DNA from: an uncultured Bacteroidales bacterium
Lineage (GTDB): Bacteria > Bacteroidota > Bacteroidia > Bacteroidales > UBA932
Direction: 5' to 3'
Assembly (NCBI GenBank): GCA_944326235.1
Contig: CALVDH010000004.1
Location: 1 to 64,000 of the forward strand
DNA length: 64,000 nucleotides
Shown here piece by piece: positions 1 through 64,000 of this stretch; the first letter of the stretch is position 1, and each line of letters starts with the position of its first letter. Made by a program: the position numbers and the translations under genes. The notes below the pieces were generated by a model. It was not told where the DNA came from. It was given only the letters and a program-made list of their open reading frames with translations, and made no database searches.

Positions 1-77
1 CAGCCGTCACTGCACTGATCGTCACCGCCGTCTTCTACCGCCGGGCCACCGCCAATCCCCGCGACGGACTTAATTAA
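1..77 (+). CDS. C-terminal end of a probable membrane protein (partial)
   Basis: Only the last 24 codons lie in the window. The open frame starts at base 3 and ends at TAA 75-77. The visible residues contain a hydrophobic stretch (ALIVTAVFY) followed by a basic tail with two adjacent arginines, as at the cytoplasmic end of a last transmembrane helix. Codon use is GC-rich like the neighbouring genes. The family cannot be told from so little sequence. It converges with the TlpA-like gene on the other strand. Confidence 0.5.
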   Translation, partial: AVTALIVTAVFYRRATANPRDGLN

Positions 78-116
78 CACAAATTTAGAGATACGCACAG
101 GCGTTCCAGAACAAAG

Positions 117-710
117 TTACTTGGCGAGCTCCTCGTTGATGAGCTTGACCATGGAGGCGAACTCGGCCTCGTCATAGAGGCGGGTCAGCATGATGATCTT
201 GCCGGTACGGTCGAGAATGATGTTTCGGGTCACTCCGGCACCCTTGTCACAGAAGAGGGCAAAACGCTCTCCTTCAGGGTCGAGGGTCAGGGGATAGGTC
301 ACGGGGATGGCCTTGGCGAAATCGGCGGTCACCTCGGGTGTCTCCTTCAGGTCTATGCCGTAGAGGGCAAACTCGGGGTTGTCTTTCAGCTTCTGCCATA
401 TATCGCTCTCAATGTGGGGCATCTCCTTGCGGCACACACTGCACCAGCTGGCGGTGAACTGAAGCATTACGACCTTACCCTGCAGCTCTTTGATGTTGAG
501 GGTAGTACCGTCCAGCATCTGCAGGTCGAAATCGGGGACCTGGTCGCCGACCTTGACGATATAACCCCTTTCGTCGGCCTGTACGGCTGTTGCAGCTGCT
601 TCGGCGGACTTGTCCTCAGACTTGGCCGAAGAGTTCTTATTGTTGCCGCAGCTCACGGCAGTCATCGCAGCCAGTACGGCTACCACGGAAATAGCAAATT
701 TGAATTTCAT
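117..710 (-). CDS. TlpA/AhpC-type thioredoxin-fold lipoprotein
   Basis: A 197-residue protein. An N-terminal signal ends in a lipobox (AVSC, lipidated Cys21), so it should be anchored in the envelope facing the periplasm. Residues 22-45 form an Ala/Lys/Ser-rich linker. A thioredoxin-like domain runs from about 52 to the end and carries the redox motif WCSVC (Cys90, Cys93). The family reduces or isomerises disulfides of exported proteins, for example in cytochrome c maturation or oxidative defence; the substrate here is unknown. The gene is monocistronic, with a TAnnTTTG box about 36 bases upstream of the start. Confidence 0.85.
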   Translation of the reverse strand: MKFKFAISVVAVLAAMTAVSCGNNKNSSAKSEDKSAEAAATAVQADERGYIVKVGDQVPDFDLQMLDGTTLNIKELQGKVVMLQFTASWCSVCRKEMPHIESDIWQKLKDNPEFALYGIDLKETPEVTADFAKAIPVTYPLTLDPEGERFALFCDKGAGVTRNIILDRTGKIIMLTRLYDEAEFASMVKLINEELAK

Positions 711-745
711 AACCTGGTTATTTTTAGAAGTTAGTTTCTATCCTA

Positions 746-753
746 CAAATTTA
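746..753 (-). promoter_or_regulatory. Bacteroidetes -7 box for the TlpA-like gene
   Basis: On the minus strand this reads TAAATTTG, an exact TAnnTTTG, lying 36 bases ahead of the start at 710. It predicts a leader of about 30 nt. Confidence 0.6.
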
Positions 754-936
754 AGTAATTTTTTATATTGTCCAGCGCCTTACGGGAAAGTCTCCGAGTA
801 CTTTGAGCGGATCTGCCGGCGGCCATTTCATATTTCAGATATTAAACCGGGTGCAAACTTATAAAAATTCATCCATGTTTATCGTCATTTCATCCCAAAT
901 AATCGTTTTGTTCCCGGATTTGTCTTCGATTTGTAA

Positions 937-944
937 TATCTTTG
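937..944 (+). promoter_or_regulatory. Bacteroidetes -7 box for the GH97 gene
   Basis: TATCTTTG matches TAnnTTTG and lies 26 bases before the ATG at 971. Its position supports 971 rather than 803 as the start of the GH97 gene. Confidence 0.6.
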
Positions 945-970
945 TTAGCAATTATAAAACACAAACTGAG

Positions 971-3229
971 ATGAAAAGACTGCTTGCAATGAGCGCGGCC
1001 GCGATGATGAGTGCGGCTGCGATGGCGGCACCCGGAGCAGGAGCCGCAAAGAGCGACAGCCTGAGCCTGCTGTCACCCGACAAGAAACTGGAGCTCAACT
1101 TCTATCTTACAGACAAAGGGGAGCCCTTCTACTCCCTGAAATTCAACGGACAGAATGTCATAGATGACAGCCGCCTCGGATTCGACATACGCCACGAGGG
1201 CGGAGTCAGCGACATCCAGCCCTTCATGAACGGCTGGGAAGTCAAGGAAAGCAACACCGCCCTCCGGCCTTCACAGATGCGTGAGGGCTTCATACTGGAC
1301 AGCACCGCCCGCACGACAGTCGACTACACCTGGGAGCCCGTCTGGGGTGAGGAGAAAGAGATCCGCGACCACCACAACGAACTGGCCGTGTACCTCCGCC
1401 AGCCCATGAGCTCCGCATTCGGCACAGAAACGGACGGAGACCGCATGATTGTCATCCGCTTCCGTCTCTTCAACGACGGGCTCGGCTTCCGCTACGAGTT
1501 TCCCAAGCAGAAGACCCTCGGCTACTTCATTGTCCGCAACGAGCTGACGGAGTTTACCTTCCACGAGGACCTCACCACCTTCTGGATTGCCGGTGACTAC
1601 GACTCCAACGAATTCATCTACGAGACCTCGCCCATGAGCCGGATTGCCGCCCTCTACCCGGACTTCGACCGCAGCGGCAACGCCTGCATCTGCCCCATGC
1701 CCGTGCCCGGAGTGCAGACCCCGGTGATGTTCAAGCGTGACGGCGGCGGACTCTACGTCAATATCCATGAGGCAGCCCTGGTCAACTTCCCCGCCATGCA
1801 GCTTGAGGTGCAGGACGCCGGAGAGGGCCGCACCAAGTTCGTCTCCCACCTCGTACCCGACGCCCTCGGCAACAGGGGGCACGTCCAGACACCCCAGACC
1901 ACACCCTGGAGAACCATCATCGTTACTGACAACGCTCCCGCCATCCTCGAGAGCCGTCTGATCCTCAACCTCAACGAGCCCTGCGCCATCGAGGACACCG
2001 ACTGGATCCGTCCCCAGAAATTTGCAGGAGTATGGTGGCAGATGTTCGCCCCCGGACGCGGCACCTGGAGCTACACCAACGAGCCCAACGTCCAGCTCGG
2101 CATCACCGACTACACCAGGACCACCCCTAACGGCACCCACGCCGCCAACACCGAGAACGTCAAGAAGTACATAGATTTCGCAGCCGCCAACAACATCCAG
2201 GGAGTCCTTGTCGAGGGCTGGAACCAGGGCTGGGAAGACTGGTTCGGCCAGTTCAAGGAGTTCGTATTCGACTTCCTCACCCCCTACCCCGACTTCGATG
2301 TGGCCGAGCTCCGTGACTACGCCAAGAGCAAGGGTGTCCAGCTTGTCATGCACCACGAAACTTCCGGCTCGACCCTCAACTACGAGCGTTACCTCGACCG
2401 GGCATACCAGTTCATGAAGGACAACAACTACTCCGTAGTCAAGAGCGGCTACGTAGGTCCCATCATCCCCCGCGGTGCACACCACTACGACCAGTCCACG
2501 GTCAACCACTTCCTGCACTGCATCAGACGTGCCGCCGACTACCAGATCATGATAGACGCCCACGAGCCCGTAAGACCCACCGGACTGCACCGCACCTGGC
2601 CCAACTACCTGGCAGCCGAGTCCGCCCGCGGCACCGAGTTCGAGTCCTCCGACGCCATAGGCAACCCTCCCGAGCACACCACCATCCTGCCCTTCACCCG
2701 TATCATGGGCGGCCCGATGGACTACACCCCCGGCATTTTCCAGCAGGACATGAAATACTACGACGAGAATGCCAAGGGCCACATCCACACCACACTGGTA
2801 AAGCAGCTGGCCCTCTACGTAGTGCTGTACTCCCCCCTGCAGATGGTAGCCGACCTGCCCGAGAACTACGAGCGCTTCCCCGATGCCTTCACCTTCATCC
2901 GCAACGTACCCACCGACTGGGACTACACCAAGGTGCTGGAGGCCGAGCCGGGCGACTACATCACCACAGCCCGCAAGGCCAAGGGTGAGGACAAATGGTA
3001 CATCGGTGCCATCACCGACGAGAATGAGCGCACTGCGACCATCGACTTCTCCAAGCTGCCCCTGACCAAAGGCAAGCAGTACACCGCCACCATCTACGCC
3101 GACGGAGAGGACGCATCCTGGGACGAGAATCCCCAGAGCTACAAGATCTCCGAGACCCTCGTCACCTCCGACTCCAAGCTGGAGATCCCCCTTGCCCGCA
3201 GCGGTGGCGTCGCTATCGAACTTCGCTAG
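971..3229 (+). CDS. Glycoside hydrolase family 97 (SusB-like alpha-glucosidase)
   Basis: A 752-residue exported protein. The start at 971 begins an Ala/Met-rich signal peptide of about 28 residues and follows a promoter box; the frame is open upstream to 803 but without signal-like sequence. The order is the GH97 one: N-terminal beta-sandwich, then a (beta/alpha)8 barrel with VEGWN, HHET and AHEPVRPTG blocks, then a C-terminal beta domain. The Glu in VEGWN and the downstream Glu residues resemble the inverting, Ca2+-dependent alpha-glucosidase branch (B. thetaiotaomicron SusB) rather than the retaining alpha-galactosidase branch, which has an Asp nucleophile. It should release glucose from alpha-glucans in the periplasm. 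No SusC/SusD genes lie beside it. A terminator follows. Confidence 0.93.
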   Translation: MKRLLAMSAAAMMSAAAMAAPGAGAAKSDSLSLLSPDKKLELNFYLTDKGEPFYSLKFNGQNVIDDSRLGFDIRHEGGVSDIQPFMNGWEVKESNTALRPSQMREGFILDSTARTTVDYTWEPVWGEEKEIRDHHNELAVYLRQPMSSAFGTETDGDRMIVIRFRLFNDGLGFRYEFPKQKTLGYFIVRNELTEFTFHEDLTTFWIAGDYDSNEFIYETSPMSRIAALYPDFDRSGNACICPMPVPGVQTPVMFKRDGGGLYVNIHEAALVNFPAMQLEVQDAGEGRTKFVSHLVPDALGNRGHVQTPQTTPWRTIIVTDNAPAILESRLILNLNEPCAIEDTDWIRPQKFAGVWWQMFAPGRGTWSYTNEPNVQLGITDYTRTTPNGTHAANTENVKKYIDFAAANNIQGVLVEGWNQGWEDWFGQFKEFVFDFLTPYPDFDVAELRDYAKSKGVQLVMHHETSGSTLNYERYLDRAYQFMKDNNYSVVKSGYVGPIIPRGAHHYDQSTVNHFLHCIRRAADYQIMIDAHEPVRPTGLHRTWPNYLAAESARGTEFESSDAIGNPPEHTTILPFTRIMGGPMDYTPGIFQQDMKYYDENAKGHIHTTLVKQLALYVVLYSPLQMVADLPENYERFPDAFTFIRNVPTDWDYTKVLEAEPGDYITTARKAKGEDKWYIGAITDENERTATIDFSKLPLTKGKQYTATIYADGEDASWDENPQSYKISETLVTSDSKLEIPLARSGGVAIELR

Positions 3230-3245
3230 CCAGCCATCAGATATG

Positions 3246-3286
3246 AAAACAGGGTGCCGTCTCATTCCGCACGGAACCCTGTTTTT
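3246..3286. terminator. Intrinsic terminator after GH97
   Basis: The hairpin has arms AAACAGGGTgCCGT and ACGGaACCCTGTTT with a 10-nt loop, followed by T residues. It separates GH97 from the convergent propeller operon and is T-tailed for the plus strand. Confidence 0.8.
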
Positions 3287-3306
3287 CATTATCGCGTATA
3301 CCCGTC

Positions 3307-4398
3307 TTATTTCAAATAGATTGTAAAGAGCGTTGTCGTACCGTCTTCATTGAAGCGGGACCAGTAGAGGACATTGTCCTTAATATATTGAGGGAAAATC
3401 CCATACCTATGACCGTCAAACCGCAGGATAAAACCCTCATCAACGCTACTCTCGTATTCTTCAAGACTATAGCGGTAATGCGAGATTCTATGGCCGTCAG
3501 TCATATCGTAAATATCATAGTACCAGCACATACCTTCCTGGTGCAGGTACTGGAGCAGATAGTACTTCCCGCAAATGCCATAATATTCCGTTTGGAAAAA
3601 CTTCTCTTTCTGTCCCTCGTCAATTGAAGCCCGTACTTCTGCCGGCTCGGCATAACGTCCGAAATCCAACCTGAGATATGGCTCGTAGGAGACACTGTCA
3701 ATAACGTAATACGTGTACTCTCCAAAAGGCTTGTACATTACCCTGCCATTGTAAATGTCCATACCTTCCACACGCGTAAGTCCTTCTGTAGGGCGCTGCG
3801 CATCGTTAAACAGGGGCATTATCCGGTTCACAGGATTAAAACAGCTGTCCAGGATTGTAATGCTGAACTCCCTGTTAAAGTCCGATATACCGCTGGCAGC
3901 GTAGATATTCCAGCCAATGGGCAGGATATATCCCGAAACAGAGACTTCACCGTTCCTGATCTCTTCCTTAAAATTTCCATCTGCATCAAGCCTTATTACT
4001 TTATTATAAAGATCCAGCAACAGGATCTCGTCACGATATTGGTCGTAGACGCAGGTCATCAGATTGACAAATTCTCCGGGGCCGCGCCCTACCCTGGCCG
4101 AAGTACTTATAACCTCTCCGTCATGACCAAGTATCACTATGATATTATCCGCCGTCATACCGAAAAGCCTGTCCTCAGACACTCCGAATATGCTGATATC
4201 GTACAAAGAATCTGTTTTAAATGTCATAGTGTCTATCTTAAGCGCAATACTCTCGAGCCCAAGAGTGTCTGTCCTATTGACATCCCTGCCCACCTTGATG
4301 ACGTAAGAACTCTGTTCCGCACACGAGCACAAAAGGCATACAGACAAGACCACTGCCGCGCATGCCTTCAGAGACATACATACATTATTCATTATCAT
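3307..4398 (-). CDS. 6-bladed beta-propeller lipoprotein (second copy)
   Basis: A protein of about 363 residues with a signal ending in lipobox LLCSC (Cys26 if the first Met is used; Met8 at 4377 is an equally good start). Downstream come repeated beta-strand segments with Asp-x-Asp-Gly turns (for example RLDADGNF and ILGHDGEV), the pattern of the Bacteroidetes 6-bladed beta-propeller family. No enzymatic motif is seen; these proteins are thought to bind or present ligands, but the function is unproven. It is the last gene of a four-gene minus-strand operon and its 5' end overlaps the preceding propeller gene by 14 nt, so translation is probably coupled. Base composition is more AT-rich than the flanks. 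Confidence 0.75.
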   Translation of the reverse strand: MIMNNVCMSLKACAAVVLSVCLLCSCAEQSSYVIKVGRDVNRTDTLGLESIALKIDTMTFKTDSLYDISIFGVSEDRLFGMTADNIIVILGHDGEVISTSARVGRGPGEFVNLMTCVYDQYRDEILLLDLYNKVIRLDADGNFKEEIRNGEVSVSGYILPIGWNIYAASGISDFNREFSITILDSCFNPVNRIMPLFNDAQRPTEGLTRVEGMDIYNGRVMYKPFGEYTYYVIDSVSYEPYLRLDFGRYAEPAEVRASIDEGQKEKFFQTEYYGICGKYYLLQYLHQEGMCWYYDIYDMTDGHRISHYRYSLEEYESSVDEGFILRFDGHRYGIFPQYIKDNVLYWSRFNEDGTTTLFTIYLK

Positions 4399-5488
4399 TT
4401 TTCTTTATTGAGTATACCGCAAACGCCAGTTCGTCCTCCTGAGTCAGGAGCTGGATATTCAAACCAGCCTGTGATACGAAAACTGAATAGCGGAAAACCG
4501 AGTAAATCTCGTCCTCCAAGTCACTTTCGCCTATAATGCGGAAGTTCTCATCCATAATGATGACTGCAAGTTTTTTGGCCTTGTTGGAGAGGTTGACCCC
4601 AGGCATAGGAGTGCTTTTCTCCACAATTCTGTAATAAACGTTCTTCCACTGGTCGTAGAGAATGTTCCCATACGATGTAATCTCACGGAAATACTCTATC
4701 TCACGCGCATTGGAGACCGTCATGGAACCAATGAGTCCTCTGGTAAGGGGTTTGATACCGTCATCCCAATACTTGCTTCCGGCGTAATATATCCTGACTT
4801 GCCTGGTATTCAGATTAAGGACATGAATATTGTTGTCGGCAGGAAAGCCCACAACAACCAACGAATCCCCGCTATTATATGCCGTATACGGTATACGCAT
4901 CAGCAAAGCACCATAGAAGTCCCGATATATATCCGGATAAGGAATCATTTTCTCTGTAACACGCCCCTCTGACTTGTCCACTGCTGCCAATGTAAAATCT
5001 CCTGTGGTGCTACTGGAATAAAGCAGGCCATCCTGAGTCACGTAAGGTTGCCCCTGAGCACCCGGCATGATGTCCGAATCAGCATCTATGCCGTACACAG
5101 CCAACTCGGAACCTTCTCTGTCTATAAGCGTTATTGTATGCCTGTTCATAAGATCCAGTATATACACGCTGTCCGGTGAAACCACATTCATGCTCCACGG
5201 TGCTACCGGTGTCTTTATCCTGACCGGAGACTTCACCGTACTGTCAATATGAAAACGCTCGATATATCCGGTTATCCTGTTGTAGAAATAGTAATACCCG
5301 CTGCCGTCGTAAAATGTACATTGCATCAGCGGCGATGTCTCATCATCCAATTCCAGCCTCACTACATCAGTTCTGGCAAGAAATACCGAGTCCAGCCTGT
5401 CCTGGTGCACGACATCTGTAGCAGCGTCATGAGCGCAGCCTACATTCAAGACTGCGCTCATAATTCCCCAAAAAAGAAGCCTCTTCAT
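4385..5488 (-). CDS. 6-bladed beta-propeller lipoprotein (first copy)
   Basis: About 367 residues. The start at 5488 is chosen because it opens a clean lipoprotein signal (MKRLLFW... LNVGC); a 32-codon upstream extension would overlap the small peptide gene. The rest has repeating strand-turn-strand units (YIERFHIDS, HTITLIDREGS, NIHVLNLNTRQ) like the 6-bladed propeller lipoproteins of gut Bacteroidales. The gap to the upstream peptide gene is only 4 nt, and the downstream paralogue overlaps by 14 nt. Two diverged propellers in tandem suggest two related receptors or a heteromeric surface protein; this is inference. Confidence 0.75.
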   Translation of the reverse strand: MKRLLFWGIMSAVLNVGCAHDAATDVVHQDRLDSVFLARTDVVRLELDDETSPLMQCTFYDGSGYYYFYNRITGYIERFHIDSTVKSPVRIKTPVAPWSMNVVSPDSVYILDLMNRHTITLIDREGSELAVYGIDADSDIMPGAQGQPYVTQDGLLYSSSTTGDFTLAAVDKSEGRVTEKMIPYPDIYRDFYGALLMRIPYTAYNSGDSLVVVGFPADNNIHVLNLNTRQVRIYYAGSKYWDDGIKPLTRGLIGSMTVSNAREIEYFREITSYGNILYDQWKNVYYRIVEKSTPMPGVNLSNKAKKLAVIIMDENFRIIGESDLEDEIYSVFRYSVFVSQAGLNIQLLTQEDELAFAVYSIKKNDNE

Positions 5489-5492
5489 TTTA

Positions 5493-5732
5493 TTAACTCT
5501 CAGCAGCGCTTGCACTGTCGTGTTTTTCACAGTCCTTACTTTGGAGAAATTTCTTGTTTGCACAGAAATAATTTGTCCCATCACTCACGCAATGACCATT
5601 GTTATGTTCTTTTGTCATGTTGTTGCATCCTCCTGTAGAAGTTATAGGAGACGCATAAATCAGTCCACCGGCTAAAACAAGTGCAGATAATGTCGCTGCG
5701 GTAGCGATTCTAAATTTACAAATCTTTTTCAT
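5493..5732 (-). CDS. Small secreted four-cysteine peptide (NVEALA-like)
   Basis: A 79-residue product. The N-terminus is basic, followed by a hydrophobic signal to about residue 28 (LVLAGGLIYAS). The mature part is short, polar and Cys-rich, with four cysteines in about 30 residues (contexts GGC, GHC, YFC, KDC), enough for two disulfides, and a Ser/Ala tail. Size, signal and position upstream of 6-bladed propeller genes resemble the NVEALA peptide genes of Bacteroidales, although the NVEALA signature itself is absent. It sits 12 nt after the thioredoxin-fold lipoprotein gene, which could oxidise or reduce its disulfides. No function is known. Confidence 0.6.
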   Translation of the reverse strand: MKKICKFRIATAATLSALVLAGGLIYASPITSTGGCNNMTKEHNNGHCVSDGTNYFCANKKFLQSKDCEKHDSASAAES

Positions 5733-5744
5733 AACGAATTATAT

Positions 5745-6212
5745 TTAATGGTTAATGGATTTTCTTATTTCCATAAATGCAGCTTGCCTTACAGATTGCC
5801 AAATCAACGCTGATGCTTTTCCATTTTTCATAACGAAAACACAAGGATATATCTGTTTATTCTGAGGCAATAGCGAAAGGAATTCATTATCGTAATCAAA
5901 CACAGTATTATCGTAATTAATGTTTACTTTATGCTTCAAAATCTTGTTTGATATTATATTACAAAAAACAAATACTATATCGTCATTTTGCGAAAACTCA
6001 TTGTAAAAATTCTCTGCCTGAGTGATACATGTTCCACAACCTTGCTCAGGTATTACAACTATAAATTTTACAGAATCAAGGTTCTTTGCGAAATTCTCTT
6101 CTAAGTAAAGATTCACATTTGAGAGCACTTCTGAATCTGACTCAGAACAGGAGGTAAAAAATATTCCTAAGATTAATATTGCATAAATTATGTTTCTCAT
6201 AGTAAAAGTCAT
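5745..6212 (-). CDS. Thioredoxin-fold lipoprotein with CGTC motif
   Basis: A 155-residue protein with a lipoprotein signal (FFTSC, Cys22; Met5 at 6200 is an alternative start). After a strand reading VKFIVVIPE comes a CxxC motif, CGTC (Cys59, Cys62), as in thiol-disulfide oxidoreductases. A later YPCVFVMKNGK segment fits the strand that follows the cis-Pro turn of the fold. It is clearly more AT-rich than the surrounding genome and is the first gene of the peptide/propeller operon. The likely role is handling disulfides in the envelope, perhaps those of the four-Cys peptide encoded 12 nt downstream; that link is inference. Confidence 0.65.
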   Translation of the reverse strand: MTFTMRNIIYAILILGIFFTSCSESDSEVLSNVNLYLEENFAKNLDSVKFIVVIPEQGCGTCITQAENFYNEFSQNDDIVFVFCNIISNKILKHKVNINYDNTVFDYDNEFLSLLPQNKQIYPCVFVMKNGKASALIWQSVRQAAFMEIRKSINH

Positions 6213-6286
6213 TACTACTTAGATGTAATTTTATGGATTTTCGTTGCTTCAAAGCATGCGAAATTACATTATACAAACAATATCAA

Positions 6287-6328
6287 TTGGCCCGCAGCGG
6301 CGACGGCGCAGCCATAGAGCTCCGCTAA
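6287..6328 (+). pseudogene. Remnant of a second GH97 3' end
   Basis: Thirteen codons plus TAA read LARSGDGAAIELR, almost the same as the last 12 residues of the complete GH97 gene at 3229 (LARSGGVAIELR). The codons differ at several third positions and there is one extra residue, so this is a paralogue or orthologue end rather than a recent copy. No coding continuity exists upstream, where sequence is AT-rich. As with the full gene, a terminator follows at once. Confidence 0.65.
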
Positions 6329-6340
6329 TTCACCCATACG

Positions 6341-6383
6341 AAATCCGCACCCTATACGACTACACCGTATAGAGTGCGGATTA
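6341..6383. terminator. Intrinsic terminator after the GH97 remnant
   Basis: A long hairpin with arms AATCCGCACcCTATACg and cGTATAGaGTGCGGATT. It occupies the same position relative to the GH97 tail as the terminator at 3246-3286, and also lies downstream of the HigA-like gene on the minus strand. Confidence 0.75.
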
Positions 6384-6417
6384 TTATTACTTTCCAGTTA
6401 GGCAAAATCTGCCTAAA

Positions 6418-6744
6418 CTACAGCACGACTTCTATTTTCAACTTTCCGCCAAGTCCACGTTCCACTATATCATACAGTGTCTTCAGCGTAATATTCTCCC
6501 CGTCATTTTCCACCTTTGATATAAAGGTACGCTTTTTGTCTATCCTGCTGGCCAGCTCTGCCTGCGTCATCTTCTTTGTCTCCCTTGCACTGCGTATTTT
6601 AAGTCCTACATGAAGAGCCTCCAGTTCACGCTCTATCCTATCACGTTCAGGCGTACCGGGCTGACCATAATACTCGTCTTTGATTTGATCCAGTGTTTTT
6701 ATATTCATGTCTTCAATCATTACTTTTCTCTTCGTAATATTCAT
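6418..6744 (-). CDS. XRE-family antitoxin (HigA-like)
   Basis: 108 residues with a helix-turn-helix of the XRE/Cro type in the C-terminal half (MTQAELASRIDKKRTFISKVE) preceded by an alpha-helical segment. It overlaps the 3' end of the RelE-type toxin gene by up to 32 nt; Met9 (6720) would reduce this to 8 nt and is plausible. Antitoxin downstream of toxin is the HigBA order. It should neutralise the toxin and repress the pair's promoter. Confidence 0.8.
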   Translation of the reverse strand: MNITKRKVMIEDMNIKTLDQIKDEYYGQPGTPERDRIERELEALHVGLKIRSARETKKMTQAELASRIDKKRTFISKVENDGENITLKTLYDIVERGLGGKLKIEVVL

Positions 6745-7057
6745 TCATAAGCCTTACTGCACGGTTTATCTCCTCTTTCGGAGTCCTTTGCGTCTTCTTC
6801 TGAAAACCTGTCAATAATATAACCAACCTGCCTCCGTCGAAGAAACAAAAGATTCGGAATATGTTTCCACCCAACTGTACCCGTATCTCAAAAAGGCCAC
6901 TTGTCCCCTCAATATGCTTCAGATACGTTAAAGGTATCCGTTCCACTTGCTCAATGATATCAAGAATCTTGATTATCTTGTCCCTGACCCTTTGCGGCTG
7001 CGCGATAAAGAACTCCTCAAAATATCCCTTATATGTTACTACCTCCCTTACCTTCAT
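6713..7057 (-). CDS. RelE/HigB-type toxin of a toxin-antitoxin pair
   Basis: 114 residues with the RelE/HigB (phage Gp49-like) pattern: an N-terminal helical part, then the strands LFEIRVQLGGNIFRIFCFFDGGRLVILLTGFQKKTQRTP ending in a helix rich in charged residues. Family members cleave mRNA at the ribosome; the basic/aromatic strand region RIFCFF...FQKK is the usual active surface. It is the first gene of a two-gene operon. A promoter box ends 5 nt before the ATG, so the message may be leaderless. Confidence 0.82.
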   Translation of the reverse strand: MKVREVVTYKGYFEEFFIAQPQRVRDKIIKILDIIEQVERIPLTYLKHIEGTSGLFEIRVQLGGNIFRIFCFFDGGRLVILLTGFQKKTQRTPKEEINRAVRLMNEYYEEKSND

Positions 7058-7061
7058 TTTG

Positions 7062-7069
7062 CAAAAGTA
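7062..7069 (-). promoter_or_regulatory. -7 box of the HigBA-like operon
   Basis: On the minus strand TACTTTTG, an exact TAnnTTTG, ends 5 nt before the toxin ATG at 7057. With the usual 6-7 nt to the transcription start, the mRNA would begin at or inside the start codon. Confidence 0.5.
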
Positions 7070-7098
7070 ATCTATAAATTACATATAAGCAAATTTTT

Positions 7099-8709
7099 CT
7101 ATTCACAGCTGACCCCGGCGGCCCAGTAAGCAGCAGTGAGTTTTTCGCCCGTGGCACGGCTGATCATCTCGTTCCAGGGATGGAGTTTGCCAGGGGCGAA
7201 AATGTTTTCTGTCAGCCAGCGGCCGACTTCGGGGCAGCCGGTGTAGGAGTCGAGGGCCATATCTCCGCTCCTGGTGATGTGCTCCACGATATAGCGGTGC
7301 ATCTGTGAGGCGAAGAGCTCGCCCATCTGGTAGTTGTGGTAGTAGCAGGGATAGAGGGCGATGTGAATCTTCGCGGCCCAGTCCGGCTCGTCGCGGCCCT
7401 CGGGGTACGTAAGCAGCTGATACTTCTCCACAAGACTGCGCCACAAGGCATTGAGGTCCTGTTCCGGGTCGGCGTACATGGCCTTCTCGAAGCGGTAGAC
7501 CACCTGCATGAAGCGGGACTGAACGAGCTGGCTCAGACGGGCGGAGCGTCGGCAGTCGGGGGCAATGCGGGCGGCCTCTTCGGCGGAAATTCCGAGGTTG
7601 AGCCGCATCCACTCCGGGTTGCGCGACAGGCGGCCGAACATCATGGCCACGCCCTCGGTGGTGAAAATACCGGCGGCCTCCCGCAGCAGGAAGGGCAACT
7701 CCGGGTTGGCGTCGTGCCCGGCGCTGTAGGCGGCATGTCCGAACTCGTGCAGCATGGTCTCCATCCACCGCTCGTTGTCAGTGAGGTTGCACAGCACCCG
7801 CACATCCCCCATACAGTCCATGTCGATGCAGAAGGCGTGCTGGTTCTTGCCCTCGCGGGGATAGAGGTCGCTGCGGCGGAGCATAGGCTCCACGTCCAGG
7901 CCGATGCTGCGGTAATAATCCACGGTCAACCGCTCCAGGTCCCTGCCCTTGTAGTAACTGTCGAAGTCCACTGGATACAAGTCCGGCGCCTCCTGGAAGA
8001 ACCGCTCCTGATAGTGCCAGGGCCTGAGTTCCATAGGGTCAATGCCGCAGCGGCGGGCCATCGCCCCGTCCACCTCCTCCTTCACGGCGGCGAAGCTGTC
8101 ACGGGAGAGGGCGTCCACCTCGTTCATAAGCAGCTCCACCTCCCGGGGCTTCTCCCCGCTGAGCATCAGGCTCATCGAGTGATAATTGGTGAATCCGAGG
8201 GCATCCGCCAGCTGATTGCGCAGCCGCACGACTTCCAGAATATCGCCTGCCACCTCCCGGCCGACGGCCTTGTGCGCCTCCCAGACATCCCGGAGCTCCG
8301 CAGAGTCCGGGGAGGTCCGCAGCAGCCGCTCCACCTCATTGTCATTGATCCTGCGGCCGCGGAAATCCGCCCGGAAAGCGGCATACTTCCGCTCCAGGAC
8401 CGTCTCCTTCTCAATGATGGCCCCCAGCAGGGACCTCTCGGCCTGACGGGCGAGGAAACTGTTGTACAGTTCATCCAGCTGCCGCCGCAGCAGAGGGTCC
8501 GTAACACTCCCGGACTCCTTGATCCGGTGCAGTTCCTCAAAGGTCCTGCGGTCCGAGAACAGTTCCGCTATTTTCTTGTTTATCTCTGCATAACGGTCGA
8601 ATGCCGCAGCATTTCCCGTCGTCGTTCCCTCCCAATAGGCCTCGGAGGACGCCTTGACCAGCGGCGCATACGCTGCCACCGTCCTGTCTATTATTTCCTG
8701 TAATTCCAT
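7099..8709 (-). CDS. M3/M2-type zinc metallopeptidase
   Basis: 536 residues from Met at 8709 (Met at 8715 is two codons earlier; both follow a terminator). The zinc motif is HEFGHA with a downstream Glu in EGVAMMFGR, the gluzincin arrangement of thimet-oligopeptidase-like families M3 and M2. The N-terminal half is almost entirely helical, as expected for the clam-shaped fold that admits only short peptides. No signal peptide is seen, so it should act on oligopeptides in the cytoplasm. The gene stands alone between a terminator and the HigBA pair. The exact subfamily is uncertain. Confidence 0.85.
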   Translation of the reverse strand: MELQEIIDRTVAAYAPLVKASSEAYWEGTTTGNAAAFDRYAEINKKIAELFSDRRTFEELHRIKESGSVTDPLLRRQLDELYNSFLARQAERSLLGAIIEKETVLERKYAAFRADFRGRRINDNEVERLLRTSPDSAELRDVWEAHKAVGREVAGDILEVVRLRNQLADALGFTNYHSMSLMLSGEKPREVELLMNEVDALSRDSFAAVKEEVDGAMARRCGIDPMELRPWHYQERFFQEAPDLYPVDFDSYYKGRDLERLTVDYYRSIGLDVEPMLRRSDLYPREGKNQHAFCIDMDCMGDVRVLCNLTDNERWMETMLHEFGHAAYSAGHDANPELPFLLREAAGIFTTEGVAMMFGRLSRNPEWMRLNLGISAEEAARIAPDCRRSARLSQLVQSRFMQVVYRFEKAMYADPEQDLNALWRSLVEKYQLLTYPEGRDEPDWAAKIHIALYPCYYHNYQMGELFASQMHRYIVEHITRSGDMALDSYTGCPEVGRWLTENIFAPGKLHPWNEMISRATGEKLTAAYWAAGVSCE

Positions 8710-8723
8710 AAGCATAAATGAAA

Positions 8724-8750
8724 ATAGGGTGTCGAAAACCGGCACCCTAT
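8724..8750 (-). terminator. Terminator after the DUF4295/L33/L28 genes
   Basis: On the minus strand the arms ATAGGGTGcCG and CGaCACCCTAT enclose a 5-nt loop and run into a T-rich stretch. It lies between the DUF4295 gene and the peptidase start. Confidence 0.75.
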
Positions 8751-8770
8751 CTAAAATATTCAGTAATTGA

Positions 8771-8932
8771 TTACTTCTTCTCGAAGAATTCCTTTGTACG
8801 GTCGGTGGCTACGAAATCTTCCTTGAAGATGTAGGCACCGGTACGGTCGGATTTTTCCATCCGGATACATTTGACAAATGTCCTCTTGGAGGCCTTGTCG
8901 CCGCTGAAGGTTGCAACCGCTTTCTTTGCCAT
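8771..8932 (-). CDS. DUF4295 small protein next to ribosomal genes
   Basis: A 53-residue basic protein starting MAKKAVATFSGD and ending in KKEFFEKK-like residues (EFFEKK). Size, the MAKK start and its place 10 nt after rpmG match the DUF4295 family, found in Bacteroidetes downstream of the L28 and L33 genes. The function is unknown; a ribosome-associated role is suggested by context only. It is the last gene before a terminator. Confidence 0.85.
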   Translation of the reverse strand: MAKKAVATFSGDKASKRTFVKCIRMEKSDRTGAYIFKEDFVATDRTKEFFEKK

Positions 8933-8942
8933 ATGCTATAAC

Positions 8943-9131
8943 TTATTTAATTTCCTTGTGTACAGTTACTCTGCGGAGGTAGGGATTGTATTTCCTGCGC
9001 TCCAGACGCTCTGTAGTGTTCTTTTTGTTCTTGGTGGTGATGTAACGGGAGATTCCGGGAACTCCGCTGTCCTTCTGCTCTGTGCACTCGAGGATCACCT
9101 GCACTCTGTTGCCTTTTGCTTTCTTTGCCAT
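8943..9131 (-). CDS. rpmG: 50S ribosomal protein L33
   Basis: 62 residues, [16 protein letters not shown]... with RKYNPYLRR near the end, typical of L33. It is the longer Bacteroidetes form without a full set of zinc cysteines (only one Cys is seen), i.e. a C-minus type. It lies between rpmB (15 nt upstream) and DUF4295 (10 nt downstream) and makes part of the 50S subunit near the E site. Confidence 0.95.
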
Positions 9132-9146
9132 GATTAGTATCCTCCG

Positions 9147-9389
9147 TTAATAAATGTCGATTAAACCTTTTTCCTGAGCGGCCTTCAGAGTGGCTGCGAG
9201 ACCGTTCTTGTTGATGGTCCTCATACCGGCGGCAGAGACCTTCAGAGTGACAAATCTGTTCTCCTCCTCGAGCCAGAAGCGCTTAACCTTCAGGTTGGGA
9301 GCGAACTCGCGTTTCGTACGACGCTTGGAGTGGGAAACATTGTTTCCGATCACCCTCTTCTTTCCTGTTACTTGACAAACACGTGCCAT
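9147..9389 (-). CDS. rpmB: 50S ribosomal protein L28
   Basis: 80 residues with the L28 signature start ([22 protein letters not shown]), a central [11 protein letters not shown] block and an [11 protein letters not shown] motif. It is the first gene of rpmB-rpmG-DUF4295. The 75-nt gap to the lepB stop is AT-rich and holds a -7-like box (GATATTTG on the minus strand), so the trio may have its own promoter. Confidence 0.97.
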
Positions 9390-9464
9390 ATATTTTTTCC
9401 TATTTTATTTCTAAATTTCAAAGGGCTGCAAATATCCCCTTTTTTTCTTTAAATTCCAAATTTT

Positions 9465-10802
9465 TTACACAAACTTCAACAATCGGTTCCATCTGATATT
9501 CCGAGGGAAAGGTTTGTTGACATCCTTCGAGAACCATACCACGCGGGGTTTGCCGACGACGTGGTTCTCGGGTACGAAGCCCCAGTAGCGGGAGTCGAGA
9601 GAGTTGTGCCTGTTGTCACCCATCATGAAGTAATAGTCCATGGCGAAGGTATAATGGGTCGCGGGGCGGCCGTCAATCACTATGGTACTGTCCTGAACCT
9701 CAAGGTCATGTCCCTCGTATACGTCGATGATGCGGCGGTAGAGGGGAAGGTTCTCCAGGGTCAGGGCCACGCTGTCTCCCTTGGCCGGAATGTAGAGGGG
9801 ACCGTAGTTGTCCCTCGTCCACCGGAAGTCCTCCGTAAAGGGGAAGAGCATCAGGTAGGAATCCGGGTAGTCGGGAGGATAGGCGTCCACGTTGCGGCGG
9901 CATTCCTGAACATTGGCGACTGCAGCTATCCTGTCTGCTGCCTCCGCTGTCATGGCCATCGACGGATACCCGGGAAGGGAAGCGTCGAACCATGCGTCCG
10001 CGGTCTGGACACCGGCGTCCTCGAGTATCCTGGGATTGATCGGTGAGCCGCTGGTGACTACTCTATAGGTGTTCTGCACGCCGGGATAGGTGTCCTGGAG
10101 TTCTCCGTTGACGAAGACCTCTCCGTCACGCACCTCGAGGGTGTCTCCGGCGACTGCCACACATCTCTTCACATAGTTGTCCTCCTTGTCCACGGGCCTT
10201 ACGATCAGGGGGCCGTAAGTCCTCTCGGTGTACTCCCTGCCGTTGAACCGCACGTGGGTGTAGTAATCGTCGGCGGGCAGTTTGGCGAGGACCGTGTCCC
10301 CGTGAGGGAAGTTGAACACCACGATGTCTCCGCGCCTGACGTCACCGAAACCGGCCAGACGCCTGTAGTCGCGCTTGATAAGGTCCGAATAGGATTTCTT
10401 ACCGAAGATCGTGTTGTGGACGAAGGGTATGGAAAGAGGTCTCTCGGGCAGCTTGGGGCCATAGGCCAGCTTGCCTACAAACAAGTAGTCTCCCGTCATC
10501 AGAGTGCTCTCCATGGACGAGGAAGGTATGCGGAAAGCCTGGAGGATGAAGATGTTGAGAGGTACGACCACGATGACGGCGAAGATAATGGCGTCGAGCC
10601 AGTCCAGCCATACATTGTGCTTCTCCCCCTCCTTGTAGTTCTTCTTCCAGAAAGCCCACTTCACCTTCCTGGTGATGAAGATGTCGAAAATCACCAGGAG
10701 GCCGAGGAGCCACCAGTAATTTCCGAGCCATATCACCCAGAGGAGATAGAGGACGGCCCAGACTCCGAACCGGAACCACTTATTATGCAGGAGCTCTTTC
10801 AC
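9465..10802 (-). CDS. lepB: Signal peptidase I
   Basis: 445 residues. Two hydrophobic segments lie near the N-terminus (about 12-43) and one at about 70-90, just before the catalytic box RIPSSSMEST with nucleophile Ser96. A second conserved block contains the general base Lys in YVKRCVAVAGD, and a third reads MMGDNRHNSLDSRYWG. The insert between the Lys box and the last box is long, as is usual in Bacteroidetes. It removes signal peptides of Sec-exported proteins at the inner membrane. It lies 17 nt downstream of rplT and is probably co-transcribed with the thrS operon. Confidence 0.96.
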   Translation of the reverse strand: MKELLHNKWFRFGVWAVLYLLWVIWLGNYWWLLGLLVIFDIFITRKVKWAFWKKNYKEGEKHNVWLDWLDAIIFAVIVVVPLNIFILQAFRIPSSSMESTLMTGDYLFVGKLAYGPKLPERPLSIPFVHNTIFGKKSYSDLIKRDYRRLAGFGDVRRGDIVVFNFPHGDTVLAKLPADDYYTHVRFNGREYTERTYGPLIVRPVDKEDNYVKRCVAVAGDTLEVRDGEVFVNGELQDTYPGVQNTYRVVTSGSPINPRILEDAGVQTADAWFDASLPGYPSMAMTAEAADRIAAVANVQECRRNVDAYPPDYPDSYLMLFPFTEDFRWTRDNYGPLYIPAKGDSVALTLENLPLYRRIIDVYEGHDLEVQDSTIVIDGRPATHYTFAMDYYFMMGDNRHNSLDSRYWGFVPENHVVGKPRVVWFSKDVNKPFPRNIRWNRLLKFV

Positions 10803-10819
10803 GTGCTGCTAAGGTGTGA

Positions 10820-11167
10820 TTACTTCTTCACAGAGTTGATCACTGCCTCGAAAGCCTGAGGGTTGTTCAGGGCCAGGTCGGCAAGCACCTTGCGGTTGAG
10901 ACCTACGTTCTGCTTTGCGAGAGCGCCGATGAACTGGGAATAGTTCATACCGTGCTCGCGGGCAGCGGCGTTGATACGCTGAATCCAAAGCGAACGGAAG
11001 TTGCGTTTCTTTGCTTTACGGTCGCGGTACGCGTAACCCAAACCTTTCTCATAGGTATTCTTGGCTACGGTCCAGACGTTCTTCCTGGCGAGGAAGTTAC
11101 CGCGGGTCTGTTTGAGAATTTTCTTGCGGCGGGCTCTTGAGGCCACCGAATTCACTGATCTAGGCAT
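10820..11167 (-). CDS. rplT: 50S ribosomal protein L20
   Basis: 115 residues, [20 protein letters not shown] with the very basic N-terminal half and the [12 protein letters not shown]-type block ([21 protein letters not shown]) diagnostic of L20. It binds 23S rRNA early in assembly. Its own 5' region (11188-11236) is a structured leader, fitting L20 autocontrol. Confidence 0.97.
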
Positions 11168-11187
11168 ACTGCACTTTTTGATTTTAA

Positions 11188-11236
11188 GAATGTCAGCGCT
11201 CCCCCCTTTCGGGAGACTTTTTCTGCTGGGACATTC
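11188..11236 (-). promoter_or_regulatory. Candidate structured leader ahead of rplT
   Basis: The 100-nt gap between rpmI and rplT contains, on the minus strand, an outer stem GAATGTC/GACATTC enclosing a CTCCC-gaaag-GGGAG hairpin. L20 leaders are known to control infC-rpmI-rplT in other bacteria. Whether L20 binds this one is not known; the T-rich part is weak for a terminator. Confidence 0.4.
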
Positions 11237-11267
11237 AGTTAAACAATAAATTAAATGAACTTAAAAC

Positions 11268-11462
11268 TTAGGCGACAATCATTTCCTTGATCCTCCTGGT
11301 GTCGCATGCATCGGCAATGACCACCTTGTTGAGGTTCCTTTTCTGCTTTGTCGTCTTCTTGGTGAGAATGTGGCTGTGGTAAGCGTGTCTTCTCTTCACT
11401 TTTCCAGTTCCGGTAAGCACGAAGCGCTTTTTGGCACCGGAGTTGGTCTTCATTTTGGGCAT
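11268..11462 (-). CDS. rpmI: 50S ribosomal protein L35
   Basis: 64 residues, [21 protein letters not shown] and a basic C-terminus with [10 protein letters not shown], typical of L35. It sits 44 nt after infC in the conserved infC-rpmI-rplT order. Confidence 0.97.
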
Positions 11463-11506
11463 TGTTACAAAAATTTAGTTAAACTATAAAAAACGTTACA
11501 AAACGG

Positions 11507-12142
11507 TTATTTCTTCTTTACAGGAGCGATCATCATTATCATCCTCTTTCCCTCCAGCTTGGGCATCTGCTCCGCCTTGCCGTACTCCTCGAGCTCAAGG
11601 GCGAAGCGCAGCAGGAGTTTCTCTCCCTGTTCGGAGAAGAGAATCGAGCGGCCCCGGAAGAACACATACGCCTTGACCTTCGAGCCTTCCTGCAGGAAGT
11701 TGATGGCGTGCTTGAGCTTGAACTGGAAGTCGTGCTCGTCTGTGTTCGGTCCGAAGCGGATCTCCTTTATCACCACCTTGGAGGCGTTGGACTTCATCTC
11801 CTTCGCCTTCTTTTTCTGCTGATAGACATACTTCTGGTAGTCTATGATCTTGCAGACCGGGGGATCCACCTTGGCGGAGATCTCCACCAGATCCAGCTCG
11901 AGGCTCTCTGCCAGCCTCTGGGCTTCCCTCAATGGATAGATACCGGGCTGCGGGATGTTGTCTCCCACGAGCCTTACCTTAGGCGCTGTGATCTCGTCAT
12001 TGACCCTGGGTCCGTCGTCTTTCCGGCTGTCCGGCTGGCGGTTGCCCTGTCCATTGCTGTTGCGGCCCTCATTGTGCTGCTGCTGTGGTGCTGCGGGCCT
12101 GGGAGCACCCGTGTAAGGGCGCTTTTTGACTGGTGTTGCGAT
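11507..12142 (-). CDS. infC: Translation initiation factor IF-3 with a probable AUC start
   Basis: IF-3 binds the 30S subunit and proofreads start-codon selection. The conserved N-domain ([17 protein letters not shown]) and C-domain ([17 protein letters not shown], ending MMIAPVKKK) are complete. The first ATG/GTG in frame (GTG at 11968) lies inside the N-domain and would destroy it. Upstream the frame stays open to an in-frame TAG at 12155-12157. The only fitting start is ATC at 12140-12142, 8 nt after a perfect AGGAGG. That gives 211 residues with a Gln/Asn-rich N-terminal extension ([10 protein letters not shown]...). A rare AUU start of infC is the basis of autoregulation in E. coli, so AUC here suggests the same logic. 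It sits between thrS (21 nt upstream) and rpmI. Confidence 0.88.
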
Positions 12143-12150
12143 AAAGTTGT

Positions 12151-12156
12151 CCTCCT
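12151..12156 (-). promoter_or_regulatory. Perfect Shine-Dalgarno of infC
   Basis: AGGAGG on the minus strand, 8 nt before the proposed AUC start. Such a full-strength site is rare in Bacteroidetes, whose starts mostly lack one; here it may compensate for the weak start codon. Confidence 0.7.
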
Positions 12157-12163
12157 AATCTTT

Positions 12164-14098
12164 TTAGTTAATCATATTTTTTACTTCCTCGTTGACTTTC
12201 GCAGCGAACTCCTCAGGAGTCATCGAGCCCTGGTCGCCCTCGCCCTGACGGCGTACGGAGACGGTTCCGTTCTCGGCCTCCTTCTCTCCGACCACCAGCA
12301 GGAAGGGGATGCGCTTGAGCTCGTTCTCCCTGATTTTCTTGCCGATAGTCTCGTTGCGTTCGTCAATCGAGGCGCGAATATCGTAATTATTAAGCAATTC
12401 GCAAACTTTTTTTGCGTAATCGTTGTATTTTTCACTGATGGGCAGCACCACTGCCTGCTCGGGTGTGAGCCACAGAGGGAACTTGCCGCCTGTGTGCTCG
12501 ATGAGCACTGCCACGAACCTCTCCATGGAGCCGAAGGGGGCGCGGTGAATCATCACGGGACGGTACTTCTTGTCATCCGCGCCGGTATACTCCAGCTCGA
12601 AACGCTCAGGCAGGTTGTAGTCCACCTGGATCGTACCCAGCTGCCAGCGGCGGCCGATGGCGTCCTTGACCATGAAGTCCAGCTTGGGACCGTAGAAGGC
12701 AGCCTCTCCATACTCCACGATCGTCTTCAGACCCTTCTCCTGAGCAGCCTCGATGATGGCCTGCTCGGCCTTCTCCCAGTTCTCGTCGGTACCTATATAT
12801 TTACTGCGGTCGTTCTTGTCCCGCAGGGATACCTGGGCGATGTATTCGTCGAAGTTGAGGGTCTTGAAGATGTAGAGCACGATGTCGATCACCTTGCAGA
12901 ACTCCTCCTTGAGCTGGTCGGGACGGCAGTAGATGTGGGCGTCATCCTGTGTGAAGCCGCGCACGCGGGTCAGACCGTGCAGCTCACCGCTCTGCTCGTA
13001 GCGGTACACCGTACCGAACTCGGCCAGACGGATGGGCAGGTCCTTGTATGAGTGGGGCTTGCTGCGGTATATCTCACAGTGATGAGGGCAGTTCATGGGT
13101 TTCAGGAGGAACTCCTCGCCCTCCTGGGGTGTGGTGATGGGACGGAAGGAGTCGGCACCGTACTTGGCGTAGTGGCCGGATGTCACGTAGAGCTCCTTCT
13201 GGCCGATATGGGGAGTGATTACAGGCAGATAGCCGTAGTCCTTCTGCACCTTGCGCAGGAACTGCTCCAGACGCTCGCGGAGAGCGGCTCCCTTGGGCAG
13301 CCACAGGGGCAGACCGGCTCCCACTCTCGAAGAGAATGTGAAGAGCTCCAGTTCCTTGCCTATCTTGCGGTGGTCCCTCTTCTTGGCCTCCTCCATCAGG
13401 GCAATGTACTCGTCGAGCAGTTTCTTCTGGGGGAAGGTGATACCGTAAATACGGGTGAGCATCTTGTTGTGCTCGTCGCCTCTCCAGTATGCTCCGGCGA
13501 TGGATGTCAGCTTGACAGCCTTGATGACCGAGGTGTCCCTCAGATGGGGTCCGCGGCACAGGTCGGTGAAGCTGCCGTTGGTATAGAAGGTGATGGTACC
13601 GTCCTCGAGACCTCCGATGAGGTCGCACTTGTACTCGTCGCCTTTCTTAGTATAGGTGTCCATGGCCTCGGCCTTGGAAACTTCCTTGCGTACGAAATGC
13701 TGTTTCTGGCGGGCCAGCTCGATCATCTTGTCCTCGATCTTCTTGAGGTCCGAATCGGTGATGGTCCTGTCTCCCAGATCCACGTCATAGTAGAATCCGT
13801 TCTCGATCGAGGGACCGATACCGAACTTGATGCCGGGATAGAGCAGCTCCAGGGCCTCGGCCATCAGGTGGGACGACGAGTGCCAGAACGTGGACTTGGC
13901 CTCCTGGTCCTCCCATTTGTGCAGCCTGAGCTCTCCGCTCTCGTTCAGGGGAAGCTCAAGGTCGATTATCTTTCCGTTGAATGATGCTGCAAGTACCTCA
14001 CTTGCAAGGCGCGGAGAAATCTGCTCCGCAATCTGATAAGGGGTGACGCCCTTCTCATAGCTTCTGACACTGCCGTCAGGAAATTTTATATCTATCAT
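12164..14098 (-). CDS. thrS: Threonyl-tRNA synthetase
   Basis: 644 residues from Met at 14098 ([17 protein letters not shown]), the usual TGS-domain start; an upstream in-frame ATG at 14134 overlaps the promoter region. Domains are TGS, the editing domain with [11 protein letters not shown], the class II catalytic core with [11 protein letters not shown] (Cys and His zinc ligands), [11 protein letters not shown] and [11 protein letters not shown], and the anticodon-binding domain. It charges tRNA-Thr. It heads the thrS-infC-rpmI-rplT-lepB cluster. Confidence 0.98.
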
Positions 14099-14138
14099 AA
14101 CAGGATAAATTTTCGTTGTCTGTTGTTTTTCCAAACTG

Positions 14139-14146
14139 CAAAATTA
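14139..14146 (-). promoter_or_regulatory. -7 box of the thrS operon
   Basis: TAATTTTG on the minus strand, 40 nt ahead of the thrS start. It lies back to back with the plus-strand box at 14148-14155, one base apart. Confidence 0.6.
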
Positions 14147-14147
14147 C

Positions 14148-14155
14148 TAAATTTG
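14148..14155 (+). promoter_or_regulatory. -7 box of the DUF4199-glycosyltransferase pair
   Basis: TAAATTTG, 24 nt before the ATG at 14180. Its upstream -33 region must overlap the thrS promoter, so the two may interfere. Confidence 0.6.
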
Positions 14156-14179
14156 CAGTCAAATCCAACATTTTCCACG

Positions 14180-14713
14180 ATGAACTACAAACTTAACTGG
14201 TCCGAAGCCGCCAAATACGGCCTGATACTCGCAAGTGTCTCCGTCGTAATAAATCTTGTCCTTAGCCTGTTCCAGATGCCCGGCTTCCTCAGCACCCTGC
14301 TCAAGGCTGTAAAACTCTGCGCATCCGTCTATATCGTATACTATGCCATGAGACGCAACGCCGACTCCTGGGACTACGTCCGCTACGGCCAGTCCTTCGG
14401 CTACGGCATGGCGGTCTGTACCCTCTCGGCCATAGTCTGCACCCTGTTCGTGCTGCTGACCTATACCGTATTCATCCCCGGCTCTCTCACCGAGATGCTC
14501 GACCAGATATTCCAGACATACGAGTCGATGGGCATAGCCGGCATGATAGACTACGACGCCCTTGCCCGTTCGATGCCCGTAATCCTGGTCGTATCCCAGT
14601 TCATAGGATGTGTCATCTGCGGCCTCATCGTATGCGCCATAGTGGCCACGATAGCCAAGAAGACCGACACCAACCCTTTCGGCAACTCCGGCAACCCTGA
14701 CTCAGAAGAATAA
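14180..14713 (+). CDS. DUF4199-type membrane protein
   Basis: 177 residues, with the start at 14180 (MNYKLNWSEAAKYG), 24 nt after a promoter box. Hydrophobic segments lie at about 14-37, 40-55, 75-97 and 130-160, so four transmembrane helices are likely; a short polar tail ends in DSEE. The shape and the downstream family 2 glycosyltransferase (6 nt away) match the DUF4199 proteins of Bacteroidetes. The function is unknown; it may assist the glycosyltransferase in the inner membrane. Confidence 0.75.
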   Translation: MNYKLNWSEAAKYGLILASVSVVINLVLSLFQMPGFLSTLLKAVKLCASVYIVYYAMRRNADSWDYVRYGQSFGYGMAVCTLSAIVCTLFVLLTYTVFIPGSLTEMLDQIFQTYESMGIAGMIDYDALARSMPVILVVSQFIGCVICGLIVCAIVATIAKKTDTNPFGNSGNPDSEE

Positions 14714-14719
14714 ACCGAC

Positions 14720-15682
14720 ATGGATCTTTCGATAGTAATCTCCCTCTACAACGAGGACGAGTCCCTCCGCGAACTTGTGGAATGGATAGACCGGGCCATA
14801 GCCCAGTCTCCGATAGCCGGCATCGAATACGAGATACTGATGATAGACGACGGCAGCGACGACGGCTCATGGGACACAATCAAAGAACTCTCGGACGTCA
14901 ATCCACACATCCGCGCCTACAGTTTCCGCCGCAACTACGGCAAGTCCGCCGCCCTCCAGACCGGCTTCCGCGAGGCCGCCGGGGACGTGGTCATCACCAT
15001 GGACGCCGACCTGCAGGACAGTCCGGACGAGATTCCCGCACTCTACAGGATGATCCGGGAGGACGGATACGACCTGGTCTCCGGCTGGAAGAAGGTCCGC
15101 CACGACAACACATTCACCAAGAACATCCCCTCGAAGATATACAACTTCACCGCCCGCAAGGTCACCGGTCTCAAGCTGCATGACATGAACTGCGGCCTCA
15201 AGGCCTACCGCGGAGAGGTGGTCAAGGAGATAGAGGTATACGGGGACATGCACCGCTACATCCCCTACATCGCCAAGAACGCAGGATTTACAAAAATCGG
15301 CGAGAAAGTGGTCGTTCACCGCAAGCGCAAGTACGGGAAGAGCAAGTTCGGCATGAGCCGCTTCTTCAACGGCTTCCTCGACCTGATGACGATATGGTTC
15401 CTCTCCGGTTTCGGCAAGAAGCCCATGCACATCTTCGGAGTCTGGGGCATCGTCTCCTTCCTCATCGGCTTCGTCATCGCCCTCTGGCTCATCATCGACA
15501 AGGTCGTCTCCCAGGTAGGCGGACTGCGCTTCCGACCGGTCACCGACCAGCCCCTCTTCTACCTGGCGCTGGTGGCCATCCTCGTCGGATTCATGCTCTT
15601 CCTCACCGGCTTCCTCGGGGAATTGGTTTCTCGCAACAGTGCCACGCGCAACGAGTACAAAATCAAGGATTCAATAGAATAA
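14720..15682 (+). CDS. Family 2 glycosyltransferase with C-terminal membrane helices
   Basis: 320 residues. The N-terminal GT-A domain starts MDLSIVISLYNEDESLREL and carries the DxD-type motif MDADLQD near residue 96, then a membrane-proximal HRKRKYGKSKFG block. Two hydrophobic helices follow, at about 236-260 and 275-300. This is the DPM1/ArnC/GtrB-like layout: a sugar is moved from a nucleotide donor to polyprenyl phosphate at the inner membrane. The sugar cannot be told. It is co-transcribed with the DUF4199 gene. Confidence 0.88.
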   Translation: MDLSIVISLYNEDESLRELVEWIDRAIAQSPIAGIEYEILMIDDGSDDGSWDTIKELSDVNPHIRAYSFRRNYGKSAALQTGFREAAGDVVITMDADLQDSPDEIPALYRMIREDGYDLVSGWKKVRHDNTFTKNIPSKIYNFTARKVTGLKLHDMNCGLKAYRGEVVKEIEVYGDMHRYIPYIAKNAGFTKIGEKVVVHRKRKYGKSKFGMSRFFNGFLDLMTIWFLSGFGKKPMHIFGVWGIVSFLIGFVIALWLIIDKVVSQVGGLRFRPVTDQPLFYLALVAILVGFMLFLTGFLGELVSRNSATRNEYKIKDSIE

Positions 15683-15694
15683 ATAAGGGTAAAA

Positions 15695-15729
15695 GTAAAG
15701 GTCCCGGGACATTGGCCCAGGACCTTTAC
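15695..15729. terminator. Bidirectional terminator between glycosyltransferase and bactofilin genes
   Basis: The arms GTAAAGGTCCcGGG and CCCaGGACCTTTAC enclose a 7-nt loop, placed between two convergent genes. Confidence 0.75.
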
Positions 15730-15757
15730 GCATCTTCTATTTCTATGCGCCGTAAAA

Positions 15758-16216
15758 CTATTTGGCGGCGGCAGTGTGGCTGACTCCGGCTGCAGCGGGA
15801 GCGGCAGCAGGCTTAGGAGCGGCATCCTTGTTGAGCTCGGGAATCTCATGGAGGTGCTTGTTGTACTCCTCCTTGGTGATGATGTGGCAGGAGCCGTTGT
15901 AGATGACACCGACCTCGATGCTGAGCTTGGGTGCCTTGAGGGAGCCGGTAAAGTTGGAGTTGGCCTTGAAGTTGATGATATCCTCGATATAGATATCACC
16001 CTCGACATGGCCCCAGATGTCACAGCTCTGTGCGAATATCTTACCTTTGATGTTCGCGGCCTCGCCTATCACCAGCTTTCCCTTGGTATAGACTGTTCCG
16101 TCGAATGTACCGTCGATACGGATATCGGCGGTGGAGGTCATGACACCGGTTATCTTGGTGCCCTTGGAGATCCTGCACAGCTCATTGGCCTGAGGGATTA
16201 TTTCTGTTTTTGCCAT
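15758..16216 (-). CDS. Bactofilin (polymer-forming cytoskeletal protein)
   Basis: 152 residues. A short N-terminal tail is followed by the right-handed beta-helix core with repeating G-x-hydrophobic steps (IRIDGTFDGTVYTKGKLVIGEAANIKGKIFA), then a polar Ala/Pro tail. Bactofilins polymerise without nucleotides and scaffold envelope enzymes. It is the last gene of secA-lpd-bactofilin, 25 nt after lpd. Confidence 0.92.
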   Translation of the reverse strand: MAKTEIIPQANELCRISKGTKITGVMTSTADIRIDGTFDGTVYTKGKLVIGEAANIKGKIFAQSCDIWGHVEGDIYIEDIINFKANSNFTGSLKAPKLSIEVGVIYNGSCHIITKEEYNKHLHEIPELNKDAAPKPAAAPAAAGVSHTAAAK

Positions 16217-16241
16217 GATATAAACTGTTTATTGGTTGATA

Positions 16242-17639
<1,398 letters not shown>

Positions 17640-17655
17640 TGTATCTTGTTTTAAA

Positions 17656-20600
17656 TTAGTTATTTTCAAGTCTTCCGTGACAATTCTTGTACTTCTTGCC
17701 CGAACCGCAGGGGCAGGGGTCGTTGCGGCCCACCTTCTTCTCCACGTGGACGGGGGCATTGCTCTTGGGCTGTCCTCCGTTGGTGACCATGTCAGTTCTG
17801 GAGGTGTGCATGCGGCTCATGTCGGTGCGGCGGCGCTCACTCTCGCGGACGTCCTGGGGGGCATTTTCCCTTACGGGGATGGCGGCACGCAGGAGGAAGG
17901 TCACCACCTCGCGGCTGATGCGCTCGATGACACCCTTGAAGAGGTTGAAGCTCTCGAACTTGTAGATAAGCAGAGGATCCTTCTGCTCGTAGGTGGCGTT
18001 CTGGACGGACTGCTTGAGGTCGTCCATATCCCTCAGGTGCTCCTTCCATGCGTCGTCGATCATAATCAGGGTAATGGTCTTGCTGACGGCGCGGACAAGC
18101 TCGCGGCCCTGTGTCTCGTAGGCCTTCTTGAGATTGACTATCACGCGCATGACCTTGGTTCCGTCTCCTACGGGCACGGCTACGTTCTCAAACTGCTGTC
18201 CCTGACGCTCGTAGATGGTCTTGATTATCGGCCAGGCCTGGGTGACCATGGTGTCGCTGCGGCGCTGATACTCCTCGCGTATCTGTGCGTTGAGGGATTC
18301 CGCTATCTTGTCGCGGGAGGCGTCCTTGTAGAACTGGGCGTCGAAGGCCGGGTCTATGGACAGGGTCTTCATGACCTCGAGCTTGAAGTCCTCGTAGTCC
18401 ATGTCCTCTGACTTGTCGGCCAGCACCTCGCAGCAGTCGCCGATCATGTTCATCACGTCCACGTCGATACGCTCGCCGTAGAGGGCGTTGCGGCGCTTGT
18501 TGTATATCACCTCCCTCTGGGAGTTCATCACGTCATCGTACTCGAGGAGGCGCTTACGGATACCGAAGTTGTTCTCCTCGACCTTGCGCTGGGCTCTCTC
18601 GATGGAGCTCGAGAGCATCGGGTGCTGCAGGGGCTCGCCCTCCTTGAGGCCCATCTTGTCTACCAGGGCGGACATGCGCTCGCCTCCGAAGAGACGGAGC
18701 AGGTTGTCCTCCAGGGATACGTAGAACACCGACGAACCGGGGTCGCCCTGACGTCCCGCACGGCCTCGCAACTGACGGTCCACACGGCGGCTGTCGTGAC
18801 GCTCCGTACCGATGATGGCCAGACCGCCGGCATCCTTGACTCCGGGCCCGAGCTTGATATCGGTACCACGGCCGGCCATGTTGGTGGCGATGGTCACCGT
18901 GGAGGCCTCTCCGGCATGGGCCACGATCTCTGCCTCACGGGCATGCTGCTTGGCATTGAGGACATTGTGCTTGATGCCGCGCATACGGAGCATCTTGCTC
19001 AGCAGCTCGGATATCTCGACGGAGGTGGTGCCGACCAGCACCGGACGTCCGGCCTGGGTGAGTTCCACAATACGCGCGATGACGGCGTTGTATTTCTCCT
19101 TCTTGGTCTTGTAGATGATATCGTCCTCGTCCTTGCGGATGACGGGACGGTTGGTGGGGATGACCACTACGTCCAGCTTGTAGATGGACCAGAACTCACC
19201 GGCCTCTGTCTCGGCGGTACCGGTCATGCCTGCCAGCTTATGGTACATCCTGAAGTAGTTCTGGAGAGTGATGGTGGCGAAAGTCTGGGTAGCGGCCTCG
19301 ACCTTCACGTTCTCCTTCGCCTCGATAGCCTGGTGGAGTCCGTCGGAGTAGCGGCGCCCCTCCAGGATACGGCCGGTCTGCTCGTCGACGATCTTGATCT
19401 TGTTGTCCATGACCACATACTCGACGTCGCGCTCGAACATGGCGTAGGCCTTCAGCAGCTGGGTGACTGTATGTACGCGCTCGGACTTGAGGGCGTAATC
19501 GGCCAGAAGGGCAGCCTTTTTAGCCTGCTTTTCCTCCGGAGTGATGTTCTCTTTCTCCAGTTCGGCTATCTCGTTTCCTATATCGGGCAGGATGAAGAAC
19601 TTTTCGTCGGATACGCTGGCGGCGATGAGGTCGTTGCCCTTGTCGGTCATCTCGACGGTCTTGGTCTGCTCCTCGATGACGAAGAAGAGGTCGTCGGTGA
19701 TCAGGTGCATCTGCTTGTTGTTGTCCTGCATGTAGAAGTTCTCGGTCTTCTGCAGGAGCTGCTTCATGCCGGGCTCGGAGAGGAACTTGATCAGAGGGTT
19801 GTACTTGGGCAGTCCCTTGTGAGCCCTCAGCAGGAGTTTGGCGCCCTCGGTCTCCTTGCCCTCGGCTATCAGCTTGCGGGCTTCGGTCAGGAGCTTGGTC
19901 ACCAACTGCTTCTGGGCGTTGTACAGACGCTCCACGTAGGGCTTGTACTCGGCGAACTGCTGGTCGTCGCCCTTGGGCACGGGACCGGATATAATAAGAG
20001 GTGTACGGGCGTCGTCAATCAGCACGGAGTCCACCTCGTCGACTATGGCGTAGTGGTGCTTGCGCTGCACGAGGTCATTGCGGTCGATGGCCATGTTGTC
20101 ACGCAGGTAGTCGAAGCCGAATTCGTTGTTGGTTCCGAATGTGATGTCGGCCCGGTAAGCGGCGCGGCGTGCGGCCGAGTTGGGCTGGTGCTTGTCGATG
20201 CAGTCCACTCTCAGACCGTGGAACTGATAGAGAGGGCCCATCCACTCGGAGTCTCGCTTGGAGAGGTAGTCGTTGACGGTGACCACGTGGACTCCCTTGC
20301 CGGCGAGTGCGTTCAGAAAGACGGGAAGGGTAGCCACGAGGGTCTTTCCCTCTCCTGTGGCCATCTCGGATATCTTGCCCTGGTGCAGGACGATACCTCC
20401 GATGAGCTGTACGTCGTAGTGGACCATGTCCCAGGTTATCGGGTTGCCTCCGGCCAGCCAGGTATGGTTCCAATAGGCCTTGTCGCCCTCTATCCGGACG
20501 TAGTCGTGCTTGGCGCTGAACTCGCGGTCCATGTCGGTGGCGGTCACTTCTATGACCTCTTTCTCCTTGAACCTGCGGGCTGTGGACTTCATCACGGCGA

Positions 20601-20940
20601 AGGCGTCGGGCAGTACCTCGTTGAGCACCTCCTCTATCTCCTCGTCGATCTTCTTGGTCAGCTTGTCCACCTCGGTGGCCAGCGCCTCTTTTTTCTCGAC
20701 GGGAATCGTCACGTCCTCAAGCTGCTCGCGAAGCGATTTCTTGCGTTCTTCGTCTGCCGCTATCTTACTGTGTATTACTCCTTTTATCCTCTCAGTCTCT
20801 GCTCTGAGTCCGTCGTCCGAAAGTTTGTCTATCCTGTCGTATGCCGCCAGTACCTTCTCCAGCACAGGCCGTATCTGCTTCATGTCCCTCTCGGCTTTCG
20901 AACCGAAAATTTTCTTCAAAAATCCATTAATTGATGCCAT
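17656..20940 (-). CDS. secA: Preprotein translocase ATPase SecA
   Basis: 1094 residues, the long form usual in Bacteroidetes. It has Walker [17 protein letters not shown]-type Walker B ([18 protein letters not shown]), the preprotein cross-linking domain, [12 protein letters not shown], and a C-terminal zinc-binding tail ([12 protein letters not shown]). An insert of about 150 residues sits in the first nucleotide-binding domain (around 310-460). It drives Sec export. The promoter box is at 20966-20973. Confidence 0.98.
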
Positions 20941-20965
20941 CTAAATACATATTTTGTACAACCTA

Positions 20966-20973
20966 CAAAGATA
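20966..20973 (-). promoter_or_regulatory. -7 box of secA
   Basis: TATCTTTG on the minus strand, 26 nt before the start at 20940. Confidence 0.6.
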
Positions 20974-21037
20974 TGGAATATTCAGGATATTTCGCAAAAT
21001 TTATCACTACTTAGGACAATATCCGGCACCGCACCTG

Positions 21038-21202
21038 CCCCGGCAGGAGTGGAATATGCTGAAAAGCATGCCACCCGCGGCCTGTTAGCGGGAGGGGCCC
21101 GCCTTGAGTATCACCGAGTTACGAAGTAACGAACTGATACTCATGGTGGGAGGGATAGCGCCGTAGGCGCGTACTTTTCAGCATATTCCACTCCTGCCGG
21201 GG
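21038..21202. repeat. Long-stem palindromic element B
   Basis: Two perfect 29-bp inverted arms (21038-21066 and 21174-21202) enclose 107 nt. Inside lie smaller hairpins: GAGTATCA/TGATACTC (around 21105-21143) and GCGCC/GGCGC (around 21159-21171). On the minus strand the loop has CCCTCCCACCA and GGCGGGCCCCTCCC, the same blocks found in element A at 45884-45990, although the stem sequences differ. It fills most of the 288-nt gap between the permease stop and secA. No protein-coding signal is seen. It looks like a non-autonomous dispersed element or a structured RNA. Confidence 0.75.
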
Positions 21203-21228
21203 TCTGTAAGCCACGGGTCCGATATCTG

Positions 21229-22338
21229 CTATATGCCGAAGAGATAGAAAATACTGCCGATGAGGATGGCAAAGAGGGCGTTGACGACTTTGGCGACGAG
21301 GAAGCTGCGGGTACTGGAGGCCAGCAGCGGCAGGGAGGTGTGACCGTCCTGGGACATGGAGCTGGTGAGCAGGACAGAGAACGGGACATAGCCGCCGGCG
21401 AAGAGGGTGATGAATACCATGTGCGGGCCGGACTCGGGAATCATGCCGACCAGCGCCGCCAGGATGAGCAGATAGTAGGTGTTGTCCCGCAGCCAGTTGC
21501 CCATGTCCACATAGTGCATCACGACGGTGATGACCGCCAGTGCTCCGGCCGTCCACAGAAACGTCTTGAGGGCATGCTTCCGGATGACATGGTGCCAGAG
21601 ATGTTCCTTGACAAAATGCTCGGACGATGCCGCCACCTGCAAGGCCACGAAGAGGCTCAGAATCGCAAACAGAACGTTCATCCATCTCTCGCTCAGGAAA
21701 TTGAAGGGCAATGCGTGAGCCGCCACCTCTGTTGCTGCCACCGCAGCGGCTTCCTCCCCGACATGCTCATGCTCCAGGATGCCGGTGAACACCGCGACTG
21801 CGAAGATCAGGATCGCGGCTATCAGCACTATCCTCTCCCACCCCGCCGAGCGCATCCCCCTGTAGGAGGAGAGGCGGAATATCCGCGGGAACTCCCCCTT
21901 ATTGGCCTCATGAAGCTCGAAGCCCGGGTCGCAGCTCACTCTTATAGGGTGCTTCCGGAACATCAGGTCCGTCAGAAGACCGCAGCCGACGGCAAGCACG
22001 AAGAGTACGGCGAAGAGAATCAGGGCCTGGCGCGGTATCATGGCCAGCATCACAAACGACTCGTCCCCCGAAGATGAAATCATCGCAGCCACCAGGGCTC
22101 CCATGCTGATGATGCCGTGCGAATACAGCGACACCGCTGCGAAGCCGCCGATACAGCCCGGTATCAGGCCCAGCAGCGAGCCGGCCATCACCTGCCTCAG
22201 CGGCGAGCCCTGCAGCCGGCCGAACCAGCGCCCGGCCGAAGCCACGTTGACATACTCTATCATGATCATCATCACCATCACCAGCGAGGTAATGAGCCAT
22301 GAGTTGAGAAGGACGTCCTTGAGAATATGCCAGAACAT
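21229..22338 (-). CDS. Polytopic permease of the 10-TM heavy-metal exporter type (ArsP_2/putative manganese transporter)
   Basis: 369 residues with about nine or ten hydrophobic segments in two halves. The halves repeat a Gly-rich LIPGCIGGFAAVSLYSHG and a later GMIPESGPHMVFITLFAGG motif, and a His/Glu-bearing loop (EHEHVGEE) sits between them. This matches proteins named putative manganese transporter or 10-TM heavy-metal exporter; the substrate is not proven. It begins 4 nt after the meaB stop, so the two are co-transcribed. Confidence 0.7.
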   Translation of the reverse strand: MFWHILKDVLLNSWLITSLVMVMMIMIEYVNVASAGRWFGRLQGSPLRQVMAGSLLGLIPGCIGGFAAVSLYSHGIISMGALVAAMISSSGDESFVMLAMIPRQALILFAVLFVLAVGCGLLTDLMFRKHPIRVSCDPGFELHEANKGEFPRIFRLSSYRGMRSAGWERIVLIAAILIFAVAVFTGILEHEHVGEEAAAVAATEVAAHALPFNFLSERWMNVLFAILSLFVALQVAASSEHFVKEHLWHHVIRKHALKTFLWTAGALAVITVVMHYVDMGNWLRDNTYYLLILAALVGMIPESGPHMVFITLFAGGYVPFSVLLTSSMSQDGHTSLPLLASSTRSFLVAKVVNALFAILIGSIFYLFGI

Positions 22339-22341
22339 CTG

Positions 22342-23463
22342 TTACCTGCGGTAGAGTTTGAGCAGCTCTCCAGCGGCCGAGAACGAGTCGATCTTGCCGT
22401 CGAGCACGGCCCTCTCGTAGTCGGGCAGGGCCGCGGCCACGGACGGGTCCTCGTAGAACATGTCGCGCAGAGAGTTGTTGATGGTCTCGTACATCCAGTA
22501 GCGGTCCTGCTCCAGACGCCTCTTCCAGTAGTAGCCGTTGCCCTTGACCAGCTTGAAGTATTTCTCCATCATGGCCCAGATATCCTCCAGACCGGTCTTC
22601 TCCACGGAGGAGGCGGTCAGGGCTGTTGGAGCCCAGCCGGACTCGGTGGGGGGGAAGAGGTGGAGGGCGTTGGAATAGAGGGCACGGGCCATGTTGGCCT
22701 TGTCAATGTTGTTGCCGTCAGCCTTGTTCACGGTTATCAGGTCCGACATCTCCATCACACCGCGCTTGATGCCCTGCAGGTCGTCTCCTGCACCGGAGAT
22801 AAGGATAAGCAGGAAGAAATCGCTCATCGAGTGGACGGCAGTCTCGGACTGGCCCACGCCTACGGTCTCGATGAATACCACATCATAGCCGGCGGCCTCG
22901 CACAGCAGGATGGTCTCGCGGGTCTTGCGGGCCACACCGCCGAGAGAGCCGGCGGATGGACTGGGACGGATGAAGGCCTTGGGGTTATTGCAGAGGGTCT
23001 CCATACGGGTCTTGTCGCCGAGAATACTGCCCTTGGTCTTCTCGCTGCTGGGGTCGATGGCCAGGACGGCGAGACGGTGGCCCTTGGCAGTAACCAGGTT
23101 GCCGAAGGCCTCGATGAAGGTACTCTTACCGGCTCCGGGTACGCCCGTGATGCCGATACGCATCGACTCCTTGCGCTTGGAGTGCTCGAGACAGCGCACT
23201 ATCAGCTCGTGCGCCATGTCCCTGTGCTCGGGCAGAGAGCTCTCCACCAGGGTTATGGCCTGGCTGAGGACTATGGTGTTGCCCTCGAGGATACCTTTCA
23301 TATAGTCTTCCACCGTCATGGCGGCACGCCTGCGGCGGACGATGTTGCTGAGATATGGATTCACGATAGGCGGCTGCTCTATCCCGTCGTTCATCACCAG
23401 TGCCGAGTCATCGTGATGATACTCGTCGAAGAAGTCGCCCTGTCTGTCTGATTTATTGTTCAT
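22342..23463 (-). CDS. meaB: Methylmalonyl-CoA mutase-associated GTPase
   Basis: 373 residues, G3E-type GTPase: P-loop GVPGAGKSTF, then the ETVGVGQSE switch and a base-recognition NKADG. An N-terminal helical arm and C-terminal dimerisation arm match MeaB/ArgK. It gates delivery of adenosylcobalamin to methylmalonyl-CoA mutase and protects that enzyme. The mutase genes are not in the window, which is common in Bacteroidales. Upstream is the DUF1573 gene (9 nt), so the order is DUF1573-meaB-permease. Confidence 0.95.
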   Translation of the reverse strand: MNNKSDRQGDFFDEYHHDDSALVMNDGIEQPPIVNPYLSNIVRRRRAAMTVEDYMKGILEGNTIVLSQAITLVESSLPEHRDMAHELIVRCLEHSKRKESMRIGITGVPGAGKSTFIEAFGNLVTAKGHRLAVLAIDPSSEKTKGSILGDKTRMETLCNNPKAFIRPSPSAGSLGGVARKTRETILLCEAAGYDVVFIETVGVGQSETAVHSMSDFFLLILISGAGDDLQGIKRGVMEMSDLITVNKADGNNIDKANMARALYSNALHLFPPTESGWAPTALTASSVEKTGLEDIWAMMEKYFKLVKGNGYYWKRRLEQDRYWMYETINNSLRDMFYEDPSVAAALPDYERAVLDGKIDSFSAAGELLKLYRR

Positions 23464-23472
23464 GATATGTAT

Positions 23473-24567
23473 CTATTTTACGGTATAAATAATAAACAGG
23501 TTGATAATAGGCCGGGTAGGTGAATTGGTTATCAGCGTCAGGATGTTCAGCACCTCGCCGCTCTGCCCCTCAGTATTCACCCTTACCCTGACGGCATCCT
23601 TCTCCCCGAAAGGTACCGGAGAGGGAAGGTCCACGCTGACACCGCCCTCGCTTGAGTCCGCCTTGTATATTTCAAATGCGTCCTGTCCGATATTCTTGAC
23701 AGGGAACTCCCCTTCCAGGACGCTGCCGGCCTCCACTACCCCAAGTTCGAGGGACGAGGACTCGAACTGAGGCAGGGCTCCCGCCCTCTTCTGCGCCTCG
23801 GTAAGGGATGTGAAGTTCTCCTTGATCAGAGCCTCCACGGTCAGGGCGGCGGGATATTTCCTGCCGTCCGCCACTACGGAGAACGTAAATGGCGTCTTCC
23901 CCCATTTCTCCCCGTCAGTATGCCGGGTATCCACCATGCAGTTGATCCGGACCTTGGACCTTGCGGGAACCGTAGTGCCTGACATGGACACCGTCAGGCC
24001 GGGGGTCATGTCGGTGAAGCTGACCTCGACGGCTCTTCCGGAGGTATTGGCCATCTCGACCTCTATGCTGCGGGCAAGCCCCTGCTCTACCTGTCCCATA
24101 GATACCGAGGACTCCCGGAAACCGAGAGGACCGCTGGATACGGGGAAAAGCTCCGCAAGGCTCTTCTGCTTCTCGTGGACTATACCGCGGACCTTGAGTA
24201 CTACCGGCTTGCTGAGGCCCGAGACGTAGACGGTCACGGACTTGCTGAAAGGATAGGGTCCCTGGTCGTTGGAGAACTCGACATGTATCTGTCCTGTCTC
24301 TCCGGGCCTTATGGGGGCCTCCGTCCACGTAGGCTCCGTACATCCGCAGGAAGTGATGACGCGGTGAATCACCACCGGTGCGTCACTGATATTCTTCATC
24401 GTGAACGTACATGACTGGGGACCGTCCGAAAGCATGATGTCCCCGAAATCGTGCACTATCCTGTCGAAAGACACCGTCTGCTCGAATACGTTCTGGGCAC
24501 CGGCGCCCACAGCACCGGCAAAATGGAGGCAAAACAGGATTACCACACTGTAAATCAATCGGTTCAT
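23473..24567 (-). CDS. Secreted DUF1573 (ASH-like beta-sandwich) protein
   Basis: 364 residues from Met at 24567, which opens a signal peptide ending near GAGAQN; the frame continues upstream to 24603, into the promoter. Repeated immunoglobulin-like modules start with the DUF1573 pattern FDRIVHDFGDI... CTFTMKNISDAPVVI... SCGCTEPTW... PGETGQIHVEF. The SCGC pair is typical. Exported DUF1573 proteins are common in Bacteroidetes; their function is not established. It is the first gene of the meaB operon. Confidence 0.85.
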   Translation of the reverse strand: MNRLIYSVVILFCLHFAGAVGAGAQNVFEQTVSFDRIVHDFGDIMLSDGPQSCTFTMKNISDAPVVIHRVITSCGCTEPTWTEAPIRPGETGQIHVEFSNDQGPYPFSKSVTVYVSGLSKPVVLKVRGIVHEKQKSLAELFPVSSGPLGFRESSVSMGQVEQGLARSIEVEMANTSGRAVEVSFTDMTPGLTVSMSGTTVPARSKVRINCMVDTRHTDGEKWGKTPFTFSVVADGRKYPAALTVEALIKENFTSLTEAQKRAGALPQFESSSLELGVVEAGSVLEGEFPVKNIGQDAFEIYKADSSEGGVSVDLPSPVPFGEKDAVRVRVNTEGQSGEVLNILTLITNSPTRPIINLFIIYTVK

Positions 24568-24600
24568 ATCACGTCTGAATATCATCTTGCATTTATTGTG

Positions 24601-24608
24601 CAAATATA
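24601..24608 (-). promoter_or_regulatory. -7 box of the DUF1573-meaB-permease operon
   Basis: TATATTTG on the minus strand, 33 nt before the start at 24567. It supports that start over 24603. Confidence 0.6.
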
Positions 24609-24630
24609 GTTTTTTCGGGATAAAAAATGC

Positions 24631-24638
24631 TAACTTTG
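24631..24638 (+). promoter_or_regulatory. -7 box of the M16 protease gene
   Basis: TAACTTTG, 40 nt before the ATG at 24679, divergent from the box at 24601-24608. Confidence 0.6.
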
Positions 24639-24678
24639 TCTCATATAATTTTTACGCACTTTTAACACACACAAGATC

Positions 24679-27591
24679 ATGTCCAGAATCTCCAGATTGC
24701 TGACAGGAACGGCACTCGCGGCCGTAATTCTGTCTATGGCCGCTTCCTGCGGTCCCAAGTACGACACGGTCCCGGGAGACCCCACCGGAACGAGAATCTA
24801 CACTCTAGACAACGGCCTTAAAGTCTACATGAGCGTAAACAGGGACGAGCCCCGCATCACCGCTCACATAGCTGTCAGGGTCGGCAGCAAGAACGACCCC
24901 CGCGAGACCACAGGACTTGCCCACTACTTCGAGCACCTCATGTTCAAGGGCACCGAATCATTCGGCACCCAGAACTACAGCCTCGAGAAGCCCCTGCTCG
25001 ACGAGATAGAGCAGCTCTTCGAAGTGTACCGCAACACCACTGACGAGAAGGAGCGCGCCGCCATCTACCACCGCATTGACTCCGTCTCCTACGAGGCCTC
25101 CAAGTACGCCATCCCCAACGAGTACGACAAGCTGATGGCAGCCATCGGAGCCTCCGGCACCAACGCCTACACCAGCTATGACGTAACCTGCTACACCGAG
25201 AACATTCCCTCCAACGAGCTCGAGAACTGGGCCATAATCCAGGCTGACAGGTTCGCGAACAACGTCATACGCGGCTTCCACACAGAGCTGGAAACAGTCT
25301 ACGAGGAGAAGAACATGTCCCTGACCGACGACACCGAGAAGATGTACGACGCCATCTTCGCATCCCTCTTCAAGAAGCACCCTTACGGACTGCAGACCAT
25401 CCTCGGCAGTCAGCAGCACCTCAAGAACCCCTCCATCACCAACATCAAGAACTACTACAAGGAATGGTACGTGCCCAACAACATGGCCGTCTGCATCTCC
25501 GGCGACCTCGACCCGGACAAGGCGATAAAGGTCATCCGGAAGCACTTCGGCTCACTCAGGCCCAACCCTGACCTCCAGTACCTCGAGTACGAGCCCGAGG
25601 ATCCCATCTCCGAGCCCATAGTCACCGAGGTGCGCGGCCTCGAATCTCCCAAGGTCATGATCGCATGGAGATTCCCCGGAGCCAATGACCCCGACAACTT
25701 GAAACTCACACTCATAGGCGACATCCTCTACAACGGCACAGCCGGACTCATCGACATCAACGTCAACCAGCCCCAGAAAGTCCTCAGCCTCTACGGCGGA
25801 GTCTACTCCCTGGCCGACTACTCCGTCCTGATGTTCATCGGCGAGCCCAAGCAGGGCCAGAGCCTCGAGGAAGTCAAGGACATCATCCTCGGACAGGTGG
25901 ACATCCTCAAAAAGGGAGAGTTCGACGAGAGTCTCCTCGCCGCCACGGCCAACAACTACAAGCTCAGCCAGATGCGCATGACAGAGAGAGCCAGCGGCAT
26001 GGTCAGCGCCTACGTCAGCTCATTTATCAACAACGAGCCCTGGTCCTCCACAGTACACATGGTGGACAACATCTCCGCCATCACCAAGGATGACATCGTA
26101 GCCTACGCCAACGCACACCTCGGCGACAACTACGCCGAAGTACTCAAGCTTCAGGGAGAGGACACCGGCATCGAGAAGATAGAAAAGCCCCATATCACTC
26201 CCATCCTCACCAACAGGGACACTTCCAGCCAGTTCCTGCGCGACATCATGGCCAGTGAGGTCGCTCCTATAGAGCCCGTATTCGTGGACTTTGACAAGGA
26301 CATGGACATCCTCACCGCCAAGGCAGGCATCCCCGTATACTACAAGCAGAACACGACCAACGGCATCTTCCAGCTCGTCTACGTCTTCGAGACCGGCAGC
26401 GACACCGACAAGATGCTCTCCTACGCCATGCAGTACCTCGACTACCTCGGAACTGAGGACATGAGCCCCATGGAGTACAGGCAGGCCTTCTACAACCTGG
26501 CCTGCAGCTACGCCGTCATCCCCGGCTCCGACGTCACCTACGCTGTCGTAAGCGGTCTCGCGGAAAATATGGAAGAGGCGGTATCCCTCTTCGAGAAGCT
26601 CATCGCAGGTGCCACGGCCAATCCCGAAGCCCTCGCCGGCATGAAGGCCAACATCCTCCAGCAGCGATCCAACGCCAAGCACGAGCAGATGTCCAACTTC
26701 CGCATGCTCCAGATGTACGGCGTCTACGGCAAGGACAATCCCGCCCGCAGCGACCTCTCCGACCGGGAACTGCGCGGCCTGACGGACAGGACCCTCCTAG
26801 AAAGAATCCACAACCTGTTCGACTATGAGCACAAGGTCCTCTACTACGGTCCGCTTACCGGTGAAGAGACGGTCAATTCAGTCAATGCCCTGCACCAGGT
26901 ACCCGAAAAGCTGATTCCGCTCGAGGGAACCAGGAAGTACAGGGAGCAGCTGACCAAGGAGAACAGGATCCTCCTCGCACCCTACGAGTCCAACCAGATC
27001 TACCTCTTCTCCTTCTCCAACAACGGTGAGACCTATGACCCCGCCGTCGTTCCGGCAGCCACAATGTACAACGCCTACTTCGGAGGCGGCATGAACGGCA
27101 TCGTCTTCCAGGAGATGAGAGAGGCCCGCGGACTCGCCTACTCGGCCAGCGCCAGATACGAGCTGCCCGCCAGGAAGGACGGCTACTGCCTCTACACCGA
27201 TTTCATCGCCACTCAGAACGACAAGATGATCGACGCCCTCGACGCCTTCAACAGCATCATCAACGATATGCCCGTCTCCCAGAACGCCTTCGACATAGCC
27301 AAGGAGTCCCTACTGAACAACATCCGTACCCAGCGGACCATCAAGAGCGACGTACTGTGGGCCTACCTCGAGGCTCAGAAACTCGGGCTGGACTACGACA
27401 TCAACCGGGACATCTACAACAGCGTGCTGAACTACACCCTCCAGGACGTCATAGACTTCCAGCAGAGCACTGTCAAGGACAGGACGTACACCATCTGTAT
27501 CCTCGGAGACCCTGAGAACCTGGACCTCAAGTCATTGGCAAAATACGGAAAGATCACTAGACTGACCACCGATGAAATATTCGGATATTAG
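24679..27591 (+). CDS. M16-family zinc protease lipoprotein
   Basis: 970 residues. The lipoprotein signal ends MAASC (Cys24). The first half has the inverted zinc motif HYFEH (in [14 protein letters not shown]) and the distal Glu in [12 protein letters not shown], so this half is catalytic. A second, non-catalytic M16-like half contains the substrate-binding part ([23 protein letters not shown]). The full-length, pitrilysin-type layout suggests cleavage of small peptides in the periplasm. It is transcribed alone from its own promoter. Confidence 0.93.
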
Positions 27592-27602
27592 GGAAAATTT
27601 AC

Positions 27603-27610
27603 TATATTTG
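27603..27610 (+). promoter_or_regulatory. -7 box of the ferredoxin gene
   Basis: TATATTTG, 28 nt before the ATG at 27639. Confidence 0.6.
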
Positions 27611-27638
27611 CGGAACTTTTAACAACAACATTACTTTT

Positions 27639-27809
27639 ATGGCACACAAAATTGATCCTGATGCATGTGTAGCATGCGGCTCCTGCATTGACGAATGTCC
27701 TCTTGGAGCTATCTCCGCCGGAGATGTTTATTCGATTGATCCTGACACCTGCGCCGACTGCGGTACATGCGTTGACGCTTGTCCCAACGGAGCCATCTCA
27801 CCGGCATAA
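27639..27809 (+). CDS. 2[4Fe-4S] ferredoxin
   Basis: A 56-residue ferredoxin of the clostridial type. It has two CxxCxxCxxxCP motifs ([12 protein letters not shown] and [12 protein letters not shown]) arranged with internal symmetry, so it should hold two low-potential [4Fe-4S] clusters. It serves as an electron carrier for pyruvate:ferredoxin oxidoreductase, Rnf or hydrogenases in an anaerobe. It has its own promoter and terminator. Confidence 0.95.
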
Positions 27810-27828
27810 CTTATTAAACAACAATAAA

Positions 27829-27864
27829 GAAGAAGGGGTCTCATTCCGAGGCCCCTTTCTTTTT
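27829..27864. terminator. Bidirectional terminator between ferredoxin and rho
   Basis: The hairpin has arms AGAAGGGGtCTC and GAGgCCCCTTTCT with a 5-nt loop, followed by T residues. It sits between two convergent genes. Confidence 0.8.
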
Positions 27865-27869
27865 ACGCT

Positions 27870-29720
27870 TTATTCGCCATTCATGGAGATTAGGAACTCT
27901 TCGTTGTTCTTCGTTCCTTCCATGCGCTTCTTCAGGAACTCCATAGCCTCCACGCTCGTCATGTCCGCCAGGAAGTTGCGGAGTACCCAGAGCCTGTTGA
28001 TCTTGTCCTTGTCCAGGAGCAGGTCATCGCGGCGGGTGCTGCTGAGCGTGACGTCCACAGCGGGGAAGATGCGCTTGTTGGCCAGCTTGCGGTCCAGCTG
28101 AAGCTCCATGTTGCCGGTACCCTTGAACTCCTCGAAGATAACGTCGTCCATCTTCGAGCCTGTGTCGGTAAGGGCGGTGGCCAGGATGGTCAGCGAGCCG
28201 CCGTTCTCGATGTTGCGGGCAGCACCGAAGAACCTCTTGGGCTTGTGCAGGGCATTGGCGTCCACACCTCCGGAAAGCACCTTGCCGGATGCGGGCTGCA
28301 CCGTGTTGAAGGCCCTGGCCAGGCGGGTGATGGAATCCAGGAAAATGACCACGTCATGACCGCACTCGACAAGCCTCTTGGCCTTCTCCAGCACTATGCT
28401 GGCCACCTTCACATGCCTCTCGGCGGGCTCGTCGAAAGTAGAGGCGACTACCTCGGCCTTTACGCTGCGGGCCATGTCGGTCACCTCCTCGGGACGCTCG
28501 TCGATCAGGAGGACGATCATGTACACCTCGGGGTGATTGTCCGCAATGGCGTTTGCTATGTTCTTGAGCAGAATGGTCTTACCGGTCTTAGGCTGGGCCA
28601 CGATAAGTCCCCTCTGCCCCTTTCCTATAGGTGTGAACAGGTCTACCACACGGCACGACAGGTCGTTGTGGCCATTGCCGGTAAGGGTAAACTTCTCATT
28701 CGGGAAAAGCGGGGTCAGAAAGTCGAAAGGCACCCTGTCCCTGATATACTCCGGAGTACGTCCGTTGATAGTATGTATCTTGACCAAAGGGAAATACTTG
28801 TCTCCCTCGCGGGGCGGACGGATCTCGCCTATAATGGTGTCGCCTGTCTTCAGAGCGTAGGACTTGATCTGATTCTGCGACACATAGATGTCATCAGGGG
28901 AGTTGAGATAGTTGTAGTCCGACGAGCGGAGGAACCCGTAACCGTCGGGCATGATCTCCAGCACACCCTGAGCCTCTACGATACCGTCATACTCCGGCTT
29001 TTCCGGTTTGGGAGCCGGCTGCTCCACCGGGGCGGACAACTGCTCCGGTGCCTGATGCTGAGGCAGCTGATGTCTGGGGCGCTGATGAGGAGGGAGCTGA
29101 GCCTGCTGCTGCCTGGGCTGCTGGGCCTGAGGACGCTGCTGAGTCTGAGCCTGTCCCTGCGCTTCCGCAGCTGCGGGTGCCTCCTGAGCCTGTTCGGCCG
29201 CATCCTGAGCTGAGGGTGCGGGCTGTCCGTCCTGAGGCTGGACACGGACACGCTTGCGGCCTCGGCGGTTTCCTCCCTGACGGGGCTCGGCCGCATTGTC
29301 TGCAGCCGGTGTCTCCACGGCCTTTTTCTCATCTTCCGTGAACAATGTGGTTTCCTTCACTTCCGGCTCCTCATCCTTCTTCTGATTCTGAGGCGTCTGT
29401 GAGGCGGGGGCGGGCTGAGCGGCGGCCGCATTTTTCCTGGGGCGTCCGCGCTTACGCTTCGGCTGAGCCTCCGCAGGGGCTGCCTCGGGCTGTACGTCCG
29501 CTGCAGGAGCGGCGCTGTCAGTCTCCATGGGCGCGGATGCCCTGCGGCGCTTCCTTAGCTTCGGGGTCTCGTCACTCTGGACTGCCTGCTCGTCTATAAT
29601 CTTGAACACCAGATCAATCTTGGACATGGACTCGGGCTTTTTAATACCCATTTCCCTGGCAAGACCCAACAGCTCGTCGAAGCTCTTTCCGTCTAAATCT
29701 TCTTTAAGATACATCGGCAT
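27870..29720 (-). CDS. rho: Transcription termination factor Rho with a long disordered insert
   Basis: 616 residues. Residues 1-45 form the Rho_N helical head. Residues about 50-245 are a low-complexity Ala/Pro/Gln stretch with basic patches ([18 protein letters not shown]). The cold-shock-like RNA-binding domain begins at [14 protein letters not shown]; the ATPase core has Walker [12 protein letters not shown]. Rho is a hexameric helicase that ends untranslated transcripts. Long inserts of this kind occur in Bacteroidales Rho, and in B. thetaiotaomicron the disordered part is reported to drive phase separation. The gene starts 2 nt after ridA. Met3 is an alternative start. Confidence 0.97.
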
Positions 29721-29722
29721 GG

Positions 29723-30100
29723 TTATTTAACTGCTATCACCTCAGCTTCTGCAAGGGCACCTTTGGGAAGAGCTGCCACCTGATAGGCGACACGTGCGGG
29801 ATAGGGTTCGCTGAAATACTGGGCGTAAACCTCGTTGAGAGTGCCGAAATCGGCCATATCCTGCAGATATACAGTAGTCTTCACCACATCACCATAGGTA
29901 TATCCGGCCTCGTTGAGCACATGACCGATATTCTTGAATACCTGATGCAGCTGCTCCTTGACTCCGCCCTCGGGGAATTTTCCGGTAGCGGCGTCTATAG
30001 GAAGCTGTCCTGACACGTAAAGAGTTCCATTGGCCTCGATAGCCTGGCTGTAAGGTCCTACCGCTGCGGGAGCGAGAGGGGATGCAATAACTTTTTTCAT
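29723..30100 (-). CDS. ridA: RidA family enamine/imine deaminase
   Basis: 125 residues from Met at 30100 ([20 protein letters not shown]); the open frame upstream overlaps the LptD gene and is not homologous. The RidA hallmarks GPYSQAI, SGQLPID and a C-terminal [17 protein letters not shown], with the substrate-binding Arg, are present. It hydrolyses reactive 2-aminoacrylate made by PLP enzymes. It sits between the LptD gene and rho on the minus strand. Confidence 0.95.
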
Positions 30101-30152
30101 TTCCGTAGATTTTATAGTTAATAATTTTGTTAATTCTTTATGCTCTGTCCTA

Positions 30153-32957
30153 TCAGTTGTCCCACTGCGACGAGCCCTTGCGGTAGGACAGGAGGTCGGC
30201 GAGTGCCGCCGCCTTGGCGTTGATTCTGAAACTCCACTGTTTCCACTGCCCGAGAGGCACCCACGAGAACGATATCTGGAAGCAGTGCAGGTCATAAGTC
30301 GCGCTCACCTGGGTGGTGGTCAGCCTGAGCTTGGTCAGGTCGAAACCGGTGGTGAGGTTGAGGTTGAGGGCCTTGGTGATGCGCACCTGGCCGTTGACAT
30401 TCAGGGTCTGGGTATGATTGTTACGGACTATCAGCTGGTTGTTGCTGTACTGATAAGTCCTGGAAAAATTGTAGGAATAGTTGAAGGATACCGACCAGGG
30501 CACCTCAGGATTGAGGTAGTAGATCCATCCGCCCGGTATGTACTCGCCGGTAACCGGATGATAGTACACTCTGGTGTAGGCGGGGGACTCGCCGGTCATC
30601 TTCACTCCGCCGCCTCTTCCGCCACCGCTGCCTCCGCCGGAAGACGAGCCGTCATTGCCCTTGCCCTTGCCTTCTCCGGAGAGACTGAATCCCAGGGATA
30701 CGTTGGCATTGGTCAGACGGACCAGACGCCCGGGCATCACGGTGACATTGTAGCGGTTATAGCGTTTTCCCTGATTGTCCACCGCGTAGGGGTCCAGCGT
30801 CATACCGGCCGAGATGCTGACTTTCTCCAGGACATTGGTGGTCATATTGACATTGATGTTGGAGAGTTTCATGGAGTCCGCCAGGAAATTGTAGTTGCCG
30901 GAGAGGTTAAGGTTGTCTATCAGCTTTATTTTCTTCATTCCTGTACCGGTGGTGTCCTTCCGGTCCACCACCTTTGCCTCCAGGTTGTTGCCTATCTGAA
31001 AGCCCAGTGAGGCCGTCTTGCCGGGGGACGGGGGGGAATACATGCCTCCGGACCACTTGTTATATTCCACAGAATGTGTCTCACCGTGAATATCCGTATA
31101 GGTATAGACCCTGTAACCGTTCAGCCTGGTACCCATCTCCGGTGCGTAGGACACTGACAAAGACGGAGATATCATGTGACGCACTGCCCTGAGCTTGCCT
31201 CTGCGGAAGTTGAACATACCGTAGAGCCTGGTACTGAGGGAGGCGCTGGCCGAGAAGTTGTGAGATGCTCCGAAGTCCTCGAACTGCCCGGTGCGTATGG
31301 TCTCGACCTTGTCGGTCTCCGGATTGTAGTACTGACTCTGCGAACTGAAGTACCAGTTCATACCATAGGACACTGACGGCGAGAGGGTAAGATATTTCAG
31401 GATGGTAAATGTCGGGAGGCCTATCGAGAAATTATGCGTCATGCCTGTCTGCATCTTGTCCCAGAAGTCGGGATCGCGCACCTCGCTGGCCTTGAAGTTG
31501 ATCTTGTTCTGAAGGGTGGTGCTGTAACTGAGCGCGAACTGCTCGTACCACTTCTCGGGTCCTACGCGGTTCTTCCGGCGGAAGGGATAGAAACGATTGA
31601 CATTCAGGGTTATGTTAGGAAGGGTAATGGCGTACGAACTGTCCCTGGAGTTCTGACTGTGCAGACCGTTGACCGAGATGCTGAGCGCACTCCATGTCCT
31701 GGAATAGGAAATCGACGAGGATACCTGATTCTGAAGAGCGTCGTTGATATTGGTATAGTTGTACTGGTTGTTCGAGGGGCTAGAGAAGTTGACGGATGCC
31801 CTGAACGAGGTTCCTGGCCTGGCCTTCGAATCCTGGGAGTGACTCCATTTCACGCTGAAGTTCTTGGTCTGGAAGAAATCGGCGCTGCCCTTCTCGCCCG
31901 TCTGGTCATTGGAATAGGTGATGTCGAGTGTTCCGTTGAACTTGTAGCGGAGCTTGTAGCGGGTGGAGAGGTTGGCGCTCCACGAGCCCTTGGAGTAGAG
32001 GCTTCCGGTAAGGGCCACGTCAAAATAATCCCCGAGGACAATATAGAAACCGCCGTCCCTGAAAAAAAGACCGCGGGCCTGTTCCTCTCCGAAATTGGGG
32101 AAGAGCAGACCGCTGGCCCTGTCCGGACGCTTGGGGACGAAGCCGAAAGGCAGCATCAGGGGGTACAGGGGAACATCCGCCAGCACCACGTAAGCGGGGC
32201 CGAATACGGTCTTCTGCTTGGGCTGGGTCTCCACCTTGGCCTTGGTCATGCGCAGATAGAAATGTGGATGTTCCGCATCACAGACCGTATATTTGCCTCC
32301 GGAGATGTTGATGGAGCGGTCGGGCATCATATTCAGATTGTCCCCGCGGAGCACTCCCTCTTCCTCCTGCGTGGTCATGTTCCTGATTCTGGCCTTACTG
32401 GTCTTGAAATTATAGAAGACGTTGTCCATGGCGTAGGTCTTGCCCCCCTGGGTCATCTCGGGCTTGCCGGTTATCACTCCGGTAGTATCCGCGACCCCGG
32501 CGGCATAGACCACCTGACGCTCGACATCGTATTCCATATATTCAGCTGTAAGTTTCATGTCTCCGTATGTTACGCTGGCGTCTCCGTAATAATAAATCAT
32601 CTGACGGCCTGAAGAGAAGTCCTCTATAACCGAATCCACCGCTGTGGAAAACGCCGGCATCTCCAGCATACCCTCGTGTACAGAGTCCGCCGCGAAGGGA
32701 GAGGCGTCCGCATCCGTGGAATCAGCAGCCGCCACTGTATCCGCCAGCATCACTGTATCCGCAACCGAAAGCGAGTCCGTCATAATCAGGCCGGTACGCT
32801 GCAGCGTATCCTGAACTGCGGCAGCCTTCACAAGTGTCTGCGGTCCCGCCGTCCGGAGCGAATCCGGTGCCTGGGCTGCACTCTCCCGCCACAAAGCAGT
32901 AATAAAAACGAGCAATATTACTGCGCTCAGCTTCATCAGTATTTTATGGGACTGCAT
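30153..32957 (-). CDS. LptD/OstA-like LPS-assembly outer-membrane protein
   Basis: 934 residues with a signal peptide (cleavage near SAAQA). Residues about 110-270 form an OstA/LptA-like beta-jellyroll (YYYGDASVTYGDMKLTAEYMEYD, then YAMDNVFYNFKTSKARIRN). After VPLYPLMLPFGFVPKRPDR comes a long run of amphipathic strands expected of a beta-barrel. A Gly/Ser-rich loop (SSSGGGSGGGRGGG) interrupts the barrel late in the protein. The role is insertion of LPS into the outer leaflet; sequence is far from E. coli LptD, as usual in Bacteroidetes. Confidence 0.88.
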   Translation of the reverse strand: MQSHKILMKLSAVILLVFITALWRESAAQAPDSLRTAGPQTLVKAAAVQDTLQRTGLIMTDSLSVADTVMLADTVAAADSTDADASPFAADSVHEGMLEMPAFSTAVDSVIEDFSSGRQMIYYYGDASVTYGDMKLTAEYMEYDVERQVVYAAGVADTTGVITGKPEMTQGGKTYAMDNVFYNFKTSKARIRNMTTQEEEGVLRGDNLNMMPDRSINISGGKYTVCDAEHPHFYLRMTKAKVETQPKQKTVFGPAYVVLADVPLYPLMLPFGFVPKRPDRASGLLFPNFGEEQARGLFFRDGGFYIVLGDYFDVALTGSLYSKGSWSANLSTRYKLRYKFNGTLDITYSNDQTGEKGSADFFQTKNFSVKWSHSQDSKARPGTSFRASVNFSSPSNNQYNYTNINDALQNQVSSSISYSRTWSALSISVNGLHSQNSRDSSYAITLPNITLNVNRFYPFRRKNRVGPEKWYEQFALSYSTTLQNKINFKASEVRDPDFWDKMQTGMTHNFSIGLPTFTILKYLTLSPSVSYGMNWYFSSQSQYYNPETDKVETIRTGQFEDFGASHNFSASASLSTRLYGMFNFRRGKLRAVRHMISPSLSVSYAPEMGTRLNGYRVYTYTDIHGETHSVEYNKWSGGMYSPPSPGKTASLGFQIGNNLEAKVVDRKDTTGTGMKKIKLIDNLNLSGNYNFLADSMKLSNINVNMTTNVLEKVSISAGMTLDPYAVDNQGKRYNRYNVTVMPGRLVRLTNANVSLGFSLSGEGKGKGNDGSSSGGGSGGGRGGGVKMTGESPAYTRVYYHPVTGEYIPGGWIYYLNPEVPWSVSFNYSYNFSRTYQYSNNQLIVRNNHTQTLNVNGQVRITKALNLNLTTGFDLTKLRLTTTQVSATYDLHCFQISFSWVPLGQWKQWSFRINAKAAALADLLSYRKGSSQWDN

Positions 32958-33003
32958 TAAAACAAATGAGGGTATGAATTAATTTCGAGTGAATAATCGC
33001 CGA

Positions 33004-33011
33004 CAAATATA
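33004..33011 (-). promoter_or_regulatory. -7 box of the LptD-like gene
   Basis: TATATTTG on the minus strand, 46 nt before the start at 32957. Confidence 0.55.
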
Positions 33012-33053
33012 GTCTTTTTTACATTCCTAGCAAAACTCATTCCAAAGTTTTAT

Positions 33054-33061
33054 TAACTTTG
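33054..33061 (+). promoter_or_regulatory. -7 box of the amidase-MCE operon
   Basis: TAACTTTG ends only 8 nt before the amidase ATG at 33070, predicting a leader of at most a few bases. Confidence 0.5.
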
Positions 33062-33069
33062 TCGCGGAA

Positions 33070-34134
33070 ATGAGAAGATTTATCACGATATTGCTCCTGT
33101 CATCCATTGTGCCCGCATTCTTGCCCGGATGGGGATTATCCGCTCAGAGCAAGCAGGTTGTGGAGCTCAAGACAGTTGTCATCGACGCCGGTCACGGAGG
33201 TCACGACCCCGGTGCCATCAACGGGAAAATATACGAGAAAAACATAACCCTCTCTGTCGCAAAAAGGCTGGGAGAGATGATTAAAAGCCATTATCCGGAA
33301 GTCAGGGTAATATACACCAGAAGCGACGACCGGTTTGTGGAGCTGTACCGCAGGGCAGAGATTGCCAACAAGAACAATGCGGACCTTTTCATCTCCCTCC
33401 ACGTCAACTCCGCAGCCGACCGCTCGGCACGCGGTCACGAGACATTCGTAATGGGACAGGACAAGAACAGCGACAACCTGGAAATCTGCCAGCTGGAGAA
33501 CAGCGTAATCGTACTGGAGGACGACTATACATCGAATTATCAAGGATTCGACCCCGGCAATCCGGAGTCCTACATCATCTTTTCCCTCCTGCAGAACGCC
33601 CATCTGGAACAGAGCCTGGACTTCGCCACCCTCGTCCAGAACAGGGCCGACTCCGGTCCCGTCGCCAACAACCGCGGCGTCAAGCAGGCCAACTTCCTGG
33701 TGCTGTGGAAATGCACCATGCCGGCCGTCCTCATAGAGATGGGATTCATCTCCAACACCAACGACATGCGTACCCTGACGGACAAGAACAGCCAGCAGCG
33801 CATAGCCTCCAACATCTTCAAAGCCTTCCAGGCCTACAAAAAAAGCTACGACACGGACATCTACCTTCCCCCGTCCGGCGGAGAGGAGCAGAAAGCCTCA
33901 TCCGCTCCGGCCGCTGCCGGGAAGGCTCATTTCGGAATACAGATAATGGCGTCCTCCTACCTCCTCCCGGCGGACGCGGAAGAATTCAAGGGCTGGAGAT
34001 GCCGGCACGTCAAGTCGGGCAGAAACTACAAGTACTACGTAGGTGACTACAGGACCAGGGACGAGGCGGTCAAGGCCCTGCCCAAGGTCAGGAACAGTTT
34101 CCCCGAGGCGTTCATCATCCGGCTGGACCAATAG
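33070..34134 (+). CDS. N-acetylmuramoyl-L-alanine amidase (Amidase_3) with SPOR-like tail
   Basis: 354 residues. A signal peptide ends near GLSAQS. The catalytic domain (about 35-260) has the AmiC-type zinc residues: VIDAGHGGHDPGA (His), the Glu in IYEKNITL, SLHVNSA (His) and EMGFISN (catalytic Glu). The last 75 residues (FGIQIMASS... YKYYVGDYRTRDEAVKAL) look like a SPOR domain that binds denuded septal glycan. It should split daughter cells. The MCE gene follows after 9 nt. Confidence 0.93.
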   Translation: MRRFITILLLSSIVPAFLPGWGLSAQSKQVVELKTVVIDAGHGGHDPGAINGKIYEKNITLSVAKRLGEMIKSHYPEVRVIYTRSDDRFVELYRRAEIANKNNADLFISLHVNSAADRSARGHETFVMGQDKNSDNLEICQLENSVIVLEDDYTSNYQGFDPGNPESYIIFSLLQNAHLEQSLDFATLVQNRADSGPVANNRGVKQANFLVLWKCTMPAVLIEMGFISNTNDMRTLTDKNSQQRIASNIFKAFQAYKKSYDTDIYLPPSGGEEQKASSAPAAAGKAHFGIQIMASSYLLPADAEEFKGWRCRHVKSGRNYKYYVGDYRTRDEAVKALPKVRNSFPEAFIIRLDQ

Positions 34135-34143
34135 CGGAATACC

Positions 34144-35049
34144 ATGAGAAAGGAAATCAAGACAGGACTGTTTGCCGTCATAATACTGGCGGCCACATTG
34201 TTTACAGTGGAGTACCTCCGGGGCAAGGATATTTTCTCCAAGACCATTACCTATTATATAATATATCCGGCAGTGGACGGGATAGAGGTTTCCACCGCCG
34301 TCACAGTGGGCGGGTATCAGGCCGGAAGAGTGTCAGGCCTGTCCTACAACCGCGAAAGCATGGACTACACCGCGGAGGTCAGCATATCCCGGGAATTCGC
34401 CGTCCCGGCCGACTCCCGCATGGAGGTCTACAGTTCCGACATCATGGGGACAAGGAAAATACGTATCATAGCCGGCACCTCTGACACCATGGCCTCCGAC
34501 GGGGACACCCTCCAGGGCAGTATCGAACCCGACATGATCGCATCCCTGGCCGGAAGCATATCCCCGGCAGTCCGCAACCTGGACTCACTCATCAGCAATC
34601 TCAACAGGGCCGTGACTTCCGTCAACCTGATACTCGACAATGACAACCGCGACCGCATAGAGAATATCCTGAAGCGCCTGGAGACCATGTCCGCTGACCT
34701 GGAGAGCACGGCATCCGCCATAAAGAAAAAAAATCCCGAAATAAACGGTGTCCTGACCAACCTCCACTCCATATCCTCAAGCCTGGACTCGGCCGCGGCA
34801 TCCGCAGCCGTCATGCTTACCGACGCAGAAGCAGTCACCGCCTCCATACGCGGCGCGGGACTGGACAGCACGATAGCCTCCCTGCACTCTCTCCTCCGAA
34901 AACTGCAGGATCCGTCCGGCAGCATGGGCCGGCTGATGTCCTCAGACTCGCTGTACAACTCACTCACACGCCTTTCCGATGACCTGGACTCACTGGTGCG
35001 GGGGATAAAGCAGGACCCCAAAAAGTACATAAAAATTTCTGTATTCTGA
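34144..35049 (+). CDS. MlaD/MCE-domain lipid-transport protein
   Basis: 301 residues. There is one N-terminal membrane helix (GLFAVIILAATLFTVEYL), then an MCE domain at about 38-120 (YYIIYPAVDGIEVSTAVTVGGYQAGRVSGL). A long helical, Ser/Asp/Leu-rich region to the end probably forms the coiled tunnel. It binds lipids moving between the membranes. The matching MlaE/MlaF genes are not adjacent. It is co-transcribed with the amidase. Confidence 0.9.
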   Translation: MRKEIKTGLFAVIILAATLFTVEYLRGKDIFSKTITYYIIYPAVDGIEVSTAVTVGGYQAGRVSGLSYNRESMDYTAEVSISREFAVPADSRMEVYSSDIMGTRKIRIIAGTSDTMASDGDTLQGSIEPDMIASLAGSISPAVRNLDSLISNLNRAVTSVNLILDNDNRDRIENILKRLETMSADLESTASAIKKKNPEINGVLTNLHSISSSLDSAAASAAVMLTDAEAVTASIRGAGLDSTIASLHSLLRKLQDPSGSMGRLMSSDSLYNSLTRLSDDLDSLVRGIKQDPKKYIKISVF

Positions 35050-35233
35050 AATAAAATTTTAACAAATTTTGATACTTAATTTTTTTTAAATTTAAACGTC
35101 TTGATATACAAGATATTTAAATTTTTGCAGGAATTTTTATTTTTTTAATTGGATTTTTTTACTCACTTTTGTCTTCCCGTCAAACGGGAAAGATGTACTG
35201 AAATTAACCAAAATCTATCTAAGTTTTCTAGGA
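35050..35233. promoter_or_regulatory. AT-rich leader of dnaA
   Basis: 184 nt of strongly AT-rich sequence with long T runs. A small hairpin (TTCCCGT-caa-ACGGGAA, about 35175-35191) lies 43 nt before the dnaA ATG. No sequence close to the DnaA box TTATCCACA is seen, so there is no evidence that this is the origin. No exact TAnnTTTG box was found. Confidence 0.5.
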
Positions 35234-36643
35234 ATGAACTATAGTGAAGCATGGGATAACTGTCTGGAAATCATAAAGGATAATATTCCAGAAAGCAGTT
35301 TCAGGACCTGGTTTGAGCCTATCAGACCGGTCAAGATGGAGGAGAGTACACTCACTATACAGGTTCCTTCCGGTTACTTCCCCGAATACATAGAGGCCCA
35401 CTTCATCGACATACTCAGCAAGACTCTCAAAAGGGTCTTCGGACCGGACATCAGGCTGGTCTACGAGGTGCCGGTAGTCAAGGACGCCACAGTAAGATAT
35501 CCGGCAGCCAAACCGGCATCCGGTATCAGCAATCCCGACATAGCCCTGCCCAAGGAAAAAGTCCAGGAGATCGAGGACCCCTACATCATCCCCGGCATCA
35601 AGGGCATCACCGTCAACCCCAACCTCAACCCCAACTACTCATTCGACAACCTCATCGAGGGTGACTGCAACCGCCTCGGCCGCGCCGCCGGCATGGCCAT
35701 CGCCGAGAATCCCGGCAGCACCGCGTACAATCCTTTTTTTGTTTACGGCGGTCCCGGCCTCGGCAAGACCCACCTGGCCCAGGCGATAGGTATCGACATC
35801 AAGGAGAGATTCCCCGACAAGGTAGTGCTCTACGTTACGGCCAACCACTTCCAGACCCACTATATGGACGCGGTCATCAAGAATGCCGTAACCGACTTCC
35901 TGCACTACTACCAGTCGATGGACGTACTTATAATAGATGACGTACAGGAGTTCGCCGACAAACCCGGCACCCAGAACGCCTTCTTCCAGATATTCAACTA
36001 TCTGCACCAGCTCGGCAAGCAGCTGATATTTACTTCGGACCGTGCCCCGGTAGACCTTCAGGGCCTGGAGCAGAGACTCCTTTCCCGCTTCAAGTGGGGT
36101 CTGACCACTGAACTGTTGCCTCCCGACATGGAGACCCGTGTGGCCATACTCAAGGCCAAGAGTTTCAAGGAGGGTATCATCCTCGGAGACGACATCATCA
36201 GGTACATCGCCGGCAAGGTCACAGACAACGTCCGCGAGCTCGAGGGCACCCTCGCCTCCCTGATGGCCCACGCCACCCTGACCAAGAAGAAAATTACTCT
36301 TCAGCTGGCCCAGGAAGTCCTGGAGAAGATAGTCACCGTCAACCGCTCCGAGGTGTCCATCACCAAGATCCGCAACACCGTCAGCGACTACTTCGGCATC
36401 ACCAACGAGCTCATGCTCTCCAACACCCGCAAGAGGGAGATCGTCCAGGCCCGCCAGATCGCCATGTACCTCTGCCGCAGCCTGACAGGCAAGTCCCTCA
36501 CGGCCATCGGCGCCGAGCTCGGAGGCAAGAACCACGCCACCGTCCTCCACGCCTGCGAGACAGTGGGTGACCTGATGGCCACGGACCGCTCCTTCAAGCA
36601 GTACGTGACGGACATCGAGAAAAGACTGAGATCAAACATCTAA
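35234..36643 (+). CDS. dnaA: Chromosomal replication initiator DnaA
   Basis: 469 residues with all four domains. Domain I starts MNYSEAWDNCLEIIKDNI; domain II is a short linker (about 95-130). The AAA+ domain III has Walker A GGPGLGKTHLA and Walker B VLIIDDVQEF. Domain IV carries the DNA-binding signature TAIGAELGGKNHATVLHA. It opens the origin and controls initiation. pepD follows after 13 nt, so dnaA-pepD-rpe may be one transcript. Confidence 0.98.
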   Translation: MNYSEAWDNCLEIIKDNIPESSFRTWFEPIRPVKMEESTLTIQVPSGYFPEYIEAHFIDILSKTLKRVFGPDIRLVYEVPVVKDATVRYPAAKPASGISNPDIALPKEKVQEIEDPYIIPGIKGITVNPNLNPNYSFDNLIEGDCNRLGRAAGMAIAENPGSTAYNPFFVYGGPGLGKTHLAQAIGIDIKERFPDKVVLYVTANHFQTHYMDAVIKNAVTDFLHYYQSMDVLIIDDVQEFADKPGTQNAFFQIFNYLHQLGKQLIFTSDRAPVDLQGLEQRLLSRFKWGLTTELLPPDMETRVAILKAKSFKEGIILGDDIIRYIAGKVTDNVRELEGTLASLMAHATLTKKKITLQLAQEVLEKIVTVNRSEVSITKIRNTVSDYFGITNELMLSNTRKREIVQARQIAMYLCRSLTGKSLTAIGAELGGKNHATVLHACETVGDLMATDRSFKQYVTDIEKRLRSNI

Positions 36644-36656
36644 ACATCATAAGACC

Positions 36657-38096
36657 ATGACTTCAGCACAAGTTCTCTCCCACTTCCGCGAGATTATGAC
36701 CATCCCGCGCGAGTCGGGCCACGAGGAGCACATCATCGCTTACCTCCAGAAGTTTGCCGCCGACCGCGGCATGGACTGCAGGACCGATGAGGCCGGCAAT
36801 GTCCTCATCACCATACCCGCCACCCCCGGCCGGGAGAACGCCCCGACCCTCATCCTCCAGAGCCACTCCGACATGGTCTGCGAGAAGAACAGCGGGGTCG
36901 AGCACGATTTCTCCAAGGACCCCATCAAGGCAGTGGTGGAGGACGGATGGCTGATAGCCAAGGACACCACTCTCGGAGCCGACTGCGGCATAGGCATAGC
37001 TGCCCAGCTGGCCGTACTGGAGGACAAGGAATTGCCTCACGGCAGGATAGAGTGCCTCTTCACCACCTCGGAGGAGACCGGACTCGACGGAGCCTTCGCC
37101 CTTAAACCGGACTTCCTCACCGGCAGCATCCTGCTCAACCTCGACTCGGAGGATGAGGGCGAGCTGTTCATCGGCTGCGCCGGAGGCATCGACACCACGG
37201 CGAAATTCCACTACACCCCTGTACCCGTACCCGCCGGCAAGGTCTGCGTCAAGGCTGGATTCTGCGGCGGCATCGGCGGACACAGCGGGGACGACATAGA
37301 CAAGGGCCGCTCCAATGCCGTACAGTCCCTCGCGAGACTGCTCTTCCGCGTATGGAGCGAGGTTCCCGCCGTCCTCTGCTCGATAGACGGAGGCAACAAG
37401 CGCAACGCCATCGCCCGCGAGGCCTCGGCCGTGATAGCCGTAAACCCCGGAGATGCATTTACAGTCAAGAACATACTGGAAGAGATACTGGCCGAACTGA
37501 AGGACGAGTACTCGGTAACCGACCCGGATATCGCCTCCGTATGGGAGGAGAACCTGCCAGTACCGTCAGAAGCCATAGACGACAGCACCGCCTTCAACCT
37601 CATCCGCGCCCTGCACGCCGTACCCCACGGAGTGATGGCCATGAGCGCAGAGGTCAAGGGCCTGGTGGAGACATCCTCCAACCTCGCCTCGGTCAAGATG
37701 CAGGAAGGCAGCATAATCCGCGTAGGCACCAGCCAGCGCAGCTCGACCAACTCCGCCCGCCGCAACGCCGCCTCCCGTATCGAGGCCGCCTTCAGCGTAG
37801 CCGGAGCCGAAGTCACCCACGAGTCCGAGTATCCCGGCTGGAAACCCAGCCTGAAATCCCACATCCTCGAGGTCTGCAAGGCCTCCTACCGCCGCCTCTT
37901 CGGCAAGGATCCCGTAGTGCGGGCCATCCACGCCGGACTGGAGTGCGGACTCTTCCTGGACAAATACCCTCATCTGGACATGATATCCTTCGGTCCCACC
38001 CTCCGCGGAGTCCACGCTCCGGGCGAGAGACTGGACCTGGCCAGCCTGGACCGCTTCGTCCTGCTGCTCGAGGATGTCATCAGAGAATGTAAATAA
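36657..38096 (+). CDS. pepD: Aminoacyl-histidine dipeptidase (M20C)
   Basis: 479 residues. The zinc-site blocks are LILQSHSDMVCEKN (His, Asp), DCGIGIAAQLA (Asp) and TSEETGLDGA (catalytic Glu and ligand Glu), and a late HAGLECG supplies another ligand. The long dimerisation insert between them matches PepD. It hydrolyses X-His and other dipeptides in the cytoplasm. It lies between dnaA and rpe. Confidence 0.93.
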   Translation: MTSAQVLSHFREIMTIPRESGHEEHIIAYLQKFAADRGMDCRTDEAGNVLITIPATPGRENAPTLILQSHSDMVCEKNSGVEHDFSKDPIKAVVEDGWLIAKDTTLGADCGIGIAAQLAVLEDKELPHGRIECLFTTSEETGLDGAFALKPDFLTGSILLNLDSEDEGELFIGCAGGIDTTAKFHYTPVPVPAGKVCVKAGFCGGIGGHSGDDIDKGRSNAVQSLARLLFRVWSEVPAVLCSIDGGNKRNAIAREASAVIAVNPGDAFTVKNILEEILAELKDEYSVTDPDIASVWEENLPVPSEAIDDSTAFNLIRALHAVPHGVMAMSAEVKGLVETSSNLASVKMQEGSIIRVGTSQRSSTNSARRNAASRIEAAFSVAGAEVTHESEYPGWKPSLKSHILEVCKASYRRLFGKDPVVRAIHAGLECGLFLDKYPHLDMISFGPTLRGVHAPGERLDLASLDRFVLLLEDVIRECK

Positions 38097-38106
38097 TCCT
38101 ACGGTC

Positions 38107-38769
38107 ATGAGCGACAGACGTCATCTGCAGATAGCCCCCTCCATCCTCACCTCGGACTTCACCCGCCTGGGAGAGACCCTGGAGATGCTCAACTCCTCCC
38201 AGTGCGACTACATCCACCTGGATGTGATGGACGGAGTCTTCGTACCCAATATTTCCTTCGGTTTCCCGGTCATCCGCAACATTGCGAAGAAGGCCGCCAA
38301 ACCCCTGGACGTACACCTTATGATAGTAGACCCCGACCGCTATATCGGAGTGCTGCGCGACGCCGCCCCCGAGTATGTCACGGTCCACTACGAGGCCTGC
38401 ACCCACCTGCACCGCAGCCTGCAGAACATCCGCGCCAACGGCATGAAGGCCGGCGTGGTGCTCAATCCCCACACTCCCGTATCTTCCCTGGAATACATCG
38501 CTGAGTTCTGCGACATGGTCGTCCTGATGTCGGTCAATCCCGGTTTCGGAGGCCAATCCTTCATCGAGAGCACCTACCGCAAGGTCGCCGAGACCAAGGA
38601 ACTGCTGCTCCGCACCGGCTCACACGCCCTCATCGAGATCGACGGCGGCGTCAACCTGACCAACGCCGGAGCCCTGCGCGATGCCGGAGCCGACGTAGTG
38701 GTGACCGGCAACGCAGTCTTCGCCTCCGAGGACCCCGTCGCTACGGTGGAACTGTTCAAATCCCTGTAA
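38107..38769 (+). CDS. rpe: Ribulose-phosphate 3-epimerase
   Basis: 220 residues from Met at 38107 (MSDRRHLQIAPSILTSDF); an earlier in-frame ATG at 38074 lies inside pepD. TIM-barrel motifs are present: YIHLDVMDGVFVPNISFG (metal ligands His, Asp), DVHLMIVDPDRYI, MSVNPGFGGQSF and IEIDGGVNL (second catalytic Asp). It interconverts ribulose 5-phosphate and xylulose 5-phosphate in the pentose phosphate pathway. Confidence 0.97.
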   Translation: MSDRRHLQIAPSILTSDFTRLGETLEMLNSSQCDYIHLDVMDGVFVPNISFGFPVIRNIAKKAAKPLDVHLMIVDPDRYIGVLRDAAPEYVTVHYEACTHLHRSLQNIRANGMKAGVVLNPHTPVSSLEYIAEFCDMVVLMSVNPGFGGQSFIESTYRKVAETKELLLRTGSHALIEIDGGVNLTNAGALRDAGADVVVTGNAVFASEDPVATVELFKSL

Positions 38770-38778
38770 CGCACCGGA

Positions 38779-39561
38779 CTACAGCACGTACCTTATTTCC
38801 TTAAAATAATACTTGACCACCCGTCCGTCTTCATGTTCAACCATAAGACGGGCGGTTTTTTTCTCCACCCCGAGAATTGTACCGCGGAAGCGGACGGAGG
38901 CTCCGCCGGTAAAATACTCCGTCTCCTCGAACTCCGAGGGCACTCCCCGGCGGTAGAGCAGGGCCTCATACTCCCCGTCCAGCCCGGGCACGCGGCCGTC
39001 CTCCCCTATCGCCCGGTAGAGGGAAAATATTTCATCCAGCACCAGCGGCAGCTCGGCATGCGGGTCGAGAGAAGGCAGCGGCCTGCGCTCCACCGGGGCT
39101 GCCTCCTCCAGAGCAAGGAGGACAGAGGTGGGGTTGGGCAGTTCCGGAGGGAAGACCCTCTGATTGATATTGAGGCCGATACCTGCGATGCTCACTGCCA
39201 ATGTGTCACCCTTGAGAGTGTTCTCGAGGAGCATTCCGCAGACCTTCCGGTCGTGGATGTAGATGTCATTGGGCCATTTGACCCTGACTCCGGAGAGCCC
39301 CTTGCCAAGGAGATAGCGGGCTATGCCCACGGCGCAGGCCTGTGAGAGGACGAACTGGTCCGCAGCCCTGAGCCCCAGAGGTTTGAAGAGGATGGAGAAC
39401 ATCAGGTTCTCTCCCCGGGAGCTCTCCCAGCGGTTGCCCCTCTGCCCCCGGCCGGCCGTCTGGAACTCCGCGCACCAGACCGTTCCGTCCTCTGCCGTGT
39501 CCTTTCCGCGCCAGGCGTCGAGATTGGTGGAATCGGTTATATTTTCCCAATGAATATTCAT
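38779..39561 (-). CDS. birA: Biotin--[acetyl-CoA-carboxylase] ligase
   Basis: 260 residues. The catalytic core has a GRGQRGNRWES-type ATP/biotin loop (QTAGRGQRGNRW), then VRVKWPNDIYIHDRKVCGML with the catalytic Lys, and a C-terminal SH3-like domain. No N-terminal helix-turn-helix is seen, so it is the mono-functional type without repressor activity. It attaches biotin to carboxyl carrier proteins. It is convergent with rpe (9-nt gap) and divergent from rsfS. Confidence 0.94.
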   Translation of the reverse strand: MNIHWENITDSTNLDAWRGKDTAEDGTVWCAEFQTAGRGQRGNRWESSRGENLMFSILFKPLGLRAADQFVLSQACAVGIARYLLGKGLSGVRVKWPNDIYIHDRKVCGMLLENTLKGDTLAVSIAGIGLNINQRVFPPELPNPTSVLLALEEAAPVERRPLPSLDPHAELPLVLDEIFSLYRAIGEDGRVPGLDGEYEALLYRRGVPSEFEETEYFTGGASVRFRGTILGVEKKTARLMVEHEDGRVVKYYFKEIRYVL

Positions 39562-39580
39562 GGCACAATTTTTATATTAT

Positions 39581-39588
39581 TATCTTTG
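39581..39588 (+). promoter_or_regulatory. -7 box of the rsfS-ftsH-cdsA-psd operon
   Basis: TATCTTTG, 24 nt before the rsfS ATG at 39613. Confidence 0.6.
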
Positions 39589-39593
39589 CACGG

Positions 39594-39601
39594 CAAAATT
39601 A
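39594..39601 (-). promoter_or_regulatory. -7 box of birA
   Basis: TAATTTTG on the minus strand, 32 nt before the birA start at 39561. It lies downstream of the rsfS box, so the two promoters face each other. Confidence 0.6.
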
Positions 39602-39612
39602 GAAAAATATTT

Positions 39613-39960
39613 ATGACAGAAATCGACATCATAGCCGAGGCTATGCTTGAGAAGAAGGCGAAGAATGTGTGCGCCCTCGACCTGAAGAAGATAGGAACAG
39701 CCATCACGGATGCTTTCGTGATATGCAACGCGGACTCCACCACCCAGGTGGCCGCCATCGCCGACAACATAGAGGAAAGGATGATTGAGCGTGCCGGACG
39801 CAAGGTGGTTCGCGCCCAGGGCAAGGAGAACGGCTTCTGGGTGATACTCGACTACCTCAATGTCGTGGTGCACATCTTCCAGACCGAATACCGGAACTTC
39901 TACCGCCTGGAGGACCTCTGGGCCGACGCAGACCGCAAGGATTACAAGGATGAACAGTAA
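39613..39960 (+). CDS. rsfS: Ribosomal silencing factor RsfS
   Basis: 115 residues from Met at 39613 (MTEIDIIAEAMLEKKAKNV); the frame is open upstream into birA, but the promoter box sets this start. The DUF143 core is clear: D-L-x-x-I, TDAFVICNADSTTQVAAIADNIEE, GFWVILDYLNVVVHIFQTEYRNFYRLEDLWADA. It binds L14 and blocks subunit joining under starvation. It is the first gene of the ftsH operon. Confidence 0.95.
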   Translation: MTEIDIIAEAMLEKKAKNVCALDLKKIGTAITDAFVICNADSTTQVAAIADNIEERMIERAGRKVVRAQGKENGFWVILDYLNVVVHIFQTEYRNFYRLEDLWADADRKDYKDEQ

Positions 39961-42058
39961 AGACAATATGAACACCCCTCAGAACAAGAACACCAACAAT
40001 ACAGGAAACAACAACCGCAGGCCGGGAGGCGCACCCGGGCCCGTCCGCCCCATGCGCGGGCTGATGTGGGCCCTGTACGTCATCTTCGGCATCGCCATGA
40101 TCTGGATAGTGAGGAATTACTCCGGTTCCGACCCTGTCAAGACCGAGTGGCTGACGGTCAAGGAGTCCATGATTCCGCAGGGCGACGTGGAGAAGATCAC
40201 CTACGTCACCAACCTGCACCGGGCCGAGGTCTACATCCGCAAGGACTCTCTTTCGAAGTACGTCAACCGCTACTTCGGAGGACAGACCCCCGCGGCCGGT
40301 CCCCATTTCTATTTTATAGTATCCTCCAACTTCAACGCCGAGGAGAATTTCGAGGAGGCCCGTCAGGAGCTTCCCGCAGCCCAGCGCTTCACCATCTCCA
40401 CTGAGGAGCGCAACAACTACTTCGGCCAGATCTTCGACTGGATCATCTTCCCCCTGCTGCTCTTCGGACTGCTGTGGTTCATCATGTTCCGGCCGATGCA
40501 GAAAAATATGGGCGGAGGACCCGGCGGCGGCATCTTCAACGTCGGCAAGTCCCAGGCCAAGCTCTATGAGAAGGAGAACAACGTCAAGGTGACCTTCAAG
40601 GACGTCGCCGGTCTCGAGGAGGCCAAGGTCGAGGTAATGGAGATAGTCGACTTTCTGAAGAACCCTCAGAAATACACCGCCCTCGGAGGCAAGATACCCA
40701 AGGGCGCACTGCTCGTAGGCCCTCCGGGTACAGGCAAGACCCTGCTGGCCAAGGCCGTTGCAGGCGAGGCCAACGTACCCTTCTTCTCCATCAGCGGCTC
40801 AGACTTCGTGGAAATGTTCGTCGGCGTGGGTGCCTCCCGCGTACGCGACCTCTTCCGTCAGGCCAAGGAGAAGGCCCCCTGCATCGTCTTCATCGACGAG
40901 ATAGACGCCGTGGGCCGGGCCAGGAGCAAGAACGTGGGCTTCTCCTCCAATGACGAGCGCGAGAACACCCTCAACCAGCTCCTTACCGAAATGGACGGCT
41001 TCGGCACCAACTCCGGAGTCATCATCCTCGCCGCCACCAACCGCGCCGACATCCTCGACAAGGCCCTCATGCGTGCCGGCCGCTTCGACCGTCAGATACA
41101 TGTGGACCTGCCCGAGCAGAACGAGCGCCTGGAGATATTCAAGGTACACCTGCGCAAGGTCAAGCTCGTGCCTGACTTCGACATGGAGTTCCTGGCCAAG
41201 CAGACCCCCGGCTTCTCCGGAGCCGACATAGCCAACGTCTGCAACGAGGCCGCGCTGATAGCCGCCCGCAAGAACAAGAAGGCAGTGGACCGTCAGGACT
41301 TCCTCGACGCCATTGACCGCATCGTGGGAGGTCTGGAGCGCCGCAGCAAGATCATATCGCCCGCTGAGAAGCGGACCATAGCATACCACGAGGCCGGCCA
41401 CGCCACCGTAAGCTGGTGGCTGCCCAACGCCAACCCCCTGCTGAAAGTCACCATCATCCCCCGCGGCAACGCCCTAGGCGCCGCATGGTACCTGCCCGAG
41501 GAGAGGCAGATAACCACCACCGAGCAGATGATGGACGAGATGGCCGCCACCCTCGGAGGCCGCGCCGCAGAGGAGATAATCAACGGCAAGATATCCACCG
41601 GAGCCATGAACGACCTGGAGAAGGTCACCAAGCAGGCCTACGCCATGGTCACCTACTTCGGTATGAGCGACAAGGTCGGCAACATCTCCTTCTACGACTC
41701 CTCCGGCAACTCCGGCTACAACCTGAGCAAGCCCTACAGCGAGAAGACCGCCGAGCTCATTGACGCCGAGGCCAAGGGCTTCATCGACTCGGCCCACACC
41801 ACTGCGCTGAAAGTACTGCGCGAGCACATGGACGGCTTCGTCAAGCTGGCCGAGATGCTGCTCGAGCGAGAGGTCATCTTCACCGACGACCTGGTCAAAA
41901 TATTCGGAGAGCGTCCCGGCGGACAGAAACCCCAGAGCGTCATCTCCGAGGCAGCCCCTGCAGCCACTGCCTCAACAGATGCGGACGCCACTGGTGTAAC
42001 ATCCTCCACCGCAGATATCGTAGAGCCTCATGAAGAACCTGCTGACCAGAACGCTTAG
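39950..42058 (+). CDS. ftsH: ATP-dependent zinc metalloprotease FtsH
   Basis: About 702 residues. The start at 39950 overlaps the rsfS end in ATGAACAGTAA (11 nt); Met at 39968 is an alternative. An Asn/Pro-rich N-tail is followed by a first membrane helix (about 36-54), a periplasmic domain and a second helix (about 165-185). The AAA domain has Walker [12 protein letters not shown], Walker [10 protein letters not shown] and the SRH region; the protease has HEAGH. It degrades misfolded membrane proteins and regulators. Its last 29 nt overlap cdsA. Confidence 0.97.
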
Positions 42059-42857
42059 CGGGGCAGTCTTCCTGGCCCTCTTCCTGACGGCCCTGCTGTG
42101 GCATCCGGCCGCATACGCCGTGCTGTTCCTGTTCGCGGTAACAGTCATGATGTCCGAATACCTCAGAATCACAGTAGGACCCCACGAGAAGGCCGCCAAG
42201 GCCATTGCCCTGATTACCGGAGCCCTCACCTTCCTGCTGATGTTTTTCTGCTCCGGCTACGGCCTGGAGTGGAAATGGCTGCTGGTGCTGCCGGTGCTGG
42301 TTTCCCTCATATTTGTCGCCGTGCTGTATGCCCGCGAGGGAGAGGCCTACCGCACCACGCCTTTTATATTGACCTCCATAGTGTATATCGCCCTGCCCTT
42401 CGCCCTGACCGGCCTTATCGTATTTTCCCCTGAAGGAGACTTCGACGGGAGGGTGCTGCTGGCCGTGATGATCATCATCTGGAGCTCCGACGTAGGGGCC
42501 TACCTGAGCGGCATGGCATTCGGACAGAAACACGGGCACAAGCTGTTTCCCTCCATCTCCCCCAAGAAGACCTGGGAGGGGTATTTCGGAGGACTCGTCC
42601 TCGCCCTGGCAGCCGGATGGTGCGCGGGGCATTTCTCCCTGGTGGACTTTCCCTGGTACCACTGCCTGGCCCTGGCGGTGCTGATCAACGTGACATCGAC
42701 GGTGGGAGATTTGGTAGAGTCCCAATTAAAGCGTAACTTTGGAGTCAAGGACGCCGGACGCATCATGCCCGGGCACGGAGGACTGCTGGACCGGTTCGAC
42801 GGAGCACTGCTGGCATTTCCGGTAACTGTCCTGTACATCACATTGTTTGGACTGTAA
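42030..42857 (+). CDS. cdsA: Phosphatidate cytidylyltransferase
   Basis: 275 residues, about seven transmembrane segments. The C-terminal CDS signature is present: SPKKTWEGYFGG with a following hydrophobic segment and VKDAGRIMPGHGGLLDRFDG. It makes CDP-diacylglycerol from phosphatidate and CTP at the inner membrane. Psd, a later enzyme of the same pathway, starts 15 nt downstream. The start overlaps ftsH by 29 nt, so translation is likely coupled. Confidence 0.96.
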   Translation: MKNLLTRTLSGAVFLALFLTALLWHPAAYAVLFLFAVTVMMSEYLRITVGPHEKAAKAIALITGALTFLLMFFCSGYGLEWKWLLVLPVLVSLIFVAVLYAREGEAYRTTPFILTSIVYIALPFALTGLIVFSPEGDFDGRVLLAVMIIIWSSDVGAYLSGMAFGQKHGHKLFPSISPKKTWEGYFGGLVLALAAGWCAGHFSLVDFPWYHCLALAVLINVTSTVGDLVESQLKRNFGVKDAGRIMPGHGGLLDRFDGALLAFPVTVLYITLFGL

Positions 42858-42872
42858 TACAGAAAGAGAGTC

Positions 42873-43565
42873 ATGAAGATACACAAGGAAGGAGCTGTCA
42901 CGATACTTATGGCGCTCGTCTTCGCCGTACTTCTCGGCGGGACGTCATGGTACTTCGGCGCCCCGAAAGTCCTGTACTGGATACTTTTCTGCATACCGAT
43001 GGGATTCGCAGTATTCTTCATCTGCTTCTTCAGGGAGCCCAGGCGCAGGCCCACGGGAGACGGCCGCAGGATCACCGCGCCCGCCGACGGGAAGGTGGTC
43101 ATCATCCAGGAAGTGGAGGAGCCGGAGTATTTCCACGGCCGCAGACTCCAGATATCGGTGTTCATGTCCTTCTTCGATGTACACGTCAACTGGGCTCCTG
43201 TTTCCGGCATCATATCCTTCTACCGCTATCACCGCGGCACATACCTGGCAGCCTGGCACTCCAAGTCATCCACCAAGAACGAGAGGACGACCATCGTGTT
43301 CAAAAACGAGGACGGGACCGAGGTGCTCTGCCGCCAGATAGCCGGACTCTTCGCCCGCAGAGTGGTATGCTACGCAGAATACGAGAAGCCGTTCAAGGCC
43401 GGACAGCAGATAGGATTCATCAAGTTCGGTTCGCGGGCCGACGTATTCCTGCCGCTCGGGACCAAGGTCAATGTGGCCGTAGGAGACAAGGTCAGGGGAG
43501 CCGAGACCGTCATAGCTGAGCTCGCGGCACCCGGGACCGATGCCAACCTGAATACAAACAAATAA
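42873..43565 (+). CDS. psd: Phosphatidylserine decarboxylase (short PsdA-like form)
   Basis: 230 residues. One or two N-terminal hydrophobic segments (about 10-52) precede the catalytic domain (ITAPADGKV, FMSFFDVHVNWAPVSG). The self-cleavage site is FGS (Gly186-Ser187 in IKFGSRADVFLP), the short-family variant of LGST; Ser187 becomes the pyruvoyl group. It forms phosphatidylethanolamine, the main lipid of Bacteroidetes. It sits directly after cdsA; no pssA is in view. Confidence 0.93.
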   Translation: MKIHKEGAVTILMALVFAVLLGGTSWYFGAPKVLYWILFCIPMGFAVFFICFFREPRRRPTGDGRRITAPADGKVVIIQEVEEPEYFHGRRLQISVFMSFFDVHVNWAPVSGIISFYRYHRGTYLAAWHSKSSTKNERTTIVFKNEDGTEVLCRQIAGLFARRVVCYAEYEKPFKAGQQIGFIKFGSRADVFLPLGTKVNVAVGDKVRGAETVIAELAAPGTDANLNTNK

Positions 43566-43577
43566 CACCATACGCCC

Positions 43578-44924
43578 ATGAAAAATTACTACCAAGCCAA
43601 CCGGGAGAGATTTCTCTCCGAGCTGTTCGAGTTGCTGAGGATACCCTCCATCAGTTCGGACCCCGCACACAAGGACGATATGTACGCCTGCGCCCGCAAG
43701 CTCACCTCCCTGCTCAAGGAGGCCGGCGCGGACAGAGCCCAGGTATATGAGACGACGGGGCATCCCGTAGTCTACGCCGAGAAGATTATCGACCCGTCTC
43801 TGAAGACGATTCTGGTCTACGGCCACTACGACGTGCAGCCTGTGGACCCCATCGAGCTGTGGAAGTCCGCTCCCTTCGAGCCGGAGATCCGCGACGGAGC
43901 CATCTACGCCCGTGGTGCCAACGACGACAAGGGTCAGTCATTCATGCACATCAAGGCTTTCGAGTACCTGGTGCGCAACGGACTCCAGAGGCACAACATC
44001 AAGTTCATCCTCGAGGGTGAGGAGGAGATAGGCTCTCCCTCCCTGGCCAAATGGGCCGAGGAGCACAAGGACCTGCTCGCATGCGACATCATGCTCGTAT
44101 CCGACACCACCATGATAGGTGAGGACGTACCTTCCATCAACTGCGGCATGCGCGGCCTGACCTACATGGAGATAGAGGTCACCGGCCCGAACAAGGACCT
44201 GCACTCCGGCCACTACGGCGGAGCTGTGGTCAATCCCCTCAATGCCCTGTGCAAGATAGTGGACGGTCTCATCGACGCCGACGGACACATCACCATCAAG
44301 GGATTCTACGATGACGTGGTGGAGCTGTCCAAGGCAGACCGCGAGCTGCTGGGCCGCGCACCCTTCGACCTGGACGAGTACAAGAGATTCCTGGACATCC
44401 CCGAGGTGGACGGAGAGAAGGGCTACACCACCCCCGAGCGCACCGGCATACGCCCCTGCCTGGATGTCAACGGCATCTGGGGCGGCTTCACCGGCGAGGG
44501 CGCCAAGACCGTCATCCCCACCACGGCCCATGCCAAGATATCCATGCGTCTGGTACCCAATCAGGACTGGAGGCGCATCGCCGAGCTCTTCGCAGAGCAC
44601 ATCGAGAGCCATGTGCCCAAAGGCGTGCGCGTCAAGGTGACCACCCACCACGGCGGAAACGGATTCCTGATACCCATCTCCTCCCCTGCCTACCAGGCCG
44701 CATCCAGAGCCATCCATGAAGTCTACGGCATAGAGCCCGTGCCCAGCCGGGGCGGCGGTTCGATTCCTATCCTGGCCGAGATGCAGCAGATACTCAAGGC
44801 AGACCCTCTGCTCATAGGCTTCGGACTCGAAAGGGATACGATTCACTCGCCCAACGAGAGCTACCTGCTGTCGCAGTTCGAGAAGGGCATGGAGTCGATA
44901 GCTCTCTTCTACAAGTATTTCTAG
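43578..44924 (+). CDS. M20-family dipeptidase
   Basis: 448 residues. Zinc-site blocks are present: ILVYGHYDVQPVDP (His, Asp), ARGANDDKGQ (Asp bridge), EGEEEIGSPS (catalytic Glu and ligand Glu) and a late RGGGSIPI; the dimerisation domain lies between (about 190-330). It resembles the CNDP/dapE-like dipeptidases of the M20 family that cleave short peptides. It is 12 nt after psd and appears to be in the same operon. Confidence 0.92.
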   Translation: MKNYYQANRERFLSELFELLRIPSISSDPAHKDDMYACARKLTSLLKEAGADRAQVYETTGHPVVYAEKIIDPSLKTILVYGHYDVQPVDPIELWKSAPFEPEIRDGAIYARGANDDKGQSFMHIKAFEYLVRNGLQRHNIKFILEGEEEIGSPSLAKWAEEHKDLLACDIMLVSDTTMIGEDVPSINCGMRGLTYMEIEVTGPNKDLHSGHYGGAVVNPLNALCKIVDGLIDADGHITIKGFYDDVVELSKADRELLGRAPFDLDEYKRFLDIPEVDGEKGYTTPERTGIRPCLDVNGIWGGFTGEGAKTVIPTTAHAKISMRLVPNQDWRRIAELFAEHIESHVPKGVRVKVTTHHGGNGFLIPISSPAYQAASRAIHEVYGIEPVPSRGGGSIPILAEMQQILKADPLLIGFGLERDTIHSPNESYLLSQFEKGMESIALFYKYF

Positions 44925-44942
44925 TGAACAGATAAACACCGG

Positions 44943-44978
44943 GGGTGCCGCGAAGTCCTCAGATTTCCGGCACCTTTC
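44943..44978 (+). terminator. Probable terminator after the dipeptidase
   Basis: The arms GGTGCC and GGCACC with a G-C flank and a loop of about 19 nt are followed by a short T run (TTTCT). It is imperfect, so read-through into pyrF (20 nt further) is possible. Confidence 0.5.
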
Positions 44979-44997
44979 TGCAAATAGCACCAAAACA

Positions 44998-45864
44998 ATG
45001 ATTTACACCGAACTTTACGAAAATATCCGGCGCAAAGGCTCCTTCCTCTGCGTAGGTCTGGACACCGATCCTGCGAAGATTCCCGCCTGCGTCAGGGAGC
45101 GTCACGGAGATGCCTCCATGCTGGCCTTCAACAAGGCTGTCATCGACGCAACTGCCGCATACGCCGTAGCCTACAAGCCCAACATAGCCTTCTACGAGGC
45201 CGAGGGCGTCTCCGGCTGGCAGCAGTTGGCCGAAACCGTCCGGTACATCCGCTCAACCTATCCCGACATCTTCATCATAGCAGATGCCAAGCGCGGAGAC
45301 ATAGGCAACACTGCCGACCGCTATGCCAGGGCTTTCTTCGAGACCATGGATTTCGACGCCGTCACCCTCGCGCCCTACATGGGCTCCGACTCCATCCGGC
45401 CCTTCCTCAAACGTGAAGGCCGATGGGGCATCGTACTCGCCATGACCTCCAATAAGTCTGCGGAGGAATTCGAGACCCTGACCGTATGCAGCGCATCCGG
45501 CCATTCTCACCCGGATACCGCTTCCATGCCCCTGTACGAACGGATAATCCGCGACACTGTCAGCAGCGTGGACTCCGAGTTCGGAGACTCACGCAGCCGG
45601 CTGATGTTCGTCGTCGGTGCGACCCGCCCCGAAAAGCTCGCAGAGATCCGCCGCTACTGCCCCGATCATTTCTTCCTCGTACCGGGAGTAGGCGCACAGG
45701 GAGGCTCGCTCGAAGAAGTGGCCCGCCACGGCCTCAACTCCCACTGCGGCCTGCTGGTCAACTCCTCCCGCGGCATCATCTACGCCTCTTCCGGAGAAGA
45801 CTTCGCGGAGGCCGCCGGAGCTGCTGCCGCCGACCTTGCCGCACAGATGCGCGCGCTGCTATAG
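44998..45864 (+). CDS. pyrF: Orotidine 5'-phosphate decarboxylase (type 2)
   Basis: 288 residues. The start of the fold reads SFLCVGLDTDPAKIP, and the active-site tetrad region is DAKRGDIGNTADRYA (Lys with two Asp). The C-terminal phosphate-binding part has VPGVGAQGG and SSRGIIYAS. The length is that of the longer type 2 enzymes. It makes UMP, the last step of de novo pyrimidine synthesis. A palindromic element follows. Confidence 0.97.
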   Translation: MIYTELYENIRRKGSFLCVGLDTDPAKIPACVRERHGDASMLAFNKAVIDATAAYAVAYKPNIAFYEAEGVSGWQQLAETVRYIRSTYPDIFIIADAKRGDIGNTADRYARAFFETMDFDAVTLAPYMGSDSIRPFLKREGRWGIVLAMTSNKSAEEFETLTVCSASGHSHPDTASMPLYERIIRDTVSSVDSEFGDSRSRLMFVVGATRPEKLAEIRRYCPDHFFLVPGVGAQGGSLEEVARHGLNSHCGLLVNSSRGIIYASSGEDFAEAAGAAAADLAAQMRALL

Positions 45865-45883
45865 ACCAGATACTGCCAACCCC

Positions 45884-45990
45884 GCAGCGAATATAAGATA
45901 TCCTCCTGGCGGTCCTCCCCACCACTTCGTGGCGGGTCCCCTCCCTTTTCGGGAGCCAACGCCGCCAGGAGGATATCTTATATTCGCTGC
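45884..45990. repeat. Long-stem palindromic element A
   Basis: Perfect 29-bp inverted arms (45884-45912 and 45962-45990) enclose 49 nt with two small hairpins (CCAC-cacttc-GTGG region and CTCCC-ttttc-GGGAG). The loop contains CCTCCCCACCA and GGCGGGTCCCCTCCC. Element B (21038-21202) has nearly the same blocks in the same order on its minus strand, but a different stem. It lies 19 nt after pyrF and could end its transcript. Confidence 0.75.
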
Positions 45991-46249
45991 TCATCTTAAT
46001 CATTACAGACCCTAGGCTTCACTGATCAACCATCACCTTGCTTGTATCACCTTACATCACCTTGCATCAATAGCACAACAATTCCTGTTTTAATCGGCAC
46101 TTCATGAGGACAGGAATCAATTTTTCATCTGGTATTCAGGCAGTTACAGTATACTATTCCTGGTGCCCCACGTCACTTCTATAAGGAGGAGCCCTCACCT
46201 ATGGTATGCGAAGGTCCGGCCCTTTTAAGAGTATGCGCTTTGCTGCCTA
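45991..46249. other. Gene-free stretch with short direct repeats
   Basis: No convincing gene on either strand. Three close repeats of the form TCACCTTrC lie at about 46030-46066. The rest shows no structure I can name. Confidence 0.4.
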
Positions 46250-46530
46250 TCGCCACTTCGAGAAAGTGGAGAAAGTGACGGGGAAAGTGTCACTTAGCCA
46301 CCACCTTCTCATTTTCGTTATCAGCCGACCCGCATCAGAGGCAGCCCTCTGTGACACTGTTCCGTTTTCTTGCCGAGAAGGTGCCGGGTCAAATGACCTT
46401 TCGCCACCACCTTCTCGAATTCGTTATATGCAAACCTGTCTCAGATACGTCCCTCGCCAGCCTTGTCCGGGAAACCCATCCGGAAGGTGCCGGGGAAAGC
46501 GGCCTTTCTCCGTCACCTTCTGAAGGTGGG
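46250..46530. repeat. Series of degenerate hairpin repeats (CCACCACCTTCTC family)
   Basis: Three related units are seen, each with a GAAGGTG/CACCTTC-type stem: around 46260-46315, 46375-46430 and 46485-46528. Two contain CCACCACCTTCTC followed by TTCGTTAT. The last ends in a clean palindrome, CACCTTC-T-GAAGGTG. They are spaced by roughly 110-115 nt, as if a unit had been amplified and then decayed. Confidence 0.45.
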
Positions 46531-46533
46531 ATT

Positions 46534-46696
46534 TACTCCTTCCTAAGGAGTAGGAGAAATTCGAGAAAATGCGACTCCTTCGGAAGGGGTAGAACGGGAT
46601 ATTGTGCGTTTAAGTGTTCTGGATGGTTTTCATTGCCGTTACTCCTTTGGAAGGAGTAGGGCTGATGCAGTGAAAGACTACTCCTTCCGAAGGAGT
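46534..46696. repeat. Four palindromes of the form ACTCCTTnnnAAGGAGT
   Basis: Copies lie at 46534-46552, 46574-46590 (one arm changed to AAGGGGT), 46640-46658 and 46680-46696. The 7-bp arms are kept while the 3-nt centre varies (cct, cgg, tgg, ccg), suggesting selection or copying of the arms. Confidence 0.6.
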
Positions 46697-46703
46697 GTGG
46701 CAG

Positions 46704-46975
46704 AAAAGGACGTTCCGCAACGGCAGCAAATCGCGGAAAATGGTGCCGTTGTGGAAAGGGATTGCAGAGGCAATGCTGCACAGAAGGCCTGTAGCAAGGG
46801 GGCGGCGGAAATAGGCGATCCGCAACGGCAGAGAATTGCGGAATTTGCTGCCGTTGCGGAAAGGGATTGCAGAGGCAATGCTGCACAGAAGGCCTGTAGC
46901 AAGGGGGCGGCGGAAATAGGCGATCCGCAACGGCAGAGAATTGCGGAATTTGCTGCCGTTGCGGAAAGAGATTGA
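46704..46975. repeat. 105-bp tandem repeat, about 2.5 copies
   Basis: A unit with a period of exactly 105 bp is present in two nearly identical copies (about 46761-46970), with a diverged half copy just upstream from 46704. Each unit contains a perfect inverted repeat TCCGCAACGGCAG / CTGCCGTTGCGGA with an inner ATTGCGGAAT. The period equals 35 codons and the plus frame is open (46604-46975), but there is no signal peptide, start context or known fold, so coding is doubtful. Confidence 0.7.
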
Positions 46976-47216
46976 TACCGACTGGTGGATAGAAAATGAT
47001 ACTGACTGGCTCTCATTCTCTCCTACAGGAGGACCGAGTGGATGGAATGGCACCACTGTATACGTCCATGAATGGGAAAATCCTGACAATGAAGAAAGCC
47101 GCACAGCAACCTTCAATGTAGGATATGAAAGTCAGTCCGGTATTTTCAATCGTAAATCAGTAGTCGTCACACAACTGAACGACACCACCATAACTCCAGA
47201 CTCTGCTGCCATCTGA
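46941..47216 (+). pseudogene. BACON-like domain fragment
   Basis: The frame from about 46970 to TGA 47214-47216 encodes WLSFSPTGGPSGWNGTTVYV, then NPDNEESRTATFNV and VVVTQ. This is the pattern of the Bacteroidetes BACON domain (W at the start, SP..G turn, R-x-A-x-F strand, final V-V-x-Q). No signal peptide or upstream domain remains; instead it abuts the tandem repeat. It looks like the tail of a decayed secreted protein. Confidence 0.5.
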
Positions 47217-47276
47217 CATCCGGTAAAGACAGCCCGGAACCTGAAACCGCAAGCCCGGCACAGCCAGCCGGACCTG

Positions 47277-48440
47277 TCAGGCGTAATGAATCTCCACGAC
47301 CTTGCCGATAGCCTTGAGGTTGGCGGCAAGGCGTTCTATTAATTTGAGTTTCAGTGTGGTGTCTATGGGCAGACCCTCATGGGCCTTGTTGACTCCCTGA
47401 CCTACGAAGAAGGTGATATGGGTGGCCTTCTCCAGCAGCATCTCGGCCAGGAGCGAGGCTCCGTCCTGCTTGGTGAACATCTTGGGAGTGAGGTCATTGG
47501 GCGAGATATACTTCTCGGTCAGCTCGAGGAGGCGGCGCAGGGTGATCACGCCCTCGGTCGTCAGGTCGATGCCGTCGATGTGCCCGATGGGCGGAATGTC
47601 CTTATCAGGGAAGTCCAGACTCGTAGTAACCTTCTTGCCCAGGTAGCGGGCCACTATCTGGGAGCTGGTGCCTCCGCACACAACTTTCTTGCTGTCGCCC
47701 TCCATGAACTTGCCCACGTAGTAGTCGTCGTTCTCCTTGTTGACCGGAGGGCCCACCATCAGATTGACGTGCAGGGCCTCGCGCATCTTCAGCGCGGCCA
47801 CGGTCGTATCGTCGCCCGGCTTGTCCATGTACAGGTCGTTGCAGGCGGCCGCCAGCAGCCAGGCCACACAGCGGGCGGACATCTCAGGCTGGATATTGCG
47901 GTCCAGATGCTCCATGATCTCGCGGCGGTCCCAGCCGAAATTGAGCACCCGTCCGATACCGGCATGGATGGTACCGTCGGACATGACCATCACCACATCC
48001 CCGTCGCACAGCGACAGTTCCGAGTGGTAGACCTTCTTGCCCAGCACCTCGAGGGGCTTGCGGTCGAAGTCGATGCAGCGGCCGTCGTGATAATATATCG
48101 CCTGAGGATTGTCGAACTCGAAGAGATAGCCGTGACCGGCCGAGTCCACGTGAATCACCGAGAAGGTCGAGTAGGCCACTCCGCGCACCTTGCACACCGG
48201 CAGGGTCTGGATCATGGTCTCGATGCAGTCCTCGATGGGGATGTTGTTGGAGACCATCGTACAGAGTATCTTCGAGGACAGAGTGGAAAGGATGTTGGCC
48301 TTCACCCCGCTGCCCAGCCCGTCGGCCAGCACGAGGGTGGTGTAGCCGTCGACGGTCACCCATTCGACATTGTCCCCGCAGAGTTCTTCCCCGTACTTGT
48401 TCAGGGAGACGTATCCGTATTCTATAAACAGTTCCTTCAT
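47277..48440 (-). CDS. SpoIIE-type PP2C serine phosphatase
   Basis: 387 residues. The N-terminal PP2C/SpoIIE domain (about 10-215) has LADGLGSGVKANILS (metal Asp), VMVMSDGTIHAG and DDTTVAALKM (metal Asp). Residues about 220-387 form a second part (VNLMVGPPVNKENDD... THITFFVGQGVNKAH) that I do not recognise. It is the last gene of the hydrogenase-like operon, 18 nt after it. In other bacteria such phosphatases accompany sensory [FeFe] hydrogenases and should pass on the signal by dephosphorylating a partner. Confidence 0.85.
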   Translation of the reverse strand: MKELFIEYGYVSLNKYGEELCGDNVEWVTVDGYTTLVLADGLGSGVKANILSTLSSKILCTMVSNNIPIEDCIETMIQTLPVCKVRGVAYSTFSVIHVDSAGHGYLFEFDNPQAIYYHDGRCIDFDRKPLEVLGKKVYHSELSLCDGDVVMVMSDGTIHAGIGRVLNFGWDRREIMEHLDRNIQPEMSARCVAWLLAAACNDLYMDKPGDDTTVAALKMREALHVNLMVGPPVNKENDDYYVGKFMEGDSKKVVCGGTSSQIVARYLGKKVTTSLDFPDKDIPPIGHIDGIDLTTEGVITLRRLLELTEKYISPNDLTPKMFTKQDGASLLAEMLLEKATHITFFVGQGVNKAHEGLPIDTTLKLKLIERLAANLKAIGKVVEIHYA

Positions 48441-48458
48441 AACCGGCCCTCCTGAATA

Positions 48459-50219
48459 TTAGGCTTTCCCCTCGGACTTTCCCCTCTCCTCCTCTTCCTG
48501 CATGAGGGTCTTCTTCAGTTTCAACAAGGCGACCTTGGTCTCGGCCGTGGTCTCACCCAGCAGCGAGGCGATCTCCTGGGCCACGCGCATCTGCTTCTTG
48601 ATCACGTCGTCGGTGGTGGCCAGGGTCTCCATGCGCATCTTGCCCAGTTTCTCGCTGTACTGCACCTCGTCGGTGATGTCCTTGAGGATGCCGAAGAGGG
48701 CGTGGTTGCTCTTGAGTATGCTGATGGACAGATCGATGTGCCTCCGGGTCTCGGAGACGTACATCTTCTTGCGCACGTACTGCTTCCCGGAGTTCTGGGC
48801 GATGAGGAACTCGGTGGGATTGAAGAAGTCCACTGCCGGCAGTCCCTTGACATTGACGGTGGTGATGCCCAGGAGCTCGCGGGCCTTGGCATTGATGTCC
48901 ACCACGTTCATGTCGCTGTCCAGGACGACGATGCCCTCGGGACTGTTGTGAATGATCTCGTAGGACATGGACTCGGCCCTCTCGCGCATGTAGGGCAGGC
49001 AGATGTCTATGTCGGCATAGCCGTTGAACACGGCCCACGCCTTCTCGCGGCAGGTAGGGTAACCGCAGGAGCCGCAGTTGAGCTCGTCCTCGGGCTTGAA
49101 CTTGCCGGTACGGCGGAGTATCTCCTCTATCTGCTCCGGGGTAGGTATCAGGCTCCTGTTCTCGATCCTGGGATATGCCGCGGAAATATCCACAGTGTAC
49201 TCGCGGTCGCCTTCCTTCTCTGGCGGCAGGGATTCGCACTCCCGACGCACATAACGCTTCACATCGACCGTCGCACGCACGCCCTCACCGTCGCCTACCA
49301 AGCTGCACGGGCCGCTGACACAGGCATTCTCGCACATATTCATCTCGAAGAACACCCCGCAGACCTTATCGATATTCTCCAGGGTATTGACGCAGTTCAG
49401 CGGACCGTCCACCGCCACATAGTCGTATCCCTGTGGACGGGCCTCGAACGCATGGATGATACCCCTGCGGATGGGATAGGACTTGCTGCGGTTGGCCGGA
49501 TTCTCCCCGGGTATGCCGGTACAGCCGTATCTCTCCCCTTCCAGGGCCACAGCGTCAGGCAGGGGGAAGGTAAGTCCCCTCTCGACCATCAGCCGGCGCA
49601 GGTCCTCGAAGGTCAGCACTCCGGCTATCAGTCCGCTCTCACGGGCCTCCCTCTTCTTGGCAATGCAGGGGCCTATGAAAATGACCTTGCAGCCGGGAAA
49701 TCTCTGCCTCAACATCTTGGCATGTGCAATCATCGGGGAATCCACCGGTGCGAGGTACTTCAGGGCATCGGGATGGTACTCCTGGATGAGGCGGCAGAGG
49801 GCAGGACAGGCGGAGGTGATGAAATTCTTATACTCTCCTGTGGCAATGCACCTGGCATATTCCTTGGTCACGGCATTGGCTCCGACGGCCGTCTCCTCGG
49901 CGAAGGCGAAGCCGAGCTTGAGCAGCACGGCCTCCATCTGGGCGAAGCTCTGAAGACGGAAGGAGGATATGAAGGACGGGGCAATGCTCGCCACCACATT
50001 GTCCCCCGAGAGCAGGAGGGCGTCCACCTCCTCCTTCTCGCTGTGGACGATCTTGGCATTCTGAGGGCAGACTACGGTACAGCGTCCGCAGAGGATACAG
50101 CGTTCCTTGATGATCTGAGCCTGATGGTTCTTGACCTCAATGGCTTTCACCGGGCATTCCCTGAGACATTTGTAGCAGTCCTTGCACCGGGCTTTCTTAA
50201 ATTCGAGATATTCTTTCAT
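48459..50219 (-). CDS. [FeFe]-hydrogenase-like PAS protein (putative sensory hydrogenase)
   Basis: 586 residues. Two [4Fe-4S] ferredoxin motifs lie at 12-22 and 41-51. The hydrogenase large domain has H-cluster loops L1 TSAC (135-138), L2 GPCIAKK (Cys185) and L3 MCENAC (Cys296, Cys300), so four cubane ligands remain. The proton-transfer Cys of TSCCP is Ala137, as in the sensory HydS type. A further Fe-S domain (CGSCGYPTC, Cys382/385/390, Cys407) is followed by a PAS domain (about 420-530) and a C-terminal helix. No membrane helices are seen. It follows a 2Fe-2S protein by 30 nt and precedes the phosphatase by 18 nt. An H2 or redox sensor is the best reading; catalysis is likely weak. Confidence 0.82.
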   Translation of the reverse strand: MKEYLEFKKARCKDCYKCLRECPVKAIEVKNHQAQIIKERCILCGRCTVVCPQNAKIVHSEKEEVDALLLSGDNVVASIAPSFISSFRLQSFAQMEAVLLKLGFAFAEETAVGANAVTKEYARCIATGEYKNFITSACPALCRLIQEYHPDALKYLAPVDSPMIAHAKMLRQRFPGCKVIFIGPCIAKKREARESGLIAGVLTFEDLRRLMVERGLTFPLPDAVALEGERYGCTGIPGENPANRSKSYPIRRGIIHAFEARPQGYDYVAVDGPLNCVNTLENIDKVCGVFFEMNMCENACVSGPCSLVGDGEGVRATVDVKRYVRRECESLPPEKEGDREYTVDISAAYPRIENRSLIPTPEQIEEILRRTGKFKPEDELNCGSCGYPTCREKAWAVFNGYADIDICLPYMRERAESMSYEIIHNSPEGIVVLDSDMNVVDINAKARELLGITTVNVKGLPAVDFFNPTEFLIAQNSGKQYVRKKMYVSETRRHIDLSISILKSNHALFGILKDITDEVQYSEKLGKMRMETLATTDDVIKKQMRVAQEIASLLGETTAETKVALLKLKKTLMQEEEERGKSEGKA

Positions 50220-50249
50220 AAGTCTGGATTGTCTGTAGCGGGCCCCGGG

Positions 50250-50528
50250 TTACGGCTGGGGCAGGCCGAGCCTGGGATACACTTCGGTAAGGAATTTTTC
50301 CTCTATATTGTCCTTGTTCACACCCCGGACGAACACGTCCGCGGAGCCGTCGAGAGCCTCCTCGGTCCTCATTACGACTCCGTCGGCGCACTGTCCGAAG
50401 CAGAAACTGGCCTGAAGCTCGATGAGTTCCTCCACGTCGTACTTGCGGAGCATTTCCTTCATGCCCTCGACCACGTCGTAGGAGCCTTTGAGGTGGCAGG
50501 AGCTTCCTATGCAGATTTTAACTATCAT
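50250..50528 (-). CDS. 2Fe-2S thioredoxin-like (NuoE/HydC-type) protein
   Basis: 92 residues. The cysteines are CIGSSC near the N-terminus and CFGQC at about 43-47, the CxxxxC...CxxxC set of thioredoxin-like [2Fe-2S] proteins. The length is that of the isolated domain. It likely shuttles electrons to the downstream hydrogenase-like protein. It starts 19 nt after the Xaa-Pro aminopeptidase gene. Confidence 0.88.
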   Translation of the reverse strand: MIVKICIGSSCHLKGSYDVVEGMKEMLRKYDVEELIELQASFCFGQCADGVVMRTEEALDGSADVFVRGVNKDNIEEKFLTEVYPRLGLPQP

Positions 50529-50547
50529 TATCCTGTGCTATAGTGGA

Positions 50548-51945
50548 TTACTGTTTCATTGCCTCCACCTCTTCGGCCGTCATGGGCTTGTAGAGATGTC
50601 CGAGCCGGCGCTTGCCGTCGGGAGTGATGAGGTAGTCCTCCTCGTTGCGCAGGCCGCCGAAGCCCTTGAACTTCTCTATCTCGTCATAGTTGAGGAAGTC
50701 CTTGAACTTGCCCTGGCTCTTCCACAGGTCTATCAGCTCGGGAATGAAGTAGATACCGGGCTCGATGGTGAGCACGAAGCCCGGCTCCAGAGGACGGGCC
50801 AGACGGAGGGACTTGAAACCGAAGGTAGCGCTCTTGGGATGACCGTCGTAGCCGACCCACACCTCGCCCAGGTTCTCCATGTCGTGTACGTCCAGGCCCA
50901 TCATGTGGCCCAGACCGCAGGGGAAGAATATGGCGTATGCACCCTCATGGGCCACCTCGGCGGGATCACCGGTCACCAGGCCGATGCTCCTGAGGTCGGC
51001 GGCGATGGTCTCGGCCGTCTTGAGATGCACGTCCCTGAACGCGACTCCGGGTCTGAGGGCCTCCACGGCTGTCATGTGCGCGTGCAGGGCCATATCGTAG
51101 ATCATCCTCTGCTGATCGGTAAAGCGCTTGCTGACAGGAGCAGTGGACGAGAGATCGCCGGCATAATGCAGGGCGTTCTCGGCACCGGCGTCGAGCAGGA
51201 AGAGGTCGCCTTCCTGGAGAATGTTGCCGTGGTAATGGTTGTGCAGGGTCTGGCCGTTGACCGTGGCAATGACAGGAAACGACAGGCCGGCACCCTTGCG
51301 CAGGGCTATCTCCGTCACGGCTGAGGCCACCTCGGCCTCGGATATTCCGGGACGCACCATCTGCATCATGGTCCGGTGCATCTCCACCGAGATATCCACG
51401 GCCTCCTCGATCTGGTCAATCTCGGCGGGAGACTTGTGGTTCCTCATATTGACCACAGACTTTATGAAGGGTATGGACACGTTCTCGGACTGAGCCTGCC
51501 CCGGAAGTCCGGTAAGGTCGAAAATCCTGAGAGTATGCTCCGGCCTGTATGCCGGAAGGAAATGCACCATCCGGCCCTTGTTCATGGCTCTCTGCACCTG
51601 GTCCTTCAGCTTGGCGGCCGGTTCGGTCCTGTCGACTCCGGCCTTGTCGCATTTCTCCCGGAGAGTGGGCTGGCTGCCCATCCACACTATATCATCTATA
51701 GTCAGTTCGTCTCCGAATACTGTGGACACTCCCTCGTCTATGTCCACCAGCGCCGCCAGCCCGGGGAAATCCAGGCCGAAGAAATAGAGGAAGGTGGAAT
51801 CCTGACGGTAAGGGTAGGTGTTGTCGGTGTAGTTCATCCCGGACTCGTCGTTGCCCAGGAAAAGGAGAAGTCCGGTCTCGCCGTGGTATTTCATATCGGC
51901 CACCAGACGGGCTCTCCGCTCAATATAAGTCTCTCTGGAAAACAT
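50548..51945 (-). CDS. pepP: Xaa-Pro aminopeptidase (M24B)
   Basis: 465 residues. An N-terminal AMP_N domain (about 1-150) is followed by the pita-bread fold with metal ligands in DAGAENALHYAGDLSST (two Asp), HMMGLDVHD (His), TIEPGIYF (Glu) and a late Glu in GLRNEEDYLIT. It removes N-terminal residues before proline from peptides. No signal peptide. It heads the minus-strand cluster with the 2Fe-2S protein, hydrogenase-like protein and phosphatase, all within 30-nt gaps. Confidence 0.94.
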   Translation of the reverse strand: MFSRETYIERRARLVADMKYHGETGLLLFLGNDESGMNYTDNTYPYRQDSTFLYFFGLDFPGLAALVDIDEGVSTVFGDELTIDDIVWMGSQPTLREKCDKAGVDRTEPAAKLKDQVQRAMNKGRMVHFLPAYRPEHTLRIFDLTGLPGQAQSENVSIPFIKSVVNMRNHKSPAEIDQIEEAVDISVEMHRTMMQMVRPGISEAEVASAVTEIALRKGAGLSFPVIATVNGQTLHNHYHGNILQEGDLFLLDAGAENALHYAGDLSSTAPVSKRFTDQQRMIYDMALHAHMTAVEALRPGVAFRDVHLKTAETIAADLRSIGLVTGDPAEVAHEGAYAIFFPCGLGHMMGLDVHDMENLGEVWVGYDGHPKSATFGFKSLRLARPLEPGFVLTIEPGIYFIPELIDLWKSQGKFKDFLNYDEIEKFKGFGGLRNEEDYLITPDGKRRLGHLYKPMTAEEVEAMKQ

Positions 51946-51974
51946 GGCAGTATTTTTATAGGTTGTACTGACTT

Positions 51975-51982
51975 CAAAGATA
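51975..51982 (-). promoter_or_regulatory. -7 box of the pepP-hydrogenase operon
   Basis: TATCTTTG on the minus strand, 29 nt before the start at 51945. No other exact box was seen ahead of the 2Fe-2S gene. Confidence 0.6.
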
Positions 51983-52003
51983 AGAATTATAATTTATTTT
52001 ACC

Positions 52004-52011
52004 TACATTTG
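52004..52011 (+). promoter_or_regulatory. -7 box of the isoaspartyl peptidase-DPP IV operon
   Basis: TACATTTG, 21 nt before the ATG at 52033. Confidence 0.6.
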
Positions 52012-52032
52012 TACCACAACTCAATTTAAAAT

Positions 52033-53076
52033 ATGACCATGAAAAAGAATCTGTTTTTCCCCTTAATCCCCGCACTGGCCCTTACACTTACAGGCTGCGG
52101 GAGCAACAGTACTGACAATAAAGGCCACCAGGCTCCGGTGCCCGAAAGAGAGTATGTTATTGTCGTTCACGGCGGTGCCGGCGAGATGGGCGACAAGGCC
52201 AACGACCCGGAGGTCGCAGGAAAATACTATGCGGCCCTGGACTCCGCCCTCAACATCGGACGTGAGGTGCTCGACGGCGGAGGCAACGGCACCGAGGCGG
52301 TCAAGGCCGTCATCCGCTACTTCGAGGGCAATCCTCTGTTCAATGCCGGAGTCGGAGCGACCATCTCCGCCGAAGGCTACTTCGAGCTGGACGCCGCCAT
52401 CATGGAAGGCAAGGACCTCAGTGCAGGCGCGGTAGCCGGTGTGCGCCATGTAAAGCACCCCATTGACGCCGCATACGCCGTGAAGACCGCCTCCCCCCAT
52501 GTGATGCTCAGCGGCACCGGCGCGGACCGCTTCGCCGAGGAGCAGGGCCTCGAGACGGTGGAGGACAACTCCTACTTCGCCACTCCCCGGACCATGAAAT
52601 GGGTCAAGGAGCTCCAGGCCAAGTCCAAGAAGAACGGCACGGTGGGCTGCGTCGTACTCGACTCTGAGGGCAATCTGACCGCAGGCACCAGCACCGGCGG
52701 CATGTTCGGCAAGAAATGGGGCCGCATCGGCGACGCTCCCGTCATCGGAGCCGGCACCTACGCCGACAACGACGGAGTCGCAGTCTCCTGTACCGGCCAC
52801 GGCGAGTACTTCATCCGCCACTCCGTGGCATTCAACCTCAACGCCAGGTACAAATTCCTCGGCGAGAGCCTCGAGGAAGCCGCTCACCATATCATATTCA
52901 ATGAGCTGAACCGCGAGGAGGGCAACGGAGGCCTGATCGCCGTCGACAAGGAAGGAAACTTCACCATGCCTTTCAACTGCAGCGGAATGTACCGCGGATA
53001 CCTTTATAAAGAAAAGGCCTCCGGAAAAGTCTTCGAAGGCTACGGCATCTCAGAAAAAATGATTGAGAAACAATAA
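52033..53076 (+). CDS. Isoaspartyl peptidase/L-asparaginase (Ntn hydrolase) lipoprotein
   Basis: 347 residues; the start may be Met1 (52033) or Met3 (52039). The lipoprotein signal ends LTGC. The T2 fold has VVHGGAGEMG near the start, the autocleavage site KNGTVGCV with the nucleophile Thr, and TSTGGMFGK and IGDAPVIGAGTYAD downstream. It cleaves beta-aspartyl peptides or asparagine after self-processing in the periplasm. DPP IV follows after 11 nt. Confidence 0.93.
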   Translation: MTMKKNLFFPLIPALALTLTGCGSNSTDNKGHQAPVPEREYVIVVHGGAGEMGDKANDPEVAGKYYAALDSALNIGREVLDGGGNGTEAVKAVIRYFEGNPLFNAGVGATISAEGYFELDAAIMEGKDLSAGAVAGVRHVKHPIDAAYAVKTASPHVMLSGTGADRFAEEQGLETVEDNSYFATPRTMKWVKELQAKSKKNGTVGCVVLDSEGNLTAGTSTGGMFGKKWGRIGDAPVIGAGTYADNDGVAVSCTGHGEYFIRHSVAFNLNARYKFLGESLEEAAHHIIFNELNREEGNGGLIAVDKEGNFTMPFNCSGMYRGYLYKEKASGKVFEGYGISEKMIEKQ

Positions 53077-53087
53077 ATTCTACTGAA

Positions 53088-55328
53088 ATGAGATATTCTA
53101 CCATTCTTTCTGCGGCAGCTGCCCTCCTAATAGGCGCAGCCGCTGTCCAGGCGTCGGCCCAGGACGGGAAACTGACCCTGGAGGACATATACAGGAATTA
53201 CGAATACTCGGCCAAGGGCGTGAGCGCCTTCCGATGGGCCGAGGACGGCCACTCCTTCCTCACGATTGAGAGGGACGAGGCCACAGGAGGACAGAACATT
53301 GTCCTCAATGACATCAGGACCGGGGAGAAGACAGTCACCGTAGCCGCCTCCTCCCTCATCCCCGAAGGATGGGACCGCCCGCTGATCATCAACGGCTATA
53401 CCTGGTCGCCCGACGGCTCGCAGCTGATGATCTACACTGACGCGCAGCGCGTATGGAGGACAGCCAAGAGAGGCAACTACTGGCTCTACACCCCCGCTTC
53501 TGGTGAGCTACGCCAGCTCGGCCTCCCGGGCTTCGAGCCCTGCTGGATGCAGTTCGCCAAGTTCTCTCCCGACGGAACGAAGATCGCCTACGTGTATAAG
53601 AACAACCTCTACGTAGAGAGCCTCGCCGACGGCACCGTCCGCCAGCTGACCTCCGACGGCAACGACGATATCATCAACGGCCAGTTCGACTGGGTCTACG
53701 AGGAGGAGCTGCACCAGCAGGACGGCTGGCGCTGGAGCCCTGACAGCCGGAGCATCGCCTACTGGCAGTTCGATACCCGCGGCACCGGCACATTCTACAT
53801 GATAGACAACATCGACTCGATCTACTCCACCGTCATTCCCCTGCCCTATCCAAAGGCCGGCACCACCAACTCAGCCGCCCGCATCGGCGTAGTGGACGTG
53901 GATGCCGCTGAGCCCGCCACCCGCTGGTTCGAGTTCGAGGGCGACCCGAGGGAGCACTACCTGGCCCGCATGGAGTTCGTGCCCGGCTCGGACGAGGTGA
54001 TGATTCAGAGGCTCAACCGCGCCCAGAACACAGACTGGGTCTTCTACGGCAATATCCGCACGATGGAGCTCACCCCCGTGCTCACCGAGACCGACGGGGC
54101 CTTCCTCGACGTGCATGACGACATCGTATGGCTCGAGGACGGCAAGTATTTCACCTGGACCAGCGAGAGAGACGGCTGGAGACATCTCTACCGCGTATCC
54201 CGCGACGGCAGCGACATGACCCTGATTACCAACGGAGACTTTGACTACGAGAGCATCGTACGCATAGACACCGAGGGCGGCTGGGTCTACTACATCGGTA
54301 CACCGGACAGCCCCATAGACCGCTACCTATACCGCAGCCGCCTGGACGGCAAGGGGGAGCCCGAGCGCCTGACCCCCGCAGACGCCCCCGCCGGACACCA
54401 TTACTACAACATCTCGCCGGACGCCAAGTACGCCATGCACACCTTCAGCAACAGCGAGACCCCTACCGTCTACGAGATAGTCACCCTCCCCAGGCACAAG
54501 ACAGTCCGCGTACTCGAGGACAACCATGAGCTGGCCGCCAAGTTCGCCGCCCTGGACCTCAATCCCAAGGAATTCTTCCGCGTGGACATAGGCGACATCG
54601 AGCTCGACGGCTGGATGATCAAGCCCGCCGGCTTCGACCCCTCTCAGAAATATCCGGTCATCTTCTACATCTACGGTGAGCCCTGGCAGTCCACCGTACA
54701 GAACTCGTGGGGCGGAGGCGACCTCTGGAGCCGGTTCCTCGCCCAGCAGGGATATGTCGTGATGAGCGTCGATCCCCGCGGCACGGCTACACCGAGAGGA
54801 CATGAGTGGCGCAAATGCGTACACGGCAAGATCGGCATTCTGCCCATCGCCGACCACGCTGCGGCCGTCACCAGGCTCCTGCAGACCTACAGATTCATGG
54901 ACCCCGCACGCATCGGCATCTGGGGCTGGAGCGGCGGCGGCTCGTCCACAGCTCACCTGATGTTCAAGTATCCCGACATCTACTCCACCGGTATCGCAGT
55001 GGCAGGAGTGTATTCCCTCTATCTGTACGACACCATCTACCAGGAAAGATATTCCGGAATACCCTCGCTCAATCCCCAGAGCTACCATGACGGCTCGGCC
55101 ATCAACTTTGCCGGAGGACTCAAGGGCGACCTGCTGCTCATCCACGGCACCGGCGACGACAACGTCCACTACCAGTGCTGCGAGATGCTGGTCAACGAGC
55201 TCATCCGGCAGAACAAGATGTTCTACCAGCTTTCCTATCCGATGCGTACCCATGGTATCTCGGAGCGGGAGAATACGACCTATCACCTTTATCAGTCCAT
55301 GTTCAAATTCTGGGAGGAACACCTGTAA
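53088..55328 (+). CDS. Dipeptidyl peptidase IV (S9B)
   Basis: 746 residues with a signal peptide (cleavage near VQASA). An eight-bladed propeller (about 50-490) contains the double-Glu motif DWVYEEE that anchors the peptide N-terminus. The alpha/beta-hydrolase domain has nucleophile Ser in GWSGGG, Asp in HGTGDDNVHY and His in MRTHGIS. It removes X-Pro dipeptides from exported or dietary peptides. It is co-transcribed with the isoaspartyl peptidase. Confidence 0.96.
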   Translation: MRYSTILSAAAALLIGAAAVQASAQDGKLTLEDIYRNYEYSAKGVSAFRWAEDGHSFLTIERDEATGGQNIVLNDIRTGEKTVTVAASSLIPEGWDRPLIINGYTWSPDGSQLMIYTDAQRVWRTAKRGNYWLYTPASGELRQLGLPGFEPCWMQFAKFSPDGTKIAYVYKNNLYVESLADGTVRQLTSDGNDDIINGQFDWVYEEELHQQDGWRWSPDSRSIAYWQFDTRGTGTFYMIDNIDSIYSTVIPLPYPKAGTTNSAARIGVVDVDAAEPATRWFEFEGDPREHYLARMEFVPGSDEVMIQRLNRAQNTDWVFYGNIRTMELTPVLTETDGAFLDVHDDIVWLEDGKYFTWTSERDGWRHLYRVSRDGSDMTLITNGDFDYESIVRIDTEGGWVYYIGTPDSPIDRYLYRSRLDGKGEPERLTPADAPAGHHYYNISPDAKYAMHTFSNSETPTVYEIVTLPRHKTVRVLEDNHELAAKFAALDLNPKEFFRVDIGDIELDGWMIKPAGFDPSQKYPVIFYIYGEPWQSTVQNSWGGGDLWSRFLAQQGYVVMSVDPRGTATPRGHEWRKCVHGKIGILPIADHAAAVTRLLQTYRFMDPARIGIWGWSGGGSSTAHLMFKYPDIYSTGIAVAGVYSLYLYDTIYQERYSGIPSLNPQSYHDGSAINFAGGLKGDLLLIHGTGDDNVHYQCCEMLVNELIRQNKMFYQLSYPMRTHGISERENTTYHLYQSMFKFWEEHL

Positions 55329-55451
55329 AATCGCGCCATAACGGGCAAACTGCGGCGTTGTCTTCGGCTCACGGCTCAGTCATTTACGCTCAGTAAACTC
55401 CTTCGCCCTGAGCCTCGACGCCTTGCATTTTACCCGCTCTGACACGATTTT
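55327..55451. repeat. Nested imperfect palindrome C
   Basis: Arms pair in steps: AAAATCG (55327-55333) with CGATTTT (55445-55451), CGGGcAAA with TTTaCCCG, GGCGT with ACGCC, and GGCTCAG (55373-55379) with CTGAGCC (55408-55414), around a TTAC/GTAA tip. It starts 1 nt into the DPP IV stop codon and fills most of the gap to the PAS gene. The sequence is unrelated to elements A and B. Confidence 0.55.
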
Positions 55452-55474
55452 TATGATATGGAAGTAAAAACTAT

Positions 55475-55819
55475 ATGACAATGAATGATTTTTTCAAATA
55501 TGTGGAGCCTGCGGTGACGGTGTGCGATACGGAGTGCGTGATCGTGTACCAGAACGAGAAGTCGGTGGCGGTGAACGGGGACATGCGGGGCAAGTGCATG
55601 CTCGGCTGCCACAATGACCGCTCGCGGGGCATCATCGCCCGCATCCTCTCCGAAGGCGCCACGAACTCTTACACCATCAGCAAGAAAGGCCAGCGCAAGC
55701 TCATCCACCAGACACCCTGGTACAAGGATGCCGCCGACGGATCCGGCAGAACTGTCGCCGGCATCGTCGAGCTGTCTGTCGTCATCCCGGAAGAGATGCC
55801 CCACTACGACCGTGGATGA
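55475..55819 (+). CDS. Small PAS-domain protein
   Basis: 114 residues (Met3 at 55481 is an alternative start). It consists of essentially one PAS fold: AVTVCDTECVIVYQNEKSV, a Cys-containing GKCMLGCHND segment, and a final IVELSVVIP strand. It has no output domain, so it would act by binding another protein or be a stand-alone sensor. It lies between palindrome C and a terminator. Confidence 0.7.
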   Translation: MTMNDFFKYVEPAVTVCDTECVIVYQNEKSVAVNGDMRGKCMLGCHNDRSRGIIARILSEGATNSYTISKKGQRKLIHQTPWYKDAADGSGRTVAGIVELSVVIPEEMPHYDRG

Positions 55820-55892
55820 CCGGCTTCACCTACTAATCGTAAGTGCAGAATCACTGCCGAATCATAAGCAATTCTAGCACAATACATTACTA

Positions 55893-55952
55893 ATACAACG
55901 AGTATCTTTAGGACGCTCAGAAACCTCCTAAAAGCACTCGTTGTATTTTTAT
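55893..55952. terminator. Strong hairpin after the PAS gene
   Basis: An 11-bp outer stem ATACAACGAGT/ACTCGTTGTAT contains an inner TTTAGGA/TCCTAAA stem and is followed by TTTTTATTTT. It has the shape of a terminator, and the nested stem also resembles the palindromic elements of the window. Confidence 0.7.
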
Positions 55953-56040
55953 TTTATTGTATTCCAACTATTTACAATTTCAAACCGCATCCATACCTAC
56001 CGTTACTGTGCCGGCCTTACCTCGAATTTAAATTTGGAGA

Positions 56041-56796
56041 ATGACTTTTAACGAGCGGATTCCCGCGGACATCCGTGCCGCCGGCGGAGTATCCCGCATG
56101 AGCGACCCGAAGATGATCCGCGGCATCCAGAACGCAGTCAGCATCCCCGTCATGGCCAAGGTCCGTATCGGACATTTCGTAGAGGCCCAGATACTCCAGG
56201 CCCTGGAGATCGACTACATCGACGAAAGCGAGGTACTCTCTCCCGCCGACGGTGTCTACCACATCGACAAGACCAAGTTCCGCGTGCCCTTCGTCTGCGG
56301 AGCCAAGAACCTGGGTGAGGCCCTGCGCCGTATCGCCGAGGGAGCCTCGATGATCCGCACCAAGGGCGAACCCGGCACCGGTGACGTGATACAGGCCGTG
56401 ACCCACATGCGCAGCATGATGCGCGACATCCGCCGTCTCCAGGCCCTGCCCGAGGACGAGCTGTACAACGAGGCCAAGGAACTGGAAGTTCCCTACGACC
56501 TGGTCAAGTACGTACACGAGAACGGCAAGCTGCCCGTAGTGAACTTCGCAGCCGGCGGAGTGGCCACCCCCGCTGACGCCGCCCTGATGATGCAGCTCGG
56601 CGCCGAGGGAGTCTTCGTAGGCTCCGGTATCTTCAAGTCCGGCAATCCGGAGAAGAGGGCCCGCGCCATCGTCAACGCAGTGACCAACTACAACGACGCC
56701 GCCCTGCTGGCCGAGGTATCCACCGACCTGGGCGAGGCCATGGTCGGCATCAACGAGGAGGAGATCACCATCCTGATGGCCGAAAGAGGCAAATAA
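56041..56796 (+). pseudogene. pdxS: PLP synthase subunit PdxS, 5'-truncated
   Basis: 251 residues against about 290 in the family. From [12 protein letters not shown] onward it is a normal PdxS with the Schiff-base Lys in [19 protein letters not shown] and [20 protein letters not shown]. The first about 45 residues are missing, including the GGVIMDV strand with the catalytic Asp. TAA lies in frame just before the ATG (56029-56031) and the upstream 200 bases do not encode the lost part in any frame. A TAAATTTG box ends 4 nt before the ATG, so a short form could be expressed, but the barrel would lack its first strand. pdxT follows, as in intact operons. Real deletion or assembly join: undecided. 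Confidence 0.75.
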
Positions 56797-56817
56797 TCCA
56801 GAATCCGCACACAGACA

Positions 56818-57393
56818 ATGCACACAATAGGCATTCTCGCTCTACAGGGGGCCTTCCTCGAGCATGGACAGATGCTGGAAGGCCTCGGTGTAGAGCACTT
56901 CGAAATCCGTCAGTTGGATGATCTGAACCGGCCGATGGACGGGCTCATCCTGCCCGGCGGCGAGAGCACCGCGATGGGCAAGCTGATGGACTGCCTGGAC
57001 ATGCTGCAGCCGCTCAAGGAACGCATCGCCGGAGGACTTCCGGTATTCGGCACATGCGCCGGCATGATACTGCTGGCCAAGGACCTGGGTGACGAGCCCC
57101 GCCGTTTCCTCCAGACCATGGACATCCGCGTGCTGCGCAACGCCTACGGCCGGCAGCTCGGCAGCTTCTTCACCCGCGGCACCTTCGCCGGGATGGAGGA
57201 CGTGCCCATGACATTTATCCGCGCTCCATACGTCGAGCAGGTCACCGCTCCCGACGTAGAAGTCCTGGCCACGGTAGACGGCCACATCGTAGCCGCCCGC
57301 CAGCGCAACATGCTCGCCACCTCCTTCCACCCCGAACTGAACGACGATCCCCGCATCCACCGCTGGTTCCTCGAGCACCTCGTCGGAGCCTGA
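56818..57393 (+). CDS. pdxT: PLP synthase glutaminase subunit PdxT
   Basis: 191 residues, class I glutaminase: GILALQGAF start, GLILPGGEST, nucleophile Cys in FGTCAGM, and the C-terminal SFHPEL with His and Glu. It feeds ammonia to PdxS. It follows pdxS by 21 nt and ends at a terminator. Confidence 0.96.
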   Translation: MHTIGILALQGAFLEHGQMLEGLGVEHFEIRQLDDLNRPMDGLILPGGESTAMGKLMDCLDMLQPLKERIAGGLPVFGTCAGMILLAKDLGDEPRRFLQTMDIRVLRNAYGRQLGSFFTRGTFAGMEDVPMTFIRAPYVEQVTAPDVEVLATVDGHIVAARQRNMLATSFHPELNDDPRIHRWFLEHLVGA

Positions 57394-57400
57394 ACATAAC

Positions 57401-57440
57401 AGAGAGTGCGTCAAATTTTTTGTTTTGCGCACTCTCTTTT
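57401..57440 (+). terminator. Terminator after pdxT
   Basis: The arms AGAGAGTGCG and CGCACTCTCT enclose an AT-rich loop and run into TTTTG. Confidence 0.75.
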
Positions 57441-57495
57441 GTATATTCGCAGAGTTATCGAAAACCTTGACAACCTTTAACGAACACCTACGGAT

Positions 57496-58872
57496 ATGCA
57501 GACCCTGTCAGACATCATCGCCTCCATCGCCTCGTTTCTCTGGGGATGGCCCCTCATCATCCTGCTTCTCGGCACTCACATCTATCTGACTGTCAGACTC
57601 AGATTCCCTCAACTCAAAATATTCAAGGCCATCAGGCTCTCCGTCACCAAGGACAAGACAGAGCACGGAGACGTGAGCCAGTTCGGCGCCTTAGCCACAG
57701 CCTTAGCCGCCACCATCGGTACCGGCAACATCGTGGGAGTGGCCACGGCCATCACCCTCGGAGGTCCCGGAGCCGTGCTCTGGTGCTGGCTCACAGGCGT
57801 ATTCGGCATGGCCACGAAATACTCGGAGGCCCTGCTGGCAGTAAAATACAGAGTGAAGATCAAGAAGGACGGACACATCCTCGGCGGCCCGATGTACGCC
57901 CTTGAGCGCGGACTCAAGGCCAAATGGCTGGGCGTGCTTTTTGCCGTCTTCGCCGTCGTGGCCTCCTTCGGCATCGGCAACATGGTGCAGTCCAACGCAA
58001 TCTCCATGCTCCTGGACGAGAACCTGCACATCCCGCCCGTAGCCAGCGGCATAGTCATCACCATCCTCACCGCCCTGGTGGTGCTCTTCGGTATCAAGGG
58101 CATATCCAAGGTCTGCACCTGGCTCGTGCCTTTCATGGCCCTGTTCTACATCATCGGCTGCATAGTGATCCTGTGCATCAACTTCGAGTACCTCGGCGAG
58201 ACCATCCGCGTCATCGTCACCTCCGCCTTCTCGCCCCAGGCCGCCGGCGGCGGATTCGTCGGCTCGACCATCATGACCGCCTGCCGCTTCGGTATCGCCC
58301 GCGGACTGTTCTCCAACGAGTCCGGCCTCGGCTCCGCCCCCATCGCCGCCGCAGCCGCCCAGACCCGCAACCCCGTCCGCCAGGCCCTCGTCTCCTCGAC
58401 CGGCACCTTCTGGGACACCGTCGTAGTCTGCGCCATGACAGGCCTCGTCCTGGTAAGCTGCGTGATAGCCCCCAACGGCATCGACTCCGCCAGCGAGACC
58501 CTGACCTCCCAGGCCTTCGGCGTCATACCGGTAGTCGGCCCGATTATCCTGAGCGTAGGCATCGTGACCTTCGCATTCTCCACCATCCTCGGCTGGTCCT
58601 ACTACGGCGAGCGCTGCATCGAGTACCTCGGCGGACGCAAGGCCACCATCGTCTACCGGATACTGTTCATCATAGGCATCTTCGTCGGAGCCGTCGCCAA
58701 CATCTCGATAGTGTGGAACCTGGCCGACATGATGAATGCCCTGATGGCCATCCCCAACCTCATCTCCCTGCTGCTGCTCTCCGGCGTCCTCGTCCGCGAG
58801 ACCCGCTACTGGCTGTGGGAGAAACGCCTCGACGAATACTCCAAGGACGACATTCCCGTCATCGACAAGTAA
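57496..58872 (+). CDS. Alanine/sodium (AGCS family) symporter
   Basis: 458 residues, about ten to eleven transmembrane helices. The family marks are GTGNIVGVATAI near residue 77 and SNESGLGSAPIAAAAAQ (about 275-291). It imports alanine or glycine with sodium. Downstream lie genes for PLP-related enzymes including alanine racemase, so alanine for cell wall use fits the context. A weak box (TATATTCG) lies at about 57441-57450. Confidence 0.93.
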   Translation: MQTLSDIIASIASFLWGWPLIILLLGTHIYLTVRLRFPQLKIFKAIRLSVTKDKTEHGDVSQFGALATALAATIGTGNIVGVATAITLGGPGAVLWCWLTGVFGMATKYSEALLAVKYRVKIKKDGHILGGPMYALERGLKAKWLGVLFAVFAVVASFGIGNMVQSNAISMLLDENLHIPPVASGIVITILTALVVLFGIKGISKVCTWLVPFMALFYIIGCIVILCINFEYLGETIRVIVTSAFSPQAAGGGFVGSTIMTACRFGIARGLFSNESGLGSAPIAAAAAQTRNPVRQALVSSTGTFWDTVVVCAMTGLVLVSCVIAPNGIDSASETLTSQAFGVIPVVGPIILSVGIVTFAFSTILGWSYYGERCIEYLGGRKATIVYRILFIIGIFVGAVANISIVWNLADMMNALMAIPNLISLLLLSGVLVRETRYWLWEKRLDEYSKDDIPVIDK

Positions 58873-58899
58873 CGGGGTATCTTTTCGCCTTTTATTCGC

Positions 58900-58907
58900 T
58901 ATATTTG
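58900..58907 (+). promoter_or_regulatory. -7 box of the HAD-ThiD/PdxK pair
   Basis: TATATTTG, 19 nt before the ATG at 58927. Confidence 0.6.
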
Positions 58908-58926
58908 CGGGCCATTAGAACGTTTT

Positions 58927-59712
58927 ATGATAAAAGCTCTGTTTTTCGACATAGACGGGACACTGGTCAGCTTCAGGACCCATTCGGTGCCGGCTTCCAC
59001 GGTCAGGGCACTGACCGCGGCGCATGAGTCCGGAGTGAGGATATTCATCTCCACCGGACGGCCCGCCCCGCTGATCAACAACCTCGACCCCATCCTGCAC
59101 CTCATCGACGGCTACATCACCGTCAACGGCGCGATATGCACCGTCGGCGGGCAGACGATATCCCGCACCCCCATCGACCCGGAGGACGTGAGGACCATCC
59201 TCGGAGCCGCCGACCGCTGGGGCGTTCCCTCCCTGATCGTGGGAGAGGACCGGGCCATAGTGCACAACCACCGCCCGATCGTGGACCAGGTCTTCGGAGG
59301 CATGCTGGCCATCAAGGGCATAGACACCCGCACCACCACTGAGGAAATGCTCTCCCGTCCCGTATATCAGCTCACCCCCTTCTTCGACGAGGCTCAGGAA
59401 GCCGCCGTCGTACCCATGCTGCGGCACGCCGAGTCTGCCCGCTGGTGCGAGTATTTTTCCGATGTCATCTCCTCCGAGGCCGACAAGGGCCGGGGCATGG
59501 AGATCATCGCCGCGCACGAGGGCATCAGTCTGGCGGAATGCATGGCATTCGGGGACGGAGGCAACGACATCCCTATCCTGCGCCGCGCGGGCACAGGAGT
59601 AGCCATGGGCAATGCAGGAGTGACCGTCAAGGCCGCTGCCGACTACATCACTGACAATATTGACGCCGGAGGAGTGGCCAACGCACTCAGGAATTTCGGC
59701 GTGATCCAATAA
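58927..59712 (+). CDS. Cof-type HAD phosphatase
   Basis: 261 residues. Motif I is FFDIDGTLVS, motif II is FISTGRP, motif III Lys is in SEADKGRGME, and motif IV is AFGDGGNDIPIL. A C2-type cap lies between motifs II and III, which is the Cof/YbjI class acting on sugar or cofactor phosphates. The ThiD/PdxK-type kinase starts 23 nt downstream, so a role in PLP phosphate balance is possible but unproven. Confidence 0.92.
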   Translation: MIKALFFDIDGTLVSFRTHSVPASTVRALTAAHESGVRIFISTGRPAPLINNLDPILHLIDGYITVNGAICTVGGQTISRTPIDPEDVRTILGAADRWGVPSLIVGEDRAIVHNHRPIVDQVFGGMLAIKGIDTRTTTEEMLSRPVYQLTPFFDEAQEAAVVPMLRHAESARWCEYFSDVISSEADKGRGMEIIAAHEGISLAECMAFGDGGNDIPILRRAGTGVAMGNAGVTVKAAADYITDNIDAGGVANALRNFGVIQ

Positions 59713-59735
59713 CTCTCAAGAACTCCTACAAGACA

Positions 59736-60581
59736 ATGGAACATAAAAAAGATTTCGCAAAGGTCTTCATGATCGCCGGCAGCGAGCCCCTCGGCTGCTG
59801 CGGCATCCAGGCAGACATCAAGGCCGTCTCCGCATGCGGCGGATTCGCGGCCGGAGCCACCACCCTCCTCGTGGACATGAACACCACCCAGGTCAAGGGC
59901 ATCCGGACCATGCCGGTGGACATCATCCTCAGCCAGAGCCGGGACTTCCTCGACGACGTGGGCGCCGACTGCATCAAGACAGGCATGCTCTACGAGAAGC
60001 AGATAGTGGAGGCCGTGGCCGGCCTGCTGCGCGAGTACCCGGAGGTGCCCAAGGTCATCGATCCCGTCATGGTGGATTCCGGCGGTACGGCACTCATCCT
60101 CCAGGAAGCCATAGACGCCTACCGCGAGCTGCTTTTCCCCCAGGCCGAAATCATCACCCCCAACATACACGAGGCCCGCGTCCTGGCCGGTGAGGACATC
60201 ACCCTCGACAACGTGGACCGGCTCATCCGGAAGATATCCGAAGCCGGCTGCTCGGTGATCATCAAATCCATACCTGACGGAGACAACCTCATCGACGTCC
60301 TCTACAACCGCCGTACCGACAACATCCGCCGCTTCTCCAAGCGCCGCATCGACACCCGCAACGTCAACGGCACAGGCGACACCTTCGGTTCGGCCATAGC
60401 CACCTACATCGCCAGAAAGTACGACCTGGAGGCAGCGGTCGAAAGAGCCGAGATATTCATCAACGAATCCATAGCCTACGGCTCCGGCTACCGCTTCGGT
60501 CCCGGCTACGGTCCCGTGCATCCATTCTACCGTACGATAGACTTCTTCGAAAGGGAAGACCGCAGCTACTCCTTGAAGTAG
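59736..60581 (+). CDS. ThiD/PdxK-type kinase of the ribokinase fold
   Basis: 281 residues. The ThiD-like front AGSEPLGCCGIQADIKAVSACGGFA, IDPVMVDSGG, ITPNIHEA and the anion-hole motif NGTGDTFGSA (catalytic Asp) are present, and the end GYGPVHPF is like ThiD. ThiD phosphorylates HMP; the B. subtilis PdxK is of the same type and makes PLP from pyridoxal. Neighbouring pdxST and alr favour a pyridoxal/pyridoxamine kinase, but the sequence alone cannot decide. Its last 16 nt overlap the convergent murF-alr end. Confidence 0.78.
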   Translation: MEHKKDFAKVFMIAGSEPLGCCGIQADIKAVSACGGFAAGATTLLVDMNTTQVKGIRTMPVDIILSQSRDFLDDVGADCIKTGMLYEKQIVEAVAGLLREYPEVPKVIDPVMVDSGGTALILQEAIDAYRELLFPQAEIITPNIHEARVLAGEDITLDNVDRLIRKISEAGCSVIIKSIPDGDNLIDVLYNRRTDNIRRFSKRRIDTRNVNGTGDTFGSAIATYIARKYDLEAAVERAEIFINESIAYGSGYRFGPGYGPVHPFYRTIDFFEREDRSYSLK

Positions 60582-62962
60582 AGCCTCTTGACCCGGCGGG
60601 AGATACTCGTCAGCACCTCGTAGGGGATGGTTCCGAGCTTGTCGGAGAGCTCGGTCACGGGGATATTGTGCCCGAAGATCTCCACCTCGTCCCCTACCTG
60701 AGCGCCCGTGCCGGTGACATCCAGCATACAGGCGTCCATGCAGATATTGCCCAGGACAGGGACCCTCCTGCCCCGCACCATCATTTCCCCCACCCCGCAG
60801 CTCAGATGACGGTCCAGTCCGTCCGCGTAGCCCACAGGGATGACCGCCACGTCCGAGGGCCGGCTGACCCGTCCCCTGCGTCCGTAGCCCACTGTCTGGT
60901 CCGGAGTAATCCTGCGTATCGACGCTATGTGCGTCTTGAATGTGCTCACCGGCCTCAGCCCCGGGAGCGGACCTATGCCGTACAGCCCGATGCCCATGCG
61001 CACCATATCGAAGGCATACTGGGGGAAGCGCTCTATACCGGCGCTGTTGAGAATATGCCGCAGTATCTTATAGGGAAAATGCGGCTGCACCATCCCCGTC
61101 ATCTCCCTGAACAGGCGGATCTGCCCGAGGGTAAACTCATCCTCCGCCGGGTCGTCCGCAGCCGCCAGATGGGAGAACATGCTCCGCAGCATCACCGTCC
61201 GCCGTCCTTCCATGAATTCCAGCAATTCCGGTATGTCCTTCTTATCCAGACCAGAACGGTTCATCCCCGTATTTAGCTTCAGATGCACCGGATAGTTCTC
61301 CACTCCTCCCCGGGCCAGCACAGCCTCGAAGTCCCTCAGCAGCGCCAGGGAGTATATCTCCGGCTCCAGGGAAAACTCTATCATCTGGTCAAATGCCTCC
61401 GGCTCGGGGTTCATCACCGCTATCGGCACCGTAATCCCCCTCGAGCGCAGCTCCACACCTTCGTCCGCGTAGGCCACCATCAGGTAGTCGGCGCCGCTGT
61501 ACTGGAGCTGGGCCGCTATCTCCCCGGCGCCGCTGCCGTAGGAGAAGGCCTTCACCATGACGGCCAGCCGGGTTCCGCGCGGCACGCGGTTGCGCAGGAT
61601 GTTGAAGTTGCCGGCCAGCGCATCCAGGTCCACCTCCAGGACTGTAGTATGTGACTGCCGGGCCAGGAAGCCGCCGATGTACTCGAAGCGGAACTGCCGG
61701 GCGCCCTTGATAAGAATGCCCATATCGCGGTAATCCTCCCTCTTCTCGCCGGCCAGGAAAGCCTCGGTCGTCTCATAGAAACGGGTCTGGGGCACATCGA
61801 AAAATGCCCTGCAGCGGGACAGGCAGGGACCGATGCCCACAAAACGGGTGACCCCGGCCTTCCGGAGCTGCGCCGCCACCTCCCGGTATATAGAGCCGTC
61901 CCCTCCCTCCACGTCCACGAAGTCGGAGAGGATGACCACCTTGGGACGGGCATTGTCCTGCACCGCCAGGGCTCCGAGGGCCAGGGCGAAAGAGGCAGGA
62001 TCGGAGTTATAATAATCCTTGATGAGAGTACAGCCGTTGATGCCCTCGCGTATCTCCATGCGCATGGCCACCGGCTGGAGGTCCGCCACCCTCGGAGCCA
62101 GCTGCCCGAGAGTGTAGCCGTGGCAGAGCATGAATGTCACTGCCGTCATGCAGTCCTCGAACGACGCCTCGTCGGCGAAGGGCAGGTGAAGAATGCCGCG
62201 CTCCGGAGCATTGTTCCCGCCACGGCGGTACTCCACATCCACCTCCCGGCCGGAGACGGAGACACTGCTGCCCAGGACCCTTACGTCCGCTTCGGGGGAT
62301 TCTCCCCAGAGGCAGAGGGAGGTCTGCGGGCCGCATTGTTCCCGGATTATCCTCGCTGGCATGCCCTCCCGGCAGATTACCGTCCGGCAGCCGGCGAAGA
62401 GCAGGGCCTTTTCCCGCATTTTCGCCTCGGGTGAAGGAAAATTCTCGCCGTGTGCATCCCCCAGATGAGTGAATACTCCGATGTCAGGACGTATAATCCG
62501 GTGCAGGCGGGCCATCTCCCCGGGTCTGGACATGCCGGCCTCTATCAGGGCGATACGGCAGTCAGGGGTGATCTCCAGGATGGACAGGGGAACGCCGACC
62601 TGCGAGTTGTAGCTTCTCGGGCTCCGGCACAGAGGCAGGTCCTCGCCCAGAAGCTGGGCTATCCACTCCTTGACCACCGTCTTGCCGTTGCTGCCGGTGA
62701 TGGCCGTAACCTCTGCCCGGCACTGCTGCCGGTACAGGGCCGCATCCTCCTGCAGAGCCTCCAGGGTATCGTCCACATACCTTATGGCTGCTCCGTCCAG
62801 GGTATCGAAAACTGCTCTGTGCTCGCTAAGTACGAAATGTCTCACTCCGCGGCTGTACAGCCGTTCCACATAATCATGCCCGTCATTGTTCTGCCCCTTC
62901 AGGGCGTAGAAGACAGTCTCCTCGGGACGGGTCACCGCACGGCTGTCGATGGATACTATCAT
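60566..62962 (-). CDS. MurF-alanine racemase fusion
   Basis: 798 residues. Residues 1-430 are MurF: P-loop ITGSNGKT (88-95), then YNSQVGVP and KDYYNSDPASF. Residues about 440-798 are alanine racemase: LEVDLDALAGN, the PLP Lys471 in MVKAFSYGSG and a C-terminal VGYGRRGRV with the catalytic Tyr. One polypeptide thus makes D-Ala and joins D-Ala-D-Ala to the UDP-tripeptide; this fusion is a Bacteroidetes feature. The start is unusual: it begins just before the DSR motif, so about 25-30 N-terminal residues typical of MurF are absent, and the promoter box at 62982-62989 leaves no room for them. Confidence 0.95.
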   Translation of the reverse strand: MIVSIDSRAVTRPEETVFYALKGQNNDGHDYVERLYSRGVRHFVLSEHRAVFDTLDGAAIRYVDDTLEALQEDAALYRQQCRAEVTAITGSNGKTVVKEWIAQLLGEDLPLCRSPRSYNSQVGVPLSILEITPDCRIALIEAGMSRPGEMARLHRIIRPDIGVFTHLGDAHGENFPSPEAKMREKALLFAGCRTVICREGMPARIIREQCGPQTSLCLWGESPEADVRVLGSSVSVSGREVDVEYRRGGNNAPERGILHLPFADEASFEDCMTAVTFMLCHGYTLGQLAPRVADLQPVAMRMEIREGINGCTLIKDYYNSDPASFALALGALAVQDNARPKVVILSDFVDVEGGDGSIYREVAAQLRKAGVTRFVGIGPCLSRCRAFFDVPQTRFYETTEAFLAGEKREDYRDMGILIKGARQFRFEYIGGFLARQSHTTVLEVDLDALAGNFNILRNRVPRGTRLAVMVKAFSYGSGAGEIAAQLQYSGADYLMVAYADEGVELRSRGITVPIAVMNPEPEAFDQMIEFSLEPEIYSLALLRDFEAVLARGGVENYPVHLKLNTGMNRSGLDKKDIPELLEFMEGRRTVMLRSMFSHLAAADDPAEDEFTLGQIRLFREMTGMVQPHFPYKILRHILNSAGIERFPQYAFDMVRMGIGLYGIGPLPGLRPVSTFKTHIASIRRITPDQTVGYGRRGRVSRPSDVAVIPVGYADGLDRHLSCGVGEMMVRGRRVPVLGNICMDACMLDVTGTGAQVGDEVEIFGHNIPVTELSDKLGTIPYEVLTSISRRVKRLYFKE

Positions 62963-62981
62963 GATGTAGCTTTTTGCAGCG

Positions 62982-62989
62982 CAAATTTA
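62982..62989 (-). promoter_or_regulatory. -7 box of murF-alr
   Basis: TAAATTTG on the minus strand, 19 nt before the ATG at 62962. It fixes the short N-terminus. Confidence 0.6.
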
Positions 62990-63011
62990 ACGTTTTTCCC
63001 GACTTTATCAT

Positions 63012-63019
63012 TATCTTTG
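63012..63019 (+). promoter_or_regulatory. -7 box of the C26 peptidase lipoprotein gene
   Basis: TATCTTTG, 34 nt before the ATG at 63054, divergent from the murF-alr box. Confidence 0.6.
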
Positions 63020-63053
63020 TAAGATTGAAAAGTTACCGATAACTGATCGAAAA

Positions 63054-63857
63054 ATGAAAACCGTCATCCTTACAGCCATCGCACTGTCCGCAGTCCTGAC
63101 CTGCTCCTGCACCTCCTCCCCGGAACAATCCGCTGACAACAATACCGTCATCGGCATCTCCTGCGCCGTGACCGACAATAACTCCCGAATCGGCCGCAAA
63201 TACAGCGAGGCCGTCATCAAGGCCGGAGGCACGCCGTTCCTGCTCCCCGTCACCGAGGACACCGCCGCCCTCTCCCGCATGCTGGACTGCATCGACGCCC
63301 TCATCCTGACCGGAGGCGAGGACCTCAATCCGGCCATCTACGGGGAAGCCCCTCACCCCGAGCTGGGCACCGTCGATACCCTTCGCGACGGCTATGACCT
63401 GTATCTGGTCCGGACAGCGGCATCGCGCGGAATCCCCGTCCTGGGCATCTGCCGCGGAGAGCAGCTGATCAACATAGCCTTCGGAGGCACCCTCTACCAG
63501 GACATTCCCACCCAGAAACCGTCTGAGATCGACCACTACCAGTCATTCACCAACCTCAGGCCCATTCACTCCATCCACCCTGTAGAAGGCACGTGGCTCG
63601 CTGACATAGCCGGCACCGGAGCATATATGGTCAACTCCACCCACCACCAGTCCGCCAAGGACATAGCCCCGGGCTTCAGAGCGGCCGCCTGGTCCCCCGC
63701 CGACTCCATCGTGGAGGCCATCGAGTGCATCGACGGCCGTCCGATATGGGGAGTGCAGTTCCATCCCGAAGGCCTGACCGCCGGCGGCGACACCACAGCC
63801 CTCAACATATTCAGATTCATCGTCTCCAAGGGCCGCGAACACCGCTCCGGAAGGTAA
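63054..63857 (+). CDS. C26-type gamma-glutamyl hydrolase lipoprotein
   Basis: 267 residues. The signal ends LTCSC with two possible lipidated cysteines. The class I glutamine-amidotransferase-like fold has LILTGGEDLNPAIYGE, nucleophile Cys in GICRGEQ, and the catalytic His-Glu in VQFHPEG. It is closest to gamma-glutamyl-GABA hydrolases (PuuD-like), but here it is exported, so it probably splits gamma-glutamyl bonds in the periplasm. The substrate is not known. Confidence 0.87.
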   Translation: MKTVILTAIALSAVLTCSCTSSPEQSADNNTVIGISCAVTDNNSRIGRKYSEAVIKAGGTPFLLPVTEDTAALSRMLDCIDALILTGGEDLNPAIYGEAPHPELGTVDTLRDGYDLYLVRTAASRGIPVLGICRGEQLINIAFGGTLYQDIPTQKPSEIDHYQSFTNLRPIHSIHPVEGTWLADIAGTGAYMVNSTHHQSAKDIAPGFRAAAWSPADSIVEAIECIDGRPIWGVQFHPEGLTAGGDTTALNIFRFIVSKGREHRSGR

Positions 63858-63928
63858 GCGTTCAGGCCCGGCCTTACCGGCTGCACAGATTTTTTGCAGA
63901 AAATTTTGTAAATTCCGAAATAACCCTT

Positions 63929-63936
63929 ACTTTTGC
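63929..63936 (+). promoter_or_regulatory. -7 box of the tRNA gene
   Basis: TACTTTTG with an upstream TTTG at 63906-63909 and a 19-bp spacer, the full Bacteroidetes promoter pattern. It lies 34 nt before the tRNA. Confidence 0.6.
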
Positions 63937-63970
63937 GCTCCCAAACCAAACAAAGGTTACGGACAGACAT

Positions 63971-64000
63971 GGTGCCATAGCTCAGTTGGTAGAGCAAAGG
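63971..64000 (+). tRNA. tRNA, first 30 bases (species not decided)
   Basis: The sequence starts GGTGCCATAGCTCAGTTGG, with a 7-nt acceptor arm, the conserved T8/A9-like TA, and a D-arm GCTC-AGTTGGTA-GAGC. It is cut by the window end before the anticodon. AAAGG at the edge would begin the anticodon stem; tRNA-Phe is a guess only. Confidence 0.85.

Follow-up and report, generated by a model that had tools for sequence, protein, structure and literature searches.

What is the function of a four-gene operon in which a small exported peptide with four cysteines is encoded next to a CxxC lipoprotein and two propeller lipoproteins? The operon is located on the minus strand of the window, the whole stretch of 64,000 nucleotides analysed here. 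Its first gene encodes the CxxC lipoprotein P0001 (5745-6212, 155 amino acids), which has the lipobox FTSC and a CGTC motif at residues 59-62. It is followed by the gene of the cysteine peptide P0002 (5493-5732, 79 amino acids), with a Sec-type leader and cysteines 36, 48, 57 and 68 in the mature part, and directly downstream by those of the propeller lipoproteins P0003 (4385-5488, 367 amino acids) and P0004 (3307-4398, 363 amino acids). The genes are separated by gaps of 12 and 4 nt, and the last two overlap by 14 nt; reading of the sequence confirmed this layout, as described in the initial annotation, to the base. Both proteins that it had called propellers matched a Pfam family above the curated cut-off: P0003 belongs to DUF4221 (PF13970; E 6e-15, 56.2 bits, cut-off 23.4) and P0004 to DUF5128, a "6-bladed beta-propeller" (PF17170; E 2e-10, 40.6 bits, cut-off 22.9). 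The DUF4221 family profile matches the solved structure 3s9j (PDB) with an E value of 3e-61. An AlphaFold model of P0004 alone was of poor quality (pLDDT 38). We consider it somewhat probable that the operon was acquired horizontally and forms one module of a peptide export pathway with two steps, transport by Sec and then transport through an RND-TolC complex.

The operon lies in an accessory insert (3231-6287) for which nine congeners show a clean, contiguous empty site when their loci, fetched via the neighbouring M3 peptidase gene, are compared by Blast. In genomes G142 and G927 window position 6288 directly adjoins 3228, and in G132 and G930 position 6419 adjoins 3230. In the five other congeners the junction connects about 7109-7121 to 3231, and a toxin-antitoxin pair at 6418-7057 is missing as well, which makes the gap between the GH97 and peptidase genes look like an insertion hot spot. 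This pair, upstream of the operon, is HigB/XRE-antitoxin-like. The G+C content inside the insert is 34-48%, as compared to about 60% in the flanking genes, and a homologue of the CxxC lipoprotein is present in 5 of 150 genomes of the family. The window cassette is a recently acquired, horizontally moved set of four genes. Direct reading of the sequence revealed no integrase gene within the insert. The insert is bordered by an imperfect direct repeat, of which the left copy (3194-3229) is the 3' end of the GH97 gene (803-3229) and the right copy (6288-6327) a diverged remnant of its last 36-39 nt, the two sharing about 85% identity in their 20-nt core. Such a duplicated 3' end resembles the footprint of integration into the 3' end of a gene. 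Among plasmids, P0003 matched two distantly related Phocaeicola records, neither with a peptide beside it.

A diverged copy of the whole operon is found in the same genome on contig C21 (locus L003). Here the gene row consists of a TPR/HTH regulator, a gene that we take to encode a DUF3244 protein, a CAGC lipoprotein, a 75-amino-acid peptide with four cysteines, a DUF4221 protein and a DUF5128 protein. The four corresponding parts are 37-50% identical to those of the window, which indicates that the set diverged as a whole. Because of this copy, and because the gene set recurs across the phylum, the operon is more than a chance arrangement, and the conserved combination of peptide, propeller and CxxC protein postulated in the initial annotation is borne out.

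Homology searches gave only a weak Redoxin match for P0001 (Pfam, E 0.009, under the curated cut-off). Alignment of 25 members of its family showed that C59 and C62 are the only invariant residues, with the lipobox cysteine nearly so, and that many members have YP at the position of the likely cis-proline, where P0001 itself has Y-P-C. The best solved relative of the family profile is the thioredoxin oxidoreductase 8t4c (E 9e-4), with other thiol-disulfide oxidoreductases scoring more weakly. The family accordingly combines a CxxC motif, a cis-proline position and profile similarity to solved thioredoxins, as expected for a thioredoxin-like fold; the AlphaFold model, calculated from two sequences (P0001 and an Algibacter homologue), was poor (pLDDT 46). 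The profile was searched in 393 order-level and 395 phylum-level genomes, and wide regions around the matches were examined. In every intact locus found in this way the thioredoxin-like lipoprotein adjoins a DUF4221 propeller or is fused to it, the DUF4221 protein being its most constant partner. The two form a single reading frame in L018 (301-1908, 535 amino acids) and L030 (1420-3123, 567 amino acids). A further fusion candidate, L060 (2-1108), has its start cut off and an unconfirmed propeller part. A contig scan with P0003 alone yielded a marine Algibacter contig (L010) as sole relative, and this also has the thioredoxin-like gene beside DUF4221. The invariant cysteine pair, the lipobox and the natural fusions argue for the redox role that had been suggested for the lipoprotein, and we propose that P0001 is a disulfide oxidase or isomerase acting on the peptide.

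The peptide itself, the proposed secreted product, matched none of the Pfam and NCBIfam models. Its leader is likely cut at YA|SP. The initial annotation had let its proposal depend on conservation of the four cysteines; all four are invariant in the five homologues closest to P0002 (L003, L005, L056, L049 and L052), as is one glycine among these six window-type peptides. Most homologues were reached via their neighbour genes, and an independent peptide-led search was done with the NVEALA model PF14055. DUF5128 or DUF4221 propellers occur in most loci around PF14055 matches, and the window operon has the same propeller neighbours. P0002 gave no match to PF14055 at E<=1, the window genome contains no matches at E<=0.01, and the NVEALA segment is absent from P0002. 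The L056 homologue, however, has this segment (QNVEALTYEEC) and scores E 0.002 against PF14055, which is under the cut-off. It consists of an NVEAL leader and a window-type mature part with four cysteines, and since it joins both features it connects P0002 with the NVEALA type despite the failed model match, as had been surmised. In the open literature searched we found no paper on NVEALA, DUF4221 or DUF5128, though such papers may exist.

About half of the DUF4221 genes are directly preceded by a gene for a small Sec-type peptide with at least two, and up to six, cysteines. The other half is without a detectable peptide, pairs of DUF4221 and thioredoxin-like genes without a peptide also exist, and there is a lineage of solo DUF4221 genes. 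In L103 (9324-12821) and L244 (5857-9328) a DUF4221 gene without peptide or CxxC gene adjoins a gene for an exported protein of 757-770 amino acids.

The accessory, patchy distribution of the operon fits antagonism or signalling by the peptide outside the cell. One form of antagonism, in which the peptide kills competing Bacteroidota, one or both propeller lipoproteins protect the producer and export proceeds as in the two-step model, would account for an operon that is moved horizontally between few genomes and leaves empty sites, and also for variable mature parts that are paired with diverged propellers, including the tandem peptide-propeller pairs of L053, L059 and L097. We nevertheless regard such a bacteriocin with immunity as unlikely. 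Two identical peptides in L046 (11436-11645 and 14001-14210) adjoin two diverged propellers, and P0002 differs between two species by 4 nonsynonymous and 1 synonymous changes, which is no clear excess of amino-acid change; positive selection on P0002 was considered and dropped because there are too few differences. Moreover, propellers accompany even lipoprotein partners (see below), where no toxin would be released.

How would such a peptide leave the cell? Clusters that include RND permeases, an adaptor and TolC, or a signal peptidase were found at L010, L044, L046, L050, L052, L053, L057, L059 and L097/L154/L155. The exporter is composed of two adjacent RND permeases, an adaptor and TolC, and an additional signal peptidase often accompanies it. 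The gene order in the Algibacter locus is RND, TolC, peptide, DUF4221, thioredoxin-like lipoprotein, signal peptidase, RND, and in a Bacteroides-like genome (G312) a signal peptidase, the CxxC lipoprotein, NVEALA peptide-propeller pairs, adaptor, RND, TolC and RND follow each other on one strand. For background, 32 stretches of 20 kb were picked arbitrarily in these genomes; they contained one RND gene and no signal peptidases. A reverse search with permease B as sole query, blind to neighbours, gave 20 loci. Under the same rule, small secreted cysteine peptides were present at 10 of these 20 as compared to 0 of 32 background stretches (p 1e-5), and propellers at 7 of 20 as compared to 0 of 32 (p 6e-4), p-values that overstate independence since the loci share ancestry. 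In one of these 20 loci, L209, a signal peptidase sits between permease B and TolC. The loci come from evenly drawn but related genomes, several end at contig ends, and the local profiles were built partly from the very loci they later labelled. Two sets of neighbours named by eye were seen near thioredoxin-DUF4221 loci: a double-glycine-like peptide with a possible S8 protease (L053, 17760-19665) and a C39-type ABC exporter with adaptor (L058, 8766-12427). DUF1573-like proteins recur in the peptide-propeller-RND clusters L053, L097, L161 and L209.

Bacteroidota have many variable lipoprotein clusters, and the genes of lipoproteins and small proteins might merely gather in variable regions with no functional coupling; that one or more parts are missing from several loci would agree with this. 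A gene order that stays constant even at class and phylum distance, the natural fusions and the enrichment over background from separate search entries (thioredoxin-like lipoprotein, DUF4221, NVEALA and permease B) all speak for coupling, and we give the uncoupled reading hardly any credence. Maximum-likelihood analysis placed the cluster permeases in two clades, A and B, each with 100/100 support and separate from six further RND pumps encoded in the window genome. Thiol-rich peptides, CxxC proteins and RND efflux occur in metal resistance, so that the CxxC lipoprotein, the peptide and the pump might together bind and expel a metal or repair envelope proteins, and the pairs of DUF4221 and thioredoxin-like genes without a peptide could be accommodated as well. 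Yet the peptides showed no His/Met-rich metal motif, permeases A and B stand apart from all six other pumps, and it would be left unexplained why a variable exported peptide is so constantly associated, which makes a redox or metal defence very improbable.

Under the two-step export model the extra signal peptidase would be a dedicated leader-cutting enzyme. It was found at 9 of about 18 loci with long leaders and at 2 of about 25 with short leaders, counts taken on contigs that are cut. That long NVEALA-type leaders require this enzyme was considered and not retained: the association is suggestive only, and L053 and L209 combine a short leader with a signal peptidase. A study of the iron stimulon of B. 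thetaiotaomicron lists a 6-bladed propeller (BT0664), lepB (BT0667) and an RND adaptor (BT0669) close together (PMC10434189), a grouping that, by gene names alone, matches the peptide-exporter cluster.

The window operon has neither exporter genes nor an extra signal peptidase, but the cognate RND pair, adaptor and TolC are present elsewhere in the genome. An operon on contig C26 (L201, 8122-19451) encodes two propellers, a 119-amino-acid protein, TolC, an adaptor and two RND permeases. Its permeases fall in clades A and B and its first propeller is 42% identical to P0004; no cysteine peptide was seen beside it. As the pair lies outside the window operon, on another contig, any export of P0002 by it would be in trans. 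A single signal peptidase I is encoded in the genome, among ribosomal protein genes at window positions 9465-10802. Permease B is present in all five family genomes with the thioredoxin-like gene, of which G091 has it as a broken piece adjacent to the cluster. Most congeners without the operon also retain the RND pair, from which it follows that the pair has other cargo or another role; this, the absence of exporter genes from the window locus and the DUF4221 genes without a peptide weigh against the two-step model.

A contrast between genomes bears on what the pump does. Permease B is present in 22 of 23 genomes that have a soluble peptide beside the set, the exception being a genome of 61% completeness, and in 0 of 5 genomes in which the upstream partner of the thioredoxin-DUF4221 pair is a lipoprotein of 138-223 amino acids (Fisher p 6e-5, a hand tally by genome that ignores kinship). 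A cysteine core, C-x(5-8)-C-x(1-3)-[VI][VI]V, is found in 5 of 6 of these lipoproteins and in 3 soluble peptides as compared to 4 of 598 background ORFs, a comparison that is descriptive because the motif was written after these sequences had been seen. The shared core implies that the partner can also function when anchored. It also lends some weight to a different arrangement, in which the peptide is retained, the propeller and CxxC lipoprotein build a sensor or structure at the surface or in the periplasm, and the RND pump serves this complex. Soluble partners with the exporter and lipidated partners without it are, however, what one expects if the pump releases the soluble form, and an envelope complex appears quite unlikely to us. 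The simplest reading of these sequences is that the propeller and the CxxC protein would serve the partner's cysteine pair, with release of the soluble form as the task of the RND pump.

Returning to two-step export, the gene content, the conserved motifs, the fusions, the genomic linkage in both search directions and the co-occurrence are direct observations on these genomes. In the first step of the proposed mechanism the 79-residue prepeptide would cross the inner membrane via Sec and have its leader removed by a signal peptidase, which would be the housekeeping enzyme in this genome and probably a dedicated one at other loci. The CxxC lipoprotein would then form or isomerise the two disulfides of the peptide, with the DUF4221 propeller as substrate-holding partner. 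Finally, a dedicated complex of RND(A), RND(B), adaptor and TolC, encoded on contig C26 together with a P0004-like propeller, would take the oxidised peptide from the periplasm and push it out of the cell. We infer the order of these steps, the substrate relation, direct contact and secretion from the sequences. The initial annotation is thus supported in part, for the conserved set, the invariant cysteines, the link to NVEALA and the redox role, while its suggestion that the propellers protect or display the peptide found no support in this analysis. It had missed the exporter, including the copy elsewhere in this genome, the signal peptidase and the status of the operon as an accessory insert. 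More tentatively, the loci may represent a phylum-wide secretion system of Bacteroidota for small disulfide-bonded peptides, which would comprise Sec, in many lineages a dedicated signal peptidase, a propeller-thioredoxin folding pair and a heteromeric RND pump with TolC; the window cassette would then be a mobile cargo-and-folding unit that uses an exporter encoded elsewhere.

The link to the exporter is a new finding, and the related sets with a two-pump RND exporter suggest a route, not described before, by which small peptides are matured and secreted. By tying NVEALA-type peptides to an exporter, a redox lipoprotein and a signal peptidase, it offers a concrete pathway for peptides without an assigned function, and it points to RND pumps, usually seen as drug pumps, as candidate machines for peptide secretion. 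Should the peptides act extracellularly, gut and marine Bacteroidota would harbor a large unstudied set of antagonists or signals.

Similar to the NVEALA loci (PF14055 with PF17170/PF13970), the window operon encodes a small Sec-exported cysteine peptide in tandem with DUF5128/DUF4221 propellers, but the NVEALA segment is missing from its peptide, the cassette is minimal and the exporter of its genome is located elsewhere. Bacteroidota also export small peptides by ABC/C39 peptidase systems, as for the bacteroidetocins, in which the leader of double-glycine peptides is cut by the peptidase of the exporter and Sec is bypassed; the peptides described here have Sec leaders, and the window operon contains no C39 exporter. 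The nearest described pathway is that of the E. coli peptide STII, which passes Sec, acquires two disulfides by DsbA in the periplasm and leaves through MacAB-TolC (review PMC5985334). The pathway proposed here is alike in having a ribosomal peptide, Sec, two periplasmic disulfides and a tripartite TolC pump. The general DsbA and ABC-type MacB of STII contrast with the dedicated CxxC lipoprotein, propeller and two-permease RND pump predicted here, and the parallel concerns the export pathway only, with no sequence relation claimed. RND pumps can be heteromeric, as is MdtBC, although RND heterotrimers are rare (PMC8277102). MdtABC-TolC and the exporter share the combination of one adaptor and TolC with a pair of adjacent but different RND permeases. 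Permeases A and B differ in forming their own clades against the pumps compared, the six others of the window genome, and in being encoded in operons with peptides, propellers and signal peptidases.
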